Shown here piece by piece: positions 1 through 64,000 of a stretch of DNA of 64,000 nucleotides. A program made the translations under genes and the position numbers. Below the pieces are notes generated by a model. That model saw nothing but the letters and a program-made list of their open reading frames with translations. It ran no database searches and was not told the DNA's origin. Numbering within the stretch: position 1 is the stretch's first letter; each line of letters opens with the position of its first letter. Origin of the DNA: Acanthochlamys bracteata (Eukaryota; Streptophyta; Magnoliopsida; Pandanales; Velloziaceae); assembly GCA_019914995.1 (NCBI GenBank), contig CM034129.1, positions 5,221,725-5,285,724 on the forward strand, in the 5' to 3' direction.

Positions 1-53
1 CTGACAATGCCAAGGATGCTGGTGACTTCCTCAAAAAGTTTGCAAAGCTATAG
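1..53 (+). CDS. C-terminal end of an unidentified protein (partial)
   Basis: Reading from base 3 gives DNAKDAGDFLKKFAKL followed by a TAG at 51-53. The lysine-rich, amphipathic ending and the normal dicot AT-rich sequence after it (3' UTR-like, no further reading frame) suggest the last codons of a gene that enters from the left edge. The piece is too short to assign to a family. It could also be a chance frame, but the codons are well balanced and the stop is followed at once by low-complexity AT-rich sequence. Confidence 0.4.
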   Translation, partial: DNAKDAGDFLKKFAKL

Positions 54-2397
54 CGTGTGTGACTGTAAAGAAGCTTGCCTCTCTTTCCTTAAGTTTTAAA
101 CTAGTAATTAAAATGCAAATAGTTATATTTTTTTCCTTATGTAACTCATTCATTCAGGTCCAGTTCCTCATGGGTCTACAATGATTTGTAAAATTAAGAA
201 TAAGCCACAAAATGTCAGATACATGATCTTGATTATTAACTGTTCAATTTTGTGATAAGCTTCTCTTAGAGTAGTACATACAAGTTAGCTGTTAATATTA
301 TGCTTGTTTTTGCTCGTATTAATTGAGTAATGGTTTAGGCAGATGTAATCTAGCTACATCATACAGATGTACCTAGATTATCGTGCCCTCTTTGTGAAGC
401 CAACAAAGTTTTCTTTTTGTGTTGCTGATTTATTAGACGCTGAATGCGTTTTTTCATAGAAGATAAAAGAAAACGGTGGAAGGCTTATTTTATTATTACT
501 ATTATTGTTATGTCTACTCGCATAAACAAAGCTGTAACTTTCTTCTGGTAAGCGAAAGCGCTTGCAGAACATGAAGGATATGAGAAGCTTGTGCCGCCTG
601 CTGCAAATCCATCTAGCAAGGAAACAGCATAGCTGGACAAAGCTCTCAACGTTCTTGGTTTTGAGATTAATGTCTTCTCAGGCAAGTGCGTCATAGGCTG
701 GCTAAGGGTAGCCGAAGTTTGCTGTCAGGTACATAGTGACAATTTTTTTTAACATTTTAAATTTATTCACTGATAAAAAGTCATATAAGATTACGACTGT
801 TATTTTTTCATCTGAGCATGAATGAATAGCAGGCATATAGAGTGCTACATGGCAGTGTATCGGCGTTGATAGGGGACGCACTAGGGAGTAGTATTGGTGC
901 TCATGTCGCCGAAGACCTCCACCGATCAAGTTGCTGGAATACAGTTGAATGTCAACCACCTTCGTACCTACGGCCAAGGTTGAAGATCTTCTACTTCGCC
1001 TGAGGCCTTGCCTGTCCGTAATGGGTGAAACCATCAAGGCCTCTTCTTCTTCTTCTCTAACTCATCATACTATATTAACTTGTATCATGTTTTCTTTATC
1101 AGGATTGCACGTCTAGTTATTTCAGATTCGAACTTCAAAAACTTACCGCATGAACATGCATCATTCGTGATCGATTTCTTCTGAACTTTTGTGTCGCATC
1201 TGGTGTATACATATGAAGGTTTTATATGCGTGACGAATTTAAAATATTTTAAAAAATTAATCGGCAATGAAAAGAGTGAGTTAAAGTTTTTATGAATAAC
1301 ATTTCAAAACCATTAATAAGCAACGTGAAACTAAATATTTTTTAATATCTGACGTCCAGCAGAGCGTTTTTTTTTTGTAAATTGAATTGATACGAATTAT
1401 GTGTTCCGTAACAAATTGAATAAAATGGGCTAATTATTTTGAAATGAAATAAATTATTTGTCTTAAAATATAGCGAATAATTATCTTTTTAATGAAATAG
1501 ACTATCTATTCTGAAATAAAGCGAATTATTTTATTCTAAAATAAAATGGATCATGAAGATCCTATATAGATATTAATAATAAAATTAAGTTTATTTTATA
1601 TTTTGGGCCGATCCGGTCTAATTTTTTTTGGTATTATGTGATAAATTAAATTTTTTTTCAAAATCAATTGATAAATAAGAAGAATGAGTTTAAATCTTTA
1701 TAAATATTATTTTAAAATTATTGATAAATAATATGAAATAAAATTTTTTTTAACAACTGCTCTTCTCAAAAAGTACACGCCAAATTATGAAGATTTATCA
1801 ATCAATTTACTTGTATTCAATGACGGTAGTTGAACTTGCTCTTTATGCCGATCAATTTTCTCTCGAACAACTTAATGGTAAATGTTCTTCTAAGAAATAT
1901 GAAGAAAAGAAATTGCAAATTTTGTGTATTAGCCCGAGCTTAATGAAAATGATCAATGATTGATTTCATTTGGTAGATGATCCAAGTCCAACTACGATTA
2001 TTTATCGCACACCTTAACTTTCGATGTGATTATCCCGGCGTGGCTTAGATCCAACCAACCAACCAACCATCTGATTTAATTATAATGATATAATATTTTA
2101 TTGGTATACTACAAATTTCACCATTGAAGTTCTAATAAAGAAAAAAAATTGCTCTTTATTTTCTCAAACCTATTTCTAGCCTTAAAATGCTCTTGATCAG
2201 ATCAACCACTTGTAACAGCTATTGGATCATTTCAGACTCCAAAACGACCGAGTCCAATTCATTCAATAAAGTCCCAAGAAAACAAAACAAAATTAATAAA
2301 AGGAAAAGAATTCTCAGCTGACCTGAGCTTAGCTGATCAATAGATCGCGAAGGAAGTGTTGAAAAATCGAAATGAAGTAATCTGAATCACGGCAGTG
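54..2397. other. Intergenic region, AT-rich, no supported gene
   Basis: Most of this stretch is AT-rich spacer. Around 548-631 the plus strand reads AKALAEHEGYEKLVPPAA and then NPSSKETA before a TAG. That looks like the end of a coding exon, but I find no exon before it and cannot name it; it may be a gene scrap. On the minus strand, 702-1037 is open, but the protein has no recognisable composition. From about 1370 to 1760 the DNA is a dense mix of A/T runs resembling the MITE debris elsewhere in the window. A short CCAA tandem repeat lies near 2050-2067. Confidence 0.5.
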
Positions 2398-5300
2398 ATG
2401 ATGGCCGGCGGCGGCAGCGGCTGTGGTGGTAGCGGTGGTGGTGGAGTTGTGTTGTTGTTGGGTGAAGACGGGTGTGGTTACGAGCTTGCTCGCCGGCTTG
2501 ACGGTGCCGGAACATGGCGAGCGTGGCTCGGCGACGCCGCATATGCTGCGTTCTCGCAGGCATTATCTTCTCCTGCTGCGTGGGACTCGTTCATGTCTCC
2601 ATCTTCTTCTTCTTCTTCGTCAACGAATCATCTTCGTCTTCAGCTCCGTGCTCGTGCTCTTCTCTTCGATAAAGCCTCTGCTGGTTTAACTACAACTGCT
2701 GTCGCCACCAGAACTAAAGCCACAATCAATCCCGATTGTTAGTTCTCTTTTTCTTTCTCTCGGTGTTGAGTTTCTTTGATATTTTGAGTTGATTTGAATG
2801 CAAACTATGAAGATTTTTGTTGGGAGCTTGAGTAAACTAGTCGAGAATCTAAGCCACATAGTAGAAATCAGGTAGTTCGATTAATCTGTTCTTTTGGTGT
2901 CTGGAATTTTGAAGTTATATTCGTCTGAATTTGATTTGGATGAAAAGATATGAACTAGTTCGATGGAGCTCGTGGGGTCTGTTAGATGATAAGCTGGTTT
3001 CTTACACTGCCTGCTAGACATGTCCATAAACGGTTTATACAGTTTGATCACAATGCATTTTGTCTGTATTGTCTGACATGTTTTTATTAGAAGAGGTTAG
3101 TTAGGATTTAAGCTTCTTTTAGAGGAGAGCCTTGCTGGAGTTTACTGTTTTGGCCTTTTTCTCGATGTTAGTTGGCCTGTGAAAGAAAGGTTCGATATTT
3201 GATCATTCCACATTTCTAAGCTCGACTCTGATTGGAACTCTCTCACAAAGCACATTAGTTTTGTTTCTCTGTTTAAACGCTGTACATAGTATGGCATCTT
3301 CTTCTACTTTTACTTGAAAAAGGCATGTCTTCAACATCAAACCTGCATTCAGTCTCTTATAGCCAACACAAGTTTACTGGTAATATCGAGCTTGGAATTT
3401 GCTTTTGTTGTGTAGCACAAGTTAGTTTCTAAAGACTTTGGGAAGGTACTTTCAGAGGTTGCTTTTGATATTTGGTTATAATTTTCTTTCAATAAATTGT
3501 TCAGAGAGGTCCTCCCTAAGATCTCATGTTGTAAGTGTGAATCTTTGCTGAATACCTGGACATTGTAAACCTTTTGCTCTATAGATTTGCGATTGCACGG
3601 AGATGATATCTATTACACACTGGAAGATGACTTGCAAGAAAGTAACCTTACGGTACAATTTCTACCTTTTTAGTTCATGTGGTTATGATAATTTCCTACT
3701 TCCAGCTTGTGTAATTCTTTTTATTATCTCCGACTATCCTTTAAAAGTTTGAGATCAATCATCAATTCAGCTGAAGGTGTTTGCATTCTCTGTTGATGAT
3801 ACAGAAACAATCTCAACCAGCCTTTAGTTCCAACAGGACCATCGATCAATTTTATGACCATGGCTCAAGTGCTGTTTCAAGATACAATGAGGCTGGGGGC
3901 GAAAGTATATCCCAAAGACAAAGATATGAAGACCTTCCAGAGAGTTGGTACAGTGCAAATGCTGACAAATACAAAATGAGAAGGCATCACAGTGAAAGGG
4001 AATTGCATAAAAGAACATCTGAAGGAATGTGTTCTTATCTCAGGCTTCGAGAAATCCATAAGAGGAAGAGACGAGCATTTCAGGAGGACCTTTATATGGG
4101 TACTGGTCAAACCATGCGAGAGAATGGACCCTCTGGGCTGCATAACATTAAACCTGACACGAAGATATTAACAGATGAGGAAATTTATTTTGTACCTGAA
4201 ACAATGTTTCCGTCTAATTGTGTCCCCGATACTGCCTTACCACCGCCGAGTGGTGTTGAGGAGATGAAAAGAGTTGAAATCATTGGCACTCTAGACAACT
4301 TGCCTGATGTCACAAGCCCAAGTCCAGCAATGATGGAAAGGTTTGGTTTAAGACCTGAATATGTAAAAATTGGAAGTAAGTATAGGGGAAGAGATGGAGG
4401 GAACATCAAACTTCTTGGTGAAGAGCGGGCCTCAAAGATGACTAACCAGTCTGTAGCTCATTTGATGGATCGCGCTGGTTTTGAAGGTGGAACTGAAGTC
4501 TCAATAGAGGTCCTTTCAGACTACTTAGGTAATCACATCTGCAAACTAGGTCGTACCTTGAGAATTTTAACTGATAGTTATCGGAAGCGATTCTCTTCTA
4601 TGGAATTCCTCAAGATATTTATGCAAACTGCTGGTTACAGGTGAGGTGGTGCTTTATTCAGTTATTTGAAAAGTTCTTGAAGCTAGTTAATTTTCTTCTA
4701 ATCTGGTTGTCAATGTAATTAATTTGTAAATGTTTTTAATTCCGATAGTGTTTTTTATTTCTATGTGGTTAATGATATCTTTTCTGTTGTACTTTATGTT
4801 TACTGTCGCAGCAATGTAGCGAGTTTAGCAGAAGTGGTAAAAGATGGTTGCAAAGGCTCAAGTCACCAGACACAACAAAATGTCCGTATTTTTCAGAATC
4901 AAAATTCAGTTATACAGGCACAGCAGGTGAGGCAATTCGACTTCATTTTATTGTTTAAACTGCATTTTGGTTAGGTAACTTTCAATAGTACAGCATGTCC
5001 ATATCAAAGAATGCTTGCATGCATATACTGTTTTATTTGTGCATCCTAACATATATTTGAATAATTATAGAACTCGTGCTTAAATAAAATAGAACGTGTA
5101 AGCACAAGCTCACCTGACTTTGTAATATCTCAATGACAATTTACCCATGTTATAAAGTGATTCATGCAATTCTTTTATGCTTCTTTCCCCTTACTCTCAT
5201 TCCTATTTCTGAAGTATAAAATGAATTGTGCCAAGTTTTAGTGTAAGTTAATTTTAGAAATTGGAAGCTCCATCACCTGTTTCAAGGTTTCCACTACTAG

Positions 5301-6450
5301 GCATCCTTCTTATTTCTCGTTTGCCTTGTTAATAGTTGATCATTGAGCTTACAACAAAGTTAAATGCCTACTCAATGAGCTAAGGGATAAAAAGTAACAT
5401 GTTCATGCTATTATTAATCTATAATGTTGCTTTACATTGATAATTTGTAGAGGTTCACAGCATTGACCTAAAACTTTAATGTTGTTATGACCTTACTATA
5501 TCATTGAGAAACTTCTACTTTGTTTGTTGGTGCTGGACAATTGTGTAGCTTGTGAAAACTCAAAGCAATATCCTGTTGTGGTTTTCTTCATTGTCGTTCG
5601 GTTAGGATCTCAGAATACTTGTTCTTATCTCATTTCATTCCGCTAAAAAACGAATATCTTTGTCCCAAAGGATGAATACAAATTGCATGTTGCTTTTCTA
5701 GTTATAAGCTAGGATCATGTATATGTTGTTAGAGAGAACTTTCTTGGTATTTTGTGTTTCATAAAGTTTATCCCTGTTCAGCTGTAAATGCCACATTTAG
5801 AGGAAGTTGACAGAATATGTAATACTAACTGATCCAACCTGGGAGCACTACCAAAAGGTTAGAAGGAATGTAAGAGGATAACACCATGCTTTGATATCAC
5901 AAATATTTTGTGACAGATACAACGACAAATGCAACCACAGATGAGCATGCTGCAGGCGCAGAATTTGGCCTACCACCAGCAGCAGCAGTGGGCTGAGCTT
6001 CAAAGACGGCAGCCAACAGCCCCTCGAGGTTCTCTTGTGATGATGGACAAAGATCAGGCCATGGTGAATGTCAAGACTGAAATTATTTCCGAGTCACCAA
6101 TGGATGTCTCATATAGCACCCTCAATAAACATCAACTGCAGATGCGACAGCAGCAAATGACTATAGGGAGCCATCATGCTCAGGCAGGACAGCAATTCAA
6201 ACCACTACCGTCTGTACAAATTTCTCGACTTCATCCACAGTAAGAGTTTCTTTAATGTATCTAACAAGATCATTTAAGAATAACTTTTTACTTTTTTAGC
6301 GAACTGTAACTTTCTGGTGGTTTCAGAACTCAATACAACAACATGAGAACACAGCCAGTAAAGGTGGAAGGTTTGCATGAACTGATAAGCGGAGATTCAA
6401 CATTGAAACACGAGTCTGAGCAAAGCAAACTAAATACTACTCAGAAGTAG
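2398..6450 (+). CDS. Histone-fold-like (bromodomain-associated) nuclear protein, six exons, 601 aa
   Basis: Exons 2398-2737, 3585-3652, 3805-4640, 4812-4926, 5917-6239 and 6327-6450 join with GT-AG borders and consistent phase to 602 codons. The start is one of two adjacent ATGs (2398, 2401). Order seen: a Gly/Ser-rich N-terminus; a short conserved-looking block LRLHGDDIYYTLEDD; a charged middle; then about residues 348-430 with an alternating helix pattern (VAHLMDRAGFEGGT, VLSDYLGNHICKLGRTLRIL, SSMEFLKIFMQTAGYR) as expected of a histone fold; then a Gln-rich C-terminus. Histone-fold proteins of this kind occur as SAGA/TFIID subunits (Spt7/STAF65-gamma type) and act in chromatin-based transcription. 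That role is inference. A 3' splice site at 3770 would shift the frame into a stop; the acceptor at 3804 keeps it open. Confidence 0.75.
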
Positions 6451-7760
6451 GGTAATGAAGGCTCTCCTCGTATAGCATCGGGTACCTTCCAATTTCTCTT
6501 TTGAAATTAATCATCAAGTCCATTTTGTTTGCTAGTAATATTATGGTGTGCTATCTATATTTTTCCTAAACGAAGTTGGGGATATAGGCAGGTTGATGCA
6601 AGGCATAAGCACCATCTGTTGCTGTCATTTTAGCAGAAAACATGTTAGAAGGGAATGTAAAATGAGCATTTTGCATCTGGACATCTGTTAAAGTTATTAT
6701 GGCATAACACATTGCTCACCCTTTTTGTCAAACCTCCTTGAGAAGTATATTGATTCTTTTGAAAAGATCGAGAGACAATTTCGCATGTGTGGGCAATGTA
6801 ACTGTTCATGTATGCTTAGGGCGTGTTTCAACGTCCGGAACTCTAGTTTCTTCTACAGAATTGAAGTTTTGAAGAGTTCATATAATTCATTTGCACAAGG
6901 AACTATGAACTCTGATTCCACACAGAATTGTAGTTCTAACTTTTTTATTTGCATAATTTTCAATACAGTTTTATTTTTTAATTTTTAACTCATTTTTTAA
7001 AATAATTGAAATACAAAAATTGAATTTTATTTTCAATCTATTTTCTAAAAAAATCTACTTTCTATTGTACATTTACGCAAAATTTAGTTAAGAGCATTTG
7101 AAATTTACATTATGCTGTCAGATCTCAAAGCAGTTTGGCATAAGCTGAGAGCACCGCTGACCACTACGAGTGCTCATTTATCTAATAAAGGTGCATCTTG
7201 TGGAAAAGGAAAATCCTTGAAACAATTCCTTAAAGATTCAGAAAACTGGACCTATAAAAATTGACATCTGCTAAAAGAACAAACCATAAAAGCCAAAAGC
7301 AACAAGGACAAGCAAATGTTTCGATCATTTCGTATGAGGTAACCTTCTGGATCAACGTCAATGTCACAACTTCTTAGAAGGATCAAACGTATTACTTCAC
7401 TGCAAATATTTCTAATTACCTTGTTACTTATAAATACTATAGCCGAAAAGTATTTATAAAATAAAATTTTTTAAAAACAAAAAATAATTTAAAATTTTCA
7501 AAAATAAATCTTATTTTTTGACTTAAAAATATAAAAATAAATAATAGTAAAATTATTGATGTAAATTTGTTTTGCATTTTAAAAATTTGTAAATAAATTT
7601 AATAAAATATTTTTTATATGAAATAAAAAGAAGTTTTTGAAGTGGAGCTAAACGACACTTCTTCGATTCTGATTGGCCAGGATCAAGTACCAGGACATGT
7701 GAAATTTCAACATCTAGTAATAAAATTCTACTACATTTAAGTCCTTATGTACAATAACTA
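6451..7760. other. 3' flank of the histone-fold gene and AT-rich spacer
   Basis: The first few hundred bases are probably 3' UTR and downstream flank. A Tourist-like MITE occupies about 6819-7110 (separate entry). Around 7430-7650 lies a strongly AT-rich segment with many short inverted A/T tracts, typical of the second AT-rich MITE-like family that recurs through this window. I see no gene. Confidence 0.5.
6819..7110. mobile_element. Tourist-like MITE, GGGCGTGTTTC family, copy 1
   Basis: The element opens with GGGCGTGTTTCAACGTCCGG after a TTA. It closes with a degenerate inverted version (AGTTAAGAGCATTTGAAATT). The interior is non-coding and AT-rich and shares stretches such as ACTTTCTAT and TTTACGCAAAATTTAGTTA with the copies at 34144-34432, 37612-37896 and 38307-38597. 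Terminal repeats plus a TTA target are typical of PIF/Harbinger-derived Tourist elements. The right boundary is approximate. Confidence 0.6.
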
Positions 7761-7929
7761 ACAATTTATATTAGTGACGCTAACATGAGAAAACCCCACA
7801 TGTATTTTTCTCCCTTATGGAAACCTCAAAATGTATGAAGTAAACTACGCCTCTCTCTATCTCTCTCTCTTCTCTCGCAAAAGCCCTGTATGCCTTGACT
7901 CCAAAAATTCAGTCAAAAAACAAGTGATT

Positions 7930-8770
7930 TCAGAGGAAAACTTGGTAAGAACGTAGTACTCCTGATATAGTAATAGGTGGGTTGATCTCTATCCGTGTGG
8001 CCTTGCCTTTGGAATGCAGTCGTGCTAACGTGTTGGCTTCCTTCGGTATAAAACGGCAGCAGTCTAAAGGGTTATTACGTGGGACACTGATTTCTTGAAA
8101 TTATCTTATCGCCATCAACTGATCCAAGGCGAGCTTCCAAAGTAGCCATCTTTTCTGAAGAAAGGAATGCCGTAAATTCAACAGGAACATTTTGCTGTAA
8201 ATAGACAGCAAAGCTGGAACGGCTATCACACCACATGACTCCTTTTATGAGCAAGGGTTAGATGAGTTTCCTTCCTCGGATTGGTCTTCATACCTACTTT
8301 ATCCTGAAGAAAAAAATTTGGTTCTTGTGTATAAATCACCATCATGACATAGAAATCCTTTTGGCATGTGTGAAGGCAAATTAGACATGCAGAAAAACTA
8401 AGTAGTGTATTCTGTCTAGAATATCATTCGCACCTTATAGAAGGCTGTGGATCTCTTCAATATTTCTGATCACCTCTTTTCAGTATCTGGTCTTCTCGCT
8501 TCGCCTTTAACTACGTCTTTCAGTTGCACCAGCACTTGCCGAACAGTAAAATCAAATGAAACCTGTAAGTGTAACGTCAATGAAATAAATTTTGTATGCC
8601 AGAATGGTGTATATGATATAGTAGTACTTAATGAATTATGGACAGAGTAGAGAAAATATCACACTGAAAACAGTTAAGGTAATATGCATTTCCAAAATAA
8701 AACCTCCCTTAATTAGCACGTCCTTCATTGATCCCAGCTATAATAAATGTAATCATTTTTTTTAGTGACG
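7930..8770 (-). pseudogene. Decayed partial duplicate of the tRNA ligase 3' end
   Basis: Three blocks align in order with the last three exons of the intact tRNA ligase just to the right. About 7960-8165 matches exon 27 (shared ACTCCTGATATA, AATAGGTGG, TTGATCTCTAT and GCGAGCTTCCAAAG), about 8435-8550 matches exon 26, and about 8655-8750 matches exon 25. Intron sequence between them and some flank also match, so this was a DNA-level tandem duplication, not a retrocopy. The copy has small indels and has lost the codons around the second HxT histidine, so no continuous frame remains. It has no promoter or 5' exons of its own and cannot make a ligase. The outer limits of the duplication are roughly 7770-8830. 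Confidence 0.85.
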
Positions 8771-8779
8771 CAGACATTA

Positions 8780-9841
8780 AACTAGCAATTACAAAGCCAA
8801 TATTGAAGATAGCGTAAGTAGAAATATTATAAGATATGATCCAAACAAAAAGAACACAGCTGATCCTACGAGCAGGAAGAGTTACTATGCGACTGTTTAT
8901 TCTATGCACTTAATTTTCACATATTGCTCGGGAAATAACTGAACAGGAAAAGGTCATTACCGAGTTTGGGTTGTCTTGCTTATTTTAATATAAAAAAATC
9001 TATTTCTGAAGTTTTTGATGTGAGAAAGGAATCGCTTCTTAAGATTAGAAATCTAAGTAGGTAGTCACAATTATTCACTGGGGTTTTCTATAAGTTGACC
9101 ATTAGGCCACTCAATCGCACCCAAAAGATTTTGGGTCAAATTGAATTTGACCTAATGCAACACAAAACCTATTTCTTTCTACCTAATAGGTTTGGATGGG
9201 ATTGACCTATTGGGTTAAGTTTATTTTCGCCGCCCCTAATCCTACAAACGGATGCACTACAAGTTCCACCAGACTAGGAATGTTCTCTAAGTCTATTGTT
9301 GCTAACCAAAAACATATTCAGAAAGAAGAAAACAATCATCAAATGAAAAGTTGATGTGGTAGTTAGGCATGACGAATACAAATCAGCTAAAAATATGTGC
9401 TTTTACCAAATACATTTTACAAAGAAAACTAAAAATATTGCAGTACACGCCTATGTTTTGATGCTGAAAAGCTAGTGCTAAGCTGTTAGTAGCCATAGGT
9501 GATGCCGGGAACCCTGGAGGAGCATTTCACCATCACATTGAACTCTCTCTGTCAGTCTGTCCTCACCCACCCGAGGAATTTGCAACCTCTTACAATATCC
9601 ACGAGTCTCACTGACCATGATAGCTCATTCAAAACTACCGTAGTTATCAGTTGGTAACAATCTCTAGCGTCCCCATTTTACAATTTATAACATTCCATAT
9701 TCAACGATGTGGACATGAAAAAACTCCACATCTGTTTGCACCCTATTGAAAGAAAAAAGTCAAAATTTATGCTTGAACTAAATATCCTCTCTCTCTGACT
9801 TAGATGCCAAAGCGCAAACAAACAATCGCTCAGTAAAATAA
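8780..9841. other. Spacer between the tRNA ligase gene and its partial copy
   Basis: No gene is visible. The sequence is moderately AT-rich. The last 150 bases before the tRNA ligase stop are probably its 3' UTR and resemble the sequence left of the partial copy (for example AACCCCACAT against AAACTCCACAT), which helps to set the left edge of the duplication. Confidence 0.5.
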
Positions 9842-12800
9842 TTAGTAAAAATCCAATACTCCTGATATACTAATAGGTGGATTGATCTCTATTCGAGTGG
9901 CCTTGCCTTCAGAATGCAATTGTGGTAATGTGTTGGCTTCCTTCGCTGGTATACCATCAGCAGTCCAAAGGGTTATGTGAGGCCATTGGTTTCTTGAAAT
10001 GATCTTATCACCGTCAACTGATCCAGGGCGAGCTTCCAAAGCAGCCATTTTCTCTGAAAAAAGGAAAGCTGTACATTCAACAGGAACTTTTTGCTGTAAG
10101 TAGACACCATAGCTGGCCACTGCTGTCACACCATGACTTCTTTTATGAGCAAGGGTTAGATGAGCTTTTCTCAGATTGGTCTCCATATCTTTATCTTGAA
10201 GAAAACCTTTGACCCTGGAATCCTGCTTGGACAGCTGTCAAACATAAGTGTAAAAAGGCCTACAAGTCACTGACCCCATTTCCATATATAGAAACCCTTG
10301 TTAATGGTAATCAAACTTGGAAGAAGTTTGTATAAATGTAGCCAAATTAGACATGCAGAAACACAGATGTAATGTTTGCAGTTAAGACCATCCCCACCTT
10401 ATCTAGAAGGCTGTGGATCTCTAGAACAGGCAGAGACACAGCAGCAAAGACAATATTTCCAAACCTCCTCTTTTCTGTATCTGGTGTTCTAGCTTCACCT
10501 TTTGCGACATCTTTCAGCTGTGCAAGCACTTGTTGGACAGCGAAATAAAATGGAACCTGAAACAGCATGTCAAACAAACTAAAATTGGTAAGCAAAATAG
10601 TGTCTTTACGATTATAGAAATCAGCCACATAATAATAACTTTCAGTATCATAAACACGTGCTTTAAGCGCTAATCTTATACTATAAAGGTACACCTCAGA
10701 GGTCTACATTAATTAAATTAGAATCATACACCACACAGCTGCAATGCTATGAAGATAAACTTGACACGATCTAGGCATGCACCAATCATGAGTGTCAAAA
10801 GGAAAAAAAAACAAAGGAATAACCAAAGACCTAAAAATTATTTACAGAGATAAACTTTACGACAAAACATATACCTAATAGCACTAAGAAATGATGCATA
10901 AAGTAGAGAAAATCAACCTGAATAGAGTTGAGGTAATCTGCATTCCCAAACAAAACCTCCCGTAGTTGCTTCTCCCATCGAGTCCACTCTTTTCCATATG
11001 AGCCTTTCAAAGGTTCCAATCTACAATAAATGCAATCATTTTAAAATTACACAACATGGTAAAACTAGCAACAAAAACTTAGGACTAGAAATAATCTGAC
11101 CCAGATGTAAATTCAGCAAATCACAGAAGAAGAAGTGGAGAATAAGAAGAGATCCCAATAATAACGAGTTTGTAACGAAATTAAACAACAGTGCAGTAGT
11201 ATCCCACATAAAATGAGTATTATCTTGACAGTTCCTGAATTTAAATGATAAAATGCAAAAGCATATAGCGAAAGGAACTCAACCACAACTCCTAAGGCCC
11301 TGCTAACCATATTCATACAGATTTGGATAAATATCTTAACACAAAGAAAGAAGGTAGTAACTCACTGCTTTCATTTTCCCAATTTTTAATATTATATTCC
11401 CTGCCTCTTATTCACATCTCGACAAGACATTTGTTAAATCAAGAAGTGGCATTATTTTAACCCAATAGTTTACTCCATGATATATGTAAAATATTTATTA
11501 TTTTTGAGCACGATACAATTACAATTATTAGAAAGAAACAAACTCAACATTTGAAATATGAAAAAACAATCCTTCACGCATATTTAGTAAGGAAACCAAC
11601 ACACAAGTCAACAAATCCATATAAACAAAACCAACATTTCATGATAACATGAAGACTTCACTGGTACCTTCCATGTTTGCTGGTATGAAGTCTATAGAGA
11701 CTTACGCCTTCTTCCAGGATAGCCTTCACTGGATCAGGAAGAGGACCTCTGGAATAAACAAATGAATTGATTTACGAGCTCAACCAGGGTAGAGAAGTAA
11801 CTTGATCATTGAAAATTCTCCTTTAAAGTTGGGTTTGGTTAGTGAAAGACATAAACTAATCCCTAACTATCAGGAGATACAACATTGACCCAAGTCAAAA
11901 TATTGCTTCAGATTAAGATGCTTAGGTATGAGCCACCAAGGTAATGGCGTACGCCTCTAATATATGAAGTGTACGGTTCTTTTACGTAAAATCGAAATGC
12001 TTCTTTTACGTATTAGATTCCATCTAACGGGTTTGTATTTTGAATTCAAAACCTAAAATATGAAATCACAAGATGGTGACACAAGCTGATGGACACGATT
12101 CTAAGGATGGACGATTTGGATTCCACATAAAGTTCTGATAGTTTCCCATAAACTATTAGAAAGTGAGATGCAAAAAAATGAACTCTTCTACAGAATCAAG
12201 AAGTGAAAATCAGAAGGTAAAACTATAGTGAAGTGCATAATGCTCAAACACAAAGTTTAATGAATTAATGAAGATGTATATCGGGTAAAAGAACAGATAC
12301 GCCTATAAAAAATCGTCAAAACATAATGTAAAGATGTACCTATCACTTTTCAAAAGAGGCATCTTGACCAATGCACCAAATCTTTCAAAGAGCTCACTTT
12401 CAAATTCTCTTCGATTCTGGAAATTACACAAAAATTCATCACTAAAAATTCTTTCCATTCAATTTCTATAAGTATGTTAGTCAAGGTAGAATCAAACTTA
12501 CCTTGCCATCATAAAGGTGGTAAAACATTAGCAGAACATAGCCAGCATTCGGAGAGGCCTTGTCAAGATTTCCCTTAAGATAGAGAAGGAAAAATGGCTT
12601 GTGATATGATCATTAGTTAATCAATAATCATTTGGTTTCAGTCACTAAAAATACCGGATGGTTGACTCGTTGAAGCACACGATGCATGAAAACAGCGAGA
12701 GCGTCAAGGGAAAATGGATTGGAATCATTTCCTGCATTTTGAAGTTATAGAAGATAGTGAGCACTATATTATCTTTATATTAAACAATCACAAAGTCATC

Positions 12801-15800
12801 ATAGGATCTTACAAAACAAATTATGACCATGAATAGTCACTGAAATTTCATTCTCTACCCTACCAATTGGGGATTATAGCTATGAAAAGATCTCCAATTT
12901 GAAAAGAATCATGATTCTTACGTTAATCATTATAAGATTGCAAAGTAAACAAGGATTAAACTTAATCACATTTTGACAATACCACTGCATAGCATAGCAA
13001 ACACATTTACTACAAAAACTTAAGATTGGAGCAGAATAAGAAATACAGATTCAAATATCTGAAGGATATTTATATGACAAGGACTATAGGCTTATAAGAA
13101 ATTATGCACTTTTGTTTCAGAATAAGTTCTGAATCAGATAAGTCAGTCTCTGTGTATTCTTCCACACAGCCAGTCCCAAGCCAGTAAAGGAAGTGGTTAC
13201 AATTAGGTTGGCAACCGCTAGCAAATCTTGTCCAATCTTTATGATGTGGATTCTTTGCAAAAGGATCCATGTAGGCAAACACATTTAGTGCAATAGGCCT
13301 TCTTTGAAGGAAGTTCTGACTCAGATGAAACTCGATCAACCATCTTCCTATATTATCATTTTGTGAGAGCAGTTATTGAATATCTCCAAATTCACGAATA
13401 TCATCTAACATGCTGCACCGATAAACTAAGAGGGTCCATCCACCAAACAATCAAGACAAATCAGAGCATATTGCAGGCACTAAATGCTTATGTAACTAAG
13501 ATTATCAAAGTACTGATAGGATCATAGTAGCATCTAACATGCTGCACCGATAAACTAAGAGGGTCCACTCCACCAAACAATCAAGACAAATCAGAGCATA
13601 TTGCAGGCACCAAATGCTTATGTAACTAAGATTATCAAAGTACTGATAAGATCATAGTAGCATTGAGATTGTCTAAGCTTTATCAGGAAATTCAACTCTT
13701 GTTCCTTTTCTTTTTCTTTATATCTTGGTGAGTCCTTCCATTTATGTTCTACATACATGGGCAGTAACAAACTAAAGGCTCTTTAAGTACAACAATCCAC
13801 CACATACAATTCAGTACCTCCAGACAGGGAATAAAAGATGTACAACACCTAAAATCAGCGTTGCTCACATGAGCTTCAAGATATATAAAAAATAGCAAAC
13901 TAGAGATTGAACGAGTAGGATGCACCTTCAGAATCTGGAATAACAGGAACAGCGTTCGCATTTGTGCTTCGGCACATATCTTCAATCTACAACAGCAAAC
14001 CAATTGGACAACATGCCAAATATGGAATAGAAAAAAGGGCATTGATGTCAACAGCTAATTAGGCACTGCTTTTCATCAAAGATCTGTACCTGCCGCCACA
14101 CTTCTTCATTTGGTGCGTTTTTATCAGCAAGCATTATACCACGTGGCTTCCTCTTTCGCTCATCAGCCACCTTTTGCCAGTATCTTCCTATAAAGTTGCT
14201 CATACAATAAATGACAGGTAATAGCATCATAGGAAAAAACAGGATATGCACACATCATAGGACAAAACAGGATATGCACAATTCAAATTCACTCTCAGTC
14301 AATCTTTACATTAGGTGAATGATTCTAGCAATGATCAATCTTTTGCATTTGGCAAGAATCCATTGATCCTTGCACTTTGTCATGCAAGCTAGTTGATTAT
14401 ATCTAGTTACAACTTGTTCCATTATTTACAGATGACAGTTTACACAGCAACTTAGATTACTGTGACCGCGATTTGTATTTCAAACAAAATGGTAATTCTC
14501 ACTAGTTCTAGTGTACACTCACAAAGTCACAATCGTATCATTTTACTAGACAGATTACGCACGTGATACGCTAGGGGCATCACAAGAGGTCACAGCAGAG
14601 AAGATGCTTAGAGTGCCTTAGTTTACACTAAACCTAGGATTCACGTGAATGCCTCGCGAAGCATGCTCTTCAGCACAACAAACCATGGATAACATATATG
14701 CTTGTCCTAAATTATAAACCCATTAGAGGCACTTGGCTGACACTACACAAACTTTCCTTCGCATACTAGTTTCTATCCTACTTTTAGCAAATCTTACTCC
14801 AAAGAATTTGGTGGTTGTTTAAAACCTAACATGACCAAGAGGGCAAGAGGAAAGAATTTATTGCTTCATAACAAGATGAAAACAATAGGCATGTGTATCA
14901 GCGGTTTCTACCAAACTAATAATACAAAGCTATTATACTAACTCAGTATTGGATTTTTTAAAGTCAGAGATGACCTTGAAATATAAGTCTGCAGAGAGAG
15001 CAGAATTTCACAGATGAATAATGACGAAGGCCATATTTAGAAGCTTATTATTGGCTTGCTACTATGTGCCAAGACAAAAAAAGGAACACTTACGAGATCA
15101 GAATACCATTATCATATCATACCCCAAGATAAAGCAAGAGATCAGAATACCATTACCAAAGGTGACGAACCTTTAATGAGATCGCCCATAAGGCTATGCA
15201 CAGGGCGGTCATCTCCTAGTCCCCCAGGTGTGTTCAGAATTTCTTTACACAAAGCTGACTTGGCACACCCAGGTATCCCTGATAGAATGAAAAAAGGCCA
15301 ACAAAAACATTATGTCTACTATAAGTTGCCTGCCAAACTGGCCCAAAGGCAAAACTAAATAACAATTCATGCTCCAAAATAAAAAAGAAAAGTACAAGTA
15401 GTGTTAAGAACTATAAATCATTAATGACAAAAAGAGAGAAAATTGCTACACACAAAGACTAACTCAAATAATTCGTGGAGAATGATTGCAAATGCCATAA
15501 CAGTCAAGTACAATAAAGACAATAAAATCATAAACAGAATCATGATCTGCGTGCAAACTCGAATGCAAATCAGCAGAATCTATCTCCAATCCGATTATGC
15601 TGATTAGACTGAGGGTACCAATGGATTGTGTCTAATAAAAAAATAACATAAGCTGGTTTCTTCGAAGGTTTTTGTCCCTCATTAACAATAAACTAATAGA
15701 TAAATGCAGCAACTGAGAATATAACTCATTAAAGATTTTTTATTTTACCTGGAAAAAATACAATAAGACCTTCCTCCTTAGGAACAGAATCCACCCGTGT

Positions 15801-18800
15801 AGGACTAGAAGGTGCTACCTCGCGTTCAGGAAGAAGATCACCTTCTTCATCCATGCCACCCTCAACAATAGCTAAGAAATTTTCAGTCCTAACTAAGTTA
15901 CCAGCAGATCCAATTAAAGCTTGGTTCTCCAAGCTTCGCTTAGCATATTGCTCGAGAAAAGGCTCTGCTTCTGAAAGGTAAGTGGATGACGACAACTGTT
16001 TGTTTCCACATTTTCGACGAATATAAACAGCCCTGCAACAAAAGGGTAATCAACATAAAACCAAGGACCTAGACAAAAACTAGCGGGAAAATAAACGATT
16101 ATAACAACAGAGAATGCGCATATCAAATAAGATATATGTAGACACTACCATTCATCAAGCAATTTGCTGAGCTGCTTTTGTTTAGTAGAAGACGTTCCCC
16201 AATTTTTCATTTGCCTATGGACAAAAGTGAACATATCACTCTCACAAAAATCCACACAAAGAAGACAGGTGAGACATCAAAGCACATCTGCTCCTAACTT
16301 AAAAGGTATCAGATAGTAAAATTGTTATTAATACCTCAGATAATATGTTTTGTAAGCTGATGGCCCATCTTTGAAGAGTATGGACAAGCCATTACGAATC
16401 AAAAAAGTCCTTAACTGCAAGAACAACATTCTAAGTTAGACTAATAGATGTGGACAAGAGAGGAGAGGACAAGAAAAGAAATAAAGGACGCAGAAAGTGA
16501 CATGAGGAATAAATGGCTGCATAGGATACAAGCATTGAGGAAAGCTTAAGGGAAAGGTCACAGTCCTATTTCTTAGAATTTCACCTTCTTTCAGGAATTA
16601 GCTAGAGTACATTAGGTCAAACTTTTAACTACTTCCTTTCCAAATCTTGGATCCACACCTTACTGGATATATCACTAAAGATGGGTACTAATGATACACA
16701 GCATGCAACCCCTCTGTCACATAAGAACACAAAATGACGGCATTGACGTCCAACATTATGTTTCTAAAAAAAAAAATAAGGTTTATGATGCAGCCATCTG
16801 TACCTTATAAGTCAGAAATTTTAACTTAATCATCAGATTTGCATCCTCATCTGCCAGACCATCCGTAGTTGTAGAACTAGTATTATCATTCGTGTTCTTC
16901 AATAGGTTATTGCTGTCCTTTGCCAGCTCAGCAGCCTTATCCTTGTGTACTTTGAATAGATTTATATCAACAAAGAATCCTAGCAACAAAAGGCAACAAT
17001 AACAGTCATTTCCTAAAAGTAAGAAACTTCACCAAAACGAGTTGCCAGGGCAAATAAAGAGGAATAGTAAGTAAATGAACATGCGACAAAATTGGCTAAC
17101 CTCTGTACAATGGCCATAATCCTTTGTTCCGCCTGCAAAATGTGAGTAAAGTGAATCTCTGTTTCCAACAAAAGGTACAAATAAACCACCAAGTAATCCA
17201 CTTCTATTGAACAAACCTCATTTCTTGCTGATACCGCCGGAAAACTGAATCACTATGAACATGTATAACCATCTTAAAGTAAAGATTGTTAGTGGACTCA
17301 GAATCCCGTTTGTGGTAGTTATGGTAACATTTAAAAGCTGCTGGAAAATGTCTTTGTCTCATCAGCCTGATCATTTCCTGCTCCAGTTTGGAACCAGTCA
17401 AATAGACAAGCACCACAAAAACCAATTAATAAGCACTGTAGCAAGAAAAATTAACAAAGATACAGTAAGGAAGAGGATTGCACACTTCACCTACATGCTA
17501 GTTTCCATAACAAAAATTTTGTCATGAACATGCAATTGTCAGCGCTTAGTCTAAAGCTTCAAACAGAAACTACAAAATTAACCATACAGGGACAAGAACA
17601 TTTGTGTGAACCTAATAACTTAGATAAAAATGTCTTAGCAGATTAAGTTCACAAGGTGATTTAATCTCATATAATATTCAGTCACCAGATATACATATTA
17701 TCGAGGATGAAAGCATAGCCTGTGTCTTACCTGCAACTTGATGGTAGAGAAATCAGCTGGATGGGCTTGTAAGAATTTTGAAAGAACCGAACGATCAGCA
17801 TTTCGAGAGTGGAGACTACTATTTCCATCTCCAAACCAATCTGATAAGTCTGGACACATTGAAGTCCCGACTTGTTGCAGTAGGCCCTTTATTTGCTACA
17901 TGTTTCAACAATACAACACTATTATTGTGAAGTACAGAACGATGCATCATGAACACTCTAAACTATGACCAAAAAGATGTCCCAGACAACAGAAAAAATT
18001 ACCTCCTTTTCATCTGATCTATTAGCAGCACATATTTCACGCAAGCTTGGCCCCAAGTCACAGCCAACTGAGGTACAAAAGCAACTTGTAGTCAAAGTTT
18101 TAGGAAAGATAAAATGTGACTAGAAACTGCATCTTGCAAACTGATTGAATATAATGGATAATATGAGGCAGAAGTACTTATCCAAAGCATTAATCTCAAA
18201 GTGTATATAGGAGTACCGCATAGCCTTCCAAAGTGGGTGGCTCACATATTTCAAGAATGACATTTGCATCTAAATATGAACTTCATACCTAAAAGTAGAA
18301 TAAATAGATTTCTAATCTGATGCTACTTGCATAAAATTTTGATTAAAATATACTTTGCAGAAACTTGATAGGAAATAGACAAGGATTAGAAACCCAGAAA
18401 TCAAACACATAGACAGTGAATAACAATAAACTTAGAACTCTGGGATCTGCAAGTCAAATGCAGTTCCAAACAACAAAACAAAACCCACAGCTGCCAGATT
18501 TTCATCTGTTTACAGAAGCAATCATATAACATTGCATATGAAAGTATTGCATCTTACTATGGACTAGGATCTAGAAACATAATGATCACATATCCTGGCT
18601 CCTGTTTGAACCCAACAACTAATATTGGTGTAACTCAGTAGGGTTTTTGAATAGAAAACAACCATGTAATCACAACTACATTATTACCTGCGTCGATAGC
18701 AAAATAATCATTCTACCATGACTATTATCTATCAACTAAATTACTTTTTAAGGAACCTTGATAAAGACCTCAAGTTTGACAATAGACGAATAAAACGATG

Positions 18801-21800
18801 AACACATGCAAAGTATTTCAAATCATATTAAAGCAACAAGGCCGTGGGTGCAAACATTGCATGCCTCTATTTAAAGAAACTTGCATTTTCAGAGAGACAA
18901 TTATATAGATAGCCAGTGTAATGTTTCAAATGATAGAAATCTGCTCAACTGGCTCAGCAAATTCAGGAATACTGCCTAAACACGATATGAAATCATCACT
19001 ACAACATGCACTTCATAGAACACATTATGCAAGAAACTAATACCAAAAATCCAACAAATTCAGGAATACACTCTCAACCACAACGCAAAATAACCTCTAC
19101 GATAAACCCTAATAAAGTACCTAATGACGAAAACATCAGAAATCGACAAAAGCAGATAAATTATTGTACTTAAACAGTCAAGTTCTGGTAGCTTCAACTC
19201 TTAGCAGGTTGCTTCTAATGTCCTTTTTTCACCTTTTCATGGATTTCTTGCAATTTTTATGCAGAAAATCTCAAAGATAATTCTTTTAGGAAATCGTATA
19301 TATATGAATAGAAAGCACATCACAACGGCATAACAAAATAGGGACTCACCTCCATCAAGGAGTGCAGGTGGGGAATCCTTCAAAACTTTCTCCATATGTT
19401 TGGTGCTATCTGCGCTGACAATACGAGCAACCAAACCTTCAAGTATCTCACCCTGCACTTTTATGTGATCCTTTGATCCTATAAAGCAACAACAACACCA
19501 TCATGTTCCTATCCTACAAATATCAGGAGCACAATTGGATAGTGGTTTCCATAAATCTAAATTATCTCTACGAGGACAAAGTCCCAACTTATTCTAGACC
19601 TTTGGTAAATTCACTTTTTGGTCTCTATAATTGAGGCTGTGTATTTAATCCTTGACACCATTGCATATGGTTTTTCTGCTCCTGGTGTAGACCTAGAAAT
19701 CTCTATTGTATCCTATCCCCTTAAAAAGTCTTATTTGTAAATCTGCTCCACAGCTGGAAATTTGAAAAGAGGAGGCTGGAAATCGCATAGCATTCCTATA
19801 TAAGGTTGTATAATGGTGAGGACTACGTAGATTAATATTAAAAGGTCATCGATGGTCCCTCAGTAGCACTACAAACAGTTTATGCATCATAATGGTCCCT
19901 CCCAATATCTTAAAATACTGTAAGAGTACAGAAGAAGATAGCTTAGAAACTTAAGTTTTCACTACATAGGAAAAACATTTTGTATTAAGGTCATCAACTA
20001 TCACAAGATTAGAAAATAGCTTTCATAAATTCAGGAGCTGAAGTAAACATTTAAGAAAGGACGCGTCCATAGATATTTACCTACAATCTAACTCAAAATC
20101 AACTAACATTAGCATTTACAACATTGTAAATGACACGCAACCACATGAACAAGAACAACCAAGCTTCATCCTTGTCAAATGCCAGAAGCAAGGTACAATA
20201 GCACGCTATTGTGCTCCAGACACATCTGTGTTCCAAACCCATCTTTTCTAGAGAGATCATACTATTTCAATACTCTAAGAATAAAATGGAAAATATCTGA
20301 AAAGATCTCATTGTTGGGATCGGTAAATATATGCCTTTTAACAGAAAGGATTATGCAAAGTACAAGTAGCAAAGCCACAAAGTTTTGTATCTGTACAAAT
20401 TAAGAATGCAAAGATGCAAAATGTTGGAGTTTTTAGAAACCTGGAACAGATATATCAGCAACATCATCAAGAGCCTTGCATACAGGCGTTGCCGTCCCTT
20501 CTTCACATAATGCGTCATATGCAGCAAAAAACGAAGTCACCGATTTCCTTGAAGAGCAAGACGCCAGAAATATCAGAAATAGTACAACATAAGAATGCGC
20601 TCCTTGTCAGTAGAAAAGGTTGAAAGGTAATGTATGCATCACACAACAATTCCAGTTATATTGTACACTATAACAACCCTTTCAAACAAACGCACAGCAA
20701 ATACATACATAACCTGACAGTGAAGAAGTTATATAAAAGTTTACCAAATACTGTGAATAGCTCTTGCTCAAGATAAACTGCTCTAACGCAGTAATAGTGC
20801 AAAGTAACTACAATGACCTCACAGTGTATCACATGAATTGCAATCTGAAACATTTGAGGAATTTTTAATTGTATTATTATTACATAAATATCCATTTCTA
20901 AAATTGAAATGATAGTATTCAATCATCAATGGCACCTATCATCAAAGGCAATTTACTCTCTTTAATGTACATGAGATAAGGTCGGCTGACAACATACAGG
21001 GCATATTAACACAGAAGTTTATCCTGTCCTGTTGATATTACTTTATTTATTTAGCAACATAAGGATCCCCATTACTATGTATATAAAAAGTAACCATCAG
21101 ATAGTGGCAAGTTGCGAAAAGAAATCATACGAGTATACCAAATGCAAACTAGTAAATACTACTCCATATTTGATTACCTGAAGGACTGTCCAGAAGATAC
21201 AAATAACAAAATGTGAGATACTAACCTCAGAATAGGCAAGTATTGTATTGTCCAAAGGAAACTAAGCATATATAAATGAAAAATGAAAAAACAAGTGCCT
21301 CACCTTGTGGAGAACAACCAGACATGATTTGTTGGAAGGCGCCACTTCCTACAGAATGTAATCAGATCAGGAGTAGAATAAAATTTTGGTTTACCATTGC
21401 CTAATTCAGTAACAGCTGTCACAACGACTGCCAAGAAAATATAGCAAAATTAGATCATATTATAAAAGAAAGGTCTGCAGATATAAATATCCTATCACAC
21501 ATTCTGATGAGAGTCAGGCATACAACCTTTTAGATTGCAGTACTAAAATGAAAAACCAAACATAGCACTAGTGCACCTTAGCTGACCAACAAGGTTAAAT
21601 CTTTCATCTCTGCTTTCTTTGGACTAAACCCTTGGAACTTAAGACCCAGAGGAGTCATATAAGAACATGTCCAGATTCAATATCATCTACAGAATGCAAA
21701 CACGGTTGATGTTTAATGCCAAAAGATTGTAGCTCCTACGATAATGTGCTTATTCACCTTCTCAATTCAGGCTGCATAATTTGATCAATTAGTACAGTCT

Positions 21801-23042
21801 ATGGTAAAGATACAAAAGCGACATCAGGTATTTGATTAGGTCCTTATGAAATGATAGTTAAAGATAACTAAATAGAACCATGAAACTTTTGATCTAATTA
21901 GAGGGGCAAATGACTGTGGATAAAGCTGGTTTATATTTTCAAGAGGGCAATAACTGCACTAACATGCACCCAACCAGCACGATGTGCATGTATGAAAATT
22001 TCAGGGTTTGCTAGGTTCCAAATGATGTATCTTACTAGTTTAATATTCTTATTCAAACATCTTCATGGCTCACAAGAAGTAACCTGGATCAAATCCCACA
22101 TACCATAATCATCAATTGGCCGCTGCCCATGGTCTCCTAGAACAGCAGTGACTAATTCCATAGAGATGCACATGCGATTTTTCTATAATCATTAGGCGTG
22201 AGAGTTAGTAGACTTATCTATAAGTCACAACAAAATCAACTATAAATTAAAGAGCAGTGTCCAAAATTACCTCAAGGTAATCGTTGAACTCTGCTTGTAC
22301 TTTTCCTGCTTGCAAACCCCAGGCTTCACGAAACATGCGACCAAGAACAAAGACACCAACTGCTGTATATCTGCATGGCAAAGTCTTTTTTAAATTAGGC
22401 ATATGCATAGGCATTGCAAAAATAGCTGCAAAATAACATTCCACAAACAAAATTGAACTCACATGTTACCAAAACTGTTTTTGGCATATGCGCCACCCTC
22501 ATGGCCTGCATACATGAATAGTGAGCCAGAATGCTTCAGAGAGACCTGCGACATTGCAGCATAGGCATTACCTAATCAGTAAATGAAGATTTCCACACCT
22601 CAACTACTATCGCCAGTTTGAATGCCATATGTTGCGGTATACAGATCACTCCATTGCAACAGCAAGTGCATTAAGATGCAATAAAACCCTCTTTTGAGTA
22701 CAAACTGAAAGTTGTACCTCTAATGTAGCTAATCCATGAGCTACCATCTCAATCATCCTCGTCCTGATCTGCCATTAGCAAGAGTTACAAATCAATTGTC
22801 TTGATATAGCCAATGAATGGATTGCAACAGTGTTACCTTCAATGAGAATATGCTAGAAATTCCCACTTCGTCAATAGAGAATAAGATGCTAAAGAAATTT
22901 GCTAGAACGTTACCTATGCTTTAAGCACAATAAAAAAGAACTACGGAAGTCCCACACTTTTGAATCTTGTTATGCAATACATGATCGGCTACAATAAGTG
23001 GTGCCTATCAATATCTTAATGCAGCTACAGAAATCACACAAA

Positions 23043-23111
<69 letters not shown>

Positions 23112-25375
23112 GAAGGGATAGGGGCACTCCAATCCTTTTGCACACTCTACTGCACTCCACGGCCGTTTGTGGCCGTAGAGAACTTCAAATCTAATCTCTA
23201 CCGTTGGATATGAAGAACTATGAATTGTTAACAAATTGACAAAATTTCATCTCGATCGGACTACGAATAGATCTTCATCCGGTCACTTGATAATGATGAC
23301 ACAAATAGTAAAAGTTAACAAAATATATACATCGACGCACATCAGTCCGGCTCCGTCGGTACAAAGCCTTAAAATTGATCTCCATCGATGGATGTAAGAA
23401 CTATAAGTTGAGAATATGTGGACAAAATTTCAGTTCAATTGGATCCCGAATCAACCTTCATCCAGCTTATTGATCATGGTGACATAAATAGAAAAGTTCC
23501 AAAAACATATATATTGTCTTATTTTTATCATCTTGATCAAGAAATCGAATGAAGATTATTTCGTAATTCAATTGAACTGAAATTTTGTCAACATATTCTC
23601 AACTCATAATACTTCATATTCAATGGTGGAGATCACTTTTAGAGCTTTGTATTGACGGAGCCGGACTGATGTGCGTCGATATGCCTCTAAGTAAAATTGA
23701 ATGGTGACATAGTATTATCAATCTCATAGCCATTGACACAAACGAGATGAGTGTTTTGAGAAAGCACAAGAAATCCAAAAAGAACATATGCGACATAAGC
23801 ATCTTTTAATCCCTCAATGATAGTTATGTTAGGAAAGTCGACCTACAGTCTAAAACCAATTTCAATAGGAATAGAGACGCAAGAACTTATATAGCAGTTC
23901 AAGATTTCCTAATTATCAAATGCTAGAGGAAAAGACGGATCTAAAGTACAGCACAACACAAATCTAAATATATTGGCTCTCATACCATGTTAGAAAACTT
24001 CTACACCAGTAGCCTCAAACCAATTGGAGATAGCAACAGCAAGCAATGATTTTGTATAGCAAGACAGTATTTCACAATTATCAAATTTGGACTATTCTCT
24101 CAGTACTTCAAAGCTCTTGTTGGGACAACAATTCATTCTCTTGACAATTTCACCTTCAAAGCAGATTGTTTCATGTTTATATCTTTCCTACATAAACATT
24201 TACATCCTCACCTTGCATCCTTTACTTGTAAACTGTAGTTGCATGATAGCAACTTATAAAAGAAAATGTCAACATCGAACCCCTCATAGTACTTCTGAGT
24301 CTGAAAATTTGCTACAATGCTTATCTCCATGACTCCCAGCCAATTACCATTTTAAAAATGAATGCCAAACAACATGCTTAAGGATTGTGAGATTAAGCAA
24401 CTTCACAAATCGTCTCAGACTTCCCAGTCCCATATCAGGGTAAAACTCTAACCTAATAGTCCTAGTAGTTTCTTTAGATGTCTCACATCAAAACTGAAGT
24501 CTTGAAATATTAAATTTCATAGCTAAAGTACTTGATTCCAAACTTGAAGGCAAAGCTGACCAAGTCAACCTCACAGTTCTAGACAGCCTCTCTAATGTCA
24601 AAGATGAAACTACAGCACACGTAATTACACGTAAATAGTAGAAAGTCTAACTTCATCTCTTAACAGATAAATCTCAAATTACACTACTTGCAAATCAATA
24701 TCCACAATATCATTCCCAATGTATAAAGAGCTTTTCAAATGTCCAACAATAACAAACGAAAACAAAACTAGCATTTCATGAGAACCAAAAGTTTGCAATG
24801 TACCTCCTGGTCAGACTTCTCATTCTCAAACTTAGGGTAGAATGTGGCTCTGATCTCAGCACGAGAAAAAGTATCGTTGTCCACATTGAAGTCTGTGCCC
24901 ACTGGTTCTTTAAACAACTTCTTCAATTCTCCAACCCCAACTGCCTCCTTCTGTGGCACCAGAACAGCTGGCTCAGTTGCAACAGCAGCAGTAGCAGCAG
25001 CAACAACAGGTTGAGCTTCAGTCGTGGCAGCATCTGTCACATAACTCTTTGGACTCCAAACCTTGTTTCCTCGATCAATTCGTGCCACTGGCGATGTCGA
25101 CCGGCGAGCAGTCTTCAAAATATTCAACTGAGCAAGGTCAGCAGCAACGGCATCAACCGGTCTAGCGGCAGCGTGGTGCTGCCTTGCTTGCTGTCTCCGC
25201 TGCCGCCTTTGAATTTGTTGCTGCTCTTGATCCCTTGCCGGAGCCTTTCCCTAACAAACACAAAAACAAAAAAAAACCAACAACAACAACAAGAGAAGTT
25301 GTGTGATTACCATTCAGAAGTGGTAAATTGGATTGAAATGTTGATTGATCTGGTTACCTTGCGATTACGAGGCAT
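9842..25375 (-). CDS. RNL: Plant tRNA ligase (RNL), complete, 27 exons, 1131 aa
   Basis: This enzyme joins tRNA halves after intron removal and, in plants, splices bZIP60 mRNA in the unfolded-protein response. Exons (minus): 25358-25375, 24804-25250, 22718-22768, 22463-22545, 22271-22370, 22104-22182, 21304-21427, 20441-20547, 19350-19478, 18003-18067, 17731-17895, 17217-17377, 17101-17132, 16804-16979, 16335-16414, 16149-16214, 15749-16032, 15171-15278, 14090-14187, 13926-13986, 12655-12731, 12502-12573, 12340-12416, 11668-11748, 10918-11020, 10398-10556, 9842-10234. All introns are GT-AG, and the 3396 coding bases stay in frame. The adenylyltransferase has motif KHSG with nucleotidyl-accepting Lys176. 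The kinase has P-loop GIPGCAKS near 723-730. The cyclic phosphodiesterase has H1026-L-T and H1087-I-T. It is slightly longer than the Arabidopsis protein (about 1104 aa, from memory), through a Gln/Arg-rich N-terminus. The first coding exon is only 18 bases. Confidence 0.96.
13402..13660. repeat. Two-copy direct tandem repeat, about 130 bp, in a tRNA ligase intron
   Basis: A unit beginning CATCTAACATGCTGCACCG at 13402 is repeated from 13531. The copies differ by only a few changes, for example GTCCATCC against GTCCACTCC and GCACTAAATG against GCACCAAATG. The near identity points to a recent local duplication. It lies in the intron between coding exons 20 and 21 and does not touch a splice site. 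Confidence 0.9.
23045..23110. repeat. Compound microsatellite (CT)n(AT)n
   Basis: About 23 CT units run straight into about 10 AT units, inside the second tRNA ligase intron, directly beside the composite element at 23112-23690. Such repeats are length-variable between individuals. Confidence 0.95.
23112..23690. mobile_element. Composite repeat element: two direct units and one inverted unit
   Basis: Unit A (about 23112-23330) and unit B (23331-about 23510) share blocks in the same order: ATGGATGTAAGAACTAT-like, GACAAAATTTCA, CTTCATCC, and TGATGACACAAATAG-like. Unit C (about 23520-23680) is the reverse complement of B. TCGACGCACATCAGTCCGG near 23332 reappears inverted as CCGGACTGATGTGCGTCGA near 23661-23679. 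B and C thus form a hairpin-capable inverted repeat with about 165-base arms. There is no coding frame. It is probably a non-autonomous DNA transposon, family not recognised. It lies in the large intron between coding exons 2 and 3 of the tRNA ligase. Confidence 0.75.
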
Positions 25376-25480
25376 TGGGGAATGAAAGAAACGAGAGAGA
25401 GAAGGAGAAGGAGAGCGGGCGACAGTGGTGGAGGTGGCGCGAGGGAAGAGAAAGAAGTGGAGACGAAGGAGGAGAGCCGG
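25376..25480 (-). promoter_or_regulatory. Pyrimidine-rich 5' leader of the tRNA ligase gene
   Basis: Read on the minus strand, the bases just before the ATG are a long C/T-rich tract (purine-rich GAGAGAGAAGG on the plus strand), as often found in plant 5' UTRs near the start of transcription. The transcription start itself cannot be placed from sequence alone. Confidence 0.45.
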
Positions 25481-26172
25481 CATCTAATTTATAAGGACAA
25501 CCGGAGGAAGCGGGCGTGGGGAAGCACTCGCTCGCTTCGTGTGATTTTCGTTTGTTGTAATGCTGCTTCGAGTGATTGGAGGGAAGACCGAAGACCAGGG
25601 TTTTTTACAGAGGTTCTACAGACTTCTGAATGCAAATTAATTAAGTAATATGAGAGTTAATGGTGTTAACTGGAGACTTTTAAGTTGTAAGTTAGAAGAG
25701 TTAGAAGAGGATATGTCGTTATGCACAAACGATGAAGGTTACCATTCCATATAAAAAAAGTTTATTTTGAGAGTTTCTTTTAATTGATCCAATTCATTTT
25801 CTTCTATCAAAAATTGAATTCGAAATCACATCCTATAACAGAAAAGGTTGTCATCAAATGTCGAAGATATCTAAAAGTATTTTTTGAAAAAAAAAAAAAT
25901 TAGAACAAAAACTACTTTAAAAATACTTTTTATTTTTATTTTATAATAATAATAAATAGATAATAATAAATTTTATTATGTAAAATTTTTATATTTTTAA
26001 TAAATATAAAATAAAAATTAGAAAGAAAAAAATTAGCCAAACAATCCTGTACACAATGATGTACGGACAGCGTTATCCATTACTGTTAAAATATTCTTGT
26101 ATAAAAGAATACGGGAAGTGAAACATAAACTACAGTACTTTCGGTGTAGCAAAGACATGTGAGCTCAACTTA
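25481..26172. other. Upstream region of the tRNA ligase gene
   Basis: The GC content falls to the AT-rich spacer level by about 25620. From about 25863 to 26045 there is a strongly AT-rich block (TATCTAAAAGTATTTTTTG at its left) of the second AT-rich MITE-like family. No gene is seen. Confidence 0.45.
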
Positions 26173-28881
26173 CGATCTGTTTGGATAGAAAAGTAATAAG
26201 TAAGAAGAACTAAGAGTAAAATTAAATAAGAAAAAAATTATTTAGGTAGAGACGAGAGTAAGAGTAATATTCAATTCTCATTTTGTTTGGATAAATTAAT
26301 AAGATTAATAAAGAGTAATAATTTTTCTTGAAGAGTAAATAAGACTGAAATATTTTTATATATTTTTTGGTTAAGTAAAATAGTTTACTTGACCAATTCA
26401 AAAAATATTACTTGTGATTTCACAAAATTGAGGAGTTTATACCAGTTTCTGTTAAACTGCTACTTTAAGAAATATTGATTGCAATTTTATGATGAGGCGA
26501 GTTAAGATTTTGGTTAATTGATGGCATGTTAATACTGCTTGAGGAATTTCCAAAGTATAGTCTATGCCTATGATTTAGTCCTGATGGAAGTTATTTGTTC
26601 AATACTAGCAAAACTTTTGAACATTGGAATTGAATTGCTGTATGAATTTTTTATTACTAGAATGTTAGTTCCCTTTTATTCCAGCATGTCACATTATCCC
26701 TTTTTCTTAGGAAAAAAATATAAAAGCTATTCCATTAATTATGTGAGAAAACTAATAATAGCAGGTAGACAATTTCACACTCAATAGAGTTGCTTGATCA
26801 ATTCGAAATTATAAAAGTGGTTAGATAGCCCTTTATATCACAAAAATAAAAAAGAAAAAGCATCCAGTAGTACCAAAAGAAATATTGTAAGCATTGAAGA
26901 GAACTGCTTCAAACACAGATATTTCATCAAGCAGTAGATGCTTTGATTTGATATTTCATAAACAGATTTCATAAATAACTTAGTTCATCATTGCAGGAAA
27001 GATCACATTTTAAAATTCTAATTCAAGAAGACCATTTTACTATATACATACTTTATCGAGTTAGTTACGTTTATATCTTTATCCACTGAAACCACTCTAT
27101 GTTGTCAGGTTGCAGATGTTACTGGTATATAAGCAGAACCGCATATTTGACTGACTATACACCTTGCAGATCTTCTAATCTTTAAGATTTAAACCAGATA
27201 TCTCAGCATCATGTCCTGATATGCAACCTGTTGAAATTAAAATAAAAACTAATATCATGAGAGAACTTACAATGTTATGTGCAATAACATCCCAATCCAT
27301 TAAAGAAGAAACATAAAACACCATGCTGCAATAACCTTTCAATATCAGCAAATTGCATCTACATAAAACACCTCAACAGAAACAACAAAACTAATAATTT
27401 TCCATGTATCACAACGAAGGTTTATAATTTCAGAACATGTGGCTAAGAAATAATAGTGCTGCTACTAGTTTACGTAATAAAGCAACTGACTTTTATTAAG
27501 TTATTGACAAGCACTACTTGTTTAGTTGCTACAATTTAGTTCACATAATGCCTTTCAGATATTCATTACCAATCGCAACAATTATCTTAATTCCTGACCC
27601 TTTGAATGCATTAAGAACACCATGGTAAGCATCATATTTTCTAACATTCTTTATCCTTGCAGCTTTCAGAGTATAACAGCAGTTTCAGATGAGGGGATAT
27701 TATCTACGATTCTATCATAATTCACACAAAAAATATTTAGTAAATGCTTGAACCATCATATCTCTTAACAAAACAATAAACTAACAAGAAGATCAGGAAC
27801 AATAAACTAATAAGTATTGATTACTAAAAAAAGAAGAGCTCCCATTTTCTTTATTGAGGCATTTCATCGAAATTGTATCACAAAATCAAGCTACTTTAAC
27901 TTATCATGAAGTGAAAGAAACAGGAACATGAAGAAACATTGCAGCCATAGAAAATGATTTGATCTACTTCTTCTGCTCCACTTCACTCCCTAATCATGTC
28001 TGTAACTCCGCCGTTGCAAGAACCAACAACAACAAGAAGAAGACAATTCTACCCAAAGCTTGCTGAAATTAGAATATTGTGGCAGAAAGTAAGAACAAAA
28101 AAATTTAATTGAGAAATTAAGAAACTGAAAGTTACTTGTTTGGATTGATTGTTCAAATTTGCATCTAGTACATGGCACTCGATTTTTTTTCTTCTTCTTC
28201 AATTTAATTTGAAACTGGTCCATCAAGAAAAGTATGACCACCATTGCAGATAGCTTAACCACGGGAAAAATTCTTACACGAACAAAAATCAGAGAATTCC
28301 AACCAAAAAACTTCTCTAAAGAAACAAGAACAACAACAAAAACGAACGAAAATATTAGACGTAATCGAAAAGAATCGAAGAAGGAATAAAAAAAGAACAA
28401 AATAAAAGACAAAATCGAAGAAATTAGACAAAATCTTCAGATGAAAACGAGAAAATCATACGAAATCGAAGATATCACACGAAATCAAACAAAATCGAAA
28501 AACAGTGTTCAAATACAAGAACGTAACGTTAGAAAAAAAAGCTGGAACTTATATGGATCGACGGCTCTCCCCGGCAAGGCGTAGCGAGACGGTGAGGTGA
28601 GCAGGTGCGTTCGAGTGGCGGCTGATCGATGAAACGAAAAAGAAAAAGAAAACGACTCAGTAATAAAACAAAACAATAAGGATGAGAGAGTAACTTCATA
28701 AATGCAATAGAAAATCAAATTCTCTTGCTCCTTGTTACACGAATTAATCTTAAATGGAGATTAATGATGAGCAGTTTTACTCACCATTAGTCTTATAAAT
28801 TTATTTCCAAACGAGAGCAACGGAGAGTAATCAATTCACTTACTCTTTGTTGCTCTCAATTACACCCAATCCAAACAGACC
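26173..28881. mobile_element. Possible large non-autonomous DNA transposon with GTTTGGAT terminal repeats
   Basis: The left end reads CGATCTGTTTGGATAG and the right end, reverse-complemented, reads GGTCTGTTTGGATTG. Both ends are flanked by TTA (26170-26172 and 28882-28884). Both subterminal regions carry further GTTTGGA and AGAGTAA motifs. The inside has no long open frame and no recognisable transposase. A GC-richer island at about 28550-28630 is followed by low-complexity GAAA-rich DNA. TTA targets suggest PIF/Harbinger, but GTTTGGAT ends occur in several plant families. The two ends could also be unrelated short elements. Confidence 0.4.
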
Positions 28882-28958
28882 TTAAGAGTAAACTAGGGTT
28901 GCCACATCAATAAAAAAAAAAAAGAAGAATATTGCAAACCTTCCTATAGGTTTGATGC

Positions 28959-31438
28959 TCAAGAACAGGTGCTAGTAGTAGCAGGAGATGATGTTGCGCA
29001 AAGAAGTGTTATTTTTCTACAGTGTCATGAACTTCCTGCTGGAGCAGTTTGTCATCATACTTGACAATCTTCATCTTCTTGGCAGCATGAAGAGTTCCCA
29101 CAAGAGCTTCAAATATGTTGGGTACCTTTTATCACTGAACAGGACCGCAAAGTTAATCTGCAGCCAGATCAAAAAAGCAAGACCAATCAATATACTCACG
29201 CAATAAATATAATCTTCCCTCACAATAATGTGATAACAAGGAGTAGGATATAGTTAATCCACTGACAAGCTACCAATTAATTAAGCATTGGATATCTACA
29301 ATGGAGTAGATGTTTTTTGTTGGGCCTTCAAAGTTAGGCTGGCTCGGATTACTAGTTTGTAAAGTTTAATGGGCTCAAATAAAAAATGAACTAACACTTT
29401 AATAATCCCACATTAGTTGGATGCTAAAATGGGTATGTGATTATAAATAGGGGATGCTAATTCGTAGAAGATTAATCAATTCTCTTAGTGTGGAGATCCG
29501 ATCCTATATTTTCATTATTAAAAATCATCAAGCAATCAAATTCTTCTTATTGTATGGCAAAGCATACACTATACTTGCTGAAAAAACACAATTTGGATCA
29601 AAAATATTTATGTGTTAAGGTTTTAATATGTTGCCCAACTGAAAAATAGGATCCGTTGGGTAGGATTATGATATTAAGGAGAGATAGGACAAATTACTCA
29701 CTCATTTCAAGGAAAGTAGAAGCAATTCTTATGAGGTTGCTCATCAGTTAAAATATTTTGGCCATTTAGAATCATTACTAATAGAAAGTGCTAAATGGTT
29801 CACCAATCAAGATATGGATGTCCATTTAGAGGAAAAGAAAATCTGCAAAGCATAAATATTTATGACAGATAAATAAAACTGAGACTTAAACGACCGTGGA
29901 AAGAGCACTTTTATAATGAGGTGCTCCTAAGATAACTCCATTAAGGTAAAGATTACATCTATTAGTTCCTAGAAACTGCAAATACATATGCGTATCTTTT
30001 CATGTTTGCGTCTATTGGAATCAAAACACAGCAACCTGATATAAACTATAGATCGTAAAAGCGAAATTATCTGTTCAAATCAACAAACTAAATTTGTCAT
30101 TAGCATTAACTAAGTATTGTATTTTTCACATCCCTTGCAGAATCTGGCACAAAGTGGCACTATGGAACTTCCAACTCCAGGATGATGGCGAAGTGTTTTC
30201 TGTTTTCTTCCATTTCACTATTTATCGTGAGGTTGCTTCCAGTTTTTCAAGGTTATCTAATGTGGTTCCTTGGACTTGGGCATTTGAGAGGCAATTCATT
30301 CGATAACATGATGTAGTTGCATTATAATCTGACACTAGCAAAAAAGCACCTCTCATCATCCTCCAATCTACATTTCTAGTCCATGATAGATTTTATCTTC
30401 CAACTAGAAATTAGCTCATGTTTAGAATTTTCACAACCACGTAATCATGTCACCCTATCACAGTGAAATTTCATTCCAATTGTTACAAAAATGGTCTTCT
30501 GCCTGCGTAAACACATTTGAGATCCCCAAAGATGTCAAAGATAGCACCTGTAGTTGGCTAACTTCAGGGAAGAAGAAGAAAATGGAACCTTATAAAGACG
30601 TTGCAACAGCACGACCGAGGACCAACAAACCAACACTCATACAATCTTGTTCATGGTGGCACATTCTCAACAAACCAACACTCATCTGAATCTGAAGCAA
30701 AAGATCCTAAGATAATTCCAAATATTCAATGTCATTAATGTGTTCCCAATGTGAACCATATCTATGATGTGAATAATCATAAACAAAAGTTCTTTAATGA
30801 TTTAGAGATCTAGATAAAGAACCGAAAACAAACACAATTCTATAAATCAAGAAAACACAACCTCTTCATAGTTCCCTTCCTCAGCCCCTTAAAAATTCAA
30901 TGTTTTCGCACAATCTCTAACCAAGTGCAGGCAGTACAGCTGATCATCAAACCAACAACTAACAGAATTCAAAAAATAATAATAATAATAATGATGAGCC
31001 AGGAATGAAATTCCAACCCCAAAATTTTCAATCAGTTTAAAAAATATGACAGCACAGCTAGGATACATCCAGAGTACACAACTAAAAGATCACAGTAATA
31101 ATGCTTCAGTTCCAACATTACTAAACTTTTCTAAAAGCCTTGCATCTATTATAATCTCTTACCGTATTCTAATTACCATAACCACAAATCTCAAACAAAC
31201 AAACAACAGAATGATAGATTACTGACGGTTTTTGCAGACAGAAGATGTAGGTTTCATTCAATTATAAAACGAATCAAAAGCTCAACTTAAATAAGCGACT
31301 AGCGACAATAATCTATTACTCCAAAATGAATAGATGAAAAAATTGAATGGTGGTACCTTGTATGATCCACTGCGCTGAGGGCTGAGTCAAACGCTTGATC
31401 TCTTCTTTTACGCGGTGAACTTCTCCATCCACGTCCCC
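28959..31438 (-). pseudogene. Costars-family (ABRACL-like) pseudogene, two exons
   Basis: Exon 1 (about 31357-31438) gives GDVDGEVHRVKEEIKRLTQP and, in a shifted frame, PQRSGSYK. Exon 2 (about 28959-29157) gives INFAVLFSDKR, then in other frames PNIFEALVGTLHAAKK, then EVHDTV and a VEITL-like tail. Together these match the whole roughly 85-residue Costars family, small proteins related to actin-binding Rho activator. The copy is broken: no ATG is in frame at the start, there is one extra base in exon 1, one missing base after FSDKR, and two extra A bases near the end. The GT-AG intron (29158-31356) is kept, so it is a decayed ordinary gene or duplicate, not a retrocopy. Sequencing error is possible, but four lesions in 280 bases make it unlikely. 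Confidence 0.85.
29703..29855 (+). mobile_element. LINE-type RNase H remnant
   Basis: An open 50-codon segment reads SRSNSYEVAHQLKYFGHLES and continues to a WF motif before a stop. It resembles the end of the RNase H domain found in plant LINE polyproteins and related genomic relics, where a VAHxLAxFG-like motif is followed by a Trp. No reverse transcriptase remains around it. It lies inside the intron of the Costars pseudogene on the opposite strand. Confidence 0.45.
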
Positions 31439-33522
31439 TTTGGTCTATAACTCCTTCAGCTTCTTTTCCTCTTCGGACGTGTTTAGCTATAAAATTGGTG
31501 AAGTGAATTTTTTGAAAATTAATTTAAAAAATAAAATTAAAATTAAAAATATTTAATAAAAAATAAAATTATATATAAATTTAATATTTATAGTAAGTTT
31601 TAAAAATAAACTTTTTAAAAAAATTTATTAATAAAAAAATTTTATTTTAATTTTATATATATTTTATATTAGAAGTGAGTTAAAAAAAAATAAATTTAAG
31701 GTGTTGTTAAACACGACCTTCGAGTGATTATAAAAATTATTTTTTCTGAAAGATACTTTTGTTTTTTTAAAAAATAATAATAAAAATATATAATAAAAAT
31801 TTTATTATTTAAATTTTTTTATATTTTAAAATTTTTTAAATATTTATAAAATATATATTAAAATATAAAATAAAATATTTGAAAAACGTAATTCCAAATC
31901 GTTCTCTAAAAGCTTTTATCTTTTTGTCTGATTTGTGTTCCTTACGGTTTGAAAGAATGCATCTGCCTTTATAACTTGCCCTATTAACAACTTTCTTTTG
32001 CTTTCTGGCAAACAACCCATTAGTAATTATCACGCATGTAGAAACCGAAAGTGCAATCTAGAACTAATGAGTTACAAAAAAAGTTCAAATTCTTATATAA
32101 TAACATGAAATTATATATTTATTTATTTTTTAATAATTTAACATCTCTTTGAGGCGCCTGCTATTTACAACAATTAGTTATAAAAAACTGAGCACACATT
32201 TGACTTTAATTTTTTATTTTACATTTTTTATAAAATTTTTACATATTCTATAAAATTTATTTAAAATTAAAAAAACAAAATATTATTTATTATTTTAAAA
32301 ATAAAATAATAAAACATATTTTTAAAGAAATAAAAATATTTTGTATTCAAAAAATTTCTTTTTTAAAATCAATTCAAACATTCGTGACACTCAAAACTTT
32401 ATATAAAGAATTATATTATTAATATAATATTAGTTTGTAATAATTTTAATATCCTATTTAGAGGACAAAATCTTCTTACGAATTAGAGACTCCCTCATGA
32501 AAGATATGAATTTTTTTTGCAAAACTGAGAACCCCTCTCTGGGGATGTATCTCGTTGCGAGGCATAAATATTCTTAACTGGAGTAATTCTGATAACATAT
32601 TAGTGAACAGATACAACTTAAAATCAATTGATTACAGATAAAAATATTGATATAATAGTGAGGAGTTATATTATTAATCAATATAAAAATATTCTTATGA
32701 AATCAATCACATTTGAATATAATAAAAAAGCATGAGCTACTTCAATGTTACAGTTCAGTTAATGAGAGTTACTTCATTGGAAGTAGATAATTATTTTTGA
32801 AGTGTTAGTGATGCTTTGCTCAATTGCATATTAACATATCTGGGTAGATAACAATTCTCTGATTCTATTCTCAAATACTATTTTATATAGAGTAAGTTTG
32901 AAAATACTTATCAAATAAAATTTAGTTGAATATAAAATATTGTAAAATTATTTTAAATGAGTATAAACTTTTAGACTTAAAAAAGTGTAATATAAAAATT
33001 TGCAATATGCAATATTTTTATATTTTCAAAATAATTTTATAAAATTATAAATTATTATTAAAATGATAAATAATTACTAATCAGCAATTCTATCTCTCAA
33101 TATCAGGGACTTGTCTCAGCACTTTGACTAATTTGTTTTTGCAGAAGCCAATGAATCATAATAGACAAGATTAGTTGGAAATGAACGGCTCAGATAACTT
33201 CAGATCAGTAAATTATTTCCATGTTTTCTTCCGCTTTTGTGGAAGACACTGAACCCACGTATGCTTTCACAGACTTTTGCAACAATCAATCAAACATCAA
33301 GTGAACCTTTCACTTGATCATCTAGAAAGATGCTTAACTGAATTCACAGGCAATCTCATTACTAACACGATGCATGATTCTTTCAATCATTCACGTAACA
33401 GAAGCATCAAAATGTTTGAAAGATCAAGTTCACACTTTTGGTTTCACATATACACACTGTATATTTATGTACTCTGAAAGACCAGATGGAGAATATATAA
33501 CAATTGAATCAATTAGAAAAAT
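31439..33522. other. Spacer between the Costars pseudogene and the CYSTM gene
   Basis: At least two strongly AT-rich blocks (about 31495-31910 and 32160-32390) belong to the second AT-rich MITE-like family, with repeated motifs such as TATAATAAAA and AAATATATATTAAAA. The stretch 33100-33520 is less AT-rich and is likely the 3' flank of the CYSTM gene. I see no coding gene. Confidence 0.5.
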
Positions 33523-33970
33523 ATAATAGAAGGATCACAGCAGCATTCATCCACCAAGCAGCAGCAGCAGAGAGCAGCAAGGCTGAAAAAATAACAGTAA
33601 GTAAATTGAAGTCAGTAAACTGCTCAAGGAAATTTTGAAACTTTAAACAAAACATATATGAAAGAAAAAATTGAAACTAAATCATAGTAGAAGACGAATA
33701 CCATCCTTCAAGGAATCCAGCCTGTCTCCTTGGCGGTGGAGCACCGTACTGATACTGCGGTGGCGCCATCACAGGAGGACCCTGGTAGTAACCTTTCAAA
33801 AGCCAAAACAAAAAATAGTAAAAGCAAAATTCAGAATGAGATACAGAAGCTCTTTCAAATTCTTGAACAAATAATTAATAAGAATGGTTAATAACAATAA
33901 CAAAAAAAAAAAAAAATTGCATACCTTGACCTTGAGCTGGGTAAGGGTAGCCATACTTGGGATCACTCAT
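33523..33970 (-). CDS. CYSTM-domain peptide, 68 aa, three exons
   Basis: Exons 33925-33970, 33702-33792 and 33523-33592 join to 69 codons. The peptide starts MSDPKYGYPYPAQG, runs through a Pro/Tyr/Gln-rich middle (VMAPPQYQYGAPPPRRQ), and ends with the CYSTM signature GFLEGCLAALCCCCLVDECC. CYSTM proteins are tail-anchored in membranes through the Cys-rich helix and act in stress tolerance; the WIH1/WIH2 members act in germ-cell formation. The GCAGCAGCAG tract at 33560-33570 encodes the Cys run and is not a free microsatellite. Length, exon layout and signature all fit the family, so the call is firm. The exact role is unknown. Confidence 0.93.
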
Positions 33971-36655
33971 GTTGCCTTTGATTGAAACAGAAAATCAAAT
34001 TTAAGAAAAGAAGAGCTCAAAGCAAAAGAAACAATCAATTTTTCCAGAAGCAAATTCTATCTGGAGAGAATAGGAATGCTTGGATAGGGCGAACGAGGAG
34101 CGAATTATATAGAGGGAGAGAGCAGGAAAAGCATAATCTTTTACGGCGTGTTTCCGTAATTTTTTTTTTTTCTGTCAGAATTTAAATTCTAAATAATTTT
34201 TATATTTTAATTATATAAAAAATTTAAAATTTTATATTTATATATAGAATTTTAATTTTAATTTTCTTATTTACATATTTTTTAATATAATTATATTTTT
34301 TAATTTTTAATACATTTTTAAAATCTATTAAAATATAAATACTGAACTTTACTTTTATTTTATTTTTCAAAAAATTTTATTTTTTATTTTTTACTTTTAC
34401 AAAACTCAGTTATAGATATTTGAAATACGCTCTTAAATTTGAAATGTTTGAAAATATTTTAATAAATTAAAAAAATATTTTTAAATATAAATTTATTATT
34501 TAAAAAAATAATGATAAATTTAATTATGCTAAATTAAATTATATTTAAATTTAATAAAATTATAAAAATTTTATTTAAAAAAAATTAATTTTTTTTTGTT
34601 TTTTGAAATGAAACGATAGACAGTGTCCCTCAGCAAGTTTCTGGAAGGCAAGCGGATGATTTTATTTTTCGTAGGGTTGAAGTTGTCGGTGTTTATGTAT
34701 TATAATATGAATGAACTCGTCATGCGTGGATGAATCCAGAAGCAGCCTGCAAATTGATTTCTTTCTATTCTTCGCATCTGATTCCACTTGTGCTTTTCTT
34801 GCTTTCGTTTTAATTAATTTTGTTGAAATCCCTCAAGTCCAATTTTAAGATTGAGAGACTTCACATCGTTTATGACGCAACGAAAATGGCAGGAATGCTT
34901 ATGAAATGCTTCGTGTAAAATTGGATGAGAGAGTAGGTTACGAAACAGCCACTTGGATTTTGTGTAGTTTTCCAAATTGCGAGTCATATACTGACATGGA
35001 ACACACACCTAATTGATGATTTTCCGAATCCTGTTGGCTCGAATTAAAGATTTATGAAGTGTTGGCAATGGTAGAACTCCATTTTCTAATTTTATAGTTA
35101 TTATTTTGAATTCAACTTCTATAAAAATTATTTTTATTAAAATTAAATTTAAATTTTATTTCATGTATTTTATTATTTTGAACTTTATTTTTTTCGAATT
35201 TTAGTTTTACTAAAGCCACCTTTACAACACTTAATATCGTATAATTACGAAACGTTCCAAATATTTATTTCAATTACTAGACTAACCGAATCAATTCGGA
35301 GCTTTTTCTAGTATCACGACTTTCACCTCTTACCGACCACAACTTTAGTTAATATTTGTTGTGGTAATCTAGTCTAAACAAATATAGTATGTCGACTCAA
35401 AAGTAAAACCTAAGAGAGTGTTTCAAATACATATAACTGAATTTCACTTTTTATGTAGAAGCAGATTTTCAGAATAATATTTAATATAAGTGTAATAAAT
35501 TTAAAACTTATTAGAAGTAAAATTTAGTGTGAAAGTGAAATTCGAAATAACAATTAAAACAACACCTGAACAATACTAAATCGATCCAAAGATAAAACAT
35601 AACTTCTGAAACGGGACAGTAGCAGCTACTTCAACAGGTTTTATTTCACTGTTGAAAGGAAAAGCATAGTTCGCGGGAACTCCCGATCAAACATGGAGTA
35701 GTTCAAAAACCCTTCATGCAACCTAGTCACTCCTTCAAACTCCACAAGACATAACGATAGCTGATTGTTTCATATAAAATATGTAGAAAAACTTTTAAGA
35801 GTTTGTAGTAGTAATGTGAATGCTTTCTTGTATAATAAAGTCACGAGATGAAAAGTTCTACACAAAGAAGGCTCAACAGTTAAGTAACAACCTTTGAAAA
35901 TCAAATATGAAACAAGCCAGAAAGAAAAGGAAATCTCAGAAAAATTATTTCAATTAATGTCAACCAAGGAATAGACTCAGCTGGAAAGTCTCTGTCCTAC
36001 AGCAGCATTCGTGCAGCATATCAAGGTGAAACTGACACTTGCTGGTGTCGCCTGCAGTGCTCTCAATGCACTACAGTAACATCACAACAAGAAGTAAATA
36101 CTTCGATTCCACAGTAGTTAAAAACTGATCCTCTGCCACTATATCAGTTATGTCGCATGCACTACATAAAAGAAAATTTTGCGTAGGTAAAAGCAAAAAT
36201 TAGGTAGGTGAACACAAAAATAAGTTGTGCGAGTAAAATTAGACCTAAAGAGAAAATGAAACTAAAGAAATTTACTCAATAGCACAACATTGACAGGCAA
36301 CCAATATTCTCAAGAGGCAAAATATCACAAGATTGACTATTTAGTTGGCTTCTGAAAGGATTGTACTGAATCTCATGTAGAGCCAAAAATATCCTTCATA
36401 CTTTCTTCTGTAGATCTCCCTAAATCATACATCATGTATATTCACCCCTAACAGTTAGTTGCAAGCTGCCTTCTTTGACTTGGGTAGTTATACTAGCTGG
36501 TTCAAAGTTGCACCATTTCCTCGCACAGAGTTATAAGTTTGGATGACATTACCTCTTGAAAGGCCATTGACTGTGTGTTGCATGTATTTGAGCCCTTATT
36601 TAAAGGAGCAACTGGAGCTACAGTCGACACCGCTGGAGAACCAACCACCTCATAA
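33971..36655. other. Spacer with MITE debris upstream of the CYSTM gene
   Basis: The first 150 bases are the CYSTM promoter and 5' leader. A Tourist-like MITE fills 34144-34432 (separate entry), followed by more A/T-run DNA to about 34600. A shorter relative of the same MITE (AGAGTGTTTCAAATACATAT ... ) lies at about 35412-35571. From 35600 to 36650 base composition is closer to transcribed DNA. On the minus strand 36474-36578 reads LKYMQHTVNGLSRG and continues open to a TAA, but no gene could be assigned. Confidence 0.45.
34144..34432. mobile_element. Tourist-like MITE, GGGCGTGTTTC family, copy 2
   Basis: It starts CGGCGTGTTTCCGTAA and ends with TATTTGAAATACGCTC, the inverted form. TTA flanks both sides (34141-34143 and 34433-34435), a clean 3-base target duplication. 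The interior is almost pure A/T. It inserted about 170 bases upstream of the CYSTM start codon and so could affect that promoter. Confidence 0.75.
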
Positions 36656-36878
36656 CACTACTACATTAAACACCTTCACCGACTGACACAAATAGTCGAC
36701 AAACTATCAACTTCAGTCGGCAAAGCTAAATACCGACTGAAAAGTACGCAATCAGTAAACCATTTGCCGACCTTGAATTACCGACTAACTTATTCAGTTA
36801 GTGGGCTCAACAGTAAATTACCGACGGAGGAGTGTGGTCGGTGATATTCAGTCGGTAATGGTAAATTTTGTAGTAGTG
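36656..36878. mobile_element. Intact CACTA-type MITE, 223 bp
   Basis: The ends are CACTACTACATT and AATTTTGTAGTAGTG, perfect inverted repeats beginning with the CACTA hallmark. The element is flanked by TAA on both sides (36653-36655 and 36879-36881), the 3-base duplication that CACTA (En/Spm) transposons make. Subterminal copies of CCGACTGA and TCGGTAA occur in both orientations, as expected for transposase-binding sites. There is no coding capacity, so it needs a transposase made elsewhere. A second, older family member lies at 40917-41109. Confidence 0.92.
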
Positions 36879-37107
36879 TAATGAATGGTTCATAGACTAA
36901 AAACAGCATCAGCAGCCCTGTGGCTATGGCACTTGCAATACCAAATGGATACCTGCTCAAAAATGACAGACAGAGCATAGTAATTGTTATAGTTCTCCAA
37001 GATGGAAAACAGCCAATCATGCATAAAGGAAACAAAGAGATCATGGTAAAACAGGGTAATCATTACCCACCTTCAGCAATGACAAAACCAAATCCATGAT
37101 GGGTAGA

Positions 37108-37393
37108 TCAACTTTGTTGGGCTGGTGCCAGGGGAGGGGCATGGTAAACTGCAGCAAAAATTGGAAATTGATACGAAACTCTTAGAAGAGAGCAGAAATA
37201 GAACAAGACCCTACTGCTGTTTTTAAATGAGAGCTTGGAGATATATAAGCTTTACAATATAAAGATTTAACAATTCTACCTGGTTGAGGAGGTTTCTTCA
37301 ATGGAGCTGCGCGTGAAGCAGGACGAGGTGCAGGGTGACCTATCAAATCAGTTGAGACTAATGCATTAACACCAGCACCAACATTAACTACTC
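37108..37393 (-). pseudogene. Two-exon remnant of an unrecognised Pro/Ala-rich protein
   Basis: Exon 37280-37393 reads VVNVGAGVNALVSTDLIGHP and then APRPASRAAPLKKPPQP. A GT-AG intron joins it in phase to exon 37108-37148, which reads YHAPPLAPAQQS and stops at TGA. The splice sites, phase and coding-like composition suggest the C-terminus of a real gene. No upstream exons are found before the LOB-domain gene, and a poly-G tract and MITEs lie where they should be, so this is most likely a truncated copy. Spliced-looking non-coding segments further left (donor after 37071, acceptor near 36950) could be its old 3' UTR. I do not recognise the family. Confidence 0.45.
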
Positions 37394-37438
37394 CTACACA
37401 GACCATAATGTTTATGAAAAGATAAAACCCAATTTTGA

Positions 37439-37459
37439 GGGGGGGGGGGGAGGGGGGGG
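37439..37459. repeat. Poly-G tract
   Basis: A run of G interrupted by a single A. It is rare in plant DNA of this base composition, and such runs are often misread in length. Confidence 0.9.
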
Positions 37460-37611
37460 TAAAGAAACCACGGTCCGATAATTCTGTACAAAACCATCGA
37501 AGGAAGAAACTACGATGCATTTCCTTTCGCTCAATGTTACAGTAGAAAAGGTTGTTATTATTAGACTAACACAGCTGCAATAGAAAGTTCATTTAGTTTC
37601 ATCAAGATTTA

Positions 37612-37896
37612 GGGCGTGTTTTTAAGTTGGTGAAACTCCAATTTCTCCCATCAAAATTAAAATTTTATCAATTTTGTATATTTTAATTGCAAACAAAACT
37701 GAGAACTCAAGTTCTCAGTCTGCATAAATGAAACTTAAGTTTCACTGTATTTTTTTATCTGAACTCATTTTCAACCCACTTTAAGAATCAATTGAAACAT
37801 AAAAATTAAATTTTACTTTCAACTTATTTTTCAAAAAATTTCACTTTCTATATTTCACTTTTACGAAATTCAGTTACGGACATTTGAAACACGTTC
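37612..37896. mobile_element. Tourist-like MITE, GGGCGTGTTTC family, copy 3
   Basis: It opens GGGCGTGTTTTTAAG and closes GGACATTTGAAACACGTTC. TTA flanks are found at 37609-37611 and 37897-37899. Inside, ATTTCACTTTTACGAAATTC links it to the other copies. The clean ends make it one of the best preserved members here. Confidence 0.75.
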
Positions 37897-37924
37897 TTAC
37901 TGAAGCAATCCGGATAATTGCCCG

Positions 37925-38690
37925 AATTAAAAAAGATTCTTGTGCAACTATTGATCTATTGTAGCATAAGGCCTCATAATGAAATCCCTGTTTTAGGTTA
38001 ATGCAATTAAACGTGGCTATAATTTTCATTTCATCAAATTTCCATCAATTTTCAGCAAAACAATCACATATTGTCAGAGCTAAAAAGAAAATCGTACAGC
38101 TAAGGAAGTAAGATAAAATGCATCATAATAAAATCCCTATCATTGGGGTTGATACAGCTAACCGCAATCAAATGTCACTGCATCAAAACCTCACAAGTTT
38201 CATTGGAGCAAAGATTGAAAATTACCAGACCTAGCATAACAAGAATTTTGTGCAGCTATGATCTATAGCAGCATAAACGCATTTAATAAAATTCCTAATT
38301 GTTTTAGGATGTGTTTCAAATATCCGTAACTTTATAAAAATAAAAAGTAAAAAATAAAATTTCTTAAAAAATAAAATAAAAGTGGAGTTTAGTGTTTATA
38401 TTTTAATAGTTTCTAAAAATACATTAAAAATTAAAAAATATAATTGTATTTAGAATTGTATAAATAAAAAAATTAGAACTGAAGTTCCATATGTAGAAAT
38501 AGAGTTCTAAATTTTTTATGTTATTAAAATATATGAACTATTTAGAATTCAAAATTTGATGAAAGAAAGTGAAGTTACGAATTTTTGATACATGTCTGTT
38601 GTCGCTAATTGCGATAGAAATTTCAATTCATCAAATTCTCATCAAGTTCCAGAAAAGCAATCACAATCCTTAGAAAGAGTTAATCTTAAA
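37925..38690. repeat. Three degenerate tandem units of about 160 bp, the third split by a MITE
   Basis: Unit 1 (about 37935-38095) contains TTGTGCAACTATTGATCTAT, AATGAAATCCCTG and CAGCAAAACAATCACA. Unit 2 (about 38096-38245) repeats this order with AATAAAATCCCTATC. Unit 3 starts near 38250 (TTGTGCAGCTATGATCTATA, AATAAAATTCCTA) and resumes after the MITE at about 38600 with TTCAATTCATCAAATTCTC and AGAAAAGCAATCACA. The units are too diverged to be recent. They carry no open frame. Confidence 0.6.
38307..38597. mobile_element. Tourist-like MITE, copy 4, inserted in a tandem repeat unit
   Basis: It opens GGATGTGTTTCAAATATCCG after TTTTA and ends near CGAATTTTTGATACATGTC, a decayed inverted version. 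It splits unit 3 of the neighbouring tandem repeat, so it arrived after that repeat formed. The right edge is uncertain by several bases. Confidence 0.6.
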
Positions 38691-39478
38691 ATAAAAAACT
38701 GAACGAAGAATATTTTTAATATTTTTTCATCCACATTTATCAGAAAAACGTAACTTGAAAATTATTATTAGAAAATAAATTTAAAAATAGATGTGACCTG
38801 CTTAACAAAAAAAACCTGATTTAGATAAAAAAAGCTCGGATTCTGAGATGCCGCGATCTAGAAAGTATCCTCCGATTACGCCGACTGAGTCTATTAACAC
38901 CTCCAGATCCTCCTAGATCATTCTTTAAAGGAGGTTTTGATAATTTTGACTTCAGTGATCTAGGTTCACTTCAAAAACTTGTTAAAAGAGACATAATAGT
39001 TTAAGGAATAAGCAAACAAACTCTTGGTTTTGTATTGATATGCCTTTCTTCGTATATAAATCATGGCAAAAAAAAAAAGCACCTACTTTGGCAGAAGACA
39101 CAATTTGCATGCAACAATCTTTCAAAATCGAACATTAATAAACACCGGTTTGGGTTCCAGTTTTTAAATCGAAAACTACCCACTACTCTGAAAATAATAA
39201 TCTCTCTAACAAACCAACGGGCTATATTGGGGGAGAAAGACAACGGCCAGAGACCTGTTATTTTAAAATTTTTATTTTATTTGAAATCTTCAATTTTTTA
39301 GTTTCTCTCTCTCTCTCTCTTGAACCATTCTCAGAAAAGATAAACACGTGTCACTTGATAAACTTGCAAAAATATCTTCAATTGGAAACTATATATATGC
39401 GCTCCGCTGAGATGTTATGTATATAAATTTTCTTCTTCTAAATTCTCCGGAAAAGAAGCGATTCAAATTCACTGAAAC

Positions 39479-42400
39479 ATGACAGATATGAGCTTGTCAT
39501 CCTCCGGCGGCCAGGTACGTAGCACGACTTTTTAGCTAAACTATAGATCACAGAAAATTATACAAATTAAAAGGAAAAAAAAAAAGAAGGGAGATTAGTT
39601 ATTAGAATTAGATTTGTGTTGAGGGTTGGGTGCTCTCATGTTTAGTGACTAATGGCCGGCAGGCATGCGCAGCTTGCAAACACCAAAGACGAAAATGCAC
39701 TGACGAATGCATTCTGGCGCCTTACTTTCCGTCTGACAACCAGCAACGGTTTCATAACGCTCACCGTCTTTTCGGTATTAGAAACATACTCAAGATCCTT
39801 GCCAGAGTAAAGAATCCGGAGCTCCGGCCGGAGTGTATGCGGTCGATCATATTTGAAGCTGATACCCGCGCTAAATCCCCGGTGCATGGCTGCTTAGGTG
39901 GTGTTATCAATCTCAGACACCGGTTAGCACAACACAGAAATGAGTTGCATTTGATTCACTCTTACCTTGCGGCTCTCGGTAAGTGTATATATACAATAAG
40001 TAGCGAAGTAGAAACCGGGTATTATTAACGTGTTGTGTTTCTGAACGCAGGAGTTCCGATGCCTTTTCCGTCTTCTGCATCGCCTCCTGGAAGTAACAAT
40101 CTTCCCTTGGACGCCTCTGATCACTTGTTCTACAATAATCACCAGTTTATCGATAGCAAAGCAGTGAACCTGATGGAAGAATCGCAACACAATCATTATA
40201 CGAATGTTGAAGTCCAAAATCCCTTGAATGTTCGACTACAACAACAACAACAACCAAATTTCAATGACCAAAATATTATCGCGTACCTTAATTCCATTGA
40301 TAGCGATGCAGATTCAAACCTTGCTTCGGAAGATATACATGATCTAAGGTGAGATCCTTTTATCTTTATAGCATTGGTTTGATGGAAACCGTATGCATTG
40401 CTCATATAACTAGTCGTCATGATGAGAAATGCCCATCCAGCTATAGTTTGACCTATTTATTTAGGCAATTAAGATAAAAGTTTCATCTAACATTTAGATT
40501 AAAAATTTTTTCTGGGTGTTCTGAGTGTTTTGATTTAGTAAATATAAATTTGGTAAAGTTAGAGCTCAATAACAAATCAAATTTGATAGAAATAGAATTT
40601 AAATTGATAACAAAAATAAATAAAATAAAACTTGATAAAAATAGAATTTAAATTGATAACTAAAATAGATAAAGTAAAATTTATGGCACGTTAGTTGTTT
40701 TTTAAAATGAGTTTTTGTAACACGAAGAGTATTTTGGTCATTTTTGAAAACAAGTTTTTCTTTTTATCTTAAACAGAATAATAAAATAATCAATAATAAG
40801 ATTTAATGATTTAACATTTTTTTATATTTTCAATTTTTTAAAATAAATTCTATATAATACTATAGAAGAATTATTAGAAAATAGAAAATTAAAATTAATG
40901 GTTGGTAGATTGAGTTCACCTTTCTCAGTCGGTATTTTACTATACAGTGCCGACTAAATATTAAATTCTGTCGATAAACAGTTTACCGACTATAAATTGC
41001 CAATGTTTTACTCATTATATTTATTTCAGTCAGTAATTTGCTTTGCCAATTAGATTTTAAAAATTACTGACTTAAAGTGTCAATCGGTGAAGTTGTTAAT
41101 TATAGTAGTGAAGCTAAATATATATTTAAAATAGAGTTTGATGAAGGTGGAATTTGTTTTGAACGTAAAAATAAAATTTGAAATGATAATTGAAACACAT
41201 AAATTGTTTGAACTCAAAGTTGGAAGGAAAGTGAAATTTTGTTAAATTAAAACTCTTCTATAGTGCAACAATCTGTGCATAAACCCTAAACACTTCTAGG
41301 TTTAGCTTATCAGAAAAACAGCTTTTTAATTTTCTATTTTATATTCTTCAATGCACATTTTATAAATATCTAGATAATTTATTTAAAATTTTAGAAAGTA
41401 TAAAAAAAATTTATATAGTGAGATCTTTTTATTACATATTTTTATTATTTTTTTAGAGATAAAAAAATAGAGCTTATTTTTCAAAAAAAATAAAAATATT
41501 TTTCATTACAGAAAAATTTTATTTTATAAGTACCGTCAAATGCCCGCTAGATAGGTCTTTACAAAACGTGGAAATTTTCTAATACTCTTACATGATGTGT
41601 TACTGTTCTTCTTGTTCTGTGAGATGAAGCTATAAAGATTCTTTTGAATTATGGGTATGGATGAGGAGGGATTATAAAGTTAACACATTTCTTATCCTTA
41701 CCCATATTTGATAATCTTTCATTAAGGAAAGGATTGGGAACTCTCCCCCATCCACTATTTTATAGTTAAATATGTACCCACTAAATTGGTGAGTACATAT
41801 ACTGACAAGAAGAGAAGCAAATTTACTTCCGCTTTTATCATTTTAATTTTTTATTTTTATAATATTTATTTTTATTTAATATTTTAAATTAATACATATT
41901 AGTTTTATTATAATAATTTAATTTTAATTAATTTTAATTGGTAGAAAAAAATATAATTATCTGATTATTTTTTATATGTATAATTAATAATTTTATATTA
42001 ATATTGAAAATTAATCTAAAAGTTATATTAATAAATTTTATTTAAAATTATATTAATAAATTAGTTAGAATTATATTAAATAAAATAATATTAATATAAA
42101 TAAAAAAAGTATTTGAGTCTTTTATGAAAAATTTACTTATATTATTTATTCATTTATCTTTATCATATATTTAAGTATCGTAAGATTAATTAATTATTTT
42201 TTCTATCCGTTTTTTTAGTCTTATTTCTTATTTATGAATCTAAATATATCCTAAATGTAGGATTACAAGGTAGCTGAAGAAGGGCGTTTGGGGTAGCTTA
42301 CTGTAAAAGTAAGTTTTTATTTCAAAATTTGTAATATATTTTTTATAAATATTTAAAAATTTTATTTGAAATTTTAAAAAATAAAAATATAATATAATAT

Positions 42401-44251
42401 ATATAACTTATTTTTTAAAAAAATAAAAATATTTTTATTATAGAAAAAACTTCTATTTCAAAACCACCCTTGCTTCCGTTTACGTTTATTTGCCTCGTTA
42501 CAAATTGAGAAAATTTATATGCTGATTATTGTCTAGACATTTTCCTGTTGTATATAGATATTTTCCTGATCTGTCAATCGTCCAGTTGCAGACGGTTTCT
42601 ATTTGCTCGTAGTGCTTGATTTTTTAGGGCGTGTTTAGAAACTTTTTAAATTTTATTTTTTCAAATTTAATATAAAATAAATAAAAATTTTAAAATAATT
42701 TTTATTAAAAAATTCAAAATTTATTTTTAAAACTTAATTTTAATACAAAATTTATATAAATGATTTTTGTTTAAGTATTTTTTATTTTTAATTTAATTTT
42801 AAAATTTTTCAGAAAATAAATTTCTCTCAAGATAAATACACACTCAGAGTTTTTATCAGTTGCAATGAAATGAGTTTCAAAGGAATGAGTTTTTAAAAAA
42901 TTAGTAAAACTTTGTATTTGATTATACTAAAAAAAGCTTTAAAATTACTTTCTATTTGATTATATTTAAAAGTGAGTTAGGAAATGTTTACTTTAGCATT
43001 AAAATTAGTTTTTGAAATGAGTTTGTAAAAATGAGTTGAAAATAAATTTAATAAAAAGTAAATTTTATATTTATTTTGTATTAAAAATGAGTTTGGAAAT
43101 AAATTTTTTAACTTAAATTCTCAAAGTGAAATATTGATTTTAAATTTAAAAATAAATTTTTGGCAAAAGAATTAATTTAAAATTTGAATTTATTTAGTTT
43201 GAAAGTGAATTTAAAAAAAGAGTTTGAAATTTAGTAAACAAACCCTAGTAAAAAAAAAAAAAGTAAACTCCGACTAAACTGGTTGAATTCAGTTTTAATA
43301 TGAATCCGCTTGACATTGTATAAGACAATAATCAAAGAATGAAAAAGAAAGAAAAAAAGACATTCGAATAAAGGCGGGACTCTCAAAATACTGATGATCT
43401 TTAGGTGTCTTTAATTTAAGATAAAGTTATTTTTAAAATAAATTTATAAAATTAAATAAAATAAATTTATATAATAATTTTATATTAATAGTAAATTTTA
43501 AATTAAATTTAAAAAAATATAAAAAAATTATTTTAAATTTCTTATTTATTTTATATTAAAAATAAGTTTAACAAAAATAACTTTTGAACGGTTCATAAAC
43601 ACACATTTAATATAGGGAGCATTTGAAGTATTCTTAAATACTATTTTTTTGAAATAAAAACTATTTCTTTAAAAAAAAATTTATTTTTTAATTTTATAAA
43701 AATAATAAAAATATATAATAAAAGATCTTATTATATAAGCTTTTTAAATTTTTTAATATTAATAAAATATATATTAAAAAGTATAAAATTAAAAATTAAA
43801 AAATTATTTTTTGATAAGCTGAATAAAAGAGACACACTAATCTGTTGTGATTTTGTACTGTGAATAAACACGCATTTAATAATCTGTTGTGATTTTGGAC
43901 AGTGAAGGGAGTAACTCTGAAGGAGGGCGAAGTATTATTAACAGATCTCATACTCTTCGTGAGCACAACAGTGTACGCAGTCATACTCCTGCAAATACAA
44001 GGACCCAAGCTCTTCTTAAACAACCGACGGACGGCAATCATCAGCTTATTTTTGTTGATCAAGTTCCAGAGAGCTACTCAAAGGTGAAAGAAAAAACACC
44101 AGACAACTATTTTCTGAAGAGAAAAGCGTTTTCCTTAAATCATAGCTCGGAGATGCCTCCCAAAATCAGCAGGATGTACTCACCGGAGGTTTGCGAGCAG
44201 AAAGAACTGAAGAATGCTGCGGCAAGCTTCACGCATACTGGGGGTGAATGA
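39479..44251 (+). CDS. LOB-domain transcription factor, LBD27-like, four exons, 332 aa
   Basis: Exons 39479-39514, 39663-39978, 40051-40348 and 43903-44251 join in phase to 333 codons. The LOB domain starts at residue 13 with the zinc-binding C-x2-C-x6-C-x3-C block (ACAACKHQRRKCTDEC), followed by the GAS block (FHNAHRLFGIRNILKIL) and the PVHGCLG motif. A clear class I leucine zipper (LX6LX3LX6L) is not seen. The C-terminal half is Asn/Gln/Ser-rich and unstructured. Sequence and length are closest to Arabidopsis LBD27 (SIDECAR POLLEN, 328 aa from memory), which controls a microspore division. The 3.55 kb last intron is filled with AT-rich MITE debris, and a CT-rich tract lies upstream at 39303-39320. 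LBD22 is the main alternative. Confidence 0.88.
40917..41109. mobile_element. Older copy of the CACTA MITE, inverted, in the LBD27-like intron
   Basis: Read on the minus strand from 41109 it begins CACTACTATAATTAACAACT and then shares CTTCACCGA, TGACAC, GGCAAAGC and TACTGACTGAAA in order with the intact MITE at 36656. The other end has lost its terminal repeat, so the left boundary (about 40917) is a guess. It is clearly more diverged than the first copy. Confidence 0.7.
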
Positions 44252-46115
44252 TAGCTGATGTAGTTAGATTGTTCTTAAATTTATTGCTCCAGTTTTCCAC
44301 TAATTGTATTTGTTTGTATTTCGTTGTTCTCTTGTCGAGTTGTTGTCTATCATAGTTTTGAGCTGATTCAATTTGTTGTGAAGGACATTTCAAGCTTTCA
44401 TAATCACTTAGTGCGTCTTTACCAAAACCTATAAACTAATTTTTAAAATTGTGTGTATAAAATATAAATTTAATAAAAGATAGAATTTAAAAACAAATTT
44501 AATTTTTGTATTTACTTTATAATAAAAATACAATATTAAAAATTTTAAAATTTAAGTTTAAATGTGAATTTTTTGCCATAAAAAGTAAATTTAATTTTGT
44601 ATTTATTTTATTGAAAATGAACTGTGAATAAAATTTTTGAAAAAATTGAATTTATAGACGTGATATATACACACTTATCATACTAATAAAAGAATTATAT
44701 TATATTTAAATATGATACTGATGTTCAGAGAAGGTTAACAAGCGGAGGGACAAGAGGAAGAACTGAAAACTCAACATACTCAACGCTTTGGCAAAGCACG
44801 AGACAGTGATGTATATATAACCATGTTTTTCTCTCTTCCATCTCATTTCACATTTTTTAATAAATTTTATACAATAAATATGTAAAAATTTTAAAAATAT
44901 AAAAAAATTTTGCGCTATAAAATTTTATTATATTTATTTTTATTATTGTTTAAACAAATTTAGAACTCATTTTTTTTTAAAAATGATGAAAATGTTTTTA
45001 TTTTATTTTTTGCTCTATCTTAAAAGCACTCTCAAATATCCCAATCTCAAATGCTGACTAATTATCAGCTAGAATCATCATAACAAGAACGTACCAACAC
45101 CATTAGTTTTAACAAAATAGTTAACATTCAAAAAGTTTAGGGGACTTTATAACAGAGAAGGCAATGGAACGAAAGAAATTTCATGATCAACTTTATCAAG
45201 AGTCAAAACTAGGATTTAGATGTTGGTCACTTTGCATTTCATAATGTAAAGATTAGTGTCAGCAAAATAACTAATCGAGTAACAATGAGTACCTTTAAAT
45301 GGTTGGCGCAGACATAGTTGACAAATGCAGCAGCTCTTTATGTTCCTTTACCTTTGAGCTACACCCAACAAATCCAAGTAACTACATCAAGTCTACCACA
45401 GTATTTAAATCCTCTATGAGAAAGAAAATACAATTATGATGATTCTGCAAAATCAACTGCTACACATAATAATTCAAGATGTAGTATTTGGTATGCCAAA
45501 ATTGCCAATCCATGATGGGGCCTTGTAGTTGCAATGGATTTTGCATAATACGATTGTTCGATGCTGTTTCGCAGCAGACTTAATATATAAAGAAGAGCTA
45601 TTACAATTCTATATAACTCTTAGATGCTTGTAAGCAACAAGGCTCAATACACATGTATGAAATTACGACTGGTGGTTTACCTTAATATTCTTCTTTAAGC
45701 AGCATTTTTAATCCAGCAATTGGATTCTTTCTGTTAGGCATGTACAAGACATTTTCCAGGCACCTCAAGACAAGTAGAGCAAGATTAATCCACCTTTTGA
45801 ACTAGATGATATGGACATCAGAATTCACAAAAGCTGCCCTACATAAAACAACTGCAGTCTTGCTGCAGAAATTCATCAAACTTGGAATTTCATAAAAGTC
45901 AGTTAGTGGCTTACTCCTACTTTCAAGTTTTTCTTCGAATAAGTTAAACCTCTTTGAAGATGACCATTTATGATCCATTATCCGGCTCTCGTTTGCTATC
46001 ATCCTCTTCAACCATTACTCAGATCACTTCAGTTTGTAATAAAGCCGGAAGACATCTATGAGGTTTCCTCGCAGCAATCCGTCATTGAGGACTTCAGAAG
46101 TAATGCTTATATATA
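44252..46115. other. Spacer between the LBD27-like gene and the receptor kinase
   Basis: The first 150 bases are 3' UTR of the LBD gene. MITE-like A/T-run blocks lie at about 44410-44680 and 44855-45020. From about 45100 to 46115 composition returns to near-transcribed level and is probably the 3' UTR and flank of the kinase on the minus strand. No other gene is seen. Confidence 0.5.
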
Positions 46116-47987
46116 TCAGGACCCTTTGCAGGAATCACTTACCTGGGCTCTAATCCTCCTGAGCTCTTCAAAAAGCTCCCTAGAATCAGGTCTGTCATCC
46201 TTGTCCATAGCAAGACACCTGAATGCCAGCTCCGCAACAGCCTCAACAGTCCTTAAATTCGTCTCAGATGCAACAGCCAGATCAACAACCTGGTGAAGAG
46301 CTCCAACCTGGATCTTACCAACCACCAGCTCTGCCAGTGACACTTCCCTGCTGTCTCTGCCCAAATCCACTGCTTTCATCCCAGTCACTAGTTCCAACAA
46401 CACCACACCGAAACTATAAACATCGCTTTTTTCTGTTAGCCTGAACGATCTATGGTACTCAGGATCAAGGTACCCTGGGGTGCCCTGTGGGCCTGTGCAC
46501 CGAGCATACTCTCTGGAATCAGCTGCAGAGGAATCCGGCGGCAAAAGAAGCCTCGACAACCCAAAATCTCCAACCTATTAGACCAAACCACAAACATGAA
46601 TTTTCAATATGGACAAATCTAACTAAATCATGTGAGGCGAGAAGAATGAACCATTAAAGTAGCTAGATGTACTAAATTTATTGAAATTCGAGAATCTAAT
46701 TCCATATATTCTACTACAGAACATGAATTGCGATAATCATGACTGCATCAAATTAAGTGGTAGGTAGGTCGGCGGTGATGAAGATGATGATACCTTGACA
46801 CGCAAATCACGGTCGAGGAAAATGTTCGCTGAGGTCACATCACGGTGAACAACGGGAGGCTTGAGAGAGAAGTGGAGATACTCAAGAGCCGAAGCTGTCT
46901 GCAGAGCAATGTCAACGCGTTTAGCCCAGGTAAGCGCCGTAGCACCGCTGCTACTCCGCCCGTGCAGGTGATCGGCCAGCGTGCCGTTACAAACATAGTC
47001 ATAGACAAGCAAAATCCCACCTCGTGGATCACAGCAGTATCCATGAAGCCGAACTAGGTTCGGGTGCGAGAGGGAAGAAAGAATCAAAATTTCATTGCAG
47101 AACGAAGCCGTAGCTGCCGGCGTGTGCCGGCGATGCAGCCGCTTAACTGCAACAGCGCGCCCATCAGGAAGATTCGCCAAGTAAACCGAACCAAACCCAC
47201 CATCACCGATCTTTCTCTGCAAATCAAAATCACTTGTAGCAACACGGAGCTGCTCGTAGCTGTACACCGGTGGCCTCCGCCGCATAAACGCATACATTGG
47301 TTCGGTAATCGCAAACATTCTCTTTCGCCGGAGTGAAGAAGCTGCCCAAAACGAAAGCAATAACAACAGAAAACATGTAATCGACAACAATCCCGTTGTT
47401 AGAAATAAAATCACACGAGTTTTTTGATCATCTGGTTTCGGCAAATTCGGATTCAAACACAAGAAGGGTTTGGTAACAACAGAATCATCGAAACCACAAA
47501 CACTGTTGTTGTGTTTTTCTCTACAATACTTGCAAGCAGTGAAGTAGATATCACTGTCGTTCCAAACAAGCTTAACACCGTTGTTGGATGCTTTCGTTGA
47601 AAGAACACAAATAGTTGAGTTAGACCGACATATGGAAATTGAGGAGAAGCGGAATGGAGAGCCGGTGAGATTGAGAGTGACCGGAAGATTACCGGAAGAG
47701 ATGAAAAGAGAAGAGTTCTGGTGAGAAAGAAGATAGAAGCGGTGGTTATTGATGGTGATAAGAGAGTGAGGAGTAGAGCAAATGATGTGGAACGAAGGGT
47801 GGCCACAGCCGGGAGAGAGAGAGAAAGGGAATGTAGAAGCTATGGATGGAGATTTGAACGGTGGACACGTGGAAGTGTGTGGCGGAGGAGAACAAAGTTG
47901 TTCGCCGGAGGTTACCTCCGTCAGGGTGGTGGTGGAGAGGACGAATAGGAGAACGGAGTAGCTAAGCAGCGGCGGCGGCGGCGGCAT
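46116..47987 (-). CDS. LRK10L/WAK-associated receptor-like Ser/Thr kinase, 550 aa
   Basis: Exons 46794-47987 and 46116-46574 join (AAG/GTT, phase 0) to 550 residues. Order: signal peptide about 1-28; a Cys-rich extracellular part resembling GUB_WAK_bind/WAK_assoc wall-binding regions, with Cys at 32, 41, 61, 70, 120, 127, 152, 155, 164 and 177; a membrane helix about 191-215; then a kinase with loop GDGGFGSVY (261-269), Lys282, HRDVTSAN (381-388), DFG (401-403) and GTPGYLDPEYH. The likely role is cell-wall or pathogen sensing at the plasma membrane. The subdomain VIb position that is usually Lys (HRDVK) is Thr385 here. A strong donor, CAG/GTAAGT at about 46148, lies just before the stop, so some transcripts may splice to a further exon and change the last residues (VSDSCKGS). 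Confidence 0.9.
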
Positions 47988-50643
47988 CTGAGGTGTTAAA
48001 GAGTTTCAGATCCGGGGAGTAGCAGGATACCTGAGCAAAGCTAAGTATGGAAGCTCACGTGGGCTGCGGAGCTGATGATAACGGAAGCCTTTTTGCATGA
48101 TCAGACCTTTAGTATACTTTTGGTCCTCAGTATCCGAAAGGTGAAAATAATATGAATTTGATCATTGATAAGTCATGCGACAACTTTATTTCTTTAAATG
48201 CAAATTAATGCAATTAAATAGAAGGCCCAGTTCAAGTGACCAAAATCTACATTGTTACTGTTAATAAGGAATTTAGAATGCATTTACTTGGGAGAAAATT
48301 TGAAGTATTAAAAGTAATTTTTTAATATAAAGTAAATATTAAATTTTAGTACAATTTATTTTTTAACAGAAAAAGTTAATATTGGTGAAAAATAAATACG
48401 CAGGTGGTGTTTGATACTGACTTCTTCTGTTCTTATTTTTGGAACGCATTTTTACTGATATTTTTTTAAAATTTAAATTATAAATATTTTTAAAATTATA
48501 TATTATAAAGTTATTATGTATAATTTATTATATTATAAAATAATTTTTTTTAGAAACTATACATAAGTACTTTTTTAAGTTGAACTTTTTTAACTATTCC
48601 AACCTAGGCCTAACTGAGTATTCATCTAAAGAAATCTACACAAATGCGCCAAGAAAAATGTTGCCTTCCTCGCGATGTCTACTTTATTATGGAAGGGCGT
48701 GATTGAGCCACGATGAAACGTCTATTTGAGCAAGGCAGTGACGGTTTGTCATTTCATTTTAAAAAAATAATTTTTATTTTTATATTTTTAATATATATTT
48801 TAAAATATAAAATTTATTTAGAATATAAAAAATAAAAAATTATAAAAATTTATTTATAATTTAAAGATTTATTTTTTAAAATAAAATAAAAAGATCTATT
48901 ATTTTAAAAAAGTAATTTCAAATTCCCTCTAACGAGATAAGAAACTGTACGTTTCAAAAATTGGTGAAAAGTTATTTGGGTTTCTATTTAAATCCATTTT
49001 ATCATTTACTTTATTTAATTATTTTAATAAAAAATATAATATTATAATTTTTGTAAATTCTGCATCCTAAAAAAGTTAACATTTATAATTTAAAACTTAA
49101 AATAATTTTTGTATATTTATTTTAAACATTGTTAAACGACCTCTACGAGACGGGTTACGAGCGATTTCCTCGTTTTCTCCGTGTGTTCGCGCAGAGGACT
49201 TCAAAAGACTTCGAAGGCACGGACAGTGACAGTGTCCTGTTGCTTACCAGTAGCAAATTCTGTTCCTTGTCCAATCTTCTCACTATACGGCAAAAGAAAA
49301 ATTAATACTAAAGAGATCTATCTCTTTCGAGCTCGTTTTGAAGTGCGTTTCGAACGTTTCAAAAATTTCATTTTATATTATATATTTTAATAAATATTTT
49401 TTATAATATTAATATAATTTTAAAATTTTAAAAAATATATAATATTATTATTATTATTATTTATTTTTAGGGATAAGATATAAATTTTAATTTTAATAAA
49501 ATAAAAATATTTTATATTTTCATTTTATAAATTTTTTAATACGGATTGTTTAAAAATATTTATGAAATAAATTTTTTTTAAATAAAATATATTTTTATTT
49601 TTTTGAAAAATAAATTTTAGTTTTTTATCTTAAAAAATAATAAAATATATAATAAAAAATTTTATTATGTAAATTTGTTTATACTTTTTAAATTTTTAAA
49701 TAAATCTTCTAAATACATATAAAATATATATTAAAAAATTTAAAATAAAAATTTAAAAAAGAGTGTTTGAAAAAGCACCCTTAAAGCCTTAACTAGTCTA
49801 AGAGTACTACATTTCTAAAAACCGGACTTTCCGAAAACAAAAAACATATTAGATTTTACAACATACTTTAATTATATAAAAATAAAATTTGTGAATGTAA
49901 AATATAATAAAAAATAGTGTTTAATAGAACTACAATTAGAGTATTAACTGAAATATATTAAATAATTTAAATTGAATTTAATAAAAATTAATTTAATTAG
50001 TAATTAAAATATTAAGAAAACGTTAAGTTCCTTGCGATATTACAAATTAATTCATATAAGACTACGTTTGGAATTGCGTTTGTGATGTTTAATTTTACTT
50101 TTAATCCATATTTTAAAATAAAATTTCTGATAAAATTATTAAAAGTTTAGCAAATACAAAAAATTTACTACATTTTATTATTACTTATTATTTTTTAAGT
50201 AAAAATAAAAACTTTATTTTAAAATATAATAAAAATATTTTTTATTTTTTGGTCCTTTTCTCAGTGTTCCCAATGATGTCAGTAGTAACCAACTCTAGGA
50301 TTACAAACTTAACCCAACTATAGATAACGATCAAGGGCATGGGCGTAACCAAATACCTGGCCAGATTGTATAACGTTTTCCAATAATTAAACAAACAGGT
50401 ACAAAATATATTTAGCAAAATTTATCCTGCCTATATAGTCAGTAGTAGCTACAATACAAAATTGTGAGACATATCGATTACATAACTAGTGCTGCACAAA
50501 ATTTGCAAAGGTTCCTGATTGTAATACCCACAAAAATCAACTGAATTGCATGACATATCGACCAAAAATAAAAAGATACTGCTGGATACTAGGATGGACA
50601 AGCACTACCATGCTTGATTGCACGAAGATTCTCCAGGAGAATT
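47988..50643. other. AT-rich intergenic region
   Basis: The kinase promoter occupies the first few hundred bases. Several blocks of the AT-rich MITE-like family follow (about 48410-48600, 48745-48925, 49365-49560, 49560-49790 and 49990-50250), with repeated A/T-run motifs and a TTATTATTATTATTA tract near 49445. From 50270 on the sequence is likely 3' flank of the DUF569 gene. No gene is visible. Confidence 0.5.
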
Positions 50644-52603
50644 TCAATTGTCCCGTTCCATGTATTGCGTTTGAGTACACGGCAGAATGTACAGTTTCGA
50701 TGGACCAACTTGTTTAATCTCTTCTTTAAATGTCAAATCTTTTACCAACTGCAACAGGAAAAATGGACGAGTTCATAAGAAGAAGGTAAAGTATTCCACC
50801 GGAGGAAAGTTATTGTCAGGAACACAGATGATTAGAGGTAAAAAGTTTCTAGCGCTATATAAAGAATGTATCGAATTAAAAATCTCAGTAGATTTTGATT
50901 TCATAAGCAGCAGTATATGAAACAAATATCCATGAGCATTGCATGTATTCATGAAAAAAACAAGACATCTCACTCACCTGTCGACGATGCTTGGACAACC
51001 ACAACATGCATTGTGGAATTATTAGGCGGCAGATGCAAAAGAAGAGGGTATAGCTTTCCATTCACTGGGTTCCTTAAACAAACATATATGTCACTGAGCC
51101 CAGTTTCAACTTCCAATTTCTGAGTTAACTCTGGCACACTTGTTCCCTTGAAAGAAATGCTAGGTGCCTCAATGCTCTCATCTACTTCACCATTCTCATC
51201 AGCAACTGAATAGTAAATTGTCCTACCCTTAGCTGTGGGAGGAGAGACACCAAAAGATGAAGAGGACTGCAAATTGACAAGCGCACACAGTTCAGCATGA
51301 GGACCATAATGACTATCCATGCACTTAGGCTATTACTGATTGATAAATTACATATATATCAACGATGGAACTAATGCATAAATTAAAATGATAAAAAAGC
51401 AAAAAGGAATTTTGAGACAGTACACACACTAGCAATTTCTAAAAAAATCACAGGTGAAGCTAGATAGACGGAAAGAACTCACTCTCAACTGATCAGTTTC
51501 TAAAAAGCCAATAAGTCCGTGACCAGAATCTGTCACCAAGTTAATGCAAAAATCTATCCTTTTCGCATATGTTGAATACTAGCTACAATCATAAGCACAT
51601 CCTAATTAGAATCTCTTGCACAGAATCAGTGCCCAAAAAACCCAACTACAGCCAATAAAACTCCCAATCCCGCATGAAGAGAGCAGCATTGAAGTTACAT
51701 GATTAAACCAGACATACATGATGCAGGTAAATGAAGCAAAACAAGCAATCACACACAAAGTACCTGCTTGATAGAATGATAGCTACTGATCCATTTCACT
51801 CACCTAAATATACCACAAAACATCAACGAGGACTCCTGTATAGCAGGGAATACAAGATCAACAATCACAAATTCACATATACCAGAATTCAATTACACAG
51901 AACGTGAAGGATTGACATCTATCAGACAGCAATTACAAACACACACCAAGAAACAAACAGGAGTCTGACAATAACTCAAGAAACCAATCAATCTATCCAT
52001 GTATTAGCAATCGAATCATAAACGTTTCGACAATACCTTCAGCTTCGACAGTTCTTTGTGTGACCGCTCATGGTGACTATTCCGTTCTTCATTGTCATGT
52101 TTAACATTGCTAGACGGTACAGCTTGTGGAGAAGTAACACGAATCTCAACAATATCGATATCCCACAGAACCCAATCCTGCGTCGCTGTCCGTGACGGCA
52201 CATCATGAGTAACAGAGTTTCTCCAAGGCGGTACACCGCCGTTAGCTCGGAGGTAATTTCCGTACCGTGTTTTAAGCTTAATCAACGCGCCCTCACGAAT
52301 CGGTTCCCACTCGAGAGAAGAATCTAAACGGCGCGGAAGGGTTTGTAGAACCTTCCGGCCGGTCCATCCGAGAAGGAACGGTTCGTTCGACGCAGTTAGA
52401 TATTTGTTGTAGCAACTCTTGAGACGGATCACGTGCGGAGGGGAATTTGGATCGCCGGAGTTGAGTATTTCAACGAGCCATCGTACGCGGCTAGAAGAAC
52501 CGTCCCGTTCTTGATTCACGTGCTCTTCATCGTCGGAGGCGGTGAGAAATTTGTCGTGGTGGCTACGTAATCTTACCACTTTCGCTTTCAGGAAAAACTC
52601 CAT
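50644..52603 (-). CDS. DUF569 / fascin-like beta-trefoil protein (last exon uncertain)
   Basis: Exon 1 (52037-52603) encodes MEFFLKAKVVRLRSHHDKFL through the DUF569 repeats (VIRLKSCYNKYLTAS, LIKLKTRYGNYLRANGG), the beta-trefoil pattern that gave these proteins the name actin cross-linking or fascin-like. Exon 2 (50978-51266) encodes a second conserved part (GRTIYYSVADENG, LYPLLLHLPPNNSTMHVVVV). The splice between them is phase 0. A third exon that looks coding (LVKDLTFKEEIKQVGPSKLY, stop at 50644-50646) exists, but its best acceptor (ending 50749) does not fit the phase of the exon 2 donor. An acceptor ten bases further in, after AAAAG, would fit. Used as is, the best acceptor gives a short tail VGKRFDI. 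The molecular role of plant DUF569 proteins is not established. Confidence 0.8.
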
Positions 52604-55600
52604 TATCGATACTCTAGAGTAGAGTTTGTATACAAAATCAGGATCAGAAGAAGAAGAATAGATGGTGATCTTTGTTGTTTGGTTCTGGGGAGAAACTGAA
52701 ATGAAATGGAATGCAAAATTTTTTTGTTTTTCCTACTTGTATGTTGTTGAGAGAGTTGAAGAAAGAAGGAAAGCGGAGTGGGAATTTGTTGAAGGGAGAA
52801 TTTAAATGAAATGAATGAAACGAAATGAACGAGAAGGATGGAACTGGAGGGAAACGGTTAGGAAGCGGCGAAGAATAAAAAACGAAGAAAGAGCGCGTTA
52901 AGCAAAAACGAAGCAACATCGAACGTGTGTTTTTTGATGGCTTGCTTCATTAATATCAGGAAAGGAACAGAAAACACATGAAGATAACTTTGTCGTTGTT
53001 GTTGGAATTGGAATTTATTTGGACCAAATCAATCTTCGGTCAAAAATAAACAAAGTTCCGCGGAGACATTCACTGTTCATATTCAGGTACAAACAAAATG
53101 AAGCAAAAACGTAATGAAATTTTCTTGTGGAAGGTTGTCCGCCACCGGTTGATAGAAACCTCTTCTGTCTGACTCGGTCATAAGAGAATTGCAGCCTACG
53201 TGTTGCAAATTATAATGTTTAAAATTTGTCTATATTCAATTCAAATCTGTTCCAAGCGTAGATAGAGATGAGACCGCCACTATTGCCATTTTTCTAAAAG
53301 ATAAAAAACCAAGAGAGTAGCCACCGCCATTCTTTAGATAAGCGCAAAGATCGCATTAAGGGCTGGTTTGATTGAAGTACATAAAAAATTTCTTTTTGAT
53401 AAATAAGCATTTCAAAAATAAATGTAAATAATAAGTTAAGTTCTTTATTTAATTATATATAGGAAATAAGTTTGAAGTAAATATTTTGATAAGTAGTTGT
53501 GAGAGAACTAGTACACCCTGGGCTCTTGAACGGGACTAGTAGGATGTAGAATTAGAGCACTGGTTTCGGCACGGTGTCCGCAATAGAGATGCCAATTGAA
53601 TTTTTTAGTCAGTTTCGGATCGATTAATAAAATAATCAGTTCAAAATTATTCAACTCTAATTTAATTTATTTATTTATATAGATCAAAATTATCTATCTT
53701 AATTTAACCTATTTTAAACCAAATAAAATTTACATCTATCTATTTAATAATTAAAATAATTAAAATTAAAATTATAAATATTAATTTCTATAAAATTTAT
53801 AAATTAAATAAAAGTTAATTAAATTATGATAAATTAAGAAATATATATATATAAATTAAATTCATATCTTATACTATTATTCAAATATTTTTAAATTATT
53901 AAATAATATATATTATATAAATAGTTATACAAGTTAAATATGTTAATTAGAATTCGATCTGAATTTATTTAATTTTTGAGATCAAATTCGGATCGATCTG
54001 AACTCGACAAAGATTTGACCAAATCTAATTATTTTGAATCTATTTTGGGTCAGATTTGAATGTGCCACCCGTAATCTAAGCAAGTAGAACATCTCTAAGG
54101 CAATCAGTATAACGTCAAATGTATAGTATCAGTTACAAATTAACAGATAGAGATATATACACGCAAAAAAAAGGCACAAGATAAGATTATTAAATCTACA
54201 ATGTTGAGATATTACATTAAATATCTACGCGCTCCTAACCTGTACGAAATAACTAAAAGTTTGAATACAACTTGTATGTGCAGCCTATTCATGATACGTT
54301 AAGATAGACGCTTGCACTTTCCTAGCAGCCAAACCACAGGTGCCATATGCTATATACTCTGCATAAGTGGGATTTTTTAGGATTTACTTAAATAAAGTAT
54401 TTTAAAATGTAGTTTTTAGTAGAATTTTTGAAAACGAATATTAAAAACAATAAAATATATATATATATATATATATATATAACAATTTTAATTTATTAAA
54501 ATATTTGAAAAAATTTCTTAATAATTAAAAATAAAATAAAATAAAATAATTAGTTGAGAAACAAAGTCAAACTATCCTTATATGTCAGGGTCAGGATTGT
54601 CAGCACTACCTGCTAAGTCATGACAAGAGGGAAAAACAATACATAACAATGGTGCAAAAGTTTCATCTCACGAGTAATAGAAAAAACTTCGATAAGCATT
54701 TCAGCGAGCTATCGCCTCTTACAAGATATAGGAATGAGTTGGCCACTTCACTTGTGCTCAAATAGGTCAATACCTCAAAAACAAAAGGAACAATCTTTGA
54801 AGCCAAACCAAGAACAACAGGAACTTTGATGCAGTACCCTTTGGTTTAATTAAAATAACACCCTCCGGTCAATATCCAAGGTTACCAAAACATATCAAAA
54901 AGAGCTTGGCTGAAGTTTCTGTTTGACAATTTGCCAAAAGCAATTTGTCAAAGATCCAGCGACTATTACAAAATCCAATTTCTAAAGTACATTAGCACTT
55001 TTCAGACAGGAGATTGATTAGCCTGAGTTCACAAAAAGGTTCAACATCCACATTCGAGGCATCTGGCTAACAAATTGACCATGAGGCATGAGAAACTAAC
55101 ATGTCTACCTCTTTACATCATCACCATTGACACTGTCAACACCATTACAAACCCTAAAGCTTCATGAAATACAAGATGCTATACAAAAATTCTCAAGCCC
55201 AAGCTGGAAGACTCTATCATAAATCTCTGCACAATAAAGCAAATATGGGATACCTACCAGCTTCCACTTTGGCGTCCTTATATGCTTACAAGAATCAGTA
55301 CTCTGCCAATGCTTTTATCACTTTTAAGGCAAAATTTTATGCACAAGTAGTATGAAGGTATAGAATAGGTTAATGGCATATTTACCGTGTCCAACTCCGC
55401 TATAGTTGATTAGCACCTTTTGGTACTAAATTTCAGCTTTATGTCGCTCCATTTGTTGAAGGAAAACATAACACAACTTGCCTCCAATATGGCAGTCTGG
55501 CTGTTACTAGTAGAAAATGCCTCTGTCGCCAAGTGTCATAATTTCTGGTCACTGGTGTGCAACCCAAGAGGGAGAAAAAACTGGCCTTGCTGATGAATCT

Positions 55601-55758
55601 CTCTTCATAAAACCTAGTCTGATTCTCAAACAAGTCTCTCAAAATCGCATCTTGGCAAAGACAACTTACAATTCCCATAATAACTCATCCAGCCACCTGC
55701 CCAGTAGAACATATTCACACAATCCACCGACATCACAATATAAGTTCTTCCAGATAAC
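52604..55758. other. Intergenic region between the DUF569 and UCH-like genes
   Basis: 52604-52930 is the likely 5' leader and promoter of the DUF569 gene, with a CT-rich look on the minus strand. 53600-54070 is very AT-rich, unrelated to a gene. An AT dinucleotide repeat fills 54455-54481. An AT-rich MITE-like block lies at about 54390-54570. From about 54600 to 55758 composition is near-transcribed and may include 3' UTR of the UCH-like gene. I see no further coding exon. Confidence 0.5.
54455..54481. repeat. (AT)n microsatellite
   Basis: About 13 uninterrupted AT units within an AT-rich MITE-like block. Confidence 0.9.
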
Positions 55759-58700
55759 CTAACTTTGGGACTCAAAGAACAGGACTTGAGGTTGTAGATG
55801 ACCTCTTGCACACATGGTAATGACATCATCCCAAGAACCAATTACCTGCACAAAGCAATTTTAATTGGGTGCTAGTGGGCAAATAATATCTAAGATTTGG
55901 CAAGGATGTGCTTCTGTGAGGACTGTACCTTCACATTTTGGTCATCATACATGAACCATTGCTGAGAGTCTGGGCGGTACGCAAAACAGTGATAATGCTG
56001 CCCATAGTAACAAACCTGGAAAGGGCAACAGAGGCACAAAATCAACTTAGCACTTGCAGAAGACTGTAACTCTGTATTATATCCACTGAAAATAATCAAA
56101 ATATACTAATAAACTTCCTATGATAAATTTGGTTAAACAACCAGGGATACCAAGTCAAAAGAAAAAGTTCACTGCAGCTAAAGCTAATGGTTGGTTGACA
56201 TAGTCTGATCCGCAAGACGCATGTAAAGAATGGTATTTCCTTACGATTTACAAACAAATTCAAAGCATATTTATTAATGCCTTAATGGTACATCTTCAAC
56301 ATCATAATGTTTCTCTTTAACATTACATTTGACTGCAATACCAAGTAGGTTGAATTGCGGCTTTTAGAATGTAAATCAGTTTCACCCCACTAAAGTATAA
56401 TCCAAATAAATGCCTAACTCTTGTGCTTAGTCCAAAGAAATGGAGTCCAACTTCAGAGTTGACGTGGAACAGTTTTCCTTACACTATGCAGACAATTTGA
56501 CGGAAGTTTTGAAGCAAACCAGCATCTAAGTTTGTGCAACCTATGGCCTCACCATTTGGAATGGAAGATAGAACTGGTAACTGTAACAGGCATTAGTAGA
56601 AGAAGAATGTTCCGGCATCATGGACTATGACATATAACAATGAATTCCAATTTTATGCCAAGGAGATGGCAAAGAGAAGCAAAGACTACTTTCCTCAAAG
56701 TTCTATAGTTATGCAGAATGAAGAGCACAGATACGCGCCAGAAGAAACAAAACCCGCCAAAAAAAAAAAAAAAAAAAAAACCAAACAAACAAACAAACAA
56801 ACTTTCAAGCTTGAAGTGATCTAATCCTTCACCATACATTACTTTTGAAGTTGTAAAAAAAGATTCACATTGATTTGTACTACACCAGTATCGAATTACT
56901 AAAAAAATTTATAATACGTATTTCAGAGCTGAAGCATCCTGTAAATATTCATGCAACTTTACCTATAAATGCCTCCAAGAGGATTACTTTATAAAGAAAT
57001 ACAAGTATCAAAGCTTTGGAACTCAACTTCCAAGGCATACTTAAAATATGACAACTCTATTCAAAGGATAACCTGGTTAGTCATTTGACTCAAGGAAGCA
57101 TTAAACAATTTAGCCATTGTCTACAAATGTTTCTGTTCTCGGTTTTGGTTCACAAAACTATTAGTAAAAGATAGGGTAACTTGTATTCAACAGTTCGAAA
57201 CTAAAAGGTCATGAAAAGCTACACCTTAATTTTCAAAATGATCCAAGTTTAAAGAGGTGGACCAAGAAAAGTTTAGTTTTAAGGTAAATTTTATTAACAA
57301 CCAACATTGGGAGCACCTCAAAAGAGTCATAAATATCAGTGGATTTCCCTGTAATTGTTTCATAAACATCGCTGAACAAAAGCTGGAAAAGTAATAATCT
57401 CAAAATGTTTGTTCGAAGTACAAAAGACATGTGTTGTACACATACCACGGAAACAAGAGAGTACTTCCTTCCCAGTTCAAGTCCACTATATAGGGATCCA
57501 ATGTCTAATTCTATAGTTATTGCTGCTAGAGTTGCCACTATGTCCTCTGCACTTTCATTCGTATTCTGCCAACCCAAAACTGCAAAACAGACCAGCTAAC
57601 ATATCGTATGATTGATATAAAAGCTTGCAATCATTATAATTCCAAATTGCAAAAAGATTACCAGTTGTAAAAATATGTGGAGATCTTGAAAGAATATGAT
57701 GTATATAGTTCAATTCTCCACAACCTCCACTATCTGGATCACATGTAAGCCGGTGATTTCTTTCAACAATTTGTAAGAGTTCACCAAATGAGTTATCCAC
57801 ATGCATTACCTGCAGGTGATCAAGTAAAAAAGATTTATCAACATGGCACTGCAAGTTACCAATGTGTGATAACACAAAAAACAAGTAAATTTCAAAGGGA
57901 TAAAAGAGCGACAGAACTCAGACATGCCTTTGTTGAACGAAGTGCACTTGCATTGATGTTATGAAAAAATGAAGAATACTTAAGGTGCCTGGAATCGACA
58001 CCACACTTATAACAGTTCATCTGCTCATATATGTCCATGCCGAAAAGGTTATGCGCAATACAATTAACACTTGCACAATCCCAATTGCCCACAGAATTAC
58101 TTTCTTCTGTTGCCTCAAAATCAACAGAAGGAGCTGTGAACGAGTGATGAAGACAGTCAAATATCACGGCTAATACTTCAGAAGCATCATTCATTTGTCC
58201 CTGAAAGCACCGGAGGATCTTTGAGTTACACATATTTAGAGTGATTGATACCATTCATTAACAGCCTTACTAGCTTACTGTGCCCCCCTTGAAGAATGAG
58301 ACTAAACAGAACCCATACCTCCTGGAAGAAATTGCTGTCTGGGTACAATCTACTCAAAGCAATTCTCAGTGGTGTAGGTGCAATAGCTTCTGTCTGAACA
58401 TCTTCTGAAGCTTTGTTCAAGGCAGAGAAGACATCGTATAATGCACAAACAACACAGGGTTGGCCGACATGTAAATGAAAACGGGACTTTCTTAGGAACT
58501 CTTCCCTAAATGAGCTTAAATTCCAGAGTGACTACACCGAGAATATCAAGAAAAATAATCAATGAGCAAAAAGTTGTAGTAGCAATTGGACAGAAGGTAT
58601 GCGACACTGACCTGTATAATCACATTCAAGAAACAGTTATATTCACCAGCTTCATTTTTCAGGCCTGCTCCGAGCACGTCTTTCACTCCATCAGAATTGC

Positions 58701-61700
58701 AAGCCTGCTCTTCTGAAGAATCTTCATAATTATATACGGAAACTGCAGCTTTTGAAATTGGTACTGTATCAGAAATGGATGTTAGACCTCTATGTATTTC
58801 ATAAGTTTCCGAGTATTTGGGCTTGTTTACCAACGCACTAAACTCACTTTTTCTCAAACTCACTTTTAATACAAAATAAATAAATTATTTTTATTAAAAA
58901 TTTATTTTTAAAATTCAATTTTAAAATTTACTTTCAATACAAAATAAATATAAAATTATTTTTTATTAAATATTTTATTTTTATTTTTAAACTCACTTTA
59001 AAAAATGTGAGTTTACTTCAAAGTAAACACACCCTTTATGTAACTTTCTTACATAAATACTCAAGAAAAAACTCATGCTACATTTAGAAACATGTATATG
59101 TCAAAGCAATCTATTGTTTGCATAAAGCATCACTAACCGAGGCTTTGCTTGACAGCTTCTTTGAGGTCTTCCTGGAATGCTTCCTCATCATTCTTTTCCT
59201 TATGCAGACGTCTTGACACCTTATCTTCATCTCTTCCTGCAAATTGGCATTTGGTCTTTCATTAAAAGAGGAAAGATTCATACTCGTACCGACCAATTAA
59301 AGAAACAAAGTATAACAATATTTCTTAATAAAAGTTTGCTCGGGGTAAAACCTGAACTGCAGCCCAAGTGAAAATTTTAGGAAGACAGAAATGCATAGCC
59401 TCTAAAAAAATTGTAAAGGAAATTATTTGCAAAGAATAAGTGTATTTGTCAGAAAAACCCTACTCATGAAAAGCAAGTTACTTTATACATATTTGAGCTA
59501 CACTTAAGAACCAATACATACATAACTACATAAAATAGGACCCCCAATAAACAAATAAACAAGTAAAAAGATTGCTAAGTAGTATGGTAACACGCTAGAG
59601 CCAGAGAGAGAGAGAGAGCCTTTCTTGCCTTCTGACTTGGTACATATCTTCGTAGACACAGAACTTCCTTTTATTCTGTTCACCTGAGAGATTTCCAATT
59701 CATTCAATACCACACCATTCTGAGGACGAGATGGTAATGGTCCTGCAGGCACATTGATAGGGTTGCCCTTGTCATTGTATATAGACAGGTCAAGATCAGA
59801 AAGTTTCAGGAAGCCAACTCCACCAGATTCGCTTTCAGACACCTTAGTTTTATAGTTCGTGTAGATTCTGTTTGATGTAACTCCTGCATGTTCAAGATCA
59901 CTGATGTCTATTCTTCCAAAAGAAATTGACAAATTATGGGAGCTTTCTTGACTGTAAGAAATTGATCGTGCTCTTAGTTGATTGCTAGTGGCATCTGAAT
60001 CAACAGAACCAAACGTGTTAAGCTGATCTCTTGGCAAGGTAGCAACACTCTTATATTGTTGGGCTAAGTAATTCTCAAATCGTCTCTGGTACTCCAAAGA
60101 TTCCTCTAGTTTCCTCTCTTCCTCTTCAATCTCCATCATACGCTTAAGCTCATCTTCCTGTGTTAAATGATCACCACTTGCTAGAACCTCAGACTTGCTA
60201 ACATTACTGCCAGTAGCACCAGAGATCTCACTGCAAAAGTGTATAATGAGTAATCTGAACATCCACAGATAATAAAAAAGTAAAAATAATTCATAAACCA
60301 AAAAACCATATGTGGTGAAGCCATGATTTACTGATACTTTTGAATGATTCTTTTCTGTCAAAAAGTGTTATGCTAAACATGGGACTTAAAGAAAGAAATA
60401 GATTGCTCAACACCAGCAGACCTGGAATAGGAACGTTACAGTTAATTTGAAAAATATATTCAATTAATTCTCCTTAAAAATAAGTTGGTTATATAAGAGA
60501 TAGCACTTCAATAACATTTATTAGAACAAAAAAGCTGCCTCCAAACATACTTTCCATAAAAAGAATGGTGTTAAATATCAAGGAATACTTTTATGAAGGG
60601 TACAGAAAAGAATGGCATGTATATGCACAGAAAATAAGGTGTAAAAGTTGCATTTCCAGTCATAACAAAACTACTCACAAATGGTGGATGTGTTTATTCA
60701 AATGAATATTGCATGAGACTATAAGATCAATAATTGTGTTTCTGGTAATCAATTACAAAGCCAGCCCATTAGTCATAGTAATTTCAGAAGTGGGAAAAGA
60801 CATACTCTTCTTCCACAGTATACAAATCGGATTGTTTCCCATTGCCCCCTACAGCCTGCAAATACATCGGTAAGCCCATGTCCAAGCGAAGATCTAAAGT
60901 TCACAAGAAAATTATGACATAAGATAATTGAGACCTTCACATCTTTAGATTTCCTATGATCTTTGTTCTTTTTCTTGTCCTTACACTTCTCCTGTGCTTG
61001 TTTTGAATGATCTCCACCTTTATTTGAGGGCTTTTTCGCATCATGTTCAAGTTCTGCCAAGAAAGCTTGACTGGCAGCATCAGACTTTTCCCTGGCATCT
61101 TTATCAACTAGGTCTTCCAAGTGAAACTGCATGATCAGTAAGTTAACAAAGTGAAATAGCATTGATAACCATATCAACACTTGGAAACTATAACAAAATT
61201 AAAAAAAAAAACTAACCCGCAAGAAAGACTTCACAAGAGGTACAACTACAATGAGATAATTGAAAGAAGAAGCAAGACGCAGCTTCTGCTCTTGGTACTG
61301 TATTTCATTTACACTCTGCATCATCTTTCCATCAATTTTGCTAAGCTGCAAGAAACGAATATCTGAGATTGTCAAGCAATTATGTATCATAAGTTGCATA
61401 ATACAAGACAAACCTCAATAGAGAGCTGTTCTTTTTGCCTCTGCATTACTAATTCAATGCAAGTATCTGACTGCTGACAGTAATCCTGCACTCTGAATTC
61501 GCCGTCTTCTTTGCAATCCAACTCGCGAAGATGAGAAGTCACACCTTGCATTGTATCATCATACCCGAAGTGGGAGTCATTCAGAGTTTGTGCCTCCTTC
61601 AGAATACTTGAGATGGCATCAAGCTCAATCCTGAGGCTTGGGGGAATCGAATCTTGCTCCTCTCCAACAATTTCCTCTTGTCGCTTTTTTAGAACAGCCC

Positions 61701-63909
61701 CGTATGTATCATGAACAGATGTTGCAGCTAGTGCTCTTTTCTTAATTGCTTCTAAGCAATGGTTCTCAACAGCATTTAGACCCTCTCCATAGCTTAAGTG
61801 CTCCAGCTTTCTCTCATACAAGCTACGTAACTGGTAAAATCCCTTATCCATACTTTGCAGGATCTCTGCACTCTGAGTTAATTTCACCTCCCTTGTTCTA
61901 TTCCATGCTAAGAGCTGATCCTCAACAGAATGTGAAGAAAATAACCATGAGATAAAAGCATCTGTGTCAAGCATAGATCCCATAGCATCATTAGGAGAGG
62001 ATTCAGTAGAAACATCTGCAGCAGGCTTTCCATTAAAAAAATGTGCATCCAGCTGAAGATGCAAGGAATTGCAAGTCAGAACAACTTCCTCCATGCCATC
62101 ATTAATCTGGCTAGTGCCATCTGTGTCACCACCAAAGTTATCTTTTTCAGAATACCTTCCAACACCACATTCCTGTGAGAGGTCCTGAAAGAACTTCAGG
62201 ACTTTGTGAAGCTGGGAAGCACCAAGAAGGCATATGGACATAGGGGACTGGTTGTTAAGATGTGGCAGCAGTTGCTGACCGGAGGGAAACTGTTGTATCT
62301 CCTCAACTGCAAATTGAAAAACCTTATTAAGGTGACCAATAGAAAGACTTTTGTGCTTGATAAGCATTTGAATGAGGCTCTGAATTCTCTCAAGCAGCTT
62401 TGTTCTATCGGGATCATTGGACAGGGGCCATTTACATATGACCTTAGCATTTCTACCAAAACCAGAGTCAAGAAGCATCTTATTATCCTGTCTTTCACAA
62501 GGGAAGCCATTAACATAACAGGCCTCTCCATGCCGCCAAGTTAATGCGCAATCCCTCTTCTCATTATCACCGTTTGAGTCTATTGTGACAGGCACAACTC
62601 CCTGCTCATGGTCTTCAGCAAGGTTTTCTAAAACTCCACCAACATCAATGGGCTTCCAATCAGAATTTAGGAGAGATTCAAGGCATTCTCCTTCAACTGC
62701 CTGTGGCAACAAGGACTGAAGCTTAGGGGAGAAGTTATCAATGTGCTCACGCACAGTGTGCTCCAAAAGGGAGTCACAGTCTGTAAACTTGTCTTTGCAT
62801 CGGCAGCAGCACCAGAATTTCCACGTCTGACTCACCTTTCCAAACTCCAGAGCCTCGGATAAGACATCAAGCATGGTGTTGTCCTTATAGTGCATCAGTA
62901 GATCAGAGATGCTGGCCTTGAGGAAATCCAGTCGCTTCTTGATAGGCAGGGAGTTCCAGTAGGCACGGACCTGCTCCTTCCTCTCAACCAGAGAGCTGGA
63001 GGACTTTCGGGGGTTCATAAGCTTGCGCCGCTCTGTGTGACGATTGGAAGTTGATGAGGAGGGCAACGGCAGGGTTGATTCAGCATTTACATTGCTTAGT
63101 GATCCATCTGGGTTGCTCTGCTGGATAAGGCGGGCAGCGGCAACACGAACTTCGATCTCCTTGCGGCGTTCTTCAGGGGTCTTTGTGGCCTTCTTGATCT
63201 CATTTTGACGACGGGCAGGAGGGCCAAGCCGTGCTTCCACAGGGTCATCAGGAAACCGTTGTATCGGAATTATTCGGAACTTGTCCTCTCCTGTACTGCC
63301 ATTGCCAAACTTCTTCATCCACGAGGAAATGGAAGCAAGGCTCGACTTCTGGACAAGGGACCGTAACTCCTGCTGTACATGGGCAATCCTAGCTTCTGCA
63401 GTGGGCAGTTTCTGCTCGTCGCCAACACCATCTTCGGCAGGGTCAACTGGGTTTTCAACTGACAAAGCCCGCTCGCACTCCTGCACCACGTCTTCGAAAT
63501 TGCAGCCTGCATCAGCTGAGGCAGATTCTAAGAGGAGACAAGCATAGAAATGTGCAAACTCAATCGATGCCGGAGAAAGCTCTGTGGCTCGGCGAGCAGA
63601 ATCGACAGCGGCACGAAGGTGCCGCATTTTGGCAGCAGAATCATCAAGGACTGAAGCAATTTTTAAGTGAACGTTGCCATTGATGCGGTGCAGCAGCGGT
63701 GAGGACGAATGCTGCGTAGAAGCATCCCGCATCACACGCAACGCACGTGCGTGGTTGCCCCGCCTGAGGGCATTGAGGGCCTTATCGCACTCCACCTTCA
63801 CAGCTGCGAGATCACTGGCCTCCACCGCCTGCTCTTCTACTGCTACCGCCGTCGGCGGCGCTGTTGGTGGTGGCAGCGTCTGCGGCGCGTTTCGCCGCTT
63901 CCGCGCCAT
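55759..63909 (-). CDS. DUF627/DUF629 ubiquitin-hydrolase-like protein (USP53/54-type), 13 exons, 1586 aa
   Basis: Exons (minus): 61414-63909, 61217-61345, 60935-61126, 60806-60855, 59629-60230, 59138-59236, 58612-58862, 58319-58531, 57928-58200, 57662-57809, 57446-57579, 55929-56015, 55759-55845. The joined frame is 1587 codons. Order: DUF627 (about 40-150), which looks TPR-like; DUF629 with a C2H2-like finger (CCCRCKDKF...HTVREH, near 370-390); a coiled, Lys-rich linker; then a C-terminal USP fold. The Cys box is GEYNCFLNVIIQSLW (Cys1266), with zinc-knuckle-like Cys pairs (NCYKCG, CDPDSGGCG) and the His box GQHYHCFAY (His1536). Animal USP53/54 with the same layout have been called inactive, so deubiquitinase activity is open. 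Introns after exons 5 and 9 start with GC. Exon 7 begins inside a MITE. Confidence 0.93.
56759..56803. repeat. Poly-A followed by (CAAA)n
   Basis: About 22 A followed by about five CAAA units, in the 1.4 kb intron before the last-but-one exon of the UCH-like gene. It could be the poly-A end of an old retroposed element in plus orientation, but the bases before it are not recognisable. Confidence 0.85.
58819..59034. mobile_element. MITE with GGG(C/T)..GTTTAC ends overlapping a UCH-like exon
   Basis: The left end is GGGCTTGTTTACCAACGCAC. The right end, reverse-complemented, is GGGTGTGTTTACTTTGAAG. Both continue into AAACTCAC motifs. TTT flanks both sides (58816-58818 and 59035-59037). The interior is A/T-rich, with AATACAAAATAAATA repeated and no coding frame. 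Similar internal motifs recur at about 42860-43250 and 44415-44680. The element sits across the 3' splice region of intron 6 of the UCH-like gene. Confidence 0.7.
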
Positions 63910-64000
63910 TTCCTTCCTGCTATCAATCTATTGCTTACGCTAACTCCACAGTTCCTCGGCACCCATCTTCCTGCAATTCCAACAGTCTAGATCACGAAAC
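63910..64000 (-). promoter_or_regulatory. 5' leader of the UCH-like gene (partial)
   Basis: The last 91 bases of the window lie before the ATG at 63909 on the minus strand. They hold no upstream ATG that would extend the frame. The promoter lies beyond the window. Confidence 0.4.

Follow-up and report, generated by a model that had tools for sequence, protein, structure and literature searches.

A MITE in intron 6 of a DUF627/DUF629/UCH gene of Acanthochlamys bracteata as candidate source of a splice acceptor for a conserved exon

Which splice acceptor opens a conserved exon when a MITE occupies the intron in front of it? The question is raised by a gene on the minus strand of a 64,000-nucleotide stretch of Acanthochlamys bracteata DNA (hereafter the window), in which a first-pass annotation had proposed that a MITE supplies both the acceptor and the first codons of the exon with the UCH-like Cys box.

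Host gene and intron 6

By reading-frame assembly, the host gene spans positions 55759-63909 on the minus strand, from an ATG at 63909 to a TAG at 55761-55759, and is modelled with 13 exons encoding DUF627, DUF629 and UCH domains. The previously given length of 1586 residues was reproduced, provided that the MITE acceptor is used in intron 6 and the GC donor 59628 in intron 5; if the weaker GT donor 59664 ends exon 5, the product has 1574 residues. Pfam matches to PF04781, PF04780 and PF00443, each covering its profile nearly in full length, mark a ubiquitin-specific-protease-like product, with DUF627/DUF629 matching the first long exon and UCH the 3' exons. The UCH match (PF00443, E 1.5e-33, profile positions 2-253 of 254) runs over the whole length of the domain, as is a feature of UBP/USP proteins, and the closest solved structure was USP54 (8c61, E 2.3e-46), which resembles the host product in the UCH part only, as searched. 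DUF629-containing UBPs have been described from rice and poplar (PMC6249995, PMC8281628), and in these, as in the host gene, a UCH (peptidase C19) domain accompanies DUF627/DUF629; the available portions of these descriptions do not mention the exon 7 boundary. When the whole genome (195.5 Mb, 557 contigs) was searched with the UCH part and then a 180-residue query from exon 5, the host locus alone was returned and hence no second gene copy or paralog.

Searches for orthologs in viral contigs and in genome contigs yielded 2 and 10 matches with a pattern from the window protein and 1 and 3 pattern matches with a presumed plant consensus, none of which was confirmed. Four presumed ortholog peptides were not found in a literature search, in which the matching papers carry just the DUF names. 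Scans of the window against Rfam (gathering threshold) and for tRNAs gave no matches. Elsewhere in the window, three long frames resemble by eye a receptor-like kinase (46116-48005, minus strand), a DUF569-like protein (52016-52732, minus strand) and an LBD-type protein (39612-40028, plus strand). In gene content and introns, the window appears plant-like.

Exon 6 (59138-59236, minus strand; in-frame codon score 0.59) ends with ...EDLKEAVKQSL plus one base, i.e. in phase 1, and is followed by the donor TCG/gttagtga at 59137, whose score of 4.74 exceeds those of the other five donor sites listed between 59100 and 59240. The earlier claim that the Cys-box exon must follow a phase-1 donor agrees with this site. 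The two phase-2 donors listed in the same interval, as alternatives for other AGs of the MITE, were rejected as improbable with scores of just -0.56 and -0.29, as were the phase-0 donors 59219 (2.72) and 59153 (-0.56), which would fit phase-0 AGs but lose the end of exon 6. With the MITE acceptor in use, intron 6 would comprise 58863-59137 (minus strand). The rest of exon 7 (58612-58712, minus strand, frame assembly) contains the Cys box GLKNEAGEYNCFLNVIIQ, at the start of which the UCH Pfam match begins. Two apparent GC donors occur in the host gene on the minus strand, 59628 (AAG/gcaagaaa, phase 1) and 57927 (AAG/gcatgtct), both accepted on frame continuity alone.

The MITE and its family

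The MITE in intron 6 measures 216 bp (58819-59034, minus strand) and is flanked by AAA at 59035-59037 and 58816-58818. Its terminal inverted repeats, GGGTGTGTTTAC and GGGCTTGTTTAC when read inwards, are alike at 10 of 12 positions, and its subterminal arms of 19 nt at 84%. Genome-wide, the family has at least 40 loci including the host-gene copy, all with at least 77% identity, a lower bound given that 40 of 1670 first-look candidates were scored and all 40 matched. The first-pass annotation was right in calling the insertion real on account of its matching ends and 3-base duplication. Thirty copies were inspected, i.e. the one in the host gene and 29 others, and in 23 of them the 3-base flanks on the two sides agree at a fixed offset: nine TAA, seven TTA, three AAA (among them the host-gene copy) and one each of TTG, TAT, TTC and TTT. 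MITEs of the Tourist/PIF-Harbinger type are short, dispersed and multi-copy, are mobilised by a PIF/Harbinger transposase, have inverted ends and show a 3-base duplication with a preference for TAA or TTA. Given the 3-base flanks (16 of 23 being TAA or TTA) and the inverted GGGYKTGTTTAC ends, the family appears to fit this type, and we assume that the name applies. The host-gene copy shares the short length, the inverted ends and the 3-base duplication with the type, but its duplication is AAA instead of the preferred TAA or TTA. Further matches to the family occur in the window, of which 31497-31713 is the strongest among the matches listed (75-79% over 160-185 aligned bases), besides many weaker A+T-rich ones, some of them probably low-complexity.

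The candidate acceptor AG lies at 58863-58864 (minus strand; tatttattttgtattaaaag/TGAG, matrix 2.62). It is in phase with the donor 59137, and the frame is open into the conserved exon through a putative MITE-derived coding part at 58819-58862 (minus strand, frame assembly); the earlier reading of TTAAAAG/TG in phase and followed by the 15 codons VSLRKSEFSALVNKP was confirmed. Within the MITE, no other phase-1 AG has an open frame, and the stretch before the candidate consists of 96% A+T. Does the open frame then indicate selection? The AG is kept in 25 of the 30 family copies, and in 13 of the 30 it is combined with the same phase and the absence of a stop up to the element end. Since site and open frame are features of the family, the open frame in the host-gene copy is not evidence of selection, and this reading was rejected; that both are family properties was counted against the MITE acceptor. 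Relative to the family majority, the host-gene copy carries 16 substitutions over 216 compared sites and four indels, with 3 of 44 sites substituted in the putative coding part and 13 of 172 in the rest, which also holds the four indels. The resulting substitution ratio of 0.9 is the thirteenth lowest of the 30 copies and makes no constraint visible, likewise a point against the MITE acceptor, but 44 sites give little power. Constraint on transposon-derived codons would be a sign of function rather than a strict criterion for a coding exonized transposon. Across the family, the equivalent of the AG scores like a weak acceptor: 16 of the 25 copies with an AG, including the one in the host gene, reach the level of the weakest true site. 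The family may be prone to exonization.

Competing acceptors and the native start of exon 7

The candidate had been described as the only in-frame acceptor, which turned out to be incorrect. Among 31 AGs between 59077 and 58640, 13 are in phase 1 with an open frame, namely the MITE site and 12 further ones between the MITE and 58640 (58788, 58764, 58749, 58743, 58722, 58713, 58710, 58686, 58680, 58668, 58665 and 58650), of which 58650 cuts into the Cys box and the other 11 do not. None of the other AGs among the 31 that lie upstream of 58788 is both in phase 1 and open, which argues for the MITE AG. The same holds for base composition: in a table of 11 native sites and 12 candidates, MITE site included, it shows the largest contrasts between upstream and downstream sequence, both for U (0.52 versus 0.26) and for A+T (0.96 versus 0.62). 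Against the site speak an A at position -3 and a matrix score of 2.62, below those of all 11 accepted acceptors of the host gene (3.64-7.8).

To rank the 31 AGs, a model was built on the 11 other introns of the host gene, which had been accepted on frame continuity alone, and evaluated by held-out testing. The splice and branch matrices were generic plant values, not learned from the Acanthochlamys bracteata genome, and the features of the four-feature score (matrix, U contrast, G+C contrast and branch-site score) were of our own choosing. Using the matrix alone, the model put the true site on top in 9 of the 11 held-out introns, and the MITE site was seventh of 31. Matrix plus U contrast again gave 9 of 11 correct, with the MITE site second after 58705 and level with 58713, while the four features were correct in 10 of 11 and placed the MITE site first of 31. 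The margin is small (-1.88 for the MITE site, -2.01 for the frame-breaking 58705 and -2.32 for the in-frame 58713), and among 236 decoy AGs 14 reached the score of the MITE site, as did 10 of the 11 true sites, so the four-feature ranking favours the MITE site weakly. The use of the MITE as an exon stays a proposal, whereas the insertion on which the first-pass annotation had built it stands.

Where did exon 7 begin before the insertion? Between the MITE and the rest of the exon lies a linker (58714-58808, minus strand; (E)TYEIHRGLTSISDTVPISKAAVSVYNYEDSS) that looks coding. Tested as 58809-58714, it is open in the gene frame; its codon score is -0.02, compared with -0.05 to 0.19 for the other 3' exons and -0.35 or less for the introns tested in every frame. 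An open frame with a score as high was found in 7 of 2158 overlapping intron windows, and 25 of 131 exon windows scored as low. For 58809-58765 alone, 48 of 2631 intron windows were open with a score as high, with 107 of 199 exon windows as low; the respective fractions were 31 of 2400 and 44 of 171 for 58809-58744, and 185 of 2565 and 23 of 191 for 58764-58714 alone, the less clear half. As the linker is coding-like, the native exon start was probably located upstream of 58788, and exon 7 probably began upstream of the rival sites, at 58808. An in-phase start at this position gives SL-E-TYEIHRG; orthologs presumably read SL-D-TYQAHQ, which would make a [DE]TYxxH match. By phase and by the coding-like linker, the native acceptor can be placed tentatively at 58809-58810 (minus strand), where the sequence now reads GG followed by AA ACT TAT GAA. 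Upstream of the MITE, four AGs are listed, in phases 2, 2, 2 and 0, and removal of 219 bases (MITE and one duplication) is phase-neutral, so that the empty site, with today's letters, would be without an in-phase AG upstream of 58788. Loss of a native AG would be the simplest history. That the linker frame has stayed intact since the insertion is probably not strong evidence that it is still coding, considering that the copy differs from the family majority by those 16 of 216 sites and four indels.

Weighing the explanations

We hypothesise that a Tourist/PIF-like MITE inserted in intron 6 at a point eight bases upstream of where the native acceptor lay. This acceptor would have been cut off from its upstream tract, while the element would have contributed a U-rich tract along with its own AG. 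The native AG would since have gone, leaving the present GG in its place, and splicing would most likely have shifted to the AG 58864-58863 behind the U-rich MITE interior, in phase by chance. Of the 18 residues that exon 7 would have gained, the MITE would account for 15 and the duplication together with former intron sequence for 3 (KYS).

Alternatively, an in-frame acceptor downstream of the MITE (58713, 58722, 58743 or 58764) could be used and the whole MITE be intronic, which we consider unlikely, though clearly worth weighing. The product would then have 1536-1553 residues with the Cys box intact and, relative to a start at 58808, would lose 15-32 residues of the linker, the peptide TYEIHRGLTSISDT being part of what is skipped, instead of gaining 18. 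All four sites are in phase 1, free of stops and better placed than other in-frame rivals, and their matrix scores of 3.48, 3.13, 3.05 and 2.71, respectively, exceed that of the MITE site, as does that of 58665 (3.49). The acceptor 58764-58765 (minus strand; ggtctaacatccatttctgatacag/TACC, ATACAG) has a branch-like CTAAC 18 nt upstream, whose score of 4.51 is above those of all 11 native sites, and 58713-58714 (minus strand; taattatgaagattcttcag/AAGAGC, TTCAG) ranks third of 31 on four features. That 58764-58714 is not clearly coding by itself also fits such a start, and 58722 was picked in two later untuned runs of an unsupervised gene finder. This program, run on the window and 29 other loci, had chosen 58863 in an over-split first run and was given no weight owing to over-prediction. 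On the other hand, the skipped stretch 58809-58714 as a whole looks coding, 58764 and 58743 have an unfavourable U contrast, and all four sites fall below the MITE site on four features. A recent switch to a downstream site is possible.

The insertion might also have damaged the gene, with mostly frame-breaking acceptors (58705, 58838) or intron retention and an allele heading for loss. The AG at 58705 is the best of all by matrix (4.54) and second on four features, and with its use translation would stop after 1193 residues, short of the UCH part; but the gene is otherwise readable through 13 exons, DUF627, DUF629 and UCH are matched nearly in full length, and the genome search revealed no second copy, which makes damage improbable. 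About equally improbable is continued use of the native place 58809/58808, with the MITE as plain intron, by way of a wrong assembly base at 58810, segregating AG/GG alleles or a rare GT-GG splice: the place is one base away from CTCAG/AA, phase and frame fit a product of 1568 residues, and an AG would score 1.52 in the joined flanks without the MITE, but the assembly reads GG, and an AG would score just 0.11 in the present MITE context.

Taken as a whole, the explanation by a MITE acceptor seems to us about evenly poised between right and wrong, and the same may be said of the AG 58864-58863 being the acceptor actually used: it is a reasonable first guess, not a forced one. If the linker is still present in the mRNA, the MITE acceptor would be the best single explanation. 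Somewhat more doubtful is the wider claim that the dead native acceptor of a constitutive intron has been replaced by the family-wide acceptor of the MITE, with transposon residues in every functional protein and no second gene copy.

Exonization of MITEs with alternative 3' sites has been reported for mulberry transcriptomes (PMC6593561), the only match of one phrase-based literature search on MITE-derived exons. In that study, MITE parts are kept in the mRNA via splice-site-like motifs, as proposed here; there, however, alternative splicing was deduced from transcriptome data, whereas the host-gene site, proposed from sequence, would serve as the principal entry into a conserved exon. In Arabidopsis, chimeric transposon-gene transcripts indicate that alternative acceptors (A3SS class) can arise from transposon sequence (PMC10241880), a result based on long-read RNA and transposons in general, in contrast to one MITE family and DNA alone in our case. 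If true, the host gene would be a clear case of the already known MITE exonization, of note chiefly because the genome search revealed a single gene copy and splicing would depend on the site. It would illustrate in compact form how an obligatory splice site passes from host to transposon DNA without a backup gene copy, in contrast to the alternative isoforms described in the accessible parts of PMC6593561 and PMC10241880. In addition, it draws attention to a MITE family in which an acceptor-like site and an open frame are frequent. This family could have done likewise elsewhere: the AG is retained in 25 of 30 copies, and 13 of the 30 combine it with a frame that is open in the same phase.
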